Assembly (NCBI GenBank): GCA_009777415.1
Contig: WRLX01000003.1
Location: 1-47,615, forward strand
Length of the DNA: 47,615 nucleotides
Reading direction: 5' to 3'
Origin: Oscillospiraceae bacterium
Lineage (GTDB): Bacteria; Bacillota; Clostridia; Oscillospirales; Ruminococcaceae
Of this stretch, positions 1-47,615 are shown piece after piece. Numbering within the stretch: the first letter of the stretch is position 1; each line of letters begins with the position of its first letter. The notes under the pieces are model-generated. The model had not been told where the DNA came from, did no database searches, and saw only the letters and a list, made by a program, of their open reading frames with translations. A program made the position numbers and the translations under genes.

Positions 1-160
1 TTTCCTCAATCGGCTATCAAAAGCTTAAACACGGTTATCGCCCAAAGCACTACATCTTATCGCCATGCTTTTACCCTTTCCTCAATCGGCTATCAAAAGC
101 TTAAACACGGTTATCGCCCAAAGCACTACATCTTATCGCCATGTTTTTGCCCCTTCCTCA
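1..160 (-). repeat. Tandem 76-bp repeat (2.1 copies, continuing off the window edge) downstream of fliP. Each unit has an RBS-like GAGGAAAGGGTAAAAGC, an ATG and a 13-codon ORF (MAIRCSALGDNRV*)
   Basis: TTTCCTCAATCGGCTATCAAAAGC... begins at 1, 77 and (partly diverged) 153. Minus-strand ATGs have their A at 142 and 66. Confidence 0.85.
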
Positions 161-165
161 ATAAG

Positions 166-1044
166 CTATCCGTATCTGAACGATGTGACTATTGCCCCGA
201 CTAACATTTGCCATCCATCAACAAGCACAAACAGCATAATCTTAAACGGCAAAGAAATCATCGCCGGAGGAAGCATCATCATTCCCATTGACATCAGCGT
301 TGATGCAACCACCATATCTATTATCAAAAACGGAATAAACAGCAAAAACCCCATTTGGAACGCCCTTGAAAGTTCGCTTATCATAAAAGAGGGAATGACC
401 ACCCGCAAGCTTAACTGCTCTTGATAGTTAAGGTAATTGACCTCACCTGTAGGCAGTATCGGGATTTGGTTGCCCTCCTCGTCTAAGTCAAACAAAGTCG
501 CATCGGCTAAATCCATGAAAAAACGCATATTAGCCGGGGTTGTCTGTCTAAGCATAAAAGTTTTCAGCGGTTTGCCCGCTTCCTCAACTGCTTCCCACGC
601 AGTATATTCCCCGTTTACATAGGGTCGGTATGCCTCATCATTAATCTGCGCAAATACCGGCCACATAATAAACATTGTAAGGAACAAAGCAAGTCCCGTT
701 AAAACTTGGTTCGGCGGCGTTGATTGGGTACTCATTGCGTTTCTCAAAAACCCGAATACAATTATTATACGGGTAAACGATGTCATCATCAAGAGAATCG
801 ATGGTGCAACCGATAAAATCGTAATCAGCAACAGGATTTCCAACGGCTGTGAGCCGTCTACGCCAATCAAGTCATTTAACGCCGAGGATTCGGGTTCGGG
901 TGCAAGTTCCACCCCTTCGTTAGCCGCATCAGCCATCAGTCCGGTTTCGCCCGGTGCCGATGTTACCGTCATTGTGAGCATGGAAACAAAAAGGGCTATT
1001 ACAGCGAAAAAAACAAAAAATCTCGCAATTTTAAAAACTTTCAT
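166..1044 (-). CDS. fliP: Flagellar biosynthesis protein FliP
   Basis: Signal peptide, then LEILLLITILSVAPSILLMMTSFTRIIIVFGFLRNA...TPPNQVLTGLALFLTMFIM, typical of FliP; position in operon. Confidence 0.97.
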   Translation of the reverse strand: MKVFKIARFFVFFAVIALFVSMLTMTVTSAPGETGLMADAANEGVELAPEPESSALNDLIGVDGSQPLEILLLITILSVAPSILLMMTSFTRIIIVFGFLRNAMSTQSTPPNQVLTGLALFLTMFIMWPVFAQINDEAYRPYVNGEYTAWEAVEEAGKPLKTFMLRQTTPANMRFFMDLADATLFDLDEEGNQIPILPTGEVNYLNYQEQLSLRVVIPSFMISELSRAFQMGFLLFIPFLIIDMVVASTLMSMGMMMLPPAMISLPFKIMLFVLVDGWQMLVGAIVTSFRYG

Positions 1045-1387
1045 CGTCTTTCTCTTTCTTTTTCCCCATAAAACTACTTAATATATCCGAAAAAGGCAAT
1101 ACGCCCTTTTGTGTATTGCTGAACGCCGTTTCAACGTACTCTTCCTCGGTAACCTCTAAGTCCGCCAATTTTTCAACCCGTTGGGATGAAACACCCACTA
1201 ACATAAGCTTGCCGCAGACCGATACAACCAACATCATGGAATCCCGACCCAAAGTCGCTCTGTCAATTACACGCAGTCGCCCGCCTGTAGTGGATATACG
1301 ACGATTAAGCATCCTAAGCCCGAAAAATGTCAAAAACATTAAACCCAAAACACCTAAAAGCGAAACAATCATCCACAAAAATTCCAT
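1031..1387 (-). CDS. fliO: Flagellar biosynthetic protein FliO/FliZ family
   Basis: Single TM followed by RLRVIDRATLGRDSMMLVVSVCGKLMLVGVSSQRVEKL; lies between cheY and fliP. Confidence 0.85.
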   Translation of the reverse strand: MEFLWMIVSLLGVLGLMFLTFFGLRMLNRRISTTGGRLRVIDRATLGRDSMMLVVSVCGKLMLVGVSSQRVEKLADLEVTEEEYVETAFSNTQKGVLPFSDILSSFMGKKKEKDDESF

Positions 1388-1594
1388 TTTTACCCCTTTT
1401 CAATGTTAGTTGCAAAAGTATCAATCTTTCTATATCAGTCAATAAGCTTCTTTGCGCTATGTGGGAAAACCCTTTTCAATACAAGTTGCCGGATTTTTAC
1501 GGATAGTCAAAACAAGAGGATTAACCGCTTTTATTTTCGCGCGTCCCTCCTCTTATTCTACCCTATATTGCCAAACATCCCCTCAAATACTTTC

Positions 1595-1957
1595 TTAGCC
1601 TAATATTTTTGTTACCGTTTGGAGAATCCTGTCCGGCTTAAACGGCTTAACAATAAAGTCAAGCGCGCCTAACTTAATCGCTTCCACAACCATTGCCTCT
1701 TGCCCCATCGCAGAACACATAATTACCTTTGCCGATGGGTTCTTGCCTTTAATCTCTGCCAAAGCCTCAATCCCCGTCTTGTTCGGCATAGTTATGTCCA
1801 TGACTACAAGGTCGGGTTTTTCCGCCTCGTATACTTGGCAGGCGATTTCACCGTCCGCCGCCTCAAGGATATTAGTGTACCCGTTTTTTGTCAATGTGTC
1901 CCTTATAAGCATTCTCATAAATGCGGCATCGTCAACCAGCAATATTTTTTTGTCCAT
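1595..1957 (-). CDS. cheY: Chemotaxis response regulator CheY
   Basis: KKILLVDDAAFMRMLIRDTL...DLVVMDITMPNKTG...VKPFKPDRI; receiver-only protein inside the flagellar operon. Confidence 0.95.
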   Translation of the reverse strand: MDKKILLVDDAAFMRMLIRDTLTKNGYTNILEAADGEIACQVYEAEKPDLVVMDITMPNKTGIEALAEIKGKNPSAKVIMCSAMGQEAMVVEAIKLGALDFIVKPFKPDRILQTVTKILG

Positions 1958-2013
1958 GATAAAAATTACTCCTTAAATTTATTCCTTAAAATTATTTCTT
2001 AAACACGCCAAAC

Positions 2014-3198
2014 CTATTCCTTGCCCAAAGAATCCATGAATTTTGATTTTATTATCTCGGTTATTCTCACGGCAAAGTTGTCATCGATTACCACCACGTC
2101 CCCGCGGGCAATCAAATTCCCGTTTACTACAATGTCCACAGGCGCACCCGCCTGACGCTCAAGCTCAATTATCGTACCGGGGGTGAATCCCAAAATCTCT
2201 TTTACCCTTTTGCGTGCCGTCCCTATTTCTACTGAAATTTGCAACGGAACACCCATAAGAAGTTGCAAATTATCTCGTTGGTCCTCAGTTAAATTAACAT
2301 CGAAGTTCTCGAACTGGTGGAACTGGGCGTTTTGAACATTAATCGGCTGCATTTGCATAGGATACCCTCCGTATTGTTGATACCCGTAAGGGGGCATTAC
2401 CATTCCTTGCTGAACTCCCTGCGGCGGGTAGCCCTGCGGCGGATAACCCGGCGGAGGATAGCTCGGCGGTACTCCTTGCATCGGCGGCATTCCCTGCATC
2501 ATCGGCTGCCCTTGCGGCATTTGATTAGTCGCTTGCGGCATTTGCTGCGACTGTTGTGCCGGGGCAGGCGCGGCAACGGGTTCAGGCTCAGCCTGCGGTG
2601 TGTTAAGGTCAATCAGCCTGTTCGACAACTCCTGTGCCAAAGCAACGCTCATAACCGATACAAACTCGGAGTTTATGACATCTTCAATAGTCAAGTTGAA
2701 GTTTACCGCAACAACCATATCTTCCGGCTCAAAATCCTGAAGCTGCGTGAGATTAATTTGCTCCATTATATGAGGGACCGGAGTTGATATGTCAATGTTC
2801 ATGTCGAGGAATTTAGACAGTGCAGTCGAGCATGAACCCATCATTTGGTTCATAACCTCCGACACCGCGCTTATATTCAGCTCATCAAACTCAAAATCCG
2901 GCAATAGCTCCAACGGCTGACCCATGAGCTGGTTCAAAATCATCTGAACGTCATTTTGCTTGAGAATCATCAGGTTTGAACCGCTTATACCCTTTGTATA
3001 GACAATTTTGACACATATAGCCGGTTCAAGCTCTTCTCTCTTCATTGTCGATGCTTGCAGAACACTTACAGTAGGCGTTGTAATCCAAACCTTGGCATTG
3101 AGCAACTCCGATGCAGCCGTAGCCGCACTGCCCATACCAATATTCATTATCTCGCCTATCGCATCCTTCTGAACATCCGTTATTTCATTAATCGCCAT
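2014..3198 (-). CDS. fliY: FliY: CheC-type phosphatase domain plus FliN/SpoA C-terminal domain
   Basis: Two E-x-x-N motifs (GEIMNIGMG, SEVMNQMMG); C-terminal LLMGVPLQISVEIGTARKRVKEILGFTPGTIIELER; Pro/Gln/Met-rich linker. Confidence 0.95.
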   Translation of the reverse strand: MAINEITDVQKDAIGEIMNIGMGSAATAASELLNAKVWITTPTVSVLQASTMKREELEPAICVKIVYTKGISGSNLMILKQNDVQMILNQLMGQPLELLPDFEFDELNISAVSEVMNQMMGSCSTALSKFLDMNIDISTPVPHIMEQINLTQLQDFEPEDMVVAVNFNLTIEDVINSEFVSVMSVALAQELSNRLIDLNTPQAEPEPVAAPAPAQQSQQMPQATNQMPQGQPMMQGMPPMQGVPPSYPPPGYPPQGYPPQGVQQGMVMPPYGYQQYGGYPMQMQPINVQNAQFHQFENFDVNLTEDQRDNLQLLMGVPLQISVEIGTARKRVKEILGFTPGTIIELERQAGAPVDIVVNGNLIARGDVVVIDDNFAVRITEIIKSKFMDSLGKE

Positions 3199-3237
3199 TT
3201 ATATGTCCAATTCCTTTCCATATACTGCTTTTGCGCT

Positions 3238-4242
3238 TTATGCCTCAAAATCGCTTTTCAGCACAGTTTCAATTTTAATCGCCTTTTTGCTGTTATACAC
3301 CCCGAGTTTCCCATCGAACCAAGTCTGCCCCGCAATATTGAGCATTATGTTTCCGTCTATGCTCTTCCCTAAAGGGATTATATCCCCCATTTGAAGATTC
3401 ATCACATCAAACATATCAAGATTGGTTTCGCCGAGAACCGCAGTCACGTTCAGCAACGACTGCGAAAGAGTCGTCATTATTGTTTCCTTGCGTTCGTCTT
3501 CGCGTGCCGCATCGCTCTTTCTGTTACCCCTTACATTAAAGGTTGCATACTTTTGCATTACTCCGTCTAACTCCAACGCAGGTATACACACCGAAACAAT
3601 TGACTTAATATCGTTCAAGTGAACTTCTAACACCGCGATTACCATTGTATCATCGTACCCAATGTTGGAAATAACCCGTGAGTTTGTCTCAATTTTTTCA
3701 AGCACGGGGTCAAGCTCCACATAGTTTTCCCATGGTTCTTGGAACATTCCTGCCAAGCTTTTAATAATTCCGTTCATTACGTTTATTTCAATCTCGGTGA
3801 AATCCCGCTCCGAATCGGTGTATTCGCCCTTCCCCCCCAATAGTCGGTCTATCATAATATATGATATTGAGTTGGAAAGCTGCACAATCGCAGTAACATC
3901 GTCAACATCCTCATCGTCAACTTTAAGGCTGATAATCCCCATCATTACATAATCGGGCAACGCGTTGTTAAACTCGAAATATTTTTGCTCTTCAATCGAA
4001 ACGAGCGTCACTTTACAGTAAAGCCGCAACAACCCCGTGAGGTAAGACGACATAAGGCGCGCATAATTGTCAAATATATTGTCGAGAATCTTCATTCTCT
4101 CTTTAGTCAGCTTTTTCGGTGCGCGGAAGTCGTAGTCCTTTACCGTGATTTCTACGGCAGAGGGATTTAATTCAAGTGCCTCGCCCGACATGGCGCTGTT
4201 TAGCATCGCGTCTATTTGTTCTTGTGTAAGAGCATCTGCCAA
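3238..4242 (-). CDS. fliM: Flagellar motor switch protein FliM
   Basis: ADALTQEQIDAMLNSAMSG...YDFRAPKKLTKERMKILDNIFDNYARL; TTG start likely after GGGTGGTGATGAG. Confidence 0.96.
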   Translation of the reverse strand: MADALTQEQIDAMLNSAMSGEALELNPSAVEITVKDYDFRAPKKLTKERMKILDNIFDNYARLMSSYLTGLLRLYCKVTLVSIEEQKYFEFNNALPDYVMMGIISLKVDDEDVDDVTAIVQLSNSISYIMIDRLLGGKGEYTDSERDFTEIEINVMNGIIKSLAGMFQEPWENYVELDPVLEKIETNSRVISNIGYDDTMVIAVLEVHLNDIKSIVSVCIPALELDGVMQKYATFNVRGNRKSDAAREDERKETIMTTLSQSLLNVTAVLGETNLDMFDVMNLQMGDIIPLGKSIDGNIMLNIAGQTWFDGKLGVYNSKKAIKIETVLKSDFEA

Positions 4243-4305
4243 CTCATCACCACCCTTATAAATTTAATTTGTTAGTCGCTATTAATCCCGCGGTTACTCC
4301 CGTTG

Positions 4306-5340
4306 TTATTCATTGTTGTCGTCGTTATTATCGGTGCGACCGGACAAAACAGGTATTCCAGGAATTACCGGCCCCCACTCGTCAGCATCGCTGCCTACTA
4401 ATGCCCTGTCATCCGCTTCATCATCGGCAATACCGTAGCGTTCGAGCAGTTTTCTTGCCACCTGTGCAGCTCGGCTGTGGTCTTGTGGAGACGGATGCCT
4501 GTCACCGCCCGGGGTCGCCCCCAATCCATAGTCATGCACAAGCATATCAATAATTTCACCTGTGCGTTCAACCTCAAAATCATTACGGGTAATTACAAGC
4601 TCAACCCGACGATTCCGCCTTCTTGTGGATTCATCTTCGTTAGACAAATAAGGATGATGCTGTGCATATCCCGCTGTTTGGAATTTACTTGACTCAACCA
4701 TTCTCGCCCAATAATCTAAGTAGTCGGTCACGGTAACAGCGCGTTGACTTGATAAATACCAGTCATTTATCCCGCCACGCCCCCCGCCCGGGACTGCCGC
4801 AGTATGACCCGCGACTTCAACCGAATCGATATAATCGCCGACCGCTTTGATTCCGGGGTGGATTAGGTTCAGTGCCGCTCTCCCTGTAGGCAACAATTCA
4901 AAACTATCCGGCGCGAACATAATATCCGCATCAAACCGCACATGAAGTTTCCCCTGCGACATTCCGACTGTAATTGCCGTGCTGAAATCGCTTGCATCAA
5001 CTTTTTCCGACACCCAATTGTACAAATCATCGAAAGTCAGCGGCATCGCACCCGGAACTCCGGGGCGTTCGCCTGTAGCCGTTGCGGGGTCATCGGGACC
5101 GGGATGGTCTTCCTGTTCTTCCGTGCGGCTGTCGTCAGTCGGCTCAACCGCCACAGCTTGGACTGTTTCGCCTCTGAGATTTTTGAACGACTGCATAATA
5201 AACTGCATCCGCGTTTCATCCGGAACAGAAGCCGTGTACATCATAACGAAGAAACAAAGCAACAGTGTTACCATGTCGGCATATGTGTTCAGCCACGCAT
5301 CGGTATTAACCGGCTGCTCTTCCTTTTTTTTCCTTGCCAT
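4306..5340 (-). CDS. motB: Flagellar motor protein MotB (OmpA-like C-terminal domain)
   Basis: WLNTYADMVTLLLCFFVMMYTAS; OmpA-like VEVAGHTAAVPGG...LSSQRAVTVTDYL. Confidence 0.95.
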   Translation of the reverse strand: MARKKKEEQPVNTDAWLNTYADMVTLLLCFFVMMYTASVPDETRMQFIMQSFKNLRGETVQAVAVEPTDDSRTEEQEDHPGPDDPATATGERPGVPGAMPLTFDDLYNWVSEKVDASDFSTAITVGMSQGKLHVRFDADIMFAPDSFELLPTGRAALNLIHPGIKAVGDYIDSVEVAGHTAAVPGGGRGGINDWYLSSQRAVTVTDYLDYWARMVESSKFQTAGYAQHHPYLSNEDESTRRRNRRVELVITRNDFEVERTGEIIDMLVHDYGLGATPGGDRHPSPQDHSRAAQVARKLLERYGIADDEADDRALVGSDADEWGPVIPGIPVLSGRTDNNDDNNE

Positions 5341-5440
5341 AATCGTGTTGACCCCCTTTTTGCAATTTTATTAAGTCTGTTCATTACAGTATAACACAAT
5401 AATTTCAAAAAAGCAACAATTATTTTAATTAAAAAATAAT

Positions 5441-6238
5441 TTATACTGTACCCGCCGCTTTTCCTTTGCTTACATCGGATTTTGCGAGCATAAATTCCAG
5501 TTTTTCCCTAATTAATCTCGGATTAGAACCTGCCGCGATTGACATAACGCCCTCCACAACCAACTGCATACACAAAACTTCTTTGTTGTGTGCGTTTTTA
5601 AGCGCACTCCCCAAAGGTGCAAACAATACATTCGCAAGCAATGAGCCGTAGAAAGTCGTAATAAGGGCAACCGCCATTGAGCCGCCCAAGTCCGAGCCTT
5701 CGTTCCCGAGAGTTACAAGCATCAGGATTAATCCGATAAGTGTTCCTATCATACCGAACGCAGGCCCTAACGCCATACCCTTTTCGCACACCGATATACC
5801 GACCGAGTGACGTTCTGTAGTAAACTCAATCGAGTCCTCAAGCATTGCCCGCACTTTGTCGGGGTCATTCGCGTCAACCACAAGCATAATCGCCTGTTTA
5901 AGGAATACATCCTCGCATTTGTTTGCGGGGTCCTCAAGCGCAAGCAAGCCTTTGCTCCGCGCTGTCTGCGCAAACAATTCGATTTGGTCTATGTATTCCT
6001 TCGGTTTGTGTTTAGGCGGAAAAACCGCAATTTTCACAAGCTTGGGAACTGTTTTTAAAACCTCCATCGGGAACGATGCAATAAGAACGCCAAATACACC
6101 GCCGACGACGATAAGCGCACTGGGTAAATGCGTGAATACGAGTATGCTCGCAAGCGGCCCTTCTTCGCCACCGCTTATGATTCCGAAAAGAACCATCCCC
6201 CAAGCTACAATACTTCCTATAATAAACGTAAGATTCAT
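5441..6238 (-). CDS. motA: Flagellar motor stator protein MotA
   Basis: MNLTFIIGSIVAWGMVLFGIISGG...GPAFGMIGTLIGLILML; adjacent to motB. Confidence 0.95.
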   Translation of the reverse strand: MNLTFIIGSIVAWGMVLFGIISGGEEGPLASILVFTHLPSALIVVGGVFGVLIASFPMEVLKTVPKLVKIAVFPPKHKPKEYIDQIELFAQTARSKGLLALEDPANKCEDVFLKQAIMLVVDANDPDKVRAMLEDSIEFTTERHSVGISVCEKGMALGPAFGMIGTLIGLILMLVTLGNEGSDLGGSMAVALITTFYGSLLANVLFAPLGSALKNAHNKEVLCMQLVVEGVMSIAAGSNPRLIREKLEFMLAKSDVSKGKAAGTV

Positions 6239-6261
6239 GCTGTTTCCCTCTTTAACTTTTA

Positions 6262-6465
6262 TTAATCGTTTGAACGACCGGGTCTGCGCCTCGTCAGTCT
6301 GTTAAATTCCACTATCTTGTCCTTAATCTCGTCAAGTTTTTCCGACACAATGTAACTGTGTCCGTTGTTCATGGTAATCACCGTGTCGGGGGTCTCTTGT
6401 GCCGTTTCAATAAGCAACTCATTAATGAGTATTTCTTTTCCGCCGAGTTTAGTCAATAAAATCAT
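6262..6465 (-). CDS. flbD: Flagellar protein FlbD
   Basis: MILLTKLGGKEILINELLIETAQETPDTVITMNNGHSYIVSEKLDEI. Start at 6465 preferred over the automated extension MCRRGRGKT, which lies in the repeat. Confidence 0.9.
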   Translation of the reverse strand: MILLTKLGGKEILINELLIETAQETPDTVITMNNGHSYIVSEKLDEIKDKIVEFNRLTRRRPGRSND

Positions 6466-6640
6466 AGTTTTACCCCTGCCCCTTCTGCACAATCGGGTGT
6501 TAAAAGTTTCGTTTTCCGCATTTACTCGGATTTACTTTCAAACTTTTACCCCTGCCCCTTCTGCACAATCGGGTGTTAAAAGTTTCGTTTTCCGCATTTA
6601 CTCGGATTTACTCTCAAACTTTTACCCCTGACCCTTCTGC
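6466..6640 (-). repeat. Two tandem copies (76-bp period) of the dispersed upstream-ORF repeat preceding flbD, each with a 13-codon ORF (LRVNPSKCGKRNF*, LKVNPSKCGKRNF*)
   Basis: TTG starts with T at 6617 and 6541; flbD ATG at 6465; exactly 76 bp start-to-start. Short ORFs 6576-6617 and 6500-6541. Confidence 0.85.
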
Positions 6641-6649
6641 ACAATTAGC

Positions 6650-6725
6650 AATAATCTGCACAATTAGCAACGATGAGCCGGCAGTGAGGAGTAAACCTCC
6701 TCAACTGCCAATCACCGATTGCTCA
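6650..6725 (-). other. Long hairpin in the flgE-flbD spacer, with a flanking TTGCTAATTGTGCAGA direct repeat
   Basis: AGCAATCGGTGATTGGCAGTTGAGGAG-GTTTA-CTCCTCACTGCCGGCTCATCGTTGCT is self-complementary. Confidence 0.65.
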
Positions 6726-8636
6726 CTATCTCTTCAAGTTCACAAGTTCTTCAAGCATAGAGTCAGACACTGTGATAATTCTTGAGTTCGCCTGGAATCC
6801 CCTTTGAGTGATAATCATGTCGGAGAATTCGTTCGACAAGTCTACGTTCGACATTTCAAGCGCACCCGAAACAATGAAAGATTCGGATTCCGCCTGAGGA
6901 ATACGCACCTGTGCCGGTCCGGATGCAAGTGTTTCTCTGAAGTAAGATGTACCCACCTGCTGTAAACCTTCCGGATTTACAAAGTCAACAATATCAACAC
7001 GACCCAACAACAGTAACCCGTGAACAGGGTGTTCGCCGTAGATTACGCCGTCTCTGTCAACGAATATATCCGCAGTATCGGGAGTCTGCGGCCCTTGGTA
7101 CGAACCGCCGCGCAACTGCATTGTAGAAAGGCTTGTAAATGCCCTTTGGAAAAAGCTGTCTTCGCCGCCCGACATACCGATTCTGAGTGTCATGTTGTTT
7201 GTAATGCCCGATGAATCAATATTTCCGGCAGTGTATGCGGGGTTATCAATCGTCGGCGGCTGATAAGCCGGGTTGGCAACCATCGGCGCAACAGAACCAT
7301 CGCCGGGGTCAACCCAAGTGGGGTCGGGAATTCTTATAGGTATATCGGGGTCAAAAGCCGGGTTGGGAAGGGTTGCATACACGGGATTTCCGGTCGCATC
7401 AAAGGTAAATGCGCGAACATTGATTATCGGTTGCCCCGCCGCGGGGTCGCCCGCACGTGTTACACCTGCCGTAGATGCCGGATTAGCTCCCGCTCTTGCA
7501 ATTTCCGCTTGGATTTCAGCTTCCGAAACTGCTCTGTCACGCGGCAAAGTTATTTCCAAAACATTTCCGCGCCATTGAGCCGAAACGCCGCCCATTCCCG
7601 CAACAGTTGAAACGGTTACTTCATATCTGTTCCCACTTGCACCCGGTGCAGTTACTTCAAATTCAAGATTAATATCCGTACCCGGAATGCTTCTGTAATT
7701 GTTTGCCCATTGTGCGGCAGTAACCGAAGGTACAGAACTGAATTCAATTTCGAGAGGAAGCAAGGCTTCATCAACATTTACGCCGCCGATACGGATAGCC
7801 TCATTTAAGTCGGTAGCAAACAGATGTGAAATTCTTTCTAAAAGCTCCTGTTCCCATTCTGCGAGTGCCAACATTTCAGCAGGAGTAGGAGGCGCGCTTA
7901 ATGTAGGTTCGGGAGGCATCGGCGCACCCGCCACTACATCGCCCGGTCTTCCCGCAATTGCTTCCGCCCTGTAGTCGTGAGTCAAGTCCATTTGCACGTT
8001 AAGCCCTTGTGTACCGCTCATAATCGCAAAAGGCGAGTTTGAATGGGTAATAGTCAAGCCGATATTACCGCCCGGGCCGTATTGTCCCGCTCTGATTGCT
8101 ATTTCATAGATATTACGTCCCATAACAAATTCACTGATGGCAACTGCGCGTTGGTCGGGTATATCGGGAATAGTTATGTTAATCCTCTGTGATGCGGCTT
8201 GAACTCCTGTGGGGTTGCCCGAAACACCGAGAACCATATTTCCGTTGGGGTCAACTAAGTTTCCGAAATCATCAAGACCGAATCTGCCGAGACGAGTATA
8301 GAAAATGTTGCCCGCTTGGTCCATTACTTGGAAGAACCCGCTGCCCTCAAGTGCCATATCGAACACACTGTCCGAGTAAGTCAAGCCGGACTGGGTCATA
8401 ACTTTGCCCACAGTCCCCAACTGTACACCCATACCTGTTTGAATTGGGTTTACGCCACCTTGTGTAAAGTCACCGCCCGATGCTCTCTGCCTTGTTTGGT
8501 AGTAAACGTCTTTAAAAGTAACAGTCCCCGCTTTAAACGCGGTTGTATTTACGTTAGAGATGTTGTTACCGATAACGTCCATTCTTTGGTTGTGTGTTTT
8601 TAACCCGGTCACTCCGGAATATAGCGATTTAATCAT
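6726..8636 (-). CDS. flgE: Flagellar hook protein FlgE with an enlarged central domain
   Basis: MIKSLYSGVTGLKTHNQRMDVIGNNISNVNTTAFKAGTVTFKDVYYQT...C-terminal GALEMSNVDLSNEFSDMIITQRGFQANSRIITVSDSMLEELVNLKR. Confidence 0.95.
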   Translation of the reverse strand: MIKSLYSGVTGLKTHNQRMDVIGNNISNVNTTAFKAGTVTFKDVYYQTRQRASGGDFTQGGVNPIQTGMGVQLGTVGKVMTQSGLTYSDSVFDMALEGSGFFQVMDQAGNIFYTRLGRFGLDDFGNLVDPNGNMVLGVSGNPTGVQAASQRINITIPDIPDQRAVAISEFVMGRNIYEIAIRAGQYGPGGNIGLTITHSNSPFAIMSGTQGLNVQMDLTHDYRAEAIAGRPGDVVAGAPMPPEPTLSAPPTPAEMLALAEWEQELLERISHLFATDLNEAIRIGGVNVDEALLPLEIEFSSVPSVTAAQWANNYRSIPGTDINLEFEVTAPGASGNRYEVTVSTVAGMGGVSAQWRGNVLEITLPRDRAVSEAEIQAEIARAGANPASTAGVTRAGDPAAGQPIINVRAFTFDATGNPVYATLPNPAFDPDIPIRIPDPTWVDPGDGSVAPMVANPAYQPPTIDNPAYTAGNIDSSGITNNMTLRIGMSGGEDSFFQRAFTSLSTMQLRGGSYQGPQTPDTADIFVDRDGVIYGEHPVHGLLLLGRVDIVDFVNPEGLQQVGTSYFRETLASGPAQVRIPQAESESFIVSGALEMSNVDLSNEFSDMIITQRGFQANSRIITVSDSMLEELVNLKR

Positions 8637-8781
8637 ATTAGATTTTTTCCTTTCGATAGTGCAGCGGTTTTATCGCTTATCTGTCAGTCAAAGCGAATCT
8701 GTCCCCTTTGTCGGCGTTAGACAAGTTAAAAACTGCCCTTGCTCAACAAAAGTCCGACATTTTTTAAGCTGCGTTTTAAAT

Positions 8782-9186
8782 TTAAATAATAATAGTGGAA
8801 TCAATGTTTGTGAATACGTTCCCTTGTAAGTCCGCGCCGTTCATTGTTGTTATTACCTTGTTGTTCTTGACACTTACCACAAATGCTGTCGAATCGACTA
8901 AAACCAATGCGTCGCTGCTTCCTTTCCGCGCCGCTAACTCGACTCCTCTGTTGAGCCTGTCGAGCTTGGAATTTTGGGTTATATCTATGCTTCTGCTTTC
9001 GATACGCCTCATTGCATGACCTGAAAATTCAACGCCGCTTTTGCTTTTTGCGAGAATATCTGCAAAGCTTTCGCCGTTTTCGTTTACTGCGGGCTGTGTC
9101 TTTGTAACAGTATCATGCGTCCCCACTTGCCCTGTCGAAACATTGATTTGTCTGTTATTCATTTTCAGGAAATCGTTAAGCAGCAT
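8782..9186 (-). CDS. Conserved flagellar operon protein (TIGR02530-like)
   Basis: FSGHAMRRIESRSIDITQNSKLDRLNRGVELAARKGSSDALVLVDSTAFVVSVKNNKVITTM; position between flgD and flgE; ATG at 9186 preceded by GGAGGGG. Confidence 0.85.
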   Translation of the reverse strand: MLLNDFLKMNNRQINVSTGQVGTHDTVTKTQPAVNENGESFADILAKSKSGVEFSGHAMRRIESRSIDITQNSKLDRLNRGVELAARKGSSDALVLVDSTAFVVSVKNNKVITTMNGADLQGNVFTNIDSTIII

Positions 9187-9216
9187 AATCACCCCTCCTT
9201 TCTTTTAATGAACACC

Positions 9217-9906
9217 TCAATCGCCATTCACTTGTGTTTCAACGCTTCCTCCCGGTTGCCACGCATCAGTTTCCTCGGTTGCCGTTTCGGCAGGCTCAAC
9301 TTTTGCAACGCTTGAGAGCGGGTATGCAATATCGGCTATTATTACTTGGATTTGCCCGTCTTTAATCTCGATTCTCTGCACTATTCCCGATTCTACAACA
9401 GGTGTTCCCGCGCTGCTGACTAAGCCGATTGTGACATTTTTCCCGATAAGGCTTGTTGCGAACGCTCCGTTGTTTCCTCCCGCCATTCCGTCATAGCTGT
9501 TATCGAGGACTTCCATAATATTACTGAGCGGATACTCTTTGCCGTTGACTGTTACCAAAAATTCTCCGCCCGAGAGGTTGACATTCGTGACTACTCCTTG
9601 CTGAACGTCTAATCCGTCTCCCCCTGTGCTGTAGGCTACTATCACCGATTTCCCCGCCAATGACGATGCGTAATTAGCGTTGTTGTAGTACAACGCCTCC
9701 TGCTGAACCTGCAATGATGTAAACGACGCCATTTGGGATATAAACTCGGTGTTTGACATAGGGTCAAGCGGGTCTTGGTTGCTCATTTCTGCAATTAACA
9801 ACTGATAAAAAGTCTCTATCGAAATGTCCGACTTTCGGGTGTCTTGGAAAAGCTCCGCATACTTTACCCTGTTATCAAGAATATTACCAACACTGTTTAC
9901 AGCCAT
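9217..9906 (-). CDS. flgD: Flagellar hook assembly protein FlgD
   Basis: FYQLLIAEMSNQDPLDPMSNTEFISQMASFTSLQ motif. Confidence 0.95.
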   Translation of the reverse strand: MAVNSVGNILDNRVKYAELFQDTRKSDISIETFYQLLIAEMSNQDPLDPMSNTEFISQMASFTSLQVQQEALYYNNANYASSLAGKSVIVAYSTGGDGLDVQQGVVTNVNLSGGEFLVTVNGKEYPLSNIMEVLDNSYDGMAGGNNGAFATSLIGKNVTIGLVSSAGTPVVESGIVQRIEIKDGQIQVIIADIAYPLSSVAKVEPAETATEETDAWQPGGSVETQVNGD

Positions 9907-9955
9907 TTTTACTAATCACCCCTTTCGATAATTTAAGGCGCGAGATTTATTAAAC

Positions 9956-12016
9956 TTAAATCATAGTTTGAATAAATTCCGCAAAACTTATTTCATTCTG
10001 TTCTTGTTCGGATTCGGATTCTTTTTGATTTTCTGCGTTGTTTTGCCCGTTTTTGCCGCTCTCATCATCAAGAATATCGCGTGCGGTTTCGTTTGCGGAT
10101 GTTATTATTTGGTTTTCACCGTCCGTAACAACATCATACCGCTCAACAGTAACTCCGCTCAACTCAATCATCACCCGTACAGAACCCGCCCTTGCAATGA
10201 GCAAATCGCGTACTTTTTCGCTCGCCGCAATAATCTGAACCGCTACCTTTACTTCCCCCGGAATTTTCTCGCTCGTTACTAATTTAACAGTCACCTTACC
10301 GAGATGTTCCGGATTCAGCGTGATTTTGAACTCGCTCGCTTCACTTCCGAAAGCTTTTGCTGCGGCAGTCACGTTCGTAGACTTTGTGACAATTTCGCCA
10401 CTTCCTTTAAGAATTTCCGCAGACGGGTCGAGCATTGTTTGCGTTTCAGTCGTTCCATTTGCCTGTGAAATAATCTTTTCGAGGTTTTCAACAATCGAAC
10501 TGCTTACTTGAAGGGCAACCTGTTGCCCGAATACAGGGGCTTGCGCATGAATCGAAAATTCAGTCGGCAGAGTTTCTTTCGTTTCTAACGCTTTTGTTTT
10601 TGCCGCCTCTTTTTTTGTTTCCGCATTTACTGTGTGAGCAACCGCTTTTGTGTCCATGGAAGTTTCGTCAAACTCAATTAATTCATTCGATTCCGGCGAT
10701 TCAAGCTTTGCATTGCTTATTTCAGCCGTTTCAGAAACAATTACTTCTCCGAAAATAATCGGGCGTTGATACATAATCGTTTCCGTTTGCCGCCCGGTAT
10801 TGTTTTCGCCGAAAAGCTTCGTAACCTCATATTCGGTAATGTCTTGTGCGATATTACTTGAGACATACCGGAATTTTTCCGAACCCGGAACACCAAACAC
10901 CGATTGAGAACCCTTGGTATTTAGTGCCTGCCCGAATTGCCCGTTTTGCGCACTCGAAAGAGTTTGCGACAGAGTAACACCGTGTAGTGTTTTAGGGGTT
11001 TCAATTGACACTTCATTTTGCACAGTGTACAGTTCCGACTTTGCGATGCCGGATGCGGATTGTATTGTTTTTGCGGGGATAGCCGTTTGAGTTATTTCCC
11101 CCGATTGTGTTAAGCCGTGTACATTCGGTACATACGATTGAGACGCTGATTGTTTAAGTTCCTGCGAGTTTGGCTTTGCCGTTCTGTAAACAGCATTGCC
11201 GCCAACGCTCTCATTTGCCTCAATTAGTGGCTTTGCGCCGCCCTTAGTCGGTTGAGCTATAATAGACCAATCCTCAGTTTTAGGGTAAACTTTTTTAAGT
11301 AACTGTGTTATCAGTTCCCCTGTTTTTTCGTGAAGTTGGTAAACTGCTCTTCCTTCCTCGGTCCCGGCATTGTTTTCGATTGCTCCAACCCGTTTTTCGC
11401 GTTTTGCCAAAATTTCGATGATTGCATCGATTTTTTGTTTCTCGTCAATTTCTTCGCCTTTGCCGTAATTGATGAGAATAATGAAAATTTCCACAAGTTC
11501 TTTCACAAAATCCTCATATTGCGCAACCCGCGCCGTCTGCGTTTTGGACACTTTTGTTTTATCGTTTGCTAAATCAACCTCAATCTCGCCGTGATTCTGC
11601 TCCGTTAATGCCCCCTGCGCCGTTAATGTCCCTTGCGTAAACGCCCCCTGTAACTTTTGCCACTCTTCCCACACTGTTTTGACAAGCTGTGTCAATTGCG
11701 TGATTTGCGCCTGCGGTTGGCTCTCATTTAATCCGCACACCTTTTCCGTTACACTTTCGACAGCTTTACTGTAAATTTCAAGCAATGGATTATTTTCCAA
11801 TTCAATGCTCGGCGCAGTCCGCTCAATTTCATCAGTCGCAACCTCGGATTGCGTTGAAATGTCCGTTTTAGGCAACTCCAAATTTTGCAGACAGTCGGCG
11901 AATGTGGCGGATTCGGGCGATTGCGCAAGCTCCGTCCCATACTGTGTTGATTTTGTCAAAGCTTTCGGCAAAATCGTCTCATGCGAAACGGGGTTTGCCA
12001 TGCTTACAACATTCAT
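9956..12016 (-). CDS. fliK: Flagellar hook-length control protein FliK
   Basis: C-terminal FKITLNPEHLGKVTVKLV...AASEKVRDLLIARAGSVRVMIELSGVTVERYDV; position. Confidence 0.9.
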   Translation of the reverse strand: MNVVSMANPVSHETILPKALTKSTQYGTELAQSPESATFADCLQNLELPKTDISTQSEVATDEIERTAPSIELENNPLLEIYSKAVESVTEKVCGLNESQPQAQITQLTQLVKTVWEEWQKLQGAFTQGTLTAQGALTEQNHGEIEVDLANDKTKVSKTQTARVAQYEDFVKELVEIFIILINYGKGEEIDEKQKIDAIIEILAKREKRVGAIENNAGTEEGRAVYQLHEKTGELITQLLKKVYPKTEDWSIIAQPTKGGAKPLIEANESVGGNAVYRTAKPNSQELKQSASQSYVPNVHGLTQSGEITQTAIPAKTIQSASGIAKSELYTVQNEVSIETPKTLHGVTLSQTLSSAQNGQFGQALNTKGSQSVFGVPGSEKFRYVSSNIAQDITEYEVTKLFGENNTGRQTETIMYQRPIIFGEVIVSETAEISNAKLESPESNELIEFDETSMDTKAVAHTVNAETKKEAAKTKALETKETLPTEFSIHAQAPVFGQQVALQVSSSIVENLEKIISQANGTTETQTMLDPSAEILKGSGEIVTKSTNVTAAAKAFGSEASEFKITLNPEHLGKVTVKLVTSEKIPGEVKVAVQIIAASEKVRDLLIARAGSVRVMIELSGVTVERYDVVTDGENQIITSANETARDILDDESGKNGQNNAENQKESESEQEQNEISFAEFIQTMI

Positions 12017-12140
12017 ACCTTAACTATTCACCTCCTTTCATTAAATATCACCTCTTATTATATATAACTATTAATAAAAAGTCAAGAAAAATTATTTTAC
12101 AATTCCTCACAAATTTTTTGGGAGTTCTTTTTACAAGCTC

Positions 12141-12593
12141 TTACTGAATCATTTGCTGTCTTGTGCGTTGATTGCTCACAAACTCCTCAATAAAGAGTTC
12201 ATCCTCTTTAAGTGCGGCGTATTTGTATTCCTCCAACTGGCGTTCTTCTAACTTTTCGAGGGTATTAACCTCCTTAGTCGTCCCGATTACAACCTCTAAC
12301 TGCCGCTCAATTTCCTCTTCTTTGAGCGTGATTGCCCGCCTTAGTGTGTGTACCTCCTGTTGCTTAAAGGTGATAAACCGCTTACTTGCCGCAAAGTCGG
12401 TCGGAGTAACGCTCCGAATCATCATGTGGGCAAGCTCATCGCTTTTCAGGTTAATCAAGCTTATCAATCCGTCAAGCTCGGAGTTGAGTGCGTGAAGTTC
12501 GCTCCTCAAAATCCCGAGTGTGTTTTTCTCCGATTCAAGAATCTGTTCTTTATAATTTTGCAATTTGTCAAGCGAAAACTTAAATTTTTTCAA
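12141..12593 (-). CDS. fliJ: Flagellar export protein FliJ
   Basis: Coiled-coil protein beginning MKKFKFSLDKLQNYKEQI; position after fliI. Confidence 0.88.
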   Translation of the reverse strand: MKKFKFSLDKLQNYKEQILESEKNTLGILRSELHALNSELDGLISLINLKSDELAHMMIRSVTPTDFAASKRFITFKQQEVHTLRRAITLKEEEIERQLEVVIGTTKEVNTLEKLEERQLEEYKYAALKEDELFIEEFVSNQRTRQQMIQ

Positions 12594-12609
12594 TTTTCCT
12601 CCTAACTTT

Positions 12610-13920
12610 TCAGCTCTTCAACACCACCTGCTTCAACATTGCAACCGTGTCAGCCAAATCAAAGGATTCATTTACCTTTTGCTTTAAAAACGCATTAATC
12701 TCGTCAATTTTATCTATAGCCTCGTCTAACTTGCTGTTAGTGCCTTTTTTATACGCCCCGATAGTAATCAAGTCATAGTTAGTGTCGTAAAGCGACAGCA
12801 AATCGCGCAGACGGTTGGCGGCATCGTTATGGTCATCGGGACAGATAATCGTCATAAGCCTTGATATACTGCCGAGAATATCAATCGCGGGATAGTGATT
12901 ACGCGCCGCAATTTTCCTCGAAAGAATAATATGCCCGTCAATAATCCCTCTCACTGTGTCGGAAATAGGCTCGTTAGTGTCGTCCCCCTCAACTAACACA
13001 GCGTAAATCCCGGTTATGCTCCCTTTCTCGAAATTGCCCGCCCTTTCGAGCAATTTAGGCAAAGCCGAATAAATTGACGGAGTATACCCCCGCGCAATCG
13101 GCGGTTCTCCTATAGAAAGCCCCACTTCTCTTTGCGCCATGGCAAACCTTGTGAGGTTATCCATCATTAACAAAACGTCCTTACCTTGTTGCATGAAGTA
13201 TTCGGCAATAGCCGTCGCGGTCAGCGGGCATTTATTACGTAACATCGCAGGCTGGTCACCTGTCGCCACTACCACTACCGAACGCGCCATTCCTTCCTCG
13301 CCGAGGTCGTTTTCGATAAACTCACGGACTTCACGTCCGCGTTCCCCTACTAACGCAATGACATTGAGGTCGGCTTTGACTTTTCGCGCAATCATGCCCA
13401 TAAGTGTGGACTTCCCCACGCCCGAACCGGCAAAAATGCCAATCCTCTGCCCTTTTCCCAAAGTCAAAATGCCGTCAATTGCTTTTACGCCCATTTCAAG
13501 CGGCTCGGCTATTTTCGGACGTGTGAGCGGATTTACGGCAATTCCCGTAATCGGCATACTTCCGGAGTATCCTATTTCGCCTTTGCCGTCAAGCGGTCTG
13601 CCAATCGCGTCAATAATCCGCCCCACCAAGAAAGGCGAAGTCTTAACCATCAGCTTATCGCCTGTATTATCAACGATACTCCCCGGCCCAATCCCTTCAA
13701 TATCGGTATACGGCATCAACAAGACTTTGTTTGAGTTAAATCCCACAACCTCCGCAAAGACGTGTTCTCGCATATCCTTGGAAAAAATCCTGCAAACGTC
13801 CCCGATATTGCATGAAGGACCCGTAGCCTCAATAGTCATGCCGATAATCTTTTCGATTTTGCCCATATTGCGGTAAGAATCGAATTGTTCCAACTCTTGG
13901 CGAAAGCCTTTTAAATCCAT
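12610..13920 (-). CDS. fliI: Flagellum-specific export ATPase FliI
   Basis: GIFAGSGVGKSTLMGMIARKVKADLNVIALVGERGREVREFIEND. Confidence 0.98.
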   Translation of the reverse strand: MDLKGFRQELEQFDSYRNMGKIEKIIGMTIEATGPSCNIGDVCRIFSKDMREHVFAEVVGFNSNKVLLMPYTDIEGIGPGSIVDNTGDKLMVKTSPFLVGRIIDAIGRPLDGKGEIGYSGSMPITGIAVNPLTRPKIAEPLEMGVKAIDGILTLGKGQRIGIFAGSGVGKSTLMGMIARKVKADLNVIALVGERGREVREFIENDLGEEGMARSVVVVATGDQPAMLRNKCPLTATAIAEYFMQQGKDVLLMMDNLTRFAMAQREVGLSIGEPPIARGYTPSIYSALPKLLERAGNFEKGSITGIYAVLVEGDDTNEPISDTVRGIIDGHIILSRKIAARNHYPAIDILGSISRLMTIICPDDHNDAANRLRDLLSLYDTNYDLITIGAYKKGTNSKLDEAIDKIDEINAFLKQKVNESFDLADTVAMLKQVVLKS

Positions 13921-14823
13921 TTACTCACCACTTAAATCCGGCTTATTCCTAAACTTGCCTTTGCCGAGATTTTCTATCATTTTTAACTGGGTTTGAATCC
14001 CGGCATCGGCGATTTCGCTGCCGTTGTCTAATATCAGAGTGCCTTTCGGCGCATCTTTAAGGACTTCAAACTCAATGTGCTGGTTATCCCCGAAGACACG
14101 GGTCAAATCCTCTAAATCTACATTAACCGATTCTTCTATATCTAATTTTGACAGGGATATTTTAACAAACGCTGAACCTCTGAAATTTTTTGCCGCTTCT
14201 TTCAACATCTTTGAAATTACCGCTTTGTCTTTTTGGTTAAGGCTTCCCGCAGTAATTTTGTTGGAGATGGTAAAAATCAAATCAAACAGTTGATTCTCAT
14301 AATCTTTGAAGATTTGCTCTTTTTCTTTTAGTGCATTTTCGAGAATCGCGCCTAACTCTTTCAGCGTTTCGGTACAATCGTCCTTGCCTTTTTGGAATCC
14401 CGTATCATAGCCCGGCTTTTCCCCGGCGGCAAACCCGTCCGAATACCCTGTTTCCTCTGCTTTTTTGCGCAACTGCACACAATCATTCTCGGCATTTTCA
14501 CGCAAAGTTTCTATCATGCTGTTTGTGTCGTCAATTAACTTTTCGGCATTCTCCTCAGCCTGCCTCAAAAGCTCATCACATTCCCGCTTACATTGCTGTC
14601 TCAATTCCTCAAGCTCTGCCTCTTGTTCATCGAGGATACGTTTTGCCTCAATTTCCGCCTTAGATAAAGCCGCCGCAATTGTCTCCTGCTCTGTAGGCAC
14701 TTGATTTTTAGGTTTGGGCTTTTCGCCGTTATCAATTGAGCGGGTGGGGGTTTGCATACCACCTGGCAAGGGCGCAACACCGGTAACACTGATAAACCCG
14801 CCCTGTTTTATTACACCCTTCAT
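13921..14823 (-). CDS. fliH: Flagellar assembly protein FliH
   Basis: Coiled-coil N-terminal region, YSDGFAAGEKPGYDTGFQKGKDD, C-terminal FliH domain; ATG at 14823 follows AAGGGGGGAGT. Confidence 0.85.
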   Translation of the reverse strand: MKGVIKQGGFISVTGVAPLPGGMQTPTRSIDNGEKPKPKNQVPTEQETIAAALSKAEIEAKRILDEQEAELEELRQQCKRECDELLRQAEENAEKLIDDTNSMIETLRENAENDCVQLRKKAEETGYSDGFAAGEKPGYDTGFQKGKDDCTETLKELGAILENALKEKEQIFKDYENQLFDLIFTISNKITAGSLNQKDKAVISKMLKEAAKNFRGSAFVKISLSKLDIEESVNVDLEDLTRVFGDNQHIEFEVLKDAPKGTLILDNGSEIADAGIQTQLKMIENLGKGKFRNKPDLSGE

Positions 14824-14864
14824 ACTCCCCCCTTTTTTTAGAGTCTGTTTATACTGCTTGTCGG

Positions 14865-15017
14865 ACAAAAATCCTTGATTTTTGTTAATTCGCCTTTGGC
14901 GAATTATGGCGTGAAACTCCTCCCGACACTACGTCATGACGCTTCACCGTTGGCTTTAGCCAACATCAATTGACGACACGGTCGTCAATTACATTAAAAA
15001 TCCAGTGGGATTTTTAA
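14865..15017. repeat. Cluster of six closely packed hairpins in the fliG-fliH spacer
   Basis: CAAAAATccttgATTTTTG; AATTCGCCTTTGGCGAATT; GTGAA..CGTCATGACG..TTCAC; GTTGGCTTTAGCCAAC; AATTGACGACacgGTCGTCAATT; TTAAAAATCCagtgGGATTTTTAA. Confidence 0.8.
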
Positions 15018-15042
15018 TAGTTAAGCGGTATATAAATCCTGT

Positions 15043-16062
15043 TTAAGCGATAATATCATCGCCGCCGCCTTTGTTTATTTCGAGTACATTTTCGTCCTCA
15101 AGCCGCCGTATTACGGCAACGATTCTTTGTTGCGCTTCCTCAACATCTCTCATTCTTACATTTGAGAGGTATTCCACATCTGTTTGTGTTGTCTCGCGCA
15201 TACGGCTCGACATATTCGCGTAAATAACTTCCGCAACCTCCGCACTTGAGCCTTTTATGGCGATTGACAGGTCTTTTGCATCTATTTCCTTGAGGAACGC
15301 TTGTATTGCCATAGAATCGAGAAGAGCAATGTCCTCGAAAACGAACATTTTTTGGCGAATGTTTTCGGCAAGCCTCGGGTCTCTTTGAATCAGCTCATCG
15401 AAAATGAACTTTTCGGTAGCTCTGTCAACATTATTGAGTACATCTGCGATATAATTGATACCGCCGACCTCCATAGAGTCCATAGTAACAAGGTTGGCAT
15501 ACTTTCTCTCAAGAGTCGCTTCTATTGACCTTACTACATCCGGTGCGGCAGCATCCATACGCGCAATCCGCTCAACAACATCAATCCGCACTTCTTTGGG
15601 AAGCTCCGACAAAATTGCCGACGCTTGGTCACTCCGTGAATATGACAGTATAAGCGCGATTGTCTGCGGGTGTTCATTTTGAACAATTGCGAGCAGGTTT
15701 TTGTAGTCCGCCCTGCGTACAAATGAAAACGCCTTAGTTTTAAGCTGTTTTGTAATTTTTTCAAATAAAATGTCTGCCTGTTGCTGTCCGAATGCTTTTT
15801 GGAGAATCTCTCTCGCATAATCGACCCCGCCCTCGGAAATAACCTTTTGAGTAAGGCAAAGCTCGTAGAAGTCGTTAAGAACCGCCTCAACTTGCTCTGC
15901 GGGCCAGTAGTCAAGCTTTGCGACTTCCAATGTCAATCTCTCTATTTCATCATCGGAAAAATGCTTAAATACATTTGATGCATTTTCCACACCGATTGAA
16001 GACAGCACTAATGCCGCTCTTTGCATCGGGTTCATTTCAACTTTTTTATCATCAGCCGCCAT
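15043..16062 (-). CDS. fliG: Flagellar motor switch protein FliG
   Basis: MNPMQRAALVLSSIGVENASNVFKHFSDDEIERLTLEVAKL...NEHPQTIALILSYSRSDQASAILSELP. Confidence 0.98.
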   Translation of the reverse strand: MAADDKKVEMNPMQRAALVLSSIGVENASNVFKHFSDDEIERLTLEVAKLDYWPAEQVEAVLNDFYELCLTQKVISEGGVDYAREILQKAFGQQQADILFEKITKQLKTKAFSFVRRADYKNLLAIVQNEHPQTIALILSYSRSDQASAILSELPKEVRIDVVERIARMDAAAPDVVRSIEATLERKYANLVTMDSMEVGGINYIADVLNNVDRATEKFIFDELIQRDPRLAENIRQKMFVFEDIALLDSMAIQAFLKEIDAKDLSIAIKGSSAEVAEVIYANMSSRMRETTQTDVEYLSNVRMRDVEEAQQRIVAVIRRLEDENVLEINKGGGDDIIA

Positions 16063-16119
16063 TTTTACAAAGCATTCCTTTCTCTATAAATATCGGATAG
16101 TGTCAACACGCTCCCTGCT

Positions 16120-17757
16120 CTAAACTTCGTCGTCGCGCAGCCATGTTCTTATCAATTGTGCGATAATATCCGGATTTGTTTTTGAAAACTCTTTTATTTC
16201 GCGCTTGAGCACAACATCCTTTGTATCGGTTTCCTCAAGCAGACTTTGCAGTTCAAATGCATCTTGGTCGGGAATAACCGGCTGAAATGAATCATCGCTG
16301 ATATATCCGCCCGCGCCTTCTGTTGCATACGCCATTGTGCGGTTGCGGACAAAACGTTTTTTCTTAGAGCCGGATGTAGTTATCGCCAAGATAAACAAAA
16401 TTACCAAAAGCACGCCCAATGCTACAATAATCCATATAAGGATGTTGCGTGTCATGTCGCCCGATTCGAAACCGATTCGGTCTCCCGGAGTCTGGCTGAG
16501 GGCGAAAACTCGCGTTGCCACAGTAACTTCCATCGCGCCTGTTGCGTTTTGGACAATTCCCTGCCACGTTTCAATTTCGGCGGGGGCAAGCGGCTCGGAA
16601 TCGACTACAAGAGAAGCAGTCGTTCTTTTTATCCGCAGACCCGTATTCTTATAGGTTTCGAGCCGTCTGTTAATCTCGTGGTACACATCCCGTCCCCATT
16701 CCACGTAAAACTCTCCACCCGGCTCTACTTCGGGGACTGTCGGGTAATCGGGGGCAACGTCCCCGTTGTTGGGAAACCCTATCAATCCGCCGTCTAACGC
16801 AGTTCCTCCCGCCGCGGCTTTTTCCGAAATAGTCCTTATAATTCCGCCGTCAAGCCCTTCCACAGGTGTAAATATCTCTTCAATTACTTCTCCGTCATCG
16901 CTGAAGTCCAACTCAACATTAACCGCAACATAGTAGCCGCCTTCGCCCCATACAGCCGCCAACAGCGGATTAAGCCGCGCCTCGGCGTTATCTGCCATGA
17001 GCGAAATCATGCCCGCCTCCAACGTGAGTCTTTGCTGCATTAATGCGAGGTCATCGCTTGCCCTTCCCGACAAGTCATCGGGTATAAGCTGAATACCATT
17101 TCCGTCTGTTACAGTTATATTATGCTCCTTAATGTCGGGAATAGCGTTTAAAACCATCAAGTGAATCCCTTTTATTTGTTCGTTACTGAGCGTTTGACCC
17201 GCTTTCAAGGTGAGCATCACAGTTGCACGCGGTTCTTGCCTGTCTTCTACCATTACGTAATTCTGAGAGTTTGGAATATGTAATATTACCATTGCACTCT
17301 CAACCTGGGGAATACTTGTCATTTGCGCCATTATCCATTCTTGGAGTTGATGCTTGGCTTTTTCGTTCTTGTCCCTGTCTGTCGAGAACATACTGACACC
17401 GGTGTCCCACGTGTCATAGTTAAATCCTGGACGCGGCAAACCTGCATCAACAATAGTTGTACGCGCAAGAACGACAACATTTTCAGGTACAAGAACATCA
17501 TTGTTAAGATTAGTCCTGACATCGGCAATCCCCGCCGTCGCCAAAACATTGGTTATTTCAAGTGCTTCATCTGCACCGGATGTTTTACACAGCAAAACAT
17601 GGCTTGATGTGTTCAAAAGTGCTGTTATTACAATTGCGGACACGATAATAACTCCGGCAACCGCGAGAATTACCGCCCTAGTTTTCCCGGCAAGCCCCGT
17701 CCATTTCTCTTTTGTCGTTGTGTATGTTTTCGAGAAAGTCTCTTTCACTTTTTCCAT
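16120..17757 (-). CDS. fliF: Flagellar M-ring protein FliF
   Basis: DNAEARLNPLLAAVWGEGGYYVAVNVELDFSD; PRPGFNYDTWDTG...MFSTDRDKNEKAKHQLQEWI. Start at 17757 preferred over MARLCRKVKGKI, which lies in the repeat. Confidence 0.95.
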   Translation of the reverse strand: MEKVKETFSKTYTTTKEKWTGLAGKTRAVILAVAGVIIVSAIVITALLNTSSHVLLCKTSGADEALEITNVLATAGIADVRTNLNNDVLVPENVVVLARTTIVDAGLPRPGFNYDTWDTGVSMFSTDRDKNEKAKHQLQEWIMAQMTSIPQVESAMVILHIPNSQNYVMVEDRQEPRATVMLTLKAGQTLSNEQIKGIHLMVLNAIPDIKEHNITVTDGNGIQLIPDDLSGRASDDLALMQQRLTLEAGMISLMADNAEARLNPLLAAVWGEGGYYVAVNVELDFSDDGEVIEEIFTPVEGLDGGIIRTISEKAAAGGTALDGGLIGFPNNGDVAPDYPTVPEVEPGGEFYVEWGRDVYHEINRRLETYKNTGLRIKRTTASLVVDSEPLAPAEIETWQGIVQNATGAMEVTVATRVFALSQTPGDRIGFESGDMTRNILIWIIVALGVLLVILFILAITTSGSKKKRFVRNRTMAYATEGAGGYISDDSFQPVIPDQDAFELQSLLEETDTKDVVLKREIKEFSKTNPDIIAQLIRTWLRDDEV

Positions 17758-17852
17758 TATTTTACCCTTGACCTTTCTGCACAAACGTGCCATAAAAGTT
17801 TCGTTTTCCCATTCAACAAGTGCCTATTTTCAAACTTTGTGACCTTGACCTT
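17758..17852 (-). repeat. Degenerate copy of the dispersed upstream-ORF repeat preceding fliF (TTG 76 bp upstream of the ATG; ORF truncated to LKIGTC*)
   Basis: GCACGTTTGTGCAGAAAGGTCAAGGGTAAAATAATGG on minus; TTG with T at 17833. Confidence 0.75.
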
Positions 17853-17882
17853 TCCTATCTATATTCCAAACTTTCACCTTTA

Positions 17883-18188
17883 CTAAATTTGCATTCTTAT
17901 AATTTCGTTGTAGGAATCGAGGACTGTATTCCTCACGTTTGTGAGCAATTCTACTGCAAGCCCCGCCTTTTCCTTATTAAGCTGAATCATTTCCAAGTCG
18001 TCTGCCTCACCTAACACTAATCTGATTTTATCCGCCGCCGAAATCTCCGACATTTCAACCGCATCGCCGAAAATACGTGTGAATACATCAAGAAAAGTCG
18101 GTTGCCCCGATGAACCCGTATTAGTAACCGGAGCGGTAACTGTTCCCCCTCCAACCTGCGGAATACCGATAATATTAGTAATGTTCAT
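17883..18188 (-). CDS. fliE: Flagellar hook-basal body complex protein FliE
   Basis: FTRIFGDAVEMSEISAADKIRLVLGEADDLEMIQLNKEKAGLAVELLTNVRNTVLDSYNEIIRMQI. Confidence 0.95.
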   Translation of the reverse strand: MNITNIIGIPQVGGGTVTAPVTNTGSSGQPTFLDVFTRIFGDAVEMSEISAADKIRLVLGEADDLEMIQLNKEKAGLAVELLTNVRNTVLDSYNEIIRMQI

Positions 18189-18232
18189 GTTTTTACCCTT
18201 GTCCTTTCTGCACAATATGTGCCATAAAAATT
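18189..18232 (-). repeat. Partial copy (hairpin + SD half only) of the dispersed repeat preceding fliE
   Basis: Minus: TTTTTATGGCACATATTGTGCAGAAAGGACAAGGGTAAAAACATG. Confidence 0.75.
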
Positions 18233-18233
18233 A

Positions 18234-18719
18234 TCAGCCGCGACCCATCGCAATTGTTCTTTGTGCCATTTGCACCAAAGTGTCATACACGGCAAGGCTG
18301 TTTAAATAGGAATGCGTCGCCGCCATTAAATCAAGCTGTTCCTCGGCAACGTCGACATTCGGCAGATAATAGTACCCGTCTTCATCGGCGTGAGGATGTG
18401 TCGGGTCGTAAACAGGAGTAAAAGGCGAATCCTCGTCCTCTAACTTCCGCACTTCCGCCACTTGAACTCCGCCGTTTTTCAATTCTCTGCGTTCTGCAAG
18501 AGTCATATTAAGAATGTCGCCGAAACGCCTGTTTCTCCCGATATTTATGTTCTTAAACTCCTTAACTTCGCCGAAAAGAGTAACCTGCCGTCTGTACGGC
18601 CCGCCCTCTTCGGTTTCAGTAGTCGTTGCATTCGCTATGTTTTGGCTTATAACGTCCATTCGCAAGCGTTGCGCGGTAAGCCCGGAAACAGCCGTATTAA
18701 GATGTGACAAAAAAGCCAT
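18234..18719 (-). CDS. flgC: Flagellar basal-body rod protein FlgC
   Basis: MAFLSHLNTAVSGLTAQRLRMDVISQNIANATTTETEEGGPYRRQ...HSYLNSLAVYDTLVQMAQRTIAMGR. Confidence 0.95.
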   Translation of the reverse strand: MAFLSHLNTAVSGLTAQRLRMDVISQNIANATTTETEEGGPYRRQVTLFGEVKEFKNINIGRNRRFGDILNMTLAERRELKNGGVQVAEVRKLEDEDSPFTPVYDPTHPHADEDGYYYLPNVDVAEEQLDLMAATHSYLNSLAVYDTLVQMAQRTIAMGRG

Positions 18720-18744
18720 CGTATTTCTCCCTCATTTATAATAG

Positions 18745-18906
18745 TATAGTCGGTCAGTTTGAGTTTAGTCTGCTGATTTGTGAGCAGATTTTTTGTCAAA
18801 CAAGACGATTTTTGCGCGAATATCCGTGCATATTTAAGTAAAAATCAACGCAGTATGGCGGAAAATATGCCGCAAACGGCGACTAAACTTAAACTGACCG
18901 ACTATA
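18745..18906. repeat. Long-hairpin intergenic element, copy 1 (26-bp terminal inverted repeats, conserved core)
   Basis: TATAGTCGGTCAGTTTGAGTTTAGTC ... GACTAAACTTAAACTGACCGACTATA (1 mismatch); core GATTTTTGCGCGAATATCCGTGCATATTTAAGTAAAAATC shared with 35759-35926. Confidence 0.85.
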
Positions 18907-18919
18907 TACAGGTGAACGC

Positions 18920-19288
18920 TTAATTGCGTCTCATCGCCGTCCGCATTGAGCTCATTGAACCCTCTAAATGTGTCATAATCGCATCCTGCCACAGTGCGTT
19001 GCTTTTCAGCATTGCCGCTTGAACCTCATAATCAACATTGTTTTCGTCCGGCTGACCATTGGTAATCTCGTCGACATAAACATCGTTTATCCTTAAATGA
19101 AGCTCTTTCTTAAATTTGGCATTCGGATTCATCTTTTCGCGCAAAACCCCCGAAAAAGTCAAATACTTGGACTTATAGCCGGGTGTGTCAATGTTTGCAA
19201 TATTATGCGCAATTATCTTCTTATTCTCGGCAGAAAAATTCAAACCCTGCTCTAATATCCTAAAAGAAGTCGTATTAAATAACCCCAT
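18920..19288 (-). CDS. flgB: Flagellar basal-body rod protein FlgB
   Basis: MGLFNTTSFRILEQGLNFSAENKKIIAHNIANIDTPGYKSKYLTFS. Start at 19288 preferred over MCRRGMGEN, which lies in the repeat. Confidence 0.95.
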   Translation of the reverse strand: MGLFNTTSFRILEQGLNFSAENKKIIAHNIANIDTPGYKSKYLTFSGVLREKMNPNAKFKKELHLRINDVYVDEITNGQPDENNVDYEVQAAMLKSNALWQDAIMTHLEGSMSSMRTAMRRN

Positions 19289-19375
19289 GTTTTCACCCAT
19301 GCCCCTTCTGCACAAATGTGCCGTTGAAAGCCTCTTTTCCGCATTTACGCAGATTTACTTTCAAACTTTTATCCT
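19289..19375 (-). repeat. Copy of the dispersed upstream-ORF repeat in the flgB leader; 23-codon ORF LKVNLRKCGKEAFNGTFVQKGHG* (19293-19364)
   Basis: TTG with T at 19364, exactly 76 bp from the flgB ATG; GCACATTTGTGCAGAAGGGGCATGGGTGAAAACATG. Confidence 0.85.
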
Positions 19376-19434
19376 CTTTACTCTCTTTACTTGCATTTAC
19401 TTACTTTTTCATTTTGATTAATTGTGATTTATCA

Positions 19435-19463
19435 ATTATACTACATCTTTTTATGAATTTCAA
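19435..19463 (-). promoter_or_regulatory. Probable sigma-A-type promoter of the flagellar operon
   Basis: Minus: TTGAAA-17 nt-TATAAT upstream of the flgB leader. Confidence 0.65.
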
Positions 19464-19530
19464 CACATTTTTTTATTTTGGCAAAAATTCATCAATTTGT
19501 CCTAAATTTTTTAAAACATTTTTGTACAAA

Positions 19531-20247
19531 TTACCAATAATCTTTCATTTTTTTGGATTTGTCGCGAGCCTTGCGAGCTTTTACAAATGACATTTCCTCA
19601 AAAACATACGGTTTTGACGGCGGAAGATGACCCATACGCTCTTTCGCGGCGAAAACAGAGCTGACAATTTCCTCCGCATTTTCAAACAGGCGCGGTACTA
19701 AAAATTGCTCCTCCGATTTAAATCCGCATTCTTCAAAGTAAAATTCTTTAAATTTCAAGTTACCGTCCTTGAAATAATACCCTAATCTGTCGGTATTTCC
19801 TATATAATCGCGAATTGCCGATGGTTTAGCCGTTATCAGGATTTGTTCTTTTTTGGTAACATTTGCCGCTTCAAGCTTGTCGAGCGGAATTACGATTAAC
19901 CTGCGCAGGACTGTTTGCCCCCCCCTGTGAACATAACTGCCCGCATACAGGCTGATTATAACGTCCTTTAACCCTATTTCCGCATATGTATACTTGGAGT
20001 GAACTCTTACCTTGTGTTCGGCAACCTCAAGCATAATGCGGACAATCAGCGCGAAGACGAATATTACGGCGAGAATAATTCTCGCGGCGGGCAAAAGCAA
20101 CTGGCTCTGCATAAGATTTCGCAGACTCAGCAACAGGCAGAGCGTTAAAAACACAGAAATAAGGACAATGGGTACAGCGGTGTACTCTAAGAATGTCCTG
20201 ACCCTTTTTCTATACATATTCGCATCACAGTGGAAATAGCATTTCAT
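19531..20247 (-). CDS. Two-TM membrane protein, YcxB-like
   Basis: N-terminal TM pair, then a C-terminal domain (HSKYTYAEIGLKDVIISLYAGSYVHRGGQTVLRRLIVIPLDKLE). Confidence 0.5.
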   Translation of the reverse strand: MKCYFHCDANMYRKRVRTFLEYTAVPIVLISVFLTLCLLLSLRNLMQSQLLLPAARIILAVIFVFALIVRIMLEVAEHKVRVHSKYTYAEIGLKDVIISLYAGSYVHRGGQTVLRRLIVIPLDKLEAANVTKKEQILITAKPSAIRDYIGNTDRLGYYFKDGNLKFKEFYFEECGFKSEEQFLVPRLFENAEEIVSSVFAAKERMGHLPPSKPYVFEEMSFVKARKARDKSKKMKDYW

Positions 20248-20458
20248 TTTTGTATTATCTCCCGTAAGTTTATTCGCTTTTCCGACAAAATACAGTATAG
20301 CATAGTTTTTTCGATTTGTACAGTATCAAATTATGGCAAGATAAATATTTTTTTCTTAATTTGCAATTTGAGACTTGATTTATCTTAACTATTGTTGTAT
20401 AATGAGTTGAAATGCGATTCAATTTTAAGATGAATAATTTTAAGAAGGGGTGGGTCAC

Positions 20459-21142
20459 TTGAACGAAAAGATTAAGACAATCCAAATATTTAACCAAAAT
20501 AACGAGATGATTCTCGAGTGCAGCAAAGGCTTTTCTTTCCTCACGAGAACGGTGAACAGAAAGCAGGTCGATGATGTTTTAATGATAAGAGGGAAGAATA
20601 TTCCGCAGATTGCTTCCGGTGAGGCGGCAGATGTGGTAATTACCACCCGCGGCGGCGACAGGATTAAATATTTTTGCACGGTCGGCATTTGTACAAGTCG
20701 GCAGTTGCGTGTGATTCTCAACATTGAGAAAGCGAAAAAGCTCGAAAACCAAAGGCGGTATTACAGGATAAAAACTGCCATAAACTGCCGCATTGCCGAT
20801 GTAACAAGGGGAGAGAGTGTCACGCCCTATAATCCTAATCTTTACGGGAAAATTTATGACATAAATATCGGGGGCGTTTTTATCGCCGTTGAAACCGATG
20901 AAAAGTACCGCGAGAATGATTTAATCTCGTTTACGACTATACTCAACTCCAATAGGTTAGAAGCGACGGCAAAGGTTCTGAGGATTCAAGTTACCGATGA
21001 GGGCGAGGTTGTCGGCTACAGGTGCTGTTTTATAGCAATGTCATCACATCAGGAGGACATGATTTCCTCTTATATAAACTACCTGCAGCTTGAAGAACGC
21101 CGTATTGAGCTTGAAATTGAAAAAATGAAGAAAGATTCTTAG
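20459..21142 (+). CDS. PilZ-domain protein, YcgR-like (probable c-di-GMP receptor)
   Basis: QRRYYRIKTAINCRI and YDINIGGVFIAVE match the PilZ RxxxR ... (D/N)xSxxG pattern; start approximate. Confidence 0.75.
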   Translation: MNEKIKTIQIFNQNNEMILECSKGFSFLTRTVNRKQVDDVLMIRGKNIPQIASGEAADVVITTRGGDRIKYFCTVGICTSRQLRVILNIEKAKKLENQRRYYRIKTAINCRIADVTRGESVTPYNPNLYGKIYDINIGGVFIAVETDEKYRENDLISFTTILNSNRLEATAKVLRIQVTDEGEVVGYRCCFIAMSSHQEDMISSYINYLQLEERRIELEIEKMKKDS

Positions 21143-21149
21143 GTGCTTT

Positions 21150-22019
21150 GTGCGAAAAATTAAGAAGATAACGGCTCTGTTTATTGCTGTGCCTTTTGTT
21201 TTGGTGTCAATTGCGGGATTAATTTCACTTTTGAATTTTTGGTCGGGATTAAATGCCGAAACCAATGCCGAGGCGGGCTATTCAAAAGCACTTGGGATTA
21301 CCGCTTTAGTCGGCGAATACAATGCTTTTTTAACTGCTGCCGCCGAGCTTGACGCGGTAAAAGCCGCTGCCGAAAAATCCGATGCGGGGAGGGCGGTCGT
21401 CCCGCTTTTATCGGCTTACGCAGAGAGCGGATTCGGGATTTACGACATATTGATAACCAATAGCCGAGGCGATATTTTTGCCAGCTATACCGGCGATTAT
21501 AACAGTTCGGAGAGTTTCCGCGATGTTGCGGAATTGACAAGCCTTGCACCAACGCCCGTTCCCGTTTCGGGATTTTATGAGGGCGGCAGGTTTTATTGCG
21601 CAAAACCAATAAAAAAAGACGGGGATATAATAGGGTATATAATACTGAAAGCTCGGGCAGAGCTTATTTCCGACTATGTATCGCAGGCGGCAAACGGGAA
21701 AAGCACCTTTGCAGTGTTTGACGAAAGCGGGACTGTTATAAGCTCAACCGACACAGTAAGCGCGACTTTGAGGGACAGTGCCGCGGCGTACAGCGACAGA
21801 AGCGGTACTGAGCGGTATGAACTTTTTGAAAAGGGCGGGAAATCAGGCGCGGTGGGAAATATCGAAGGGACAAGGTGGAGGTGGATTTCGCTTCAGCCTG
21901 TATCAACGGCAACGTCATCGGCATTCTCTGTGTTCGCTATAGCTTTTGCAGTCGCCGGGGGAGTTTGCGCCGTAAATGCCGTTGCGATGATTGTAATTAT
22001 AAAGAAAGGCATAGTATAG
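21150..22019 (+). CDS. Membrane-anchored Cache-like sensor with two TMs and no cytoplasmic output domain
   Basis: N-terminal TM, extracellular region with GFYEGGRFYCAKPIKKDGDIIGYIILKA, C-terminal TM ending IIKKGIV*. Confidence 0.55.
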   Translation: MRKIKKITALFIAVPFVLVSIAGLISLLNFWSGLNAETNAEAGYSKALGITALVGEYNAFLTAAAELDAVKAAAEKSDAGRAVVPLLSAYAESGFGIYDILITNSRGDIFASYTGDYNSSESFRDVAELTSLAPTPVPVSGFYEGGRFYCAKPIKKDGDIIGYIILKARAELISDYVSQAANGKSTFAVFDESGTVISSTDTVSATLRDSAAAYSDRSGTERYELFEKGGKSGAVGNIEGTRWRWISLQPVSTATSSAFSVFAIAFAVAGGVCAVNAVAMIVIIKKGIV

Positions 22020-22106
22020 TTTGAAAAGTATCAAGAAAGGGACGTGTGTAAACTGCAATTTTCACTGCTCGACAGTGCGTGCGGTAAACCACACATTGTG
22101 TGTGAA

Positions 22107-22928
22107 ATGGCAAGAATTATCACTATAACCAATCAAAAAGGCGGTGTAGGGAAGACTACCGTCTGTGCGTCTATTTGCGGTTGCCTGTCTGAAATGGGCA
22201 AATCCGTCCTCGCCATTGACCTTGACCCGCAGGGGAATTTGTCGTTCAGCTTAGGGGTTGATGCAACTTCGGGCGGCTATACCATGTATAACGCACTCAA
22301 ACAAACGGTCGGGATTTATGATATAATCCAGCATACCGAAATATGCGATGTTGCCCCGGCTAATATTACTCTTTCGGCTTGTGAGCTTGAATTGACCTCG
22401 GTAGGGCGGGAACATATCCTTAAAGAACAGATTGATACCGTTGCTGCCGATTATGACTATATCTTGATTGATACCCCGCCCGCGCTGTCGGTGCTTACAA
22501 TCAATGCTTATGTCGCGTCGGACTGGCTTATTATCCCCATGATTCCCGAGATTTTGTCGTTGCAGGGGTTCGCCCAATTGCAAGAAACTATTTATGCCAT
22601 TAAAAAGTATTACAACAAAATGCTCGAAGTCCGCGGAATTGTGCTTAACCAATATAACCCGCGTCTCATTTTAACTAAGGAAGTCGAGGAACTCGCCAAT
22701 ATAATCGCCGAACAGCTTGATACCGATGTGTTTCAGCAAAAAATAACGAGCAGCGTTGCGATTGCCGAAGCACCCGCTCACGGTAAGACAGTGAGCAATT
22801 ACGCGCCGCGTTCTAAATCGTCAATGGAATTTTCCGACCTTACATACGAGATATTGGGATTGGAAAGACCTAAACGCAAATCGTCTAAGAAAGGGCGTGG
22901 ACGTGTTAAGAAGGATGTGAAAGCTTGA
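22107..22928 (+). CDS. ParA/Soj-family ATPase (start uncertain; GTG at 22044 possible)
   Basis: IITITNQKGGVGKTTVCASICGCL...VLAIDLDPQGNLSFSLG. Confidence 0.9.
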   Translation: MARIITITNQKGGVGKTTVCASICGCLSEMGKSVLAIDLDPQGNLSFSLGVDATSGGYTMYNALKQTVGIYDIIQHTEICDVAPANITLSACELELTSVGREHILKEQIDTVAADYDYILIDTPPALSVLTINAYVASDWLIIPMIPEILSLQGFAQLQETIYAIKKYYNKMLEVRGIVLNQYNPRLILTKEVEELANIIAEQLDTDVFQQKITSSVAIAEAPAHGKTVSNYAPRSKSSMEFSDLTYEILGLERPKRKSSKKGRGRVKKDVKA

Positions 22929-23048
22929 AGCATATAATAAGGGCAATGCGACCTAAAAGCTGGAGTAAAAAAGAGCTGGGAAGTGTTAAAAGGTGGTGAA
23001 AGCTTGAAACATATAATAAGGGCAATGCGACCTAAAAGCTGGAGTAAA
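22895..23048 (+). repeat. Tandem ~79-bp duplication of the UbiA-family gene's start region; first copy is a 24-codon ORF (LKHIIRAMRPKSWSKKELGSVKRW*) at 22925-22999
   Basis: GAAAGCTTGAAxCATATAATAAGGGCAATGCGACCTAAAAGCTGGAGTAAAAA occurs twice; TTG starts at 22925 and 23004. Confidence 0.92.
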
Positions 23049-23864
23049 AATGTTTTCATTTTTATCCCGATTGTTTATGCACTTGAGTTGTTTAATTCCG
23101 ATAAAATGTTGTCCGTTATTGTCGCTTTTGCCGGGTTTTGCTTTATTTCATCGGCAGTGTACCTTTTTAACGATGCATACGATGCCGAAAAAGACGCGGC
23201 GCATCCCGTAAAAAAACACCGACCGATAGCGTCCGGCATAATCTCAAAATCAAAAGCATGGTTTCTTGCGGGATTACTTGCCGCCGTTGGTGTTTCTGCC
23301 ATGGCTTCCTTGACTCTTTTTTGGGGGAGTTGTGCAACTCTGATATTCAGCGTTATATACTTAGCTTTAAATGTTGCGTATACGCTGAGTTTAAAGCATA
23401 TGCCTATTATCGACTGTTTTTGTATAGCGGCGGGGTTTTCGCTCCGCATTTACATAGGAGGTGCGGCAAGCGGTGTAGCCGTTTCGGATTGGCTTTTTTT
23501 GACAGTTGTTGCCGCCTCATTGTTTATGGCATTCGGTAAGCGACGCGGCGAAATGATTATGAGCGAAAACGCCGACGAAACGAGAAAATCCCTGACACAG
23601 TATAATTTGGACTTCCTGAAAGGGGTTGTCTTCATCTGTGCCGCTTTGGCAATTGTTTTTTACTCGCTTTGGACGTTGGAGAGAGGGAACAATATGGTCT
23701 ACACCGTCCCGCTGATTATATTCATCGTGTCTAAGTATCTGCTCTTAATCCATGAAGTTAATTCACACGGCGACCCCACTACCGTAATATTCGGCGACAA
23801 AACATTTCTGCTGTCATGTGGGCTGTATGCGGTTTTGACCGTTTTGCTACTATATAGTATATAA
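23004..23864 (+). CDS. UbiA-family prenyltransferase, decaprenyl-phosphate phosphoribosyltransferase-like
   Basis: MRPKSWSKNVFIFIPIVYALE...YLFNDAYDAEKDAAHPVKKHRPIASG. Confidence 0.85.
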   Translation: MKHIIRAMRPKSWSKNVFIFIPIVYALELFNSDKMLSVIVAFAGFCFISSAVYLFNDAYDAEKDAAHPVKKHRPIASGIISKSKAWFLAGLLAAVGVSAMASLTLFWGSCATLIFSVIYLALNVAYTLSLKHMPIIDCFCIAAGFSLRIYIGGAASGVAVSDWLFLTVVAASLFMAFGKRRGEMIMSENADETRKSLTQYNLDFLKGVVFICAALAIVFYSLWTLERGNNMVYTVPLIIFIVSKYLLLIHEVNSHGDPTTVIFGDKTFLLSCGLYAVLTVLLLYSI

Positions 23865-23894
23865 AAAAGTAATAGGATGATAAGGGGAAAACGA

Positions 23895-25589
23895 ATGGGC
23901 AAAAATTTGAAATTGGAATCAAAAAAAGTATGGCTAATCGCGATTAAAATGATAGTGGCATTGAGCGGGACTTATCTTTCGCTTGTTTTTAACGCTTATG
24001 GGCAAGGTTATTTTGTGTCTGCGTTTAACGAAAATACAACTATGGCATTTTTTTTCGTGTGCCTGCTCGGGGGATTTGTGCTTGCGGGGCTTATTGTGAT
24101 TTTATTTAAGCTGGATTTCCTCGAAAAGCTTTACGACAGACTGCTGAAAAAGCCTAAACCTGCAAGAATTATACTTGTTATTTATTCTTTAATATGCGGC
24201 TTTTTTTACGTATCAAGGTTTAATCATCATGTCACCGAACGAATTATTCACCACGGTGAAACACTGTGGACACCGCTTCCGCCTTTGTGGGCTTTGGTCT
24301 TGCCGCTGGCGTTAATGTACGTTTTCTTTTTAACTGTGTTGATTGACTTTGTAGTGGGATTGTTCAAATCGTTCAGCCGCTATGAATTGGTGTTTTTTGT
24401 AGTGTTTACCGTCATTGCGATTAGCTATATAGACGTTCTTTACAATTCCACCGATGTTTATCATAAGCATTTTTCCGGTAACGGTTTCATGTATTCTTAT
24501 GACACGCTCCCCGATGCGATATACTTGTTAGACCCGTTTTATATATGGTCTTATTATCAATACCCCCTACAGCCGAACTTTGCAATGCCCTTGCTCTTGT
24601 TTACAATTCCGCTTTCCCGCTTCGATGGGTTTTGGGAAGTAATTGTGAGGCAAATTGTTCAAGTTGAGCTTCTTTTATTGGCTATTATAGCTTTGTCCCG
24701 CATGGTATCTAAAAATATCCGTGTACGCATTATCGCCCTGCTGATTTTTTCCTTTAGTTACCCTAATGTAATTTTAGCCATGATTGTTGAGCGGAGACTG
24801 TTTGCCTTGGTTTTCTTAGTCCTTGCGATTTATCATAATATCTATTTACGCGGAGTCGAAAAAAACAAGGGCGAAGATGCATTATGGTTATCAGTTGCCT
24901 CAGGAATGATAGTTACTAACGTCTATGTATTCCTTTTAGCGATTGAACCCGTAAGGGCAGGGGTAAACATAAAAAATTGGCTCAAATCAACCCTTAAAAA
25001 TGTTTTTTTGTACAGCTCGGTCTTTGTGTTTATTACGACATTTTTCGGGAAAATCGGGGGATTGGTTGATTTACGGGCACAGGTGAACGCTTTTAACGAT
25101 TACGGTTGGCTTTTTAATGACTACAGCTTTGGAACAAGGCTCACACATTTTATGTATTTTATAGCGTCGTGCTTATTCCCCGCTCCGTCCGGAATACGCC
25201 CGGCTACCGGAAACCAGTGGTGGCAAACAGAGCCGAGCATGGAATCGCCATATTTTTGGCTTGGCATAATTATATCCGCATTCGCCGTTTTAGGATTTAT
25301 TCTGAATTACAAAAACAGATTTGCCCAAGTTTCATTTGCCGGGATTTTGATGTCAACTTATTTTATCCTTATGTCATCGCTAAACATCGGCGAAAACGCA
25401 GTGGTACTAAGCACATTGTTTTACTCGTGGGCAGTTATCTCACTGATTATAATGGGCATTGACAAGCTTTTTGTCGGAACTAAGGCGAAGACAAGGGTGT
25501 TGGCGGGATTAGCGGGAGTGTGCCTTGTGTGGAGCGTTATTGAAGCTGTGAGACTGTACCAATTTGGATTAGAAATACACCCCGTTTAA
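23895..25589 (+). CDS. Large polytopic membrane protein of unknown function (possible glycosyltransferase-like partner of the UbiA protein)
   Basis: Many hydrophobic segments, no recognised catalytic motif; directly downstream of UbiA. Confidence 0.6.
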   Translation: MGKNLKLESKKVWLIAIKMIVALSGTYLSLVFNAYGQGYFVSAFNENTTMAFFFVCLLGGFVLAGLIVILFKLDFLEKLYDRLLKKPKPARIILVIYSLICGFFYVSRFNHHVTERIIHHGETLWTPLPPLWALVLPLALMYVFFLTVLIDFVVGLFKSFSRYELVFFVVFTVIAISYIDVLYNSTDVYHKHFSGNGFMYSYDTLPDAIYLLDPFYIWSYYQYPLQPNFAMPLLLFTIPLSRFDGFWEVIVRQIVQVELLLLAIIALSRMVSKNIRVRIIALLIFSFSYPNVILAMIVERRLFALVFLVLAIYHNIYLRGVEKNKGEDALWLSVASGMIVTNVYVFLLAIEPVRAGVNIKNWLKSTLKNVFLYSSVFVFITTFFGKIGGLVDLRAQVNAFNDYGWLFNDYSFGTRLTHFMYFIASCLFPAPSGIRPATGNQWWQTEPSMESPYFWLGIIISAFAVLGFILNYKNRFAQVSFAGILMSTYFILMSSLNIGENAVVLSTLFYSWAVISLIIMGIDKLFVGTKAKTRVLAGLAGVCLVWSVIEAVRLYQFGLEIHPV

Positions 25590-25606
25590 AAGTTCTCTAA
25601 AACAAA

Positions 25607-25637
25607 AAGACTACCATAGAAATCCACGGTAGTCTTT
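25607..25637. terminator. Bidirectional terminator between convergent genes
   Basis: AAAGACTACC...GGTAGTCTTT followed by T-rich sequence. Confidence 0.75.
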
Positions 25638-25658
25638 ACTTATTTTTGTTTACTAAAA

Positions 25659-27197
25659 TTAACGTATCAAAATATTTATGCTGTCCTCGGTAAGCTCAAA
25701 CACTTTGAACAAGTCCGATGCAAATTGCCTATCGGGCGACCATGGCTGACCGGTGAAAGCTTCGATTGCGCCGTCTGAGATTGTGTAAAAGCTGTCGCCG
25801 TCGGTCAACAATTCGGAACTGTTTTTGTAGAACGCAAGCCCTCCGGGGGAGTCCACCCATTCGGTAAAGGATTGATTCCTTGCAGTAAACACGCGCGATT
25901 CGCCGTTCAGGTTCATTACAAAAGCGGATAAGTTTGCATTTCTTTCAAAACTCACCGCTTCACCGAACGCGCTGAACAATTCGGTTGAAACACCCGCCTT
26001 CATATCGTATTTGTAAATTGAGGTATTCAGCGAGAAATAGAGGTCGTCACCGTGGACAGCGAGAGTAACCGCATCGTGCGATGAATTTTCCACATGAGCA
26101 ACGTCAAAGGTATTTCTGTCTATAACGTAAATTGCGTTATTTTCCTTATCCCTCACCCTCACAATAATTCTGCGACCTATATCGTCATAAAACGCGTTAA
26201 GCAGTTCGCCTGAACCGACTATATCGCTTACATCAATGCTGCCGACACTTTGCGTTTCCGCATCTGCCAAGAGCAATACGGGTTTCCCTCCGTTAGTCCC
26301 TATATAAAGTGAGGAACGCCCGGTGATTGATGAACGCTTCCTGTGATTGCTCAGAGAATGCTCGGAAACGGGATTTATTTCAAAGCTTTCAAAATTATTC
26401 GCCGATATTTCATAGAGAGTAACGGCATTTTTAGTCACCGCAATAAACCGATAATCGCCGATAAAACTCGCCTCAATCACATCAGGCACACTAAGATTAA
26501 CAAACTTTTCAAAAGACGGCGGCACACTTTCATGCGGCGAATCTGTTGTTTCATCGGTGTGTTGCGGCGTTTCGGTAACAGGAGTTTCTATTTCCTCAAT
26601 AATAAGCGGGATAAAATCATCATCGCTCATACTGTCGCTCCCTATTTCCGCGAGTGATACACCTCTTTGCTGTTTTAAATCGTCAATTAATGCGGCGGGT
26701 GCATAAACCTTCGCGCCGATAATTTTTGCCGAGTTGTTATTAAACTCGTTCAGCCCGCTGTTATCTTCGGAAAGACTGAATGACGAAACTTGATTATTTT
26801 CATCAAGGATGTACAATGTTCCGACAACGATATTCCCCGTATCCGAAACAGAGTCAAGCGTATTCCGCATCTCGTGAAGTGTGATAGAATTGTTAAACGA
26901 GAGGAACAAAGTTTTAGTCCCAAATCCGAGCGTTGCCGTTTCAAGTGCCGATGTTGATTCGCCGATTCCGTTTGTCGGGAATGACGGCGATGAACCGCTG
27001 CCCGCATTGTAGAAAAATGAGAACAGCCCGACCGTGAGCGAAACCGCCGCAACCGCAACAGTTGACGGAATATGCCACCAACGCCTGCCCGTGAAATTCA
27101 GGGAGGAATATTTTTCGCGTTTTGATGTGCGACGAACCTTAGCCGAATCAAAAGTATACTCTTTCATCAGTTCTTTGTAAAATTCATGTTTGTTCAT
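25659..27197 (-). CDS. Single-TM protein with beta-propeller-like extracellular part; probable anti-sigma factor of the adjacent ECF sigma
   Basis: Cytoplasmic N-terminus, TM (TVAVAAVSLTVGLFSFFY), large C-terminal domain; immediately downstream of the sigma gene. Confidence 0.6.
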   Translation of the reverse strand: MNKHEFYKELMKEYTFDSAKVRRTSKREKYSSLNFTGRRWWHIPSTVAVAAVSLTVGLFSFFYNAGSGSSPSFPTNGIGESTSALETATLGFGTKTLFLSFNNSITLHEMRNTLDSVSDTGNIVVGTLYILDENNQVSSFSLSEDNSGLNEFNNNSAKIIGAKVYAPAALIDDLKQQRGVSLAEIGSDSMSDDDFIPLIIEEIETPVTETPQHTDETTDSPHESVPPSFEKFVNLSVPDVIEASFIGDYRFIAVTKNAVTLYEISANNFESFEINPVSEHSLSNHRKRSSITGRSSLYIGTNGGKPVLLLADAETQSVGSIDVSDIVGSGELLNAFYDDIGRRIIVRVRDKENNAIYVIDRNTFDVAHVENSSHDAVTLAVHGDDLYFSLNTSIYKYDMKAGVSTELFSAFGEAVSFERNANLSAFVMNLNGESRVFTARNQSFTEWVDSPGGLAFYKNSSELLTDGDSFYTISDGAIEAFTGQPWSPDRQFASDLFKVFELTEDSINILIR

Positions 27198-27231
27198 TTA
27201 AGCTTCCCCCTCTCTTTATAACTTAAGCATT

Positions 27232-27303
27232 TTATTAAATTTAAAAGTTTAAATATTAAATTCAAACAGCTTATTAAATTCAAAAGTTAAATATTAAATT
27301 TCT
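27232..27303 (-). repeat. 39-bp tandem duplication spanning the 3' end of the ECF sigma gene
   Basis: TTATTAAATTTAAAAGTTTAAATATTAAATTCAAACAGC followed by TTATTAAATTCAAAAGTTAAATATTAAATTTC. Confidence 0.75.
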
Positions 27304-27850
27304 TTTTTTGGCGTTCAATAGTTCGATAAAGCTTATTCTTTACCGATGACAGCGTGATGTCCAACTCCTTGGCTATCTCGTCCAGTTTTTTATCGCAGAC
27401 AAAATGCAGGTAAAAGATTTTTCCTGTAAGCGAGTCTTGCGATGCAATGTCTTCAAAAATTTGCCGCGCCAACATTTCATTACACAGCACGTCCTCAAGA
27501 CGTTTGGAATTTTTAGACATTTCAGCTTCAATCTCGTACATCTGCTCTTCGGAATAGTCCGCAAAAGAACTGACAGGAGAATGTTTCTTTAGTCCGCCGA
27601 AATAATTCTTACATTCAAACTTGGCTATATTAATCAAAAACGCTTCCGGGTTTTCGATGTCGCTGTGTCCTTTTTTGAGGATTCTGCGAAAAAAACGTGC
27701 ATATATATTTTGCAGAATATCCTCGACATCGAGAATGTTCCCGCACTTGTTTACGACAAAACGAGAAACAGCATTAACTGTTTCAGCATACACGTTATTA
27801 AAATAATAGTCAAGCTCATATTTTGGAATATCGGGATTATTCATATTCAA
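27287..27850 (-). CDS. ECF-type RNA polymerase sigma factor
   Basis: DVEDILQNIYARFFRRI (region 2) and KIFYLHFVCDKKLDEIAKELDITLSSVKNKLYRTIERQKKKF (region 4). Confidence 0.9.
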   Translation of the reverse strand: MNMNNPDIPKYELDYYFNNVYAETVNAVSRFVVNKCGNILDVEDILQNIYARFFRRILKKGHSDIENPEAFLINIAKFECKNYFGGLKKHSPVSSFADYSEEQMYEIEAEMSKNSKRLEDVLCNEMLARQIFEDIASQDSLTGKIFYLHFVCDKKLDEIAKELDITLSSVKNKLYRTIERQKKKFNI

Positions 27851-27994
27851 AAAGCCTTTTCACTTTAGTAGTACGGTATTTTACCGAAAAAGTTTCACCA
27901 TTGACGCTAATTTTTGTATAACTGTGATAAATTGCCCAATAATTATATTAACAGGTATAAATTGTAATAAAATTATCAGTAAGGAGAAATTAGT

Positions 27995-28633
27995 GTGAAA
28001 ACATTTATAGCGGATTTACTTAAAAAACACGCATTGAGCATTGCCATGCTTGCGGGGGCGATTGCATCGGTTGCAATTGCGGGGTTCGGCTCATTTGCCG
28101 CAGATTGTGAGCGGATTCCCGATGAGGTGTTGCGTCTGCATATAATTGCCAATTCAGACTCAAAAGAAGACCAACAGTTCAAATATAAGCTCCGCGACCG
28201 CATTTTACAAAACTTTACGCCGATACTGGGGGAGTGCGGCACATTAGAATCCGCAAAACGGACAAGCGAGAGCCTGTTGCCCGAAATAGAAAAACTGTCA
28301 CGCGAATTTGCGGCGGAAAATAATTACAATACCGAAATCACGGCGGAAATCACAGAAATGTATTTTACAACAAGGGTCTATGACAACCTAACCCTGCCCG
28401 CAGGTAATTATACCGCGCTGAGAATCACTATCGGCGAGGGAAACGGCAAAAACTGGTGGTGCGTAATGTTCCCGCTTTTGTGTGTCCCCGCCGTCGCTGA
28501 CAATTCCGAAGTCGAAACAACAGATGCAATCAACGTCCGCAATGCTTCAACAGAAGACGGCAATGAAGCTGCTAACGATGCCCCTAAAGTAAAATTCGCC
28601 GTGTTTGAGTTTTTGTCGGGATTTTTTAAATAA
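27995..28633 (+). CDS. spoIIR: Stage II sporulation protein R
   Basis: IPDEVLRLHIIANSDSKEDQQFKYKLRDRIL...NWWCVMFPLLC. Confidence 0.92.
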   Translation: MKTFIADLLKKHALSIAMLAGAIASVAIAGFGSFAADCERIPDEVLRLHIIANSDSKEDQQFKYKLRDRILQNFTPILGECGTLESAKRTSESLLPEIEKLSREFAAENNYNTEITAEITEMYFTTRVYDNLTLPAGNYTALRITIGEGNGKNWWCVMFPLLCVPAVADNSEVETTDAINVRNASTEDGNEAANDAPKVKFAVFEFLSGFFK

Positions 28634-28652
28634 TAGACCTCTTGAGAAGGTG

Positions 28653-29684
28653 TCACCAAAAAAATTCGCGTTCGTCACGTTGGGGGCGGTTCATTAAACC
28701 TTGCAATGCTTTTTCCGGTGCAAACCCCTCATAGCAGACTTTGTATAGTTGCTCAAAAATGGGAATGTCTATTCCCCTCTCCTTTGCGAGCCGCAACGCA
28801 ATTTTGACACACTCATATCCCTCAACAGTCCCGACCTGTTTTACTGCATCGGACGCAGAAACACCTTGCCCGATTAACAGCCCTGCCCTATGATTGCGGG
28901 AATGCTTGGATGTGCAGGTGACTATTAAATCGCCGACTCCCGCAAGCCCGGTAAAAGTTTGCCACTTTGCCCCGAGAGCAGTCCCCAACCGCTTTATCTC
29001 GGACATTCCTCTTGTCATGATTGCAGCGACTGCATTATCACCTAACCCCATTCCCAATGCAATTCCGCAACAAAGGGCAATGGGGTTTTTCAACGCGCCG
29101 CCCAGCTCGCTCCCCACAATGTCATCGTTTATATAAATCCGAAAACTTTTAGTCTGAAGGGTTGTTTGAATATATTCGGCATACTCTCGCGCAAGGCTTG
29201 CGGCGACTACCGCAGTGGGGCATCCGCGCCCGACTTCCTCCGCGTGGCACGGGCCTGTCAATATTACCATCGGATTCCGCTTGACAAAAACACCTATAAT
29301 CTCCGAAAGTCGGCATATAGGGAGAGTATGTGAACTGCCGCAGTCGTTTTCGCAAACACATTCGGCAAAGCCTTTGCTTACATTTACAACGACTGCATTT
29401 TTCGGAATATAGGGGGCGGCCTCCATGGCGGCTTGCCCGATAAACTTAGACGGGACTGCGAATACTACAATGTCTGCATTGGCGGCTTTTGATATGTCAC
29501 AGGTAAACTCTATCTCAGCGGGTATAGCAATACCCGGGAGCAGTCTTTTGTGTTCGCCCTCACGCTTAATCGTCTCTATCTCTTCCGGGAAATTAGAGTA
29601 ACAGATAACCCTATGCCCGGCGTTGCTCCAAAGTACTGACAAAGCAGTCCCAAATCCACAACCTAAAATAAAAATATTTGCCAC
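28653..29684 (-). CDS. gpsA: NAD(P)H-dependent glycerol-3-phosphate dehydrogenase
   Basis: ANIFILGCGFGTALSVLWSNAGHRV...KNPIALCCGIALGMGLGDNAVAAIMTRGMSE; GTG start at 29684. Confidence 0.96.
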   Translation of the reverse strand: MANIFILGCGFGTALSVLWSNAGHRVICYSNFPEEIETIKREGEHKRLLPGIAIPAEIEFTCDISKAANADIVVFAVPSKFIGQAAMEAAPYIPKNAVVVNVSKGFAECVCENDCGSSHTLPICRLSEIIGVFVKRNPMVILTGPCHAEEVGRGCPTAVVAASLAREYAEYIQTTLQTKSFRIYINDDIVGSELGGALKNPIALCCGIALGMGLGDNAVAAIMTRGMSEIKRLGTALGAKWQTFTGLAGVGDLIVTCTSKHSRNHRAGLLIGQGVSASDAVKQVGTVEGYECVKIALRLAKERGIDIPIFEQLYKVCYEGFAPEKALQGLMNRPQRDEREFFW

Positions 29685-29770
29685 TTTTTTACCCTTGTCC
29701 TTTCTGCACAAGCATGAAATCAAAAGTTGCGTTTTCCGCATTTACCAAGAACACTTTTAAAGCTTTTACC
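29685..29770 (-). repeat. Degenerate copy of the dispersed upstream repeat preceding gpsA
   Basis: Minus: GGTAAATGCGGAAAACGCAACTTTTGATTTCATGCTTGTGCAGAAAGGACAAGGGTAAAAAAGTG. Confidence 0.75.
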
Positions 29771-29784
29771 CTTACCCTCTCCCT

Positions 29785-30519
29785 TCATTCCTTACGTCCC
29801 AATTTCTTCTCCGTCCCGTTAAACAGCCGCTTAATATTCCCCCTGTGCTTAAAAACCAATAACACCGCAACCGCAATTGAAAATACCGCGCCTACATTGT
29901 TTACCGATGGGGGCTTCTTCCACACATACGCGCCGATTACGTACACAACAACAGGGTAAAGACTGCCGGCAATTACCGAGCCGAGCGAAACGTATTTGGT
30001 AATCACCACTATTATTATAAACAAAGAAAGCAAAATTAATGCCGCGAGCCAATCTATCACAAACAAAGTCGCAACAGTGACAAGAATCGCCTTTCCGCCC
30101 TTGAACTTATAATAAACGGGGTAACAGTGTCCCAATACGGACGACAACGCGGCAATCCAAAGAAAAAACGACAAACTGCGATAGTCGAATACAATACGCC
30201 GCAGGTCGAAATACGATGAAAGGGGTTGTGCGATTTGAATCCACCATAATCGATAAAGCCCCCATACCGCAAAAATCGAGATTACTCCTTTAAGCACGTC
30301 AAACAGCAATACAAGACCCGCCGCACCTTTTCCCATAGTCCGCAACGTGTTGGTAAGCCCCGGATTGCCCGAGCCCATTTCCCGTATATCCTTGCCGTGT
30401 TTTATTTTTGCGGCGATAATTGCGGGATTAATGCTGCAAATAAGGTATGGGGCGATAATTGCAAAAGCAATACAAATATTATAAAAAAGATTGCTACTAT
30501 AAAGCATACCGTAAAGCAT
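29785..30519 (-). CDS. plsY: Glycerol-3-phosphate acyltransferase PlsY
   Basis: IKHGKDIREMGSGNPGLTNTLRTMGK...VLGHCYPVYYKFKGGKAILVTVATL. Confidence 0.96.
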   Translation of the reverse strand: MLYGMLYSSNLFYNICIAFAIIAPYLICSINPAIIAAKIKHGKDIREMGSGNPGLTNTLRTMGKGAAGLVLLFDVLKGVISIFAVWGLYRLWWIQIAQPLSSYFDLRRIVFDYRSLSFFLWIAALSSVLGHCYPVYYKFKGGKAILVTVATLFVIDWLAALILLSLFIIIVVITKYVSLGSVIAGSLYPVVVYVIGAYVWKKPPSVNNVGAVFSIAVAVLLVFKHRGNIKRLFNGTEKKLGRKE

Positions 30520-30520
30520 A

Positions 30521-31867
30521 TTATTCTCCCCGCTCTCTCGGAATAATCCGTATAGGAGTCATATCCAATCCGAACGCCTCACGAATCTGATTTTCAATAT
30601 ACCTTTGATAAGAAAAATGAAACAAGTCAATCTTATTGCAAAAAACTACAAAAGTCGGCGGCTTGACATCAGCTTGAGTGATATAATAAAGCTTGAGTCT
30701 TCTGCCGCGGTCAGTCGGCGGCTGAACCCGCGAAGTCGCATATGCAAGCATATCATTGAGCCGCCCCGTGCCTATACGAGTGAGGTTTTGCTCTAAAGCG
30801 GCTTTGGCAATTTCAAACAGCTTGTCAATCCTCTGCCCGGTAAGCGCGGAAATAAATACATACGGCGCGTAAGACATGAACGAGAAATCGACCGCCAATT
30901 GCTTTTTAAATACCGACATGGTTTTGCCGTCCTTTTCGACCAAATCCCACTTGTTAATCGCGATTACCGTTGCCTTGCCCTTTTCGTGAGCATACCCGGC
31001 AATTTTGCTGTCTTGCTCGGTGAATCCGACACACGCATCAATCATGATTACGGCAACATCGGCACGCTCAACGGCGTTTAACGCACGGATAACGCTGTAA
31101 TGCTCAATATTCTCAATCACCCGCGATTTACGCCTTAATCCGGCAGTGTCTATCAACAAAAACTTCTCGCCGTTACGCTCCGCAATTGTATCAAGCGCGT
31201 CTCGCGTAGTCCCCGCTATGTCGGAAACAATTGCCCGTTCCTCACCTACAATTTTGTTGACTAACGAGGATTTACCCGAATTAGGTTTGCCGATTATCGC
31301 AATTTTGGTAATCTCTTTATATTCGTCTTCGTATTCAGAATCGGGGACAGGGAGCAACTTGACAATCGCGTCAAGCAAGTCGCCCGTGCCATGCCCGTGA
31401 ACCGATGAAACTGCAAACGGTTCACCCAAGCCCAAGTTGTAAAATTCATAAAAATCCGGGTGAGTTTCGCCGACATTGTCGCATTTATTAACGCAGAGCA
31501 GAATAGGTTTACCGCTTTTAAGCAAAATATTGGCTATATCCTTGTCTGTTGCACTCATTCCCGTGCGAATATCAACGACTAACACAATCACGTCCGCACT
31601 TAAAATTGCGACTTGCGCCTGTGCGAGCATTTTCGACAGGATTAAATCCTTGGAATCGGGTTCAAGTCCGCCTGTATCAATCAAGGTAAACTCCCGCCCG
31701 TTCCAGTCGCTCTGCCCGTAAAGCCGGTCACGAGTGACCCCCGGCGAGTCGTCTACTATAGCGGTGCGTGTACCTATAATTTTGTTAAACAGCGAGGATT
31801 TACCCACATTCGGTCTCCCCACGATTGCCACCATCCCGGTTTGCTTTATACTGTTATTGTAAGACAT
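30521..31867 (-). CDS. der: Ribosome biogenesis GTPase Der (EngA)
   Basis: Two G domains: VAIVGRPNVGKSSLFNKIIG and IAIIGKPNSGKSSLVNKIVG; KH-like C-terminus. Confidence 0.98.
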   Translation of the reverse strand: MSYNNSIKQTGMVAIVGRPNVGKSSLFNKIIGTRTAIVDDSPGVTRDRLYGQSDWNGREFTLIDTGGLEPDSKDLILSKMLAQAQVAILSADVIVLVVDIRTGMSATDKDIANILLKSGKPILLCVNKCDNVGETHPDFYEFYNLGLGEPFAVSSVHGHGTGDLLDAIVKLLPVPDSEYEDEYKEITKIAIIGKPNSGKSSLVNKIVGEERAIVSDIAGTTRDALDTIAERNGEKFLLIDTAGLRRKSRVIENIEHYSVIRALNAVERADVAVIMIDACVGFTEQDSKIAGYAHEKGKATVIAINKWDLVEKDGKTMSVFKKQLAVDFSFMSYAPYVFISALTGQRIDKLFEIAKAALEQNLTRIGTGRLNDMLAYATSRVQPPTDRGRRLKLYYITQADVKPPTFVVFCNKIDLFHFSYQRYIENQIREAFGLDMTPIRIIPRERGE

Positions 31868-32493
31868 AATTTTTCCTTGTTTTTAATTACATACTCATCT
31901 ATAAGACTTTCGTATTTTTTCATTATTTCATGTTTAAGATAAGCCGAGAAACATTCCCTGCGTTCGATTTGCGAAATTCGCGTATTTGCCGCACTAACCG
32001 AAACGCCGAACAACCCGCTCAGTTCATGAGTCGGCAAGCTTCTTTCAAGTCTGCGCTTTAACTCAAGAATAACCAACTCGGGCATAAGCAACTCCGACGC
32101 GAATAAGTTGGCTTGACGCTCTTCTTCGGCATCGTCCTTAATATGCCCTAATATAACATGACCGACTTCATGCGCCAAAGTCCAGTTATTGCGAAATTGT
32201 AAATTCCGCAATCTTGTCGCCGTGTCCGATGAAACGAAACGGTGAAGCATGGCTTTCGGTAAAGCATGAGTCAAGATTATATGAGTGTCGGCATTTATAA
32301 GAGTACACCCGTCCTTTATTCGGTTAAACAACAACGGAGGGACACCCGTTAATTTTGCATAATTTTGAAAAGTATCAAAAATGATATTTTTCTCAAACCT
32401 CATCCCCCTAATGTCCGATTCGAACGAGGGCAGACCACACTCCTCACCTTGATTTACTAATATTTCCCGCGCTTTATTTATTACTTTCTGCAT
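31846..32493 (-). CDS. ImmA/IrrE-family metallopeptidase
   Basis: NNWTLAHEVGHVILGHIKDDAEEERQANLFASELLMP (HExxH). Confidence 0.9.
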   Translation of the reverse strand: MQKVINKAREILVNQGEECGLPSFESDIRGMRFEKNIIFDTFQNYAKLTGVPPLLFNRIKDGCTLINADTHIILTHALPKAMLHRFVSSDTATRLRNLQFRNNWTLAHEVGHVILGHIKDDAEEERQANLFASELLMPELVILELKRRLERSLPTHELSGLFGVSVSAANTRISQIERRECFSAYLKHEIMKKYESLIDEYVIKNKEKLCLTITV

Positions 32494-32800
32494 TTTGTCT
32501 GTTCCTCAAATATACGTCAATAGTATCGCTGAATTGGTTTAAGAGCTTACCCCTGTCTTCATCAGTAAGTCCCGAAATCCTTGTTAAAAGGAGCAATTCG
32601 GCGGATTGACCGTCGCTCAAAAGATAATCAATAGGCACTGTAAAATAATTGGAAAGCTTGCGCAACATTTCGGCATCGGGAGTTCTTTTGCCCGTTTCCC
32701 ACTTGCCGACCGTCCCCTGAGTGACTCCCATTTTCTCCGCCAATTGAATTTGGTTTATGGCTTTGTCAGCTCTCAGCTGTTTTAGTCTTTGCGGCAGCAT
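32474..32800 (-). CDS. XRE/HTH-family transcriptional regulator
   Basis: LKQLRADKAINQIQLAEKMGVTQGTVGKWETGKRTPDAEMLRKLSNYFTVPIDYLL. Confidence 0.93.
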   Translation of the reverse strand: MLPQRLKQLRADKAINQIQLAEKMGVTQGTVGKWETGKRTPDAEMLRKLSNYFTVPIDYLLSDGQSAELLLLTRISGLTDEDRGKLLNQFSDTIDVYLRNRQNAESNK

Positions 32801-32832
32801 AAATACCCCCCCTTTTTTTTCCTGCTGTAGGA

Positions 32833-32966
32833 CAGTATAACACACTTCGACAAATATGTCAATAATAAATATGTCAAAAAGGAATAAAAATTTTTAAAAA
32901 GGGGTTGACAAGCAATTAAAACTATGTTATTATTCCTTTATGGAATATTCCTCAAAGGAATAATAT
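32833..32966. promoter_or_regulatory. Divergent promoter/operator region: minus TTGACA-17-TATACT (XRE), plus TTGACA(32905)-17-TATTAT(32928); operator TATTATTCCTTTATGGAATATTCCTCAAAGGAATAATA
   Basis: Perfect 12-bp inverted repeat 32928-32939/32954-32965 around the palindrome GGAATATTCC (32942-32951); TATTCCTTT motif also present next to the minus promoter. Confidence 0.8.
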
Positions 32967-32979
32967 TTAGTGAATTATA

Positions 32980-33077
32980 AAGAAAGGGCAGGGGTAAAAG
33001 TTTGAAAGTAAATCTGCGTAAATGCGGAAAAAGAAACTTTTAAAGTACATTTGTGTAGAAAGGGCAGGGGTAAAAAA
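32980..33077 (+). repeat. Copy of the dispersed upstream-ORF repeat; 13-codon ORF LKVNLRKCGKRNF* (33002-33043), 76 bp from the downstream ATG
   Basis: AGAAAGGGCAGGGGTAAAAGTTTGAAAG...TTTTAA...ACATTTGTGTAGAAAGGGCAGGGGTAAAAAAATG. Confidence 0.85.
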
Positions 33078-33542
33078 ATGAGTAAATCGGCAAAAATCAG
33101 GATTCCGAAAGATGTAACGGCACTATGTGAGCAAGTCGCAAAGGGGTACGAAAGGCGCAAAAAGGACTATGAAAACAGGAGGATGGACATAATTTACTCG
33201 CACACATCCGGGTTTGAGGGTGCAGTCGGCGGGGCAAGAGGGAACAGTGTATCAGACCCGAGTGCGGCAAAAGCCGAACGGCTTGAAAAACTCGAGGAGA
33301 GCCTTGATGCCAAGTTTGTACGCGCAGTGGAGCGGGCGATTATATCGTTAGGGGCAGACGTTGCGCGGGATTCACGCGAGAAATTACGAAAGGCAGTTCT
33401 GCTTAACTGTGAAAACGGGCATGAATACCCGTATGAGATTTTGGGGATTGACGAATTTTCAAGAAGAGAATTTTACAGAAGGAGGAAAAGTTTTATCGTA
33501 GAAATCGGCGCTGAATTAGGCTTGCTCAACTTTGACAGTTGA
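33078..33542 (+). CDS. Small protein resembling phage late-gene regulators of the RinA/ArpU type (tentative)
   Basis: C-terminal YEILGIDEFSRREFYRRRKSFIVEIGAELGLL; divergent from the XRE regulator. Confidence 0.45.
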   Translation: MSKSAKIRIPKDVTALCEQVAKGYERRKKDYENRRMDIIYSHTSGFEGAVGGARGNSVSDPSAAKAERLEKLEESLDAKFVRAVERAIISLGADVARDSREKLRKAVLLNCENGHEYPYEILGIDEFSRREFYRRRKSFIVEIGAELGLLNFDS

Positions 33543-33580
33543 AATCGGCAAAAAAATCGGCAAACATGGCAGATTTTTTC

Positions 33581-33609
33581 TTGACAACCTCTCTGAAATA
33601 TGATACAAT
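33581..33609 (+). promoter_or_regulatory. Sigma-A-type promoter of the antiporter gene
   Basis: TTGACA-17 nt-TACAAT. Confidence 0.7.
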
Positions 33610-33650
33610 ATGAAAATAAGTGTAAAATATTTTAAGAAAGAGAGGGATTT

Positions 33651-35150
33651 ATGTACATCATTTTAATTATAGCGTCGATAATCATTCTTTTGTGTGTCCT
33701 TTTAAGCAAGGCTCTGCATCGCTTCGGCGTTCCGTCGCTGTTAATCTTTGTTGTCTTGGGAATGCTTGCGGGAATGGTCATAAGAACGATAATGAGGGGA
33801 GGCGGATTCGGCGGAATATTTACAGATGATGCAAGCGTTACGGAGGCGATTCCGGTTGACACAATCGCCTCGTTTGCGTTAGTGTTTATCATGTTTTACG
33901 GCGGGTTTGCAACAAAGTGGGAAACGGCAAAACCTGTCGCGCTAAGGGCGGGGATTATGTCATCGCTCGGAACAATTATAACCGCTTTCGGGATTGCCTC
34001 GTTTTGCTTTGTTATCTTTAATGTTCCGTTTTTATACGGATTGTTGTTCGGCTCGGTAGTGTCGTCAACCGATGCGGCATCGGTATTTTCGATTCTACGT
34101 TCAAGGAAGTTGAACCTTAAAGGTGGGCTTGCGCCTTTGCTCGAGATTGAAAGCGGGAGCAATGACCCGTTTTCGTATATGCTTACGATTATATCAATTA
34201 CCGCACTCCAAGCACAAGGAAGCGGAATGTCGCTTACCCAACTCATAAAACTCATTTTAATACAAATAACAGCCGCGCTTATAATTGCCGCTTTAGCTTC
34301 GGTTTTGGCAGTTTTGCTGCTGAAACGCCTGAATCTGGAGAATACCGGATTTTACCCGATATTAATCTTTGCGATTATTATGATGAGCTTTTCAATTTGC
34401 ACGTTAGTAAACGGGAACGGGCTTTTGTGCGTATATATCACGGGAATAGTAGTCGGAAACAACAAGTTCAGCCATAAAAAGCACACAGTCCAATTTTTTG
34501 ACAGCATATCGTGGCTTATGCAGATTGTGCTTTTCTTTATGCTCGGGCTGATTTCACATCCGTCAATGCTTCCCGCGATTGCCGTTGAAGGGACTATATT
34601 GTCTGTTTTGCTTATTATTGTGGTACGCCCCGTTGCGACTGCCCTCATTTTGAGCTGGTTTAAAACCCCGATTAAACAGCAGATTTTCGTGTCATGGGTG
34701 GGGCTTCGCGGCGCGGCTTCAATCGCTTTTGCCATTATAGCTACCGAGGCACTTGAAGGGAGCTTGCCCTACGACCTGTTCCACCTTGTATTTTATGTGG
34801 CACTGTTTTCGGTAATGGTTCAAGGCACGTTAATCCCGTTTGCAGCGAAAAAGCTTGATTTAATCGATGACAGCGATGAAAATGCGGTTATGAAAACTTT
34901 TACCGACTATTTCGACGGTGTCAGTACGCAACTATATGAGTATAAAGTCGAAGAGGGTGATACATTTGCGGGGAAATCAATTACCGATGCGAACATTCCT
35001 CAAGATATGCTAATCATCATGATTAAACGAAAAAACAAAGTAATAGTCCCTAAGGGAACAACCCAGATTATCAAAAACGATGTCTTAGTCGTAAGCGGGC
35101 AGGATTTTAGCTTTTTTACCGACGAAAAGGCTGCATTCGGCTCGGCATAA
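33651..35150 (+). CDS. CvrA/NhaP2-type potassium/proton antiporter with TrkA_C domain
   Basis: CPA1-type TM region (VVSSTDAASVFSILRSRKLNLKGGLAPLLEIESGSNDP), C-terminal YKVEEGDTFAGKSITDANIPQDMLIIMIKRKNKVIVPKGTTQI. Confidence 0.92.
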   Translation: MYIILIIASIIILLCVLLSKALHRFGVPSLLIFVVLGMLAGMVIRTIMRGGGFGGIFTDDASVTEAIPVDTIASFALVFIMFYGGFATKWETAKPVALRAGIMSSLGTIITAFGIASFCFVIFNVPFLYGLLFGSVVSSTDAASVFSILRSRKLNLKGGLAPLLEIESGSNDPFSYMLTIISITALQAQGSGMSLTQLIKLILIQITAALIIAALASVLAVLLLKRLNLENTGFYPILIFAIIMMSFSICTLVNGNGLLCVYITGIVVGNNKFSHKKHTVQFFDSISWLMQIVLFFMLGLISHPSMLPAIAVEGTILSVLLIIVVRPVATALILSWFKTPIKQQIFVSWVGLRGAASIAFAIIATEALEGSLPYDLFHLVFYVALFSVMVQGTLIPFAAKKLDLIDDSDENAVMKTFTDYFDGVSTQLYEYKVEEGDTFAGKSITDANIPQDMLIIMIKRKNKVIVPKGTTQIIKNDVLVVSGQDFSFFTDEKAAFGSA

Positions 35151-35178
35151 AAAATTTTTAAATTCAATAAATTACCTA

Positions 35179-35207
35179 TTGACAAACAAAAAAAGATGTG
35201 ATATACT
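35179..35207 (+). promoter_or_regulatory. Sigma-A-type promoter
   Basis: TTGACA-17 nt-TATACT. Confidence 0.7.
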
Positions 35208-35242
35208 ACATGGTATAATTAGGTTCGGAAAGGGGAAAAACT

Positions 35243-35632
35243 ATGCAATTCAAACATACTGCGGTTGTTAAAAGAGTCACTGCGCTTACGTTATCGTTAT
35301 GCGTTGCATTAGTTTTTTTGCTTTCGGATAACGTAGGGTTTTCGCTTATTAATCACGAACACGAGCATAGTTGTATCGAAGATTACGGCGATTACCAAGA
35401 GAGCAACAAGGAAAACAAGGGAGAACAAGAAGAGGAATGCGATGACATTGCCAAATGCTGTAAAGTATGCTTACATATTAACGGCTTAAAAAAATTCAAC
35501 TCCAAAGCGGCGGTTTTAGGTGTAGCATCCGCTAACTGTAAAGTTGCGATTACTGCGGCAATTTCAAAGTCGGCATTTCCGAAAACAGTCTTTGCAACAC
35601 CTGTATCCTTGAAAACACAACTAAATAATTAA
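35243..35632 (+). CDS. Small membrane/secreted protein with a His/Glu/Cys-rich segment (possible metal-binding protein)
   Basis: N-terminal TM, NHEHEHSCIEDY...EEEECDDIAKCCKVCLHI. Confidence 0.6.
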   Translation: MQFKHTAVVKRVTALTLSLCVALVFLLSDNVGFSLINHEHEHSCIEDYGDYQESNKENKGEQEEECDDIAKCCKVCLHINGLKKFNSKAAVLGVASANCKVAITAAISKSAFPKTVFATPVSLKTQLNN

Positions 35633-35758
35633 TATGCCCAAATAAGACTTATGCTCATTCGGGACTTTTTGCCGTGCCGTGGAATGGGGAACTACCCCAA
35701 CCCTCGGTAGGCGTGGTTTTGTATGTCATTAGGTCTTTTTCCTATGCCTGAAAATAAT

Positions 35759-35926
35759 TAAGAACCTGTCTTCTATAAGCAACGTGCTGATAAAACGAGC
35801 GGATTTTTCGTCAGACAAGGCGATTTTTGTGCGAATATCCGTGCATATTTAAGCAAAAATCAACGCGCAGTATGGCGGAAAATCCGCCGTTTTAGCAGTG
35901 TGTTTGCTTATGAAGACAGGTTCTAA
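35759..35926. repeat. Long-hairpin intergenic element, copy 2 (same core as 18745-18906, different arms)
   Basis: TTAAGAACCTGTCTTCTATAAGCAA ... TTGCTTATGAAGACAGGTTCTAA; core GATTTTTGTGCGAATATCCGTGCATATTTAAGCAAAAATCAACGC. Confidence 0.85.
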
Positions 35927-35929
35927 GAC

Positions 35930-36049
35930 TTCTTACAGCACACTCGTGCAGAAAGGGAATGGGTAAAAAGTTTGAGAATCAATCTTCGAATAAATGGGAA
36001 AACGAATTTTTACAGCACACCCGTGCAGAAAGGAAATGGGTAAAAAGTT
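35930..36049 (+). repeat. Dispersed upstream-ORF repeat, one full plus one partial copy; 23-codon ORF LRINLRINGKTNFYSTPVQKGNG* (35972-36043)
   Basis: GCACACTCGTGCAGAAAGGGAATGGGTAAAAAGTTTGAG and GCACACCCGTGCAGAAAGGAAATGGGTAAAAAGTTATG; 78-bp start-to-start. Confidence 0.85.
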
Positions 36050-36607
36050 ATGAAAAAAACTCTGCTTGTTATTCTTTCGGTGATTAGCGTGTTTCTTTTA
36101 GCGGTCAGCGTGACTGTACTCTTCACATCTTGCAGTCACAGTAATGCGCAACCGCTTGAATCCACAACCGAAGCCACAGAACTCACAACAACAGACTCAA
36201 CAACCGCTACTCAGCGGACAACTGCCGCATCGGCAACCACCACTAAAAAAGAAACAACCACAGTTGTAACAACAACACTTGCGGCTACAACATCAAAGAC
36301 TAATAATGCGATACCGGCTAATAATGCACCGGCGGCCGATAATACTCAAGCGGCTAACAACACTCCGCCTCCGCCACAGCCTACCGGCCCGCCACCGACT
36401 AACAACACTCCGCCACCGCAGCAACCTACCAACCCGCCACCTCCTCCACCGCAGCCTACCGCTACCGACCCGCCACCTCCTCCTCCGCAACCTACCGACC
36501 CTCCTCCACCCCCGCCACAGCCTACCGACCCTCCTCCACCTCCACCGCAACCTACCGACCCGCCGCCTCCTCCTCCGGATGACGGCTGTTGCCCGGATTG
36601 CGATTAG
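36050..36607 (+). CDS. Secreted lipoprotein with Ser/Thr-rich then proline-rich repeat region and a Cys-rich tail
   Basis: Lipobox-like LFTSC; PPPPPPQPTDP repeats; DDGCCPDCD C-terminus. Confidence 0.8.
   Translation: MKKTLLVILSVISVFLLAVSVTVLFTSCSHSNAQPLESTTEATELTTTDSTTATQRTTAASATTTKKETTTVVTTTLAATTSKTNNAIPANNAPAADNTQAANNTPPPPQPTGPPPTNNTPPPQQPTNPPPPPPQPTATDPPPPPPQPTDPPPPPPQPTDPPPPPPQPTDPPPPPPDDGCCPDCD
36420..36580 (+). repeat. ~30-bp coding minisatellite (PPPPPPQPTD units)
   Basis: Repeated CCTACCGACCCTCCTCCACCCCCGCCACAG-type units. Confidence 0.8.
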
Positions 36608-36694
36608 AACTCGGTTCTTTGCAACATTCGCACCCACTAAAAAATAACAAATTTTTGAATGTACTATAAAATTAAAATGTAGTACGGAAAATTC

Positions 36695-36803
36695 AAGCGC
36701 GTTTTGCGCAGAAAGAAAATAGGTAAAATAATGAAAATAATCTATGTAAATGGGAAAACGAACTTTTATGGCACATTTGTGCAGAAAGGGAATGGGTAAA
36801 ATA
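36695..36803 (+). repeat. Copy of the dispersed upstream-ORF repeat with ATG start; 22-codon ORF MKIIYVNGKTNFYGTFVQKGNG* (36731-36799)
   Basis: GCGCGTTTTGCGCAGAAAG (36697) and GCACATTTGTGCAGAAAGG (36771); ATG to ATG 73 bp. Confidence 0.85.
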
Positions 36804-38657
36804 ATGAAAAAAATATTAACTTTAATGCTTTTAACAGCATTCGTACTTTCGGTTTGTCCTTTTGTGAGCTTTGCCGACACAAAAAACGACCAAATCTTAT
36901 GGATTCTTAACTCGGCACAAGGCAACGGCGAATTCAGCTATAAATTTGAACTCGCACGTACCCAAGCGCAGATTGATGCGGAACAACGCGGTCAAACCGG
37001 TATCGTCGAAGGCAAAGACGGGCATATCAGAGTTTTCCACGAAAATCGTACCGACGGTGTACCTAACGGCACATACACCGAAACTACCAACTCCAATGCA
37101 ATGGCAGTTTTTGCAAGGAATTACAGGCTTCTCACAATTGATACGGCACAGTCATGGTTCATTTTCGAGGGTGACACAATGTGTGGTGTGACAACGACTG
37201 ATTTCAACGGTAATACTGTTACGAAACAAATCAGTGAACTCAAAAACAGCCTCTCGGGGCTTACTGCCAATGCACCACACTCAAATAAAACTCAGCTTTG
37301 GTGGCTGATTGATGCCGCACGAGGCAAAGGCGAGTTTAGTTATGAGTTTGAACTCGCCCCCTCACAAGCGCAGATTGATGCGGGAACTCACGGACAACGC
37401 GGTGTAGTCGAAGGCAAAGACGGGAATATAAGAGTTTACCACCTTAACTCAAACGGAACGTACACCGAAACAACCAACTCAAACGCAATGGCAATCTTCG
37501 CGCGAAATTACAGATTTCTTACTCAACGTAACCACAATCACAACAATGCAGGTCAGCCCGGACGCATTGAGCCGTCATTCCCCGCGTGGTTGGGATTCGA
37601 CAACAACGGTGAGGAATTCGGAAACTCAAACTTTGAGCTTTTCCCGTTAGTGAGCCATGCAACTTTGACAGGGGCGGCAAACCCGTATGAAATGAACCTC
37701 TTGTCTGCTGACACCGAGCGCGAAAAAGCTATGCTGTTCATCTACGAAGGCGGCACTATGAGTGCAGTTCGCTACTATATGCCAAACGGTGATGCAGTGC
37801 TTAAAAAAATCACTAACTTAAAACCCGCGCTTTCGGGGATTGAAGGAATTGCAAACGCAAACCATTCAAATAAAACTCAGCTTTGGTGGATTATTGACTC
37901 AGCCCGCGGCAAAGGCGAATTCAGCTTTAGCTTCGAACTTGAGGACGGCACAAAAGGCAGTGTGCAGGGAAAAGACGGCACAGTGAGCACTTACACCGAT
38001 GACGGCAACGGGACATATAGTGTTGCCCCCGGTTCGGTTGTGGCGACTACATTCGCATCCCGCTTCAAGCTTCTTACTCAATTTAGCCATAATCACAACA
38101 ACGAAACAACTGCGGGCGAACCCGGTTCACGTCCTTTCCCCGCGCCTCACCCCGAATGGCTGGGATTAACCGATAACGGCGTTGGATTTGCCAACGGAAA
38201 CTACGAACTCTTCCCGTTGGTAGCCGAGGCAACATTAACAGGTGCGGCAAACCCGTTTGAAATGAATCTCACACCGGAAAGAGCGACTTCCGGCGAGATT
38301 GAGCGTACAGGCGATATGTTCTTCGTCTACGACAACGGTGTAATGAGTGCGGCTTGTTTTAACAACACTTATATAAAAATATCGAATTTGAAAAATAGTG
38401 TTGAAAGCGCGATTCAGCCTGATTTCATTTTAGGGCGAATCCTCGACAATAACGACGAACCCACAATCTTTGACGTACTTGAAATATTAAAACACATTGT
38501 CGGTATGAACGGCGTGATTAAATCCGGCGGACCGGACTCCCGTGCATGGAATGCGGCGTTGATTACGCCTGAGTCGCAAGTGAGCGGTACGCCTACTATA
38601 TTTGATGTGCTGGAGATTTTGAAGTATATCGTGGGGATGGATAGTTTGGTTGGATAG
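36804..38657 (+). CDS. Secreted repeat protein (three ~100-residue internal repeats) with a C-terminal dockerin-like duplicated helix module
   Basis: Signal peptide; repeats (Q)LWxxxSARGKGEFSYxFEL...; C-terminal PTIFDVLEILKHIVGM and PTIFDVLEILKYIVGM. Confidence 0.8.
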   Translation: MKKILTLMLLTAFVLSVCPFVSFADTKNDQILWILNSAQGNGEFSYKFELARTQAQIDAEQRGQTGIVEGKDGHIRVFHENRTDGVPNGTYTETTNSNAMAVFARNYRLLTIDTAQSWFIFEGDTMCGVTTTDFNGNTVTKQISELKNSLSGLTANAPHSNKTQLWWLIDAARGKGEFSYEFELAPSQAQIDAGTHGQRGVVEGKDGNIRVYHLNSNGTYTETTNSNAMAIFARNYRFLTQRNHNHNNAGQPGRIEPSFPAWLGFDNNGEEFGNSNFELFPLVSHATLTGAANPYEMNLLSADTEREKAMLFIYEGGTMSAVRYYMPNGDAVLKKITNLKPALSGIEGIANANHSNKTQLWWIIDSARGKGEFSFSFELEDGTKGSVQGKDGTVSTYTDDGNGTYSVAPGSVVATTFASRFKLLTQFSHNHNNETTAGEPGSRPFPAPHPEWLGLTDNGVGFANGNYELFPLVAEATLTGAANPFEMNLTPERATSGEIERTGDMFFVYDNGVMSAACFNNTYIKISNLKNSVESAIQPDFILGRILDNNDEPTIFDVLEILKHIVGMNGVIKSGGPDSRAWNAALITPESQVSGTPTIFDVLEILKYIVGMDSLVG

Positions 38658-38665
38658 AATGTGTG

Positions 38666-38695
38666 TAAAACCCGCTCTTTTGACAGAGCGGGTTT
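38666..38695. terminator. Bidirectional terminator
   Basis: AAAACCCGCTCT...AGAGCGGGTTTT followed by T-rich sequence. Confidence 0.8.
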
Positions 38696-38726
38696 TGATT
38701 TTTAGTAAACTAAGCTCACCCATATA

Positions 38727-40001
38727 TTATGCCACCACTGCTCTGTTTCGCCCGGCGTCCTTTGCCTCATACAATGCCTTATCGGCGATGTTTAGCGCGT
38801 CTTCGAGGTCATTCGCATTATTTATGTGGGTAATGCCGAAACTTGCCGAAACGCTGAGAGAAATACCGTCATCAAATGACATATTATTGATATTTATCGC
38901 ACTTCGTATACGTTCTGCATACATTTCTATATTTATCTTGTCTTTGTCATAAATAAATAAAACGAACTCCTCTCCGCCGTAACGAGCAAATAAGTCGCTT
39001 TGTCGTATTGATTTTTGCACCCTTTCAACGGCACATTTAAGTACATTGTCGCCTGTTTTGTGACCGTGTGTATCATTCACGCTTTTAAAATGGTCTAAAT
39101 CAAAAATGATTACATACGCATCACCTTTTACTAATTTTATTTCCTCAAACAGTTCGGAGGCAAGTTTCATAAACTGCCGCCTGTTCATAATCCCCGTAAG
39201 CGCGTCAATGTAAGCGATTTCCTCAACTTTCTTTTTCGCGCTCTCGACAGATAGTTTTTCATTATAATAAAGCTCCCGAAGAACACGGTCGGGATTTTCA
39301 ACCGTAAGATAAACCGCCAAAGTAATCAAAGTTGTACCAAGCCCCGAAACGAGCAACGTCGGAATAAAAAGCTGAACTACCGAAATACAGCTTTCCGACA
39401 GCAATGCTATCAGCATAATCCTGCGCTTTTCGGCATCTATTTTCGCCCAATACCGTAAAATATAAAAAATCATAGCCGCAATGTATATGCCTACAACAAC
39501 ATAAACTATGCTTGCACCGACTCCGACAGCATAATTTGTTATATCTGCTTCTGCGTAGCCCAATGGCGCAAAAGTGACGGCGACAATCGACAACGCCGCC
39601 GGAATGCCTAATATCACAATCATTTTTTTGCCGCGGTCGTCTCCCAACGCCAATTGCCTGACATAAATGAATGTAAAAAATGTAAAACAGCACAATGCGT
39701 AAATAAAGACTATGTGGAAAACCCTATTTAAAAGCGGCGGCACAACATCAAGATTATTAACCGTGTATACCGTAATCATATCGAATATCAATGAAATTAC
39801 TTGAAAAAGAAGCACAAAACGAAATAATGTATTCGCGAAGTTTGCCGTCCGCTTAATTGTTAAAAACGGGATTGCTATAGCAACTGTAAAACACATACAA
39901 GCTAACTGCAACCTAAGAACCATCAATAAATTTAACCCTTCCAAATCTACCTCACAAAAGTTTAATATTTTTATTATGACAGTTTCACTCCGAAAAATCA
40001 A
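38727..40001 (-). CDS. Membrane-bound diguanylate cyclase (GGDEF)
   Basis: Multiple N-terminal TMs; DALTGIMNRRQFMKLA...IFDLDHFKSVNDTHGHKTGD...FARYGGEEFVLF. Confidence 0.93.
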   Translation of the reverse strand: MIFRSETVIIKILNFCEVDLEGLNLLMVLRLQLACMCFTVAIAIPFLTIKRTANFANTLFRFVLLFQVISLIFDMITVYTVNNLDVVPPLLNRVFHIVFIYALCCFTFFTFIYVRQLALGDDRGKKMIVILGIPAALSIVAVTFAPLGYAEADITNYAVGVGASIVYVVVGIYIAAMIFYILRYWAKIDAEKRRIMLIALLSESCISVVQLFIPTLLVSGLGTTLITLAVYLTVENPDRVLRELYYNEKLSVESAKKKVEEIAYIDALTGIMNRRQFMKLASELFEEIKLVKGDAYVIIFDLDHFKSVNDTHGHKTGDNVLKCAVERVQKSIRQSDLFARYGGEEFVLFIYDKDKINIEMYAERIRSAININNMSFDDGISLSVSASFGITHINNANDLEDALNIADKALYEAKDAGRNRAVVA

Positions 40002-40056
40002 CCTATTATATTATATAATCGAAATAAAGTTTTTAAAAAATTTTATAATAATCCTC

Positions 40057-40085
40057 TTGACATTCTCAAAAAAACATGATAAATT
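40057..40085 (+). promoter_or_regulatory. Promoter of htpG
   Basis: TTGACA-17 nt-TAAATT. Confidence 0.6.
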
Positions 40086-40088
40086 ATA

Positions 40089-40115
40089 TTAGCAGTCTTG
40101 TTACAAGAGTGCTAA
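40089..40115 (+). promoter_or_regulatory. CIRCE element (HrcA operator) upstream of htpG
   Basis: TTAGCAGTC-N9-GAGTGCTAA, one mismatch from TTAGCACTC-N9-GAGTGCTAA. Confidence 0.88.
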
Positions 40116-40148
40116 TATAACTTCAAAACAGAAAGGAATGATTGTATA

Positions 40149-42083
40149 ATGTCAAAAAAAGAGGGGACTCCTTTGAAAGCTTTTAAAGCGGAGTCGAAAC
40201 GGCTTTTAGAGCTGATGATTAACTCAATTTACACACACAAGGAAATTTTTTTGAGGGAGCTTATTTCAAATGCGTCCGATGCAATGGACAAGCTGTACTA
40301 TAAGTCTATGAGCGAGAATCTCGGGCTGAGTCGCGGCGAGTTTGAGATAACAATACACCCCGATAAAAAAGAGCGGACTCTCACTATTACCGATAACGGA
40401 ATTGGTATGACTAAGGACGAATTAGAGAAAAATCTCGGAGTAATCGCACAGTCGGGAACACTTAGGTTTAGGGATGACTTAAACAAGTCCGCTGAAACTC
40501 CGGAGGACTTGTCGGTAATCGGGCAATTCGGTGTAGGTTTTTATTCTGCGTTTATGGTTGCAAAAAAAGTCATAGTAAAGTCAAAGCAATACGGCGTCGA
40601 TGAGGCGTTTATTTGGTCATCCGAGGGCGCGGACGGTTACACTGTCGAGCCGTGTGAACCGGAATCGCACGGGACGAGTATTACACTGTTTATCAAGGAA
40701 AATGCCGATGATGAAAGATATGACGAATTCCTTGAGCAATACCGTATTAAGAACTTAATCACCAAGTATTCCGACTATATTCGATACCCGATTAAAATGG
40801 AGATGACATCAAGCAAGCTTAAAGAGGAAACGGCAGAATCCGATAACCCGGAATATGAAGACACTGTTGAAGTCAAGACACTTAACAGCATGGTGCCTAT
40901 TTGGAAGAAAAACAAATCCGAGCTTAAAAATGAGGATTATCACGATTTTTATAAGGCGAAATTCATGGATTACACCGAGCCGCATTCGGTAATCCACGAC
41001 AAAACCGAGGGCGGAGCTACCTACTCGGCATTAATGTTTATCCCGAAAAAAGCTCCGTTTGACTATTACACTAAGGAATATGAAAAAGGCTTACAGCTTT
41101 ATTCGAGCGGCGTTATGATAATGGAAAAATGTTCCGACCTCTTGCCCGACCATTTTTCTTTTGTGAGGGGTCTTGTGGACAGCGAGGATTTATCGCTCAA
41201 CATTTCAAGAGAAATGCTGCAACATGACAGACAGCTAAAAGTAATCGCTAAAAGCATTGAGCGTTCAATCCGCTCAGAGTTAAAGAAGATGCTCCGCTCA
41301 GAGCGTGAAAAATACGTTGAGTTTTGGGGTGCGTTCGGAACTCAAGTAAAATTCGGCGTGTATAACGGGTTCGGACAAAACAATGACGCGCTGAAAGATT
41401 TGTTAGTGTTTCACTCAAGCTCCGAAAACGCACTCACAACCTTGGACGAATACGTAACGCGCATGAAAGAAAATCAGGAGGCTATTTACTATGCGGCAGG
41501 TGACACAATTCAGCGAATTGACTCACTCCCGCAGGTTGAAACACTTAAAGATAAGGGATTTGAAATTTTATACCTCACTGAAAATGTCGATGAATTTTGC
41601 CTGCAAATGTTGGCGCAATACGGGAAAGATGACGAGAGTGCAAAACCTTTCAAGTCAATCCAAAGTGCGGATGTTGATGTTGCGGACGAATCCGAAAAAG
41701 ACGAAATTAAAAAAATCAACGATGATTCCAAAGCACTGTTAGACGTGATGAAAGAGGCATTAGGTGATAAAATCGCCGATGTAAAAGTCTCGAAACGCCT
41801 TAAAACTCACCCGGTTTGCCTTACAAGCAGCGGACTGCTGACTACGCAAATGGAAAAGGTATTGAGTGCGATGCCTACCGATAACAAAGCTAAGGCAGAC
41901 AAAGTTTTGGAAATCAATTCCGGGCATCCCATATTCGAAAAACTGCAATTCCTATACGACAACGACAAGGAAAAGCTCGGAGTTTATGCCGATATTCTGT
42001 ATAATCAAGCGTTGTTGATTGAGGGAATGCCGGTCGAAAATCCCGCCGAATTTGCACAAAAGATGTGCGGATTAATGATTTAA
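40149..42083 (+). CDS. htpG: Molecular chaperone HtpG (Hsp90)
   Basis: YTHKEIFLRELISNASDAMDKLYYKS...ITDNGIGMTKDELEKNLGVIAQSGT. Confidence 0.98.
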   Translation: MSKKEGTPLKAFKAESKRLLELMINSIYTHKEIFLRELISNASDAMDKLYYKSMSENLGLSRGEFEITIHPDKKERTLTITDNGIGMTKDELEKNLGVIAQSGTLRFRDDLNKSAETPEDLSVIGQFGVGFYSAFMVAKKVIVKSKQYGVDEAFIWSSEGADGYTVEPCEPESHGTSITLFIKENADDERYDEFLEQYRIKNLITKYSDYIRYPIKMEMTSSKLKEETAESDNPEYEDTVEVKTLNSMVPIWKKNKSELKNEDYHDFYKAKFMDYTEPHSVIHDKTEGGATYSALMFIPKKAPFDYYTKEYEKGLQLYSSGVMIMEKCSDLLPDHFSFVRGLVDSEDLSLNISREMLQHDRQLKVIAKSIERSIRSELKKMLRSEREKYVEFWGAFGTQVKFGVYNGFGQNNDALKDLLVFHSSSENALTTLDEYVTRMKENQEAIYYAAGDTIQRIDSLPQVETLKDKGFEILYLTENVDEFCLQMLAQYGKDDESAKPFKSIQSADVDVADESEKDEIKKINDDSKALLDVMKEALGDKIADVKVSKRLKTHPVCLTSSGLLTTQMEKVLSAMPTDNKAKADKVLEINSGHPIFEKLQFLYDNDKEKLGVYADILYNQALLIEGMPVENPAEFAQKMCGLMI

Positions 42084-42091
42084 AGCATCAA

Positions 42092-42125
42092 AATTCCCGC
42101 AAACGAAAATTCGTTTGCGGGAATT
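42092..42125. terminator. Bidirectional terminator between htpG and the convergent DUF5050-like gene
   Basis: AATTCCCGCAAACGAA...TTCGTTTGCGGGAATT. Confidence 0.8.
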
Positions 42126-42128
42126 CTT

Positions 42129-43190
42129 CTAACTCACTATCTGACGTTCGCTCCCATCGGGTCTCATTTTATAAAGCACAGTGCTACCTGTTTCGGGGTC
42201 TATATCGCCGAAATTGCTGTAATAAATCCAGTTTCCGGCAAGGTTTATGCGTCCGCTGTCATCGCTGTTCAACTTCATTTTGTCTGTGCCGTCGGTGCGG
42301 ACTCTGTAAATACTCCCGCCGTCGCCGATGTTGCTGTAATACATCCATTCGCCGTCATCGTCAACATTGATATACTCGCCGTCATCGTCGGTGAGCCTTG
42401 TTTTGCCCGAACCGTTGACATTTATTTTGAAAATGCCCAACTCGTCATCATTTTCCGTGTCGTCGGCGTTTACATAGTAAATCCAATTGTCGACAATGGT
42501 GACATATTCGGTATCACCCTCGATAATCACTTCCCTATCGCTCCCGTCGGTGCGAATCCTGTACATTTCCCAGCCGCTGTCGCTTATATTGCTGTAATAT
42601 ATCAGGTTTCCGACAACTCCGACATACTCGCTTTCATCGTCATTCAGCTTTGTCCGCTCCGTGCCGTCGGTTTTGATTTTATAAATTTTGCCCTCATCAT
42701 CGCCGTTGCTGTAGTACACCCAGTCGCCGACTACATTGACATACCCGGCATTGTCCGCGGTCAGCTCTGTCCACTCTGTGGAATCTGTCTTGATTTTGTG
42801 AATCCCGCCGTACAAACTCGAATAATAAACCCACTCGCCGATAACATTGAGCCACAAAGCGTAGTCGCCGCAAACCAATACTCCGGCAGACACTCTGTCG
42901 GCGCGGGTCTTGAAAACCTGAAAGTTTGTCGCAACATAATAAATCCAATTCCCTTGAACTGCCGCCAACCCGTAATTGTTAATATTCCCGCTACTGTTGC
43001 CTCTTAGGTTGACATCAAGGCGTACCGCATCGGCATCCGCCGCCTCCCAATCAAGTGTCGGGATTGATGGGTCACGTTCCCCCCTGTCACTGCGTCCGTT
43101 TTCGTCATCATTGTTCCTGTCGCAAGCAGACAGGCTTACGAGCATGATTAGTGCCGTCAGCATTGCGATTGTTTTTTTCAGATTAGTCAT
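42129..43190 (-). CDS. Secreted lipoprotein with DUF5050-like YY(S/V)N...IYKIKTDGT repeats
   Basis: Lipobox LSAC; repeated GDWVYYSNGDDEGKIYKIKTDGTERTKLNDDES units. Confidence 0.85.
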   Translation of the reverse strand: MTNLKKTIAMLTALIMLVSLSACDRNNDDENGRSDRGERDPSIPTLDWEAADADAVRLDVNLRGNSSGNINNYGLAAVQGNWIYYVATNFQVFKTRADRVSAGVLVCGDYALWLNVIGEWVYYSSLYGGIHKIKTDSTEWTELTADNAGYVNVVGDWVYYSNGDDEGKIYKIKTDGTERTKLNDDESEYVGVVGNLIYYSNISDSGWEMYRIRTDGSDREVIIEGDTEYVTIVDNWIYYVNADDTENDDELGIFKINVNGSGKTRLTDDDGEYINVDDDGEWMYYSNIGDGGSIYRVRTDGTDKMKLNSDDSGRINLAGNWIYYSNFGDIDPETGSTVLYKMRPDGSERQIVS

Positions 43191-43230
43191 TTGTTTTTGA
43201 GTTCTCCTTTTAAATTATAATAATTGAGTT

Positions 43231-44871
43231 TTACCAACACAAGCCGCATAAACATTGGTCACGACCCCCAAAATAACCACATTCCGTAAAACGGGACATA
43301 ATTACGTCTATCACACTGGGCATACCTACTAAATGCTTCAACATCTCCAACACATCAAAAATAATAGGCTTATTTTCAACAGGACGTTCGTCAACAATCA
43401 ATGCCGCATAAAGCGCGTACCCACATTTGTCAACTGCGCTATCTATTCCCACTATACTCTTAAGGACTTCAAGCACATCTAAGATTGTGAGTTCTTCATT
43501 GCCGAGAATGTGACCTGCCTTAAACCTGCCCCCTTCACACATACTGCAATTATCACAGGGGTCGGGTACAAATACAAGAGGTATAATATCATACACAATA
43601 AACTCCAGTACCATTCGATACTCCGCCATTGCTCCGAACGGCACATATAAAGTAGCCAAAAGAGGCGCGTTATACACCCAAATGTCAAAAAACTCCACTT
43701 GTGGCGGTGCTGAACCTTTAAAAGTCAAAGAAGTCAAGCTTGTGCATTCATAAAACGGTTGCTCCTCTATTCTTGAAACACTTGCGGGGAATATTACCTC
43801 TGTCAAACTGCTACTATACGCAAACGCAGACCTGAGTATTTGGGTAACTCCTTCGGGAACTACATATACACTGTCCGTTCTGCCCGGCGGGTATTGAACA
43901 AGCCGCATATCATTTCTCTCTGCAATTCCGTAAAACAAAACTCCGTCAATAGAGTAATAATAGCGTTCATTATCGGGGCTGACGTTAATATTAATCAAAC
44001 TTGTGCAACCGTAAAACGCCGTTCTGGCTACCATGCTGACTTTAGCGGGAATTGATACTTCGGTAAGTGCTACACAATGGGCAAAAGCGCGCCCTATGTG
44101 GGTGATGCTGTCGGGGATTGTAACAGACGTTAAATGTTTGCTGTAAGCAAATGCCTCATCAGATATATACGTAACTTCATCGGGAATTGCGTAATGACTG
44201 TCAGTTCTGCCCACCGGATACGCCACCAAAAAATGGTTATAATAGACTTGCACATCTATGTCTGATAATACAACATGATTTGACTCTGAGAACAACACGC
44301 CGTCAACAGCGTAATAATAACTAAAATCCTTTTCATAATCAAGGTTTTCTCTTTTTTGAGCGGCATTTATCTGAGTAAGGGCAGTGCAACCGCTAAACGC
44401 TTCGTACCCTATCCTCGTAACGCTATTCGGGATTGTAATTTCTGTTAAATTTTGGCAAAAAGTAAACGCCCACTCACCTATATACGTCACACTATCGGGG
44501 ATTATAACCTCGGTTAGGTTATTGCAACTGTTAAACGCGCTTCTCCCTATCCTCGTAACGCTGTTCGGAATTGTAATTTCGGTAATATTTACTTGTGAAA
44601 AAGCATAGTCGCCTATCTCGGTAACTTTGTCACCGATTATTATGTTCTTTATGTCGTGAGGACTGACAACATCGTTGCTATAAATAAGTGCGTTTGTCCA
44701 AGTGTCTTTCCAAGCTGTCGTACCTTCGTTTGTAGTGACTGTAAGCGTTCCTGTTGAGAAATTATAGTGCCAGCCGTTACCCTGACTATCGGATACTGCC
44801 GCCATAACTGTCGGTATAGCCGCAAACACCATTGCAACTATAATAAGAATTGCTAAAAACCTGTTTTTCAT
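43231..44871 (-). CDS. BspA-type leucine-rich repeat surface protein with C-terminal dockerin-like module and Cys-rich tail
   Basis: LTEITIPNSVTRIGYEAFSGCTALTQI repeats; ELTILDVLEVLKSIVGI and PIIFDVLEMLKHLVGM. Confidence 0.88.
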   Translation of the reverse strand: MKNRFLAILIIVAMVFAAIPTVMAAVSDSQGNGWHYNFSTGTLTVTTNEGTTAWKDTWTNALIYSNDVVSPHDIKNIIIGDKVTEIGDYAFSQVNITEITIPNSVTRIGRSAFNSCNNLTEVIIPDSVTYIGEWAFTFCQNLTEITIPNSVTRIGYEAFSGCTALTQINAAQKRENLDYEKDFSYYYAVDGVLFSESNHVVLSDIDVQVYYNHFLVAYPVGRTDSHYAIPDEVTYISDEAFAYSKHLTSVTIPDSITHIGRAFAHCVALTEVSIPAKVSMVARTAFYGCTSLININVSPDNERYYYSIDGVLFYGIAERNDMRLVQYPPGRTDSVYVVPEGVTQILRSAFAYSSSLTEVIFPASVSRIEEQPFYECTSLTSLTFKGSAPPQVEFFDIWVYNAPLLATLYVPFGAMAEYRMVLEFIVYDIIPLVFVPDPCDNCSMCEGGRFKAGHILGNEELTILDVLEVLKSIVGIDSAVDKCGYALYAALIVDERPVENKPIIFDVLEMLKHLVGMPSVIDVIMSRFTECGYFGGRDQCLCGLCW

Positions 44872-44900
44872 AATTACGACCATTCCTTTCTACACAAACG
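44872..44900 (-). repeat. Partial copy of the dispersed repeat (hairpin + SD) preceding the BspA-type gene
   Basis: Minus: GCACGTTTGTGTAGAAAGGAATGGTCGTAATTATG. Confidence 0.6.
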
Positions 44901-44982
44901 TGCGACCCAATTATTTTTATGGTAATAATTACATTATACACCAAAAATTCAAAAAGTCAATAAAAAATTTTTTATAAAACCC

Positions 44983-46224
44983 TCACAAGCCAATCAACCT
45001 CTCAACCGCCGACAAAACCCCAATCCTACCCGAGGCAAAAGTCATACCCCCCTGTAAAAACACAGTGTAAGGTTCGCGTATCGGCGCGTCCGCACTTAAC
45101 TCAATCGACGCTCCCGAAGTAAACGCTCCCGCCGCCATAATTACCTTATTATTATAGCCCGGCATATCCCATGGCTCGGGTGCGGCAAAACTGTCAATCG
45201 GGCTTCCCGCTTGGATTCCCTCGCAAAAAGCGCGTAGTCGGCTTTCGCATTTAAGGTTGATTGCCGCGATTATATCAGTTCTGCACTCATCGTCAAAGCG
45301 CGGAAAACACTCATACCCCAACAGCGACATTAACGCAAGCGCAAACGCAGACGTTTTAAGTGCGGCGGCAACAGTTTCGGGTGCGCGAAAAAGCCCCAAA
45401 TACATGGCGCGGTTTTGGTTAAGGCTGCACCCGGCTTCCGAACCGATTCCGGGTACGGTAAGGCGGCAGGCACACAGCTCGACTAAGTCATCGTTGCCCG
45501 CAATGTAGCCGCCTGTTTCGGCTATTCCGCCGCCGGGGTTTTTAATAAGACTTCCCACTATTAAATCCGCGCCGACTGATACAGGCTCAGTCTTTTCGCA
45601 AAACTCGCCGTAGCAGTTATCAACCATAACAATTGCGGAAGGATTTACCCCCTTGACCGTTGTCACAATTTCGCCGATTTGGCGGACAGTCAGCGGTTTT
45701 CGCAGGGAGTATCCCCTTGAACGCTGAACAAACACCGCTTTAACCCTTGAATCGGCACACTCCCGCCGAATTGCGGGAAAATCGGGTTCAAAGTCAGGGA
45801 GAAGCTCAACTTGGCTGTATTCTATGCTGTATTCTTTCAGAGAGCCGCCTGTGTCACCGCTAATCACACCATGCAGTGTATCATAAGGTTTACCCGTTAC
45901 CGAGACAAGCCTGTCCCCCGCCCGCAATACGCCGAAAAGCGCAACGGTAATCGCATGAGTTCCGTTAATAAAGTTGTGGCGGACTAACGCGCTTTTTGCC
46001 CCCAATGATTCGGCAAATACTTTGTCAAGGGTATCCCTCCCCTCATCACTATAGCCGTAACCGTTGCTCCCCCGCAGATGGTGCTCGGATACGCGGTTGT
46101 TAATGAACGCGCTTAATACTTTTTCGCCGTTGTGCCGCGCAATTTCGTCAAAACGCTTGAAGACAGCGGAACACATTTCCTCAGCTTGATTCGCTTTTTT
46201 AATTAACTTGTCGTTAAATTTCAT
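44983..46224 (-). CDS. Methionine gamma-lyase-like / aluminium resistance family PLP enzyme
   Basis: NHRVSEHHLRGSNGYGYSDEGRDTLDKVFAESLGAKSALVRHNFINGTHAITVALFGVLRAGD-type sequence; MVDNCYGEF. Confidence 0.88.
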   Translation of the reverse strand: MKFNDKLIKKANQAEEMCSAVFKRFDEIARHNGEKVLSAFINNRVSEHHLRGSNGYGYSDEGRDTLDKVFAESLGAKSALVRHNFINGTHAITVALFGVLRAGDRLVSVTGKPYDTLHGVISGDTGGSLKEYSIEYSQVELLPDFEPDFPAIRRECADSRVKAVFVQRSRGYSLRKPLTVRQIGEIVTTVKGVNPSAIVMVDNCYGEFCEKTEPVSVGADLIVGSLIKNPGGGIAETGGYIAGNDDLVELCACRLTVPGIGSEAGCSLNQNRAMYLGLFRAPETVAAALKTSAFALALMSLLGYECFPRFDDECRTDIIAAINLKCESRLRAFCEGIQAGSPIDSFAAPEPWDMPGYNNKVIMAAGAFTSGASIELSADAPIREPYTVFLQGGMTFASGRIGVLSAVERLIGL

Positions 46225-46241
46225 AAATAATTCCTCCGATT

Positions 46242-46270
46242 TTGTCTAATAATATATTATGTATTATAAT
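46242..46270 (+). promoter_or_regulatory. Promoter upstream of the triple short-ORF array
   Basis: TTGTCT-17 nt-TATAAT. Confidence 0.6.
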
Positions 46271-46295
46271 ATTAAAAAGACCGATTGTCAACCGC

Positions 46296-46539
46296 CGGAA
46301 AGGGCATGGTCATAAGTTTGAAAATAAATCTACGTAAATGGGAAAACGAATTCTTATGGCACATTTGTGCAGAAAGGGCATGGTCATAAGTTTGAAAACA
46401 AATCTACGTAAATGGGAAAACGAATTTTTATGGCACATTTGTGCAGAAAGGGCATGGTCATAAGTTTGAAAACAAATCTACGTAAATGGGAAAACGAATT
46501 TTTATGGAACATTTGTGCAGAAAGGGCATGGGTAAAAAA
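46296..46539 (+). repeat. Three tandem 74-bp copies of the dispersed upstream-ORF repeat; ORFs 46318-46389, 46392-46463, 46466-46543 (LKTNLRKWENEFLWHICAERAWS*-type)
   Basis: TTG at 46318, 46392, 46466, gene ATG at 46540: all exactly 74 bp apart; last ORF stops in ATGA overlap with the gene start. Confidence 0.93.
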
Positions 46540-47022
46540 ATGAAAAAAAAGATGATTTTTATATCGATTTCGGTTGCGGTTGCAGTCATTGCCGTAGCGG
46601 CTTATAAACTCTTCAATCCGCCCGTTGACAGTGTACCGTTGCAGAAACTTCAAGAGGAAATGTTCCTTTACGACAACTGGGCTGTCTTCCAAAAAAGCAC
46701 CGGCAGCCCTGTTATGGATGAGCGAGTTGCCGTTTATGCCGACAAAATGCTGGAGGAAGCGCGAAACAGCGGAATCGGGTTCAGCGAAGCTTCCCGCTAT
46801 GACTTGGGCATAGTTTTAGTGGACTTTGACGACGATGAGTCGGGCGAGTGGTTCAGGCGCAACTCATGGCGATTTGGTTTTAATTATCAAGGTGAGCGGG
46901 ATATGCAGGATAATGAGGCGGATTTCCGCTTTGTAGGCGTGTTCCCCGCCGAGCAAATGTATTACTCGGGCGTAAAGCCGGACGAGTATGCTGAGTTCCT
47001 TTCTTATCACGCTTTTATATAA
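46540..47022 (+). CDS. Hypothetical membrane-anchored protein
   Basis: MKKKMIFISISVAVAVIAVAAYKLF signal anchor; start at 46540 preferred over MGKRIFMEHLCRKGMGKK, which lies in the repeat. Confidence 0.75.
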   Translation: MKKKMIFISISVAVAVIAVAAYKLFNPPVDSVPLQKLQEEMFLYDNWAVFQKSTGSPVMDERVAVYADKMLEEARNSGIGFSEASRYDLGIVLVDFDDDESGEWFRRNSWRFGFNYQGERDMQDNEADFRFVGVFPAEQMYYSGVKPDEYAEFLSYHAFI

Positions 47023-47056
47023 ATAAAAAATTTTTTTATTTTTTTTAAAAAAAGTA

Positions 47057-47085
47057 TTGACAAAACGATTTTTACTGTGTATAAT
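47057..47085 (+). promoter_or_regulatory. Promoter of tRNA-Gly
   Basis: TTGACA-17 nt-TATAAT. Confidence 0.8.
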
Positions 47086-47110
47086 CTATAAAGTCAGGCA
47101 AATACAAATT

Positions 47111-47183
47111 GCGGATCTAGCTCATCCGGTAGAGCGCCACCTTGCCAAGGTGGAGGTAGCGAGTTCGAGCCTCGTGATCCGCT
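47111..47183 (+). tRNA. tRNA-Gly(GCC)
   Basis: GCGGATC...CCACC-TTGCCAA-GGTGG...GAGTTCGAGCCTC...GATCCGC; anticodon GCC. Confidence 0.96.
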
Positions 47184-47191
47184 TATTGAAA

Positions 47192-47277
47192 GTAAGGGTG
47201 TAACACCCCGCTCCTCCGGGGCGGCACTCTCGCCCGTAGGCGAGGGGTGCAAGGCTTGCCTTGCGGTGTTACCTTAC
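47192..47277. repeat. Cloverleaf-like multi-hairpin element downstream of tRNA-Gly
   Basis: Outer stem GTAAGG(gtg)TAACACC/GGTGTTACCTTAC enclosing CCGCTCC-tcc-GGGGCGG, CTCGCC-cgta-GGCGAG and GCAAGG-cttg-CCTTGC. Confidence 0.8.
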
Positions 47278-47286
47278 ATTGCTTTT

Positions 47287-47319
47287 AACCCCGCTTAATC
47301 GAAAGGATTAAGCGGGGTT
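47287..47319. terminator. Terminator of murB (and/or the tRNA transcript)
   Basis: AACCCCGCTTAATC-gaaa-GGATTAAGCGGGGTT. Confidence 0.8.
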
Positions 47320-47324
47320 CTTAA

Positions 47325-47615
47325 TTACTCCCAAACCAAAATCTCGCGTTCAAGCGTAACTCCGGTCTTTCTGTAAACCTCATTTTTAACAATGTCAATA
47401 AGCCTTACTACATCGTCGAACGATGCTCCGCCTTTATTAATCACAAAGCCGGAGTGTTTCTCGCTGACTTCCGCGCCTCCGACAGCCGCGCCTTTCAAGC
47501 CGCAGTCTTGTATAAGTTTCGCGGCGAAATGCCGGAGAGGCCTCTTAAAAGGGCTTCCCGCACTGTGGAACTCTAACGCCTGTTTATCCCGGCGGGCGGG
47601 GGGAATTTCATCCAC
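47325..47615 (-). CDS. murB: UDP-N-acetylenolpyruvoylglucosamine reductase, C-terminal part (runs off the window)
   Basis: HSAGSPFKRPLRHFAAKLIQDCGLKGAAVGGAEVSEKHSGFVINKGGASFDDVVRLIDIV. Confidence 0.92.
   Translation of the reverse strand: MDEIPPARRDKQALEFHSAGSPFKRPLRHFAAKLIQDCGLKGAAVGGAEVSEKHSGFVINKGGASFDDVVRLIDIVKNEVYRKTGVTLEREILVWE

What the first reader, a model, noticed from the sequence alone, without database searches (positions are those of the whole stretch)
46296..46543. Triple tandem short-ORF array with exact 74-bp periodicity leading into a gene start
Seen directly: TTG starts at 46318, 46392 and 46466 and the gene ATG at 46540 are all exactly 74 bp apart. Each short ORF (23, 23, 25 codons; K-[IT]-N-L-R-K-W-E-N-E-F-L-W-[HN]-I-C-A-E-R-A-W) carries its own purine-rich SD. 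The first two stop TAA-2 nt-TTG before the next start; the third stops in a classical ATGA overlap with the gene. A sigma-A-like promoter (TTGTCT-17-TATAAT) sits just upstream, so the array would be the 5' leader. Inference: a chain of translation re-initiations, acting as a tunable ribosome relay or leader-peptide array whose copy number could change by slippage or recombination.
Basis: partly seen in the sequence, partly recalled or inferred. Interest (0 to 1): 0.9.

Follow-up and report, generated by a model that had tools for sequence, protein, structure and literature searches.

The report
Repeat cassette inserted at start codons
The three 74-bp repeats are one of roughly 150 found in less than half of this bacterium's genome, where a ~76-bp DNA cassette, alone or in tandem, sits exactly between a gene's ribosome-binding site and its start codon, a place no repeat family that I could find is known to target.

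Summary
The array is real (three 74-bp units, starts at 46318/46392/46466/46540) but is not a one-gene relay. It belongs to a dispersed family of ~72-82 bp cassettes: 155 loci in 769 kb of this genome (~22% of genes), 90 with one detected unit and 65 with 2-4. At 146 of 155 a co-oriented start codon lies 3-14 nt after the last unit (90 at exactly 7). Each unit starts with a TTG/ATG that faces an upstream Shine-Dalgarno (SD) and ends with an SD that faces the next start. Relatives G022 and G062 have the uninterrupted SD-start site where G042 and G000 carry the cassette (0 of 24 G062 orthologues have it), so it was inserted between SD and start codon. It occurs in 9 of 71 genus genomes, in species-specific versions, and in none of the genomes sampled outside the genus. 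The short peptide is not convincingly conserved: nonsense changes are not depleted and several reading frames are used. The TTG lies in the 5' arm of a hairpin whose arms vary together. Best reading: a propagating, largely translation-neutral start cassette that expands in tandem and may tune translation. How it copies itself is unknown.

The parts
46297..46304 (+). SD (GGAAAGGG) upstream of the first unit
   Evidence: sequence; left flanks of elements carry SDs as strong as real genes, median dG -10.9 vs -9.1 (genes without element) and -3.0 (random)
46318..46391 (+). unit 1 (start-to-start phase): TTG ... hairpin sequence ... SD; 23-codon ORF LKINLRKWENEFLWHICAERAWS
46392..46465 (+). unit 2, as unit 1 (LKTNLRKWENEFLWHICAERAWS)
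46466..46539 (+). unit 3; 25-codon ORF whose TGA overlaps the gene's ATG; last SD 46519-46526 faces the gene start
46359..46370 (+). GCACATTTGTGC, second small hairpin of unit 1 (repeated at +74 and +148, there with one substitution)
   Evidence: sequence; arms conserved in the family
46540..47022 (+). downstream gene, 160 aa, no Pfam match
46242..46270 (+). promoter-like site TTGTCT-17-TATAAT, 10/12, within chance expectation
6468..6645 (-). family array, 76 bp x 2.3, directly before flbD
17755..17813 (-). family copy, single, before a gene start
18184..18232 (-). 5'-truncated single copy before a gene start
19290..19371 (-). single copy before a gene start
29685..29745 (-). single copy before a gene start
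32981..33081 (+). single copy with SD on both sides, ends at a gene start (33078)
35946..36046 (+). two-unit copy
36733..36809 (+). single copy before a gene start
22899..23050 (+). 79-bp duplication of a gene's own start region, same period and position, different sequence
1..170 (-). 76-bp array continuing as contig C24:1-225, before fliQ; sequence unlike the main family

Best explanation
The array is one copy of a lineage-specific dispersed repeat, a 'start cassette' of about 76 bp that is inserted in the spacer between a gene's Shine-Dalgarno sequence and its start codon. The cassette begins with a weak start codon (usually TTG) inside the 5' arm of a hairpin and ends with its own SD 7-8 nt before the next start. 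After insertion the native SD faces the cassette's TTG and the cassette's SD faces the native start codon, so the downstream gene can still be translated; this would make the insertion tolerable even inside operons and before recA, smc and flbD. Units then multiply in tandem by slippage or unequal recombination. Shown: family, position, orientation, lineage restriction, empty sites, tandem expansion. Inferred: that it is mainly a tolerated propagating repeat with at most secondary, copy-number-dependent effects on translation. Speculative: that it spreads by template switching or gene conversion between short SD-start homologies, since every donor offers two such sites ~76 bp apart and every recipient one.
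For: 155 loci in 769 kb; 146 end 3-14 nt before a co-oriented start, 90 at exactly 7 nt. SD left of the first unit as strong as at real genes; left flank is element-type SD in 60 of 96 loci and native-type in 27. Internal TTG/ATG sits at the same offset from the SD as real start codons. Empty sites: G022 GGGAGATAATT|ATG against G042 AAAGGAGATAAG|TTTGAAA...|ATG, with several further genes; 24 of 24 orthologues in the close relative G062 lack the element, as does all G062 sequence held. Same anatomy in nine genomes of two clades, with species-specific consensus. None in sampled genera outside the genus. Units within an array mostly match at 93-100%; copy number at flbD differs among species.
Against: Neutral insertion does not by itself explain why copies are almost never found elsewhere in intergenic DNA. 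Some arrays with the same ~76-bp period and position have other sequences and duplicate the gene's own start (smc, a UbiA-like gene), so unit length may reflect a mechanism or constraint not tied to the family. No enzyme was identified: Y1 transposase in 0 of 9 carriers, reverse transcriptase in 2 of 9. No expression data. Gene starts come from a home-made gene finder.
Confidence: 0.6

Rival explanations
1. Selected regulatory RNA leader: the two hairpins and SD form a translational control element (protein- or RNA-binding) recruited to many genes, unit number setting response strength.
For: Left arm TTGAAAGT and right arm ACTTTCAA pair better with their own partner than with permuted partners over 140 units in 7 species (mean -3.51 vs -2.98, sd 0.11, z -4.7; within G000 p 0.0015); three internally deleted copies keep the perfect hairpin; always in the leader at a fixed distance from the start.
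Against: Folding energy not below shuffled controls (mean z -0.62 against -0.61 for ordinary leaders); no clear column-wise covariation inside G000 and none in G042 alone; permutation does not remove relatedness; no Rfam family; no obvious shared function of the genes; absent from close relatives with the same genes.
Confidence: 0.2
2. Short-ORF relay: ribosomes start at each TTG, terminate near the next start and re-initiate; peptide or ORF number tunes the gene.
For: TTG frame open for at least 20 codons in 72% of units against 7% and 25% in the other frames; strong SD before the first TTG; synonymous excess 199 seen against 141 expected; ORF ends within ~6 nt of the next start in about half of the internal units.
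Against: Nonsense changes not depleted (38 seen, 34.6 expected); different frames used in the 3' half; a frequent 6-codon version; some ORFs fused in frame to the gene. TTG conservation also follows from the hairpin arm.
Confidence: 0.15
3. A position-specific duplication process that copies a ~76-bp window around start codons; the family is its most successful product.
For: smc (four 76-bp copies of its own first codons and SD), a UbiA-like gene (79 bp), fliQ (76 bp) and an flg gene (78 bp) share period and position without the family sequence; gene-start offsets cluster at 72-79 with little else; no such arrays in relatives without the family.
Against: Most loci share a family sequence unrelated to their gene, so dispersal between loci must occur; chimaeric replacement inside an older cassette could give the smc case.
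Confidence: 0.15
4. A hidden transposon or retroelement family (REP/IS200-605-like MITE, or a retroposed RNA with 5' truncations).
For: Hairpins; 5'-truncated copies are common (43 of 155 first units start beyond profile position 10) and 3'-truncated ones rare.
Against: No Y1 transposase in the carriers, reverse transcriptase in two of nine; no terminal inverted repeats at the element ends; no consistent target duplication seen at empty sites; loss of the 3' SD would be selected against, which explains the truncation bias.
Confidence: 0.1

Closest known systems
BOX elements of Streptococcus pneumoniae (PMC3049150)
   Same: Short dispersed repeats with a variable number of tandem internal modules, in intergenic DNA, able to alter expression of the gene downstream and to be transcribed; predicted stem-loops.
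   Different: BOX has distinct end modules (boxA, boxC) around boxB, and its BOX-made ORFs lacked good Shine-Dalgarno candidates; here every unit is equivalent, carries start + SD, and lies exactly between SD and start codon.
TAACTGA direct repeats of marine Beggiatoaceae (PMC4679880)
   Same: Genome-wide tandem direct repeats, forward-oriented and ending a few nucleotides before start codons, in genes of all functions; mechanism of spread unknown.
   Different: 7-bp units that take the place of the SD (SD rarely present); here ~76-bp units that carry an SD and a start codon and are inserted behind a native SD.
MITEs / REP-RAYT / IS200-IS605-derived palindromic elements (from general knowledge)
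   Same: Small, non-coding, hairpin-bearing, high copy number, lineage-specific bursts.
   Different: No terminal inverted repeats, no consistent target duplication, no Y1 transposase in carriers, strict location at SD-start.
Upstream ORF / leader-peptide attenuators (from general knowledge)
   Same: Short ORF with its own SD before a gene.
   Different: Peptide not convincingly conserved, units tandem and shared by ~22% of genes, no recognised attenuator or Rfam family.

Membership tests
Small interspersed repeat with tandem modules (BOX-like) | Dispersed, multi-copy, intergenic, with variable module number | tested here: met
   155 loci, 1-4 units in G000, up to 5 in G042
Small interspersed repeat with tandem modules (BOX-like) | Distinct boxA/boxC end modules around the repeated module | tested here: not met
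   single-unit loci are whole units between an SD and a start codon
MITE | Terminal inverted repeats at element ends | tested here: not met
   ends TTTGAAA... and ...GGGTAAAA are not inverted repeats; complementary arms are internal
MITE | Target-site duplication | tested here: inconclusive
   none consistent at empty-site pairs, but the relatives are too diverged to exclude a short one
REP / IS200-IS605 derivative | Y1 transposase present in carriers | tested here: not met
   PF01797 in 0 of 9 carriers against 15 of 62 non-carriers; carriers are incomplete assemblies
Retroelement | Reverse transcriptase in carriers | tested here: not met
   PF00078 in 2 of 9 carriers
Conserved peptide uORF / leader peptide | Purifying selection on the peptide (stops depleted) | tested here: not met
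   38 nonsense changes seen, 34.6 expected; synonymous excess only moderate
Known structured leader or riboswitch | Match to an Rfam family | tested here: not met
   only a tRNA in the window
TAACTGA-type start-proximal repeats | 7-bp TAACTGA units replacing the SD | tested here: not met
   units 72-82 bp and contain an SD
Translation coupling / re-initiation relay | Ribosome occupancy of units, output dependent on unit starts and stops | not testable with these tools
   needs ribosome profiling or reporters

The most novel reading that the evidence does not exclude
A kind of propagating DNA that targets the translation-initiation region itself: a mini-cistron carrying start codon and SD that inserts between any gene's SD and start codon by a process able to recognise or recombine at SD-start sequences, that can also duplicate a gene's own start in ~76-bp steps, and that colonises a fifth of a genome's genes while leaving them expressible.
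Probability: 0.35. Interest if true: 0.92.

Novelty: new variant of a known kind. Interest (0 to 1): 0.78.

Why it matters
Bacterial interspersed repeats are normally found scattered through intergenic DNA. One that sits almost only between SD and start codon would expose either a new way for DNA to spread (using the conserved SD-start as its landing site) or strong genome-wide selection on leader architecture. It would reset the translation initiation of ~20% of genes in one lineage in a few steps, turn unit number into a variable control of translation, and put tandem repeats before recA, smc and flagellar genes. Carriers with close non-carriers (G000/G062, G042/G022) make both questions testable.

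Tried and rejected
Peptide-coding selection: weak synonymous excess but no stop depletion, not accepted. Stable fold: MFE z-scores equal controls. Within-genome column covariation: nothing convincing. Rfam: only a tRNA. Y1 transposase and reverse transcriptase as drivers: absent or rare in carriers. Phage vehicle: three patterns in viral contigs, no hit. Assembly artefact: rejected, since units differ within arrays, several independent genomes show it, and contig ends are not enriched for the main family (0 of 42). Target duplication of ~45 bp (from locus-specific direct repeats): dropped, because many single copies have an unrelated native SD at left and a family right end. Orthologue of the 160-aa gene: no clear full-length orthologue in 40 genus genomes, so no empty site for this very locus. 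Literature searches found only BOX and TAACTGA repeats as near matches; the library is open-access papers only.

Full report
OBSERVATION. The array is as described: 74-bp period, 3.2 copies, 98% matches at 46298-46531; TTG at 46318, 46392, 46466 and ATG at 46540; ORFs of 23, 23 and 25 codons, two ending TAA 2 nt before the next TTG and the third overlapping the gene's ATG. The + strand promoter-like site is weak (10/12, chance expectation 1.8); a perfect one faces the other way.

IT IS A GENOME-WIDE FAMILY. Blastn inside the window finds further copies at 6468-6645, 17755-17813, 18184-18232, 19290-19371, 29685-29745, 32981-33081, 35946-36046 and 36733-36809. The genome (G000, 1.78 Mb in 162 contigs, 87% complete) gave 51 matches and 335 first-look candidates. 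In 769 kb taken out, TRF finds about 60 arrays of period 72-79, nearly all abutting a gene start. A profile finds 155 loci, 90 with one detected unit and 65 with 2-4, which extrapolates to ~360 per genome. A family-independent scan of gene starts shows ~95 of 675 with a direct repeat at offset 72-79 and little at other offsets; mid-gene control 1 of 525.

POSITION. At 146 of 155 loci a co-oriented start codon lies 3-14 nt after the SD's GGG, at exactly 7 nt in 90. Inside arrays TTG (70) or ATG (7) of 94 junctions sits in the same register. The flank before the first unit carries an SD as strong as real genes: median duplex energy -10.9, against -9.1 for genes without the element and -3.0 for random sequence. 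It is an element-type SD in 60 loci and a native-type one (e.g. TTGGAGGAAAAAGAAG|TTTGAAA) in 27. In 128 of 153 cases the upstream neighbour is co-directional, in 87 it ends within 50 nt of the element, so many lie inside operons.

EMPTY SITES. G022 lacks the family and is a close relative of G042, which has 38 loci in 164 kb. At orthologous genes G022 reads SD-spacer-ATG and G042 reads SD-spacer-[element]-ATG; clearest pair: G022 tagGGAGATAATT|ATGATTAATC, G042 aaaGGAGATAAG|TTTGAAAATAAACAC...AAGGACTTAATAAAAAAAC|ATGGTTAATC. For G000 the close relative G062 has none: 24 of 24 orthologues of element-bearing genes are plain SD-ATG, no profile hit in 400 kb, no TRF period between 64 and 89. At flbD G000 has 2.3 tandem copies, G042 2, G011 1 and G022, G009, G020, G019 and G003 none.

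DISTRIBUTION. Nine of 71 genomes of the genus carry the family (counts are lower bounds because candidates were capped). In a RecA tree they fall in two regions mixed with non-carriers, needing 3-5 changes. Among 245 genomes of the order only G000 matched (carriers of the genus other than G000 were hardly sampled there, and filters were strict). Each carrier has its own consensus but the same order: AAGTTTGAAA, a core with GGGAAAACG, TTTCA, a second arm pair, GAAAGG, then the start codon. Named neighbours are MAGs called Oscillospiraceae, one from a sample labelled Nt197P3; that these are termite-gut bacteria is my reading of the labels.

WHAT THE UNIT ENCODES. The TTG frame is open for 20 or more codons in 72% of units (7% and 25% in the other frames), and synonymous changes are in excess (199 seen, 141 expected), but nonsense changes are not depleted (38 seen, 34.6 expected), several frames are used in the 3' half, a 6-codon version ending at CGGTAA is common in several species, and a few ORFs run into the gene. 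The TTG also lies in an arm TTGAAAGT complementary to ACTTTCAA; over 140 units from seven species own arms pair better than permuted ones (z -4.7; G000 alone p 0.0015; G042 alone not significant), and three internally deleted copies are perfect minimal hairpins. Against a strong fold: average MFE is no better than controls, and relatedness is not removed by the permutation. I treat the hairpin as likely and the peptide as unlikely.

UNEXPLAINED. Some arrays with the same period and place have other sequences: smc has four 76-bp copies of its own first codons and SD, a UbiA-like gene (window 22899-23050) a 79-bp copy of its start, fliQ and an flg gene 76- and 78-bp units. Unit length may therefore reflect a mechanism or a constraint and not only descent.

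MECHANISM. Shown: insertion between SD and start codon, co-orientation, tandem expansion, lineage bursts. Inferred: the cassette is tolerated because the native SD serves its TTG and its own SD serves the gene. Speculative: spread by template switching or gene conversion at SD-start homologies. Neither Y1 transposase (0 of 9 carriers) nor reverse transcriptase (2 of 9) tracks carriage, and no viral contig matched.

NOVELTY. BOX elements (PMC3049150) share dispersed tandem modules; TAACTGA repeats (PMC4679880) share start-proximal tandem repeats. Neither carries SD and start codon or lies between them. I file it as a new variant of interspersed repeats; a categorically new class is not excluded. 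Limits: incomplete MAGs, a home-made gene finder, an open-access literature library, no expression data.

Noticed in passing
window 46291-46263 (- strand): Perfect sigma-70 consensus promoter TTGACA-17-TATAAT for the divergent methionine-gamma-lyase-family gene (44983-46224, PF06838), overlapping the + strand promoter-like site.
   Followed up: partly
window 22899-23050: 79-bp tandem duplication of a UbiA-like gene's own start (RBS, TTG and first ~15 codons), leaving a short truncated copy before the gene.
   Followed up: partly
G000 C15:11966-12265 (parts of L053): smc preceded by four 76-bp copies of its own RBS and first ~11 codons, plus a decayed fifth.
   Followed up: partly
window 1-170 and G000 C24:1-225: The same 76-bp array (before fliQ) ends both contigs: C3 and C24 probably adjoin and the assembly broke inside the array, so its unit number is unknown.
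   Followed up: no
G000 C2:26249-26419: recA itself carries a two-unit array directly before its ATG; the close relative G062 does not.
   Followed up: yes
G000 C2:13781, C8:12827, C22 minus strand 12021: Internally deleted copies reduced to perfect minimal hairpins (e.g. TTGAAAGTAAAACTTTCAA) that keep the SD half.
   Followed up: partly
window 36354-36577: Proline-rich coding tandem repeat (30-60 bp units) in an ORF, unrelated to the start cassettes.
   Followed up: no
L082 (G003), before flbD: A different ~30-bp direct repeat (agccaaacaagggctttagcttgacggcg, three copies) lies between flgE and flbD in relative G003.
   Followed up: no
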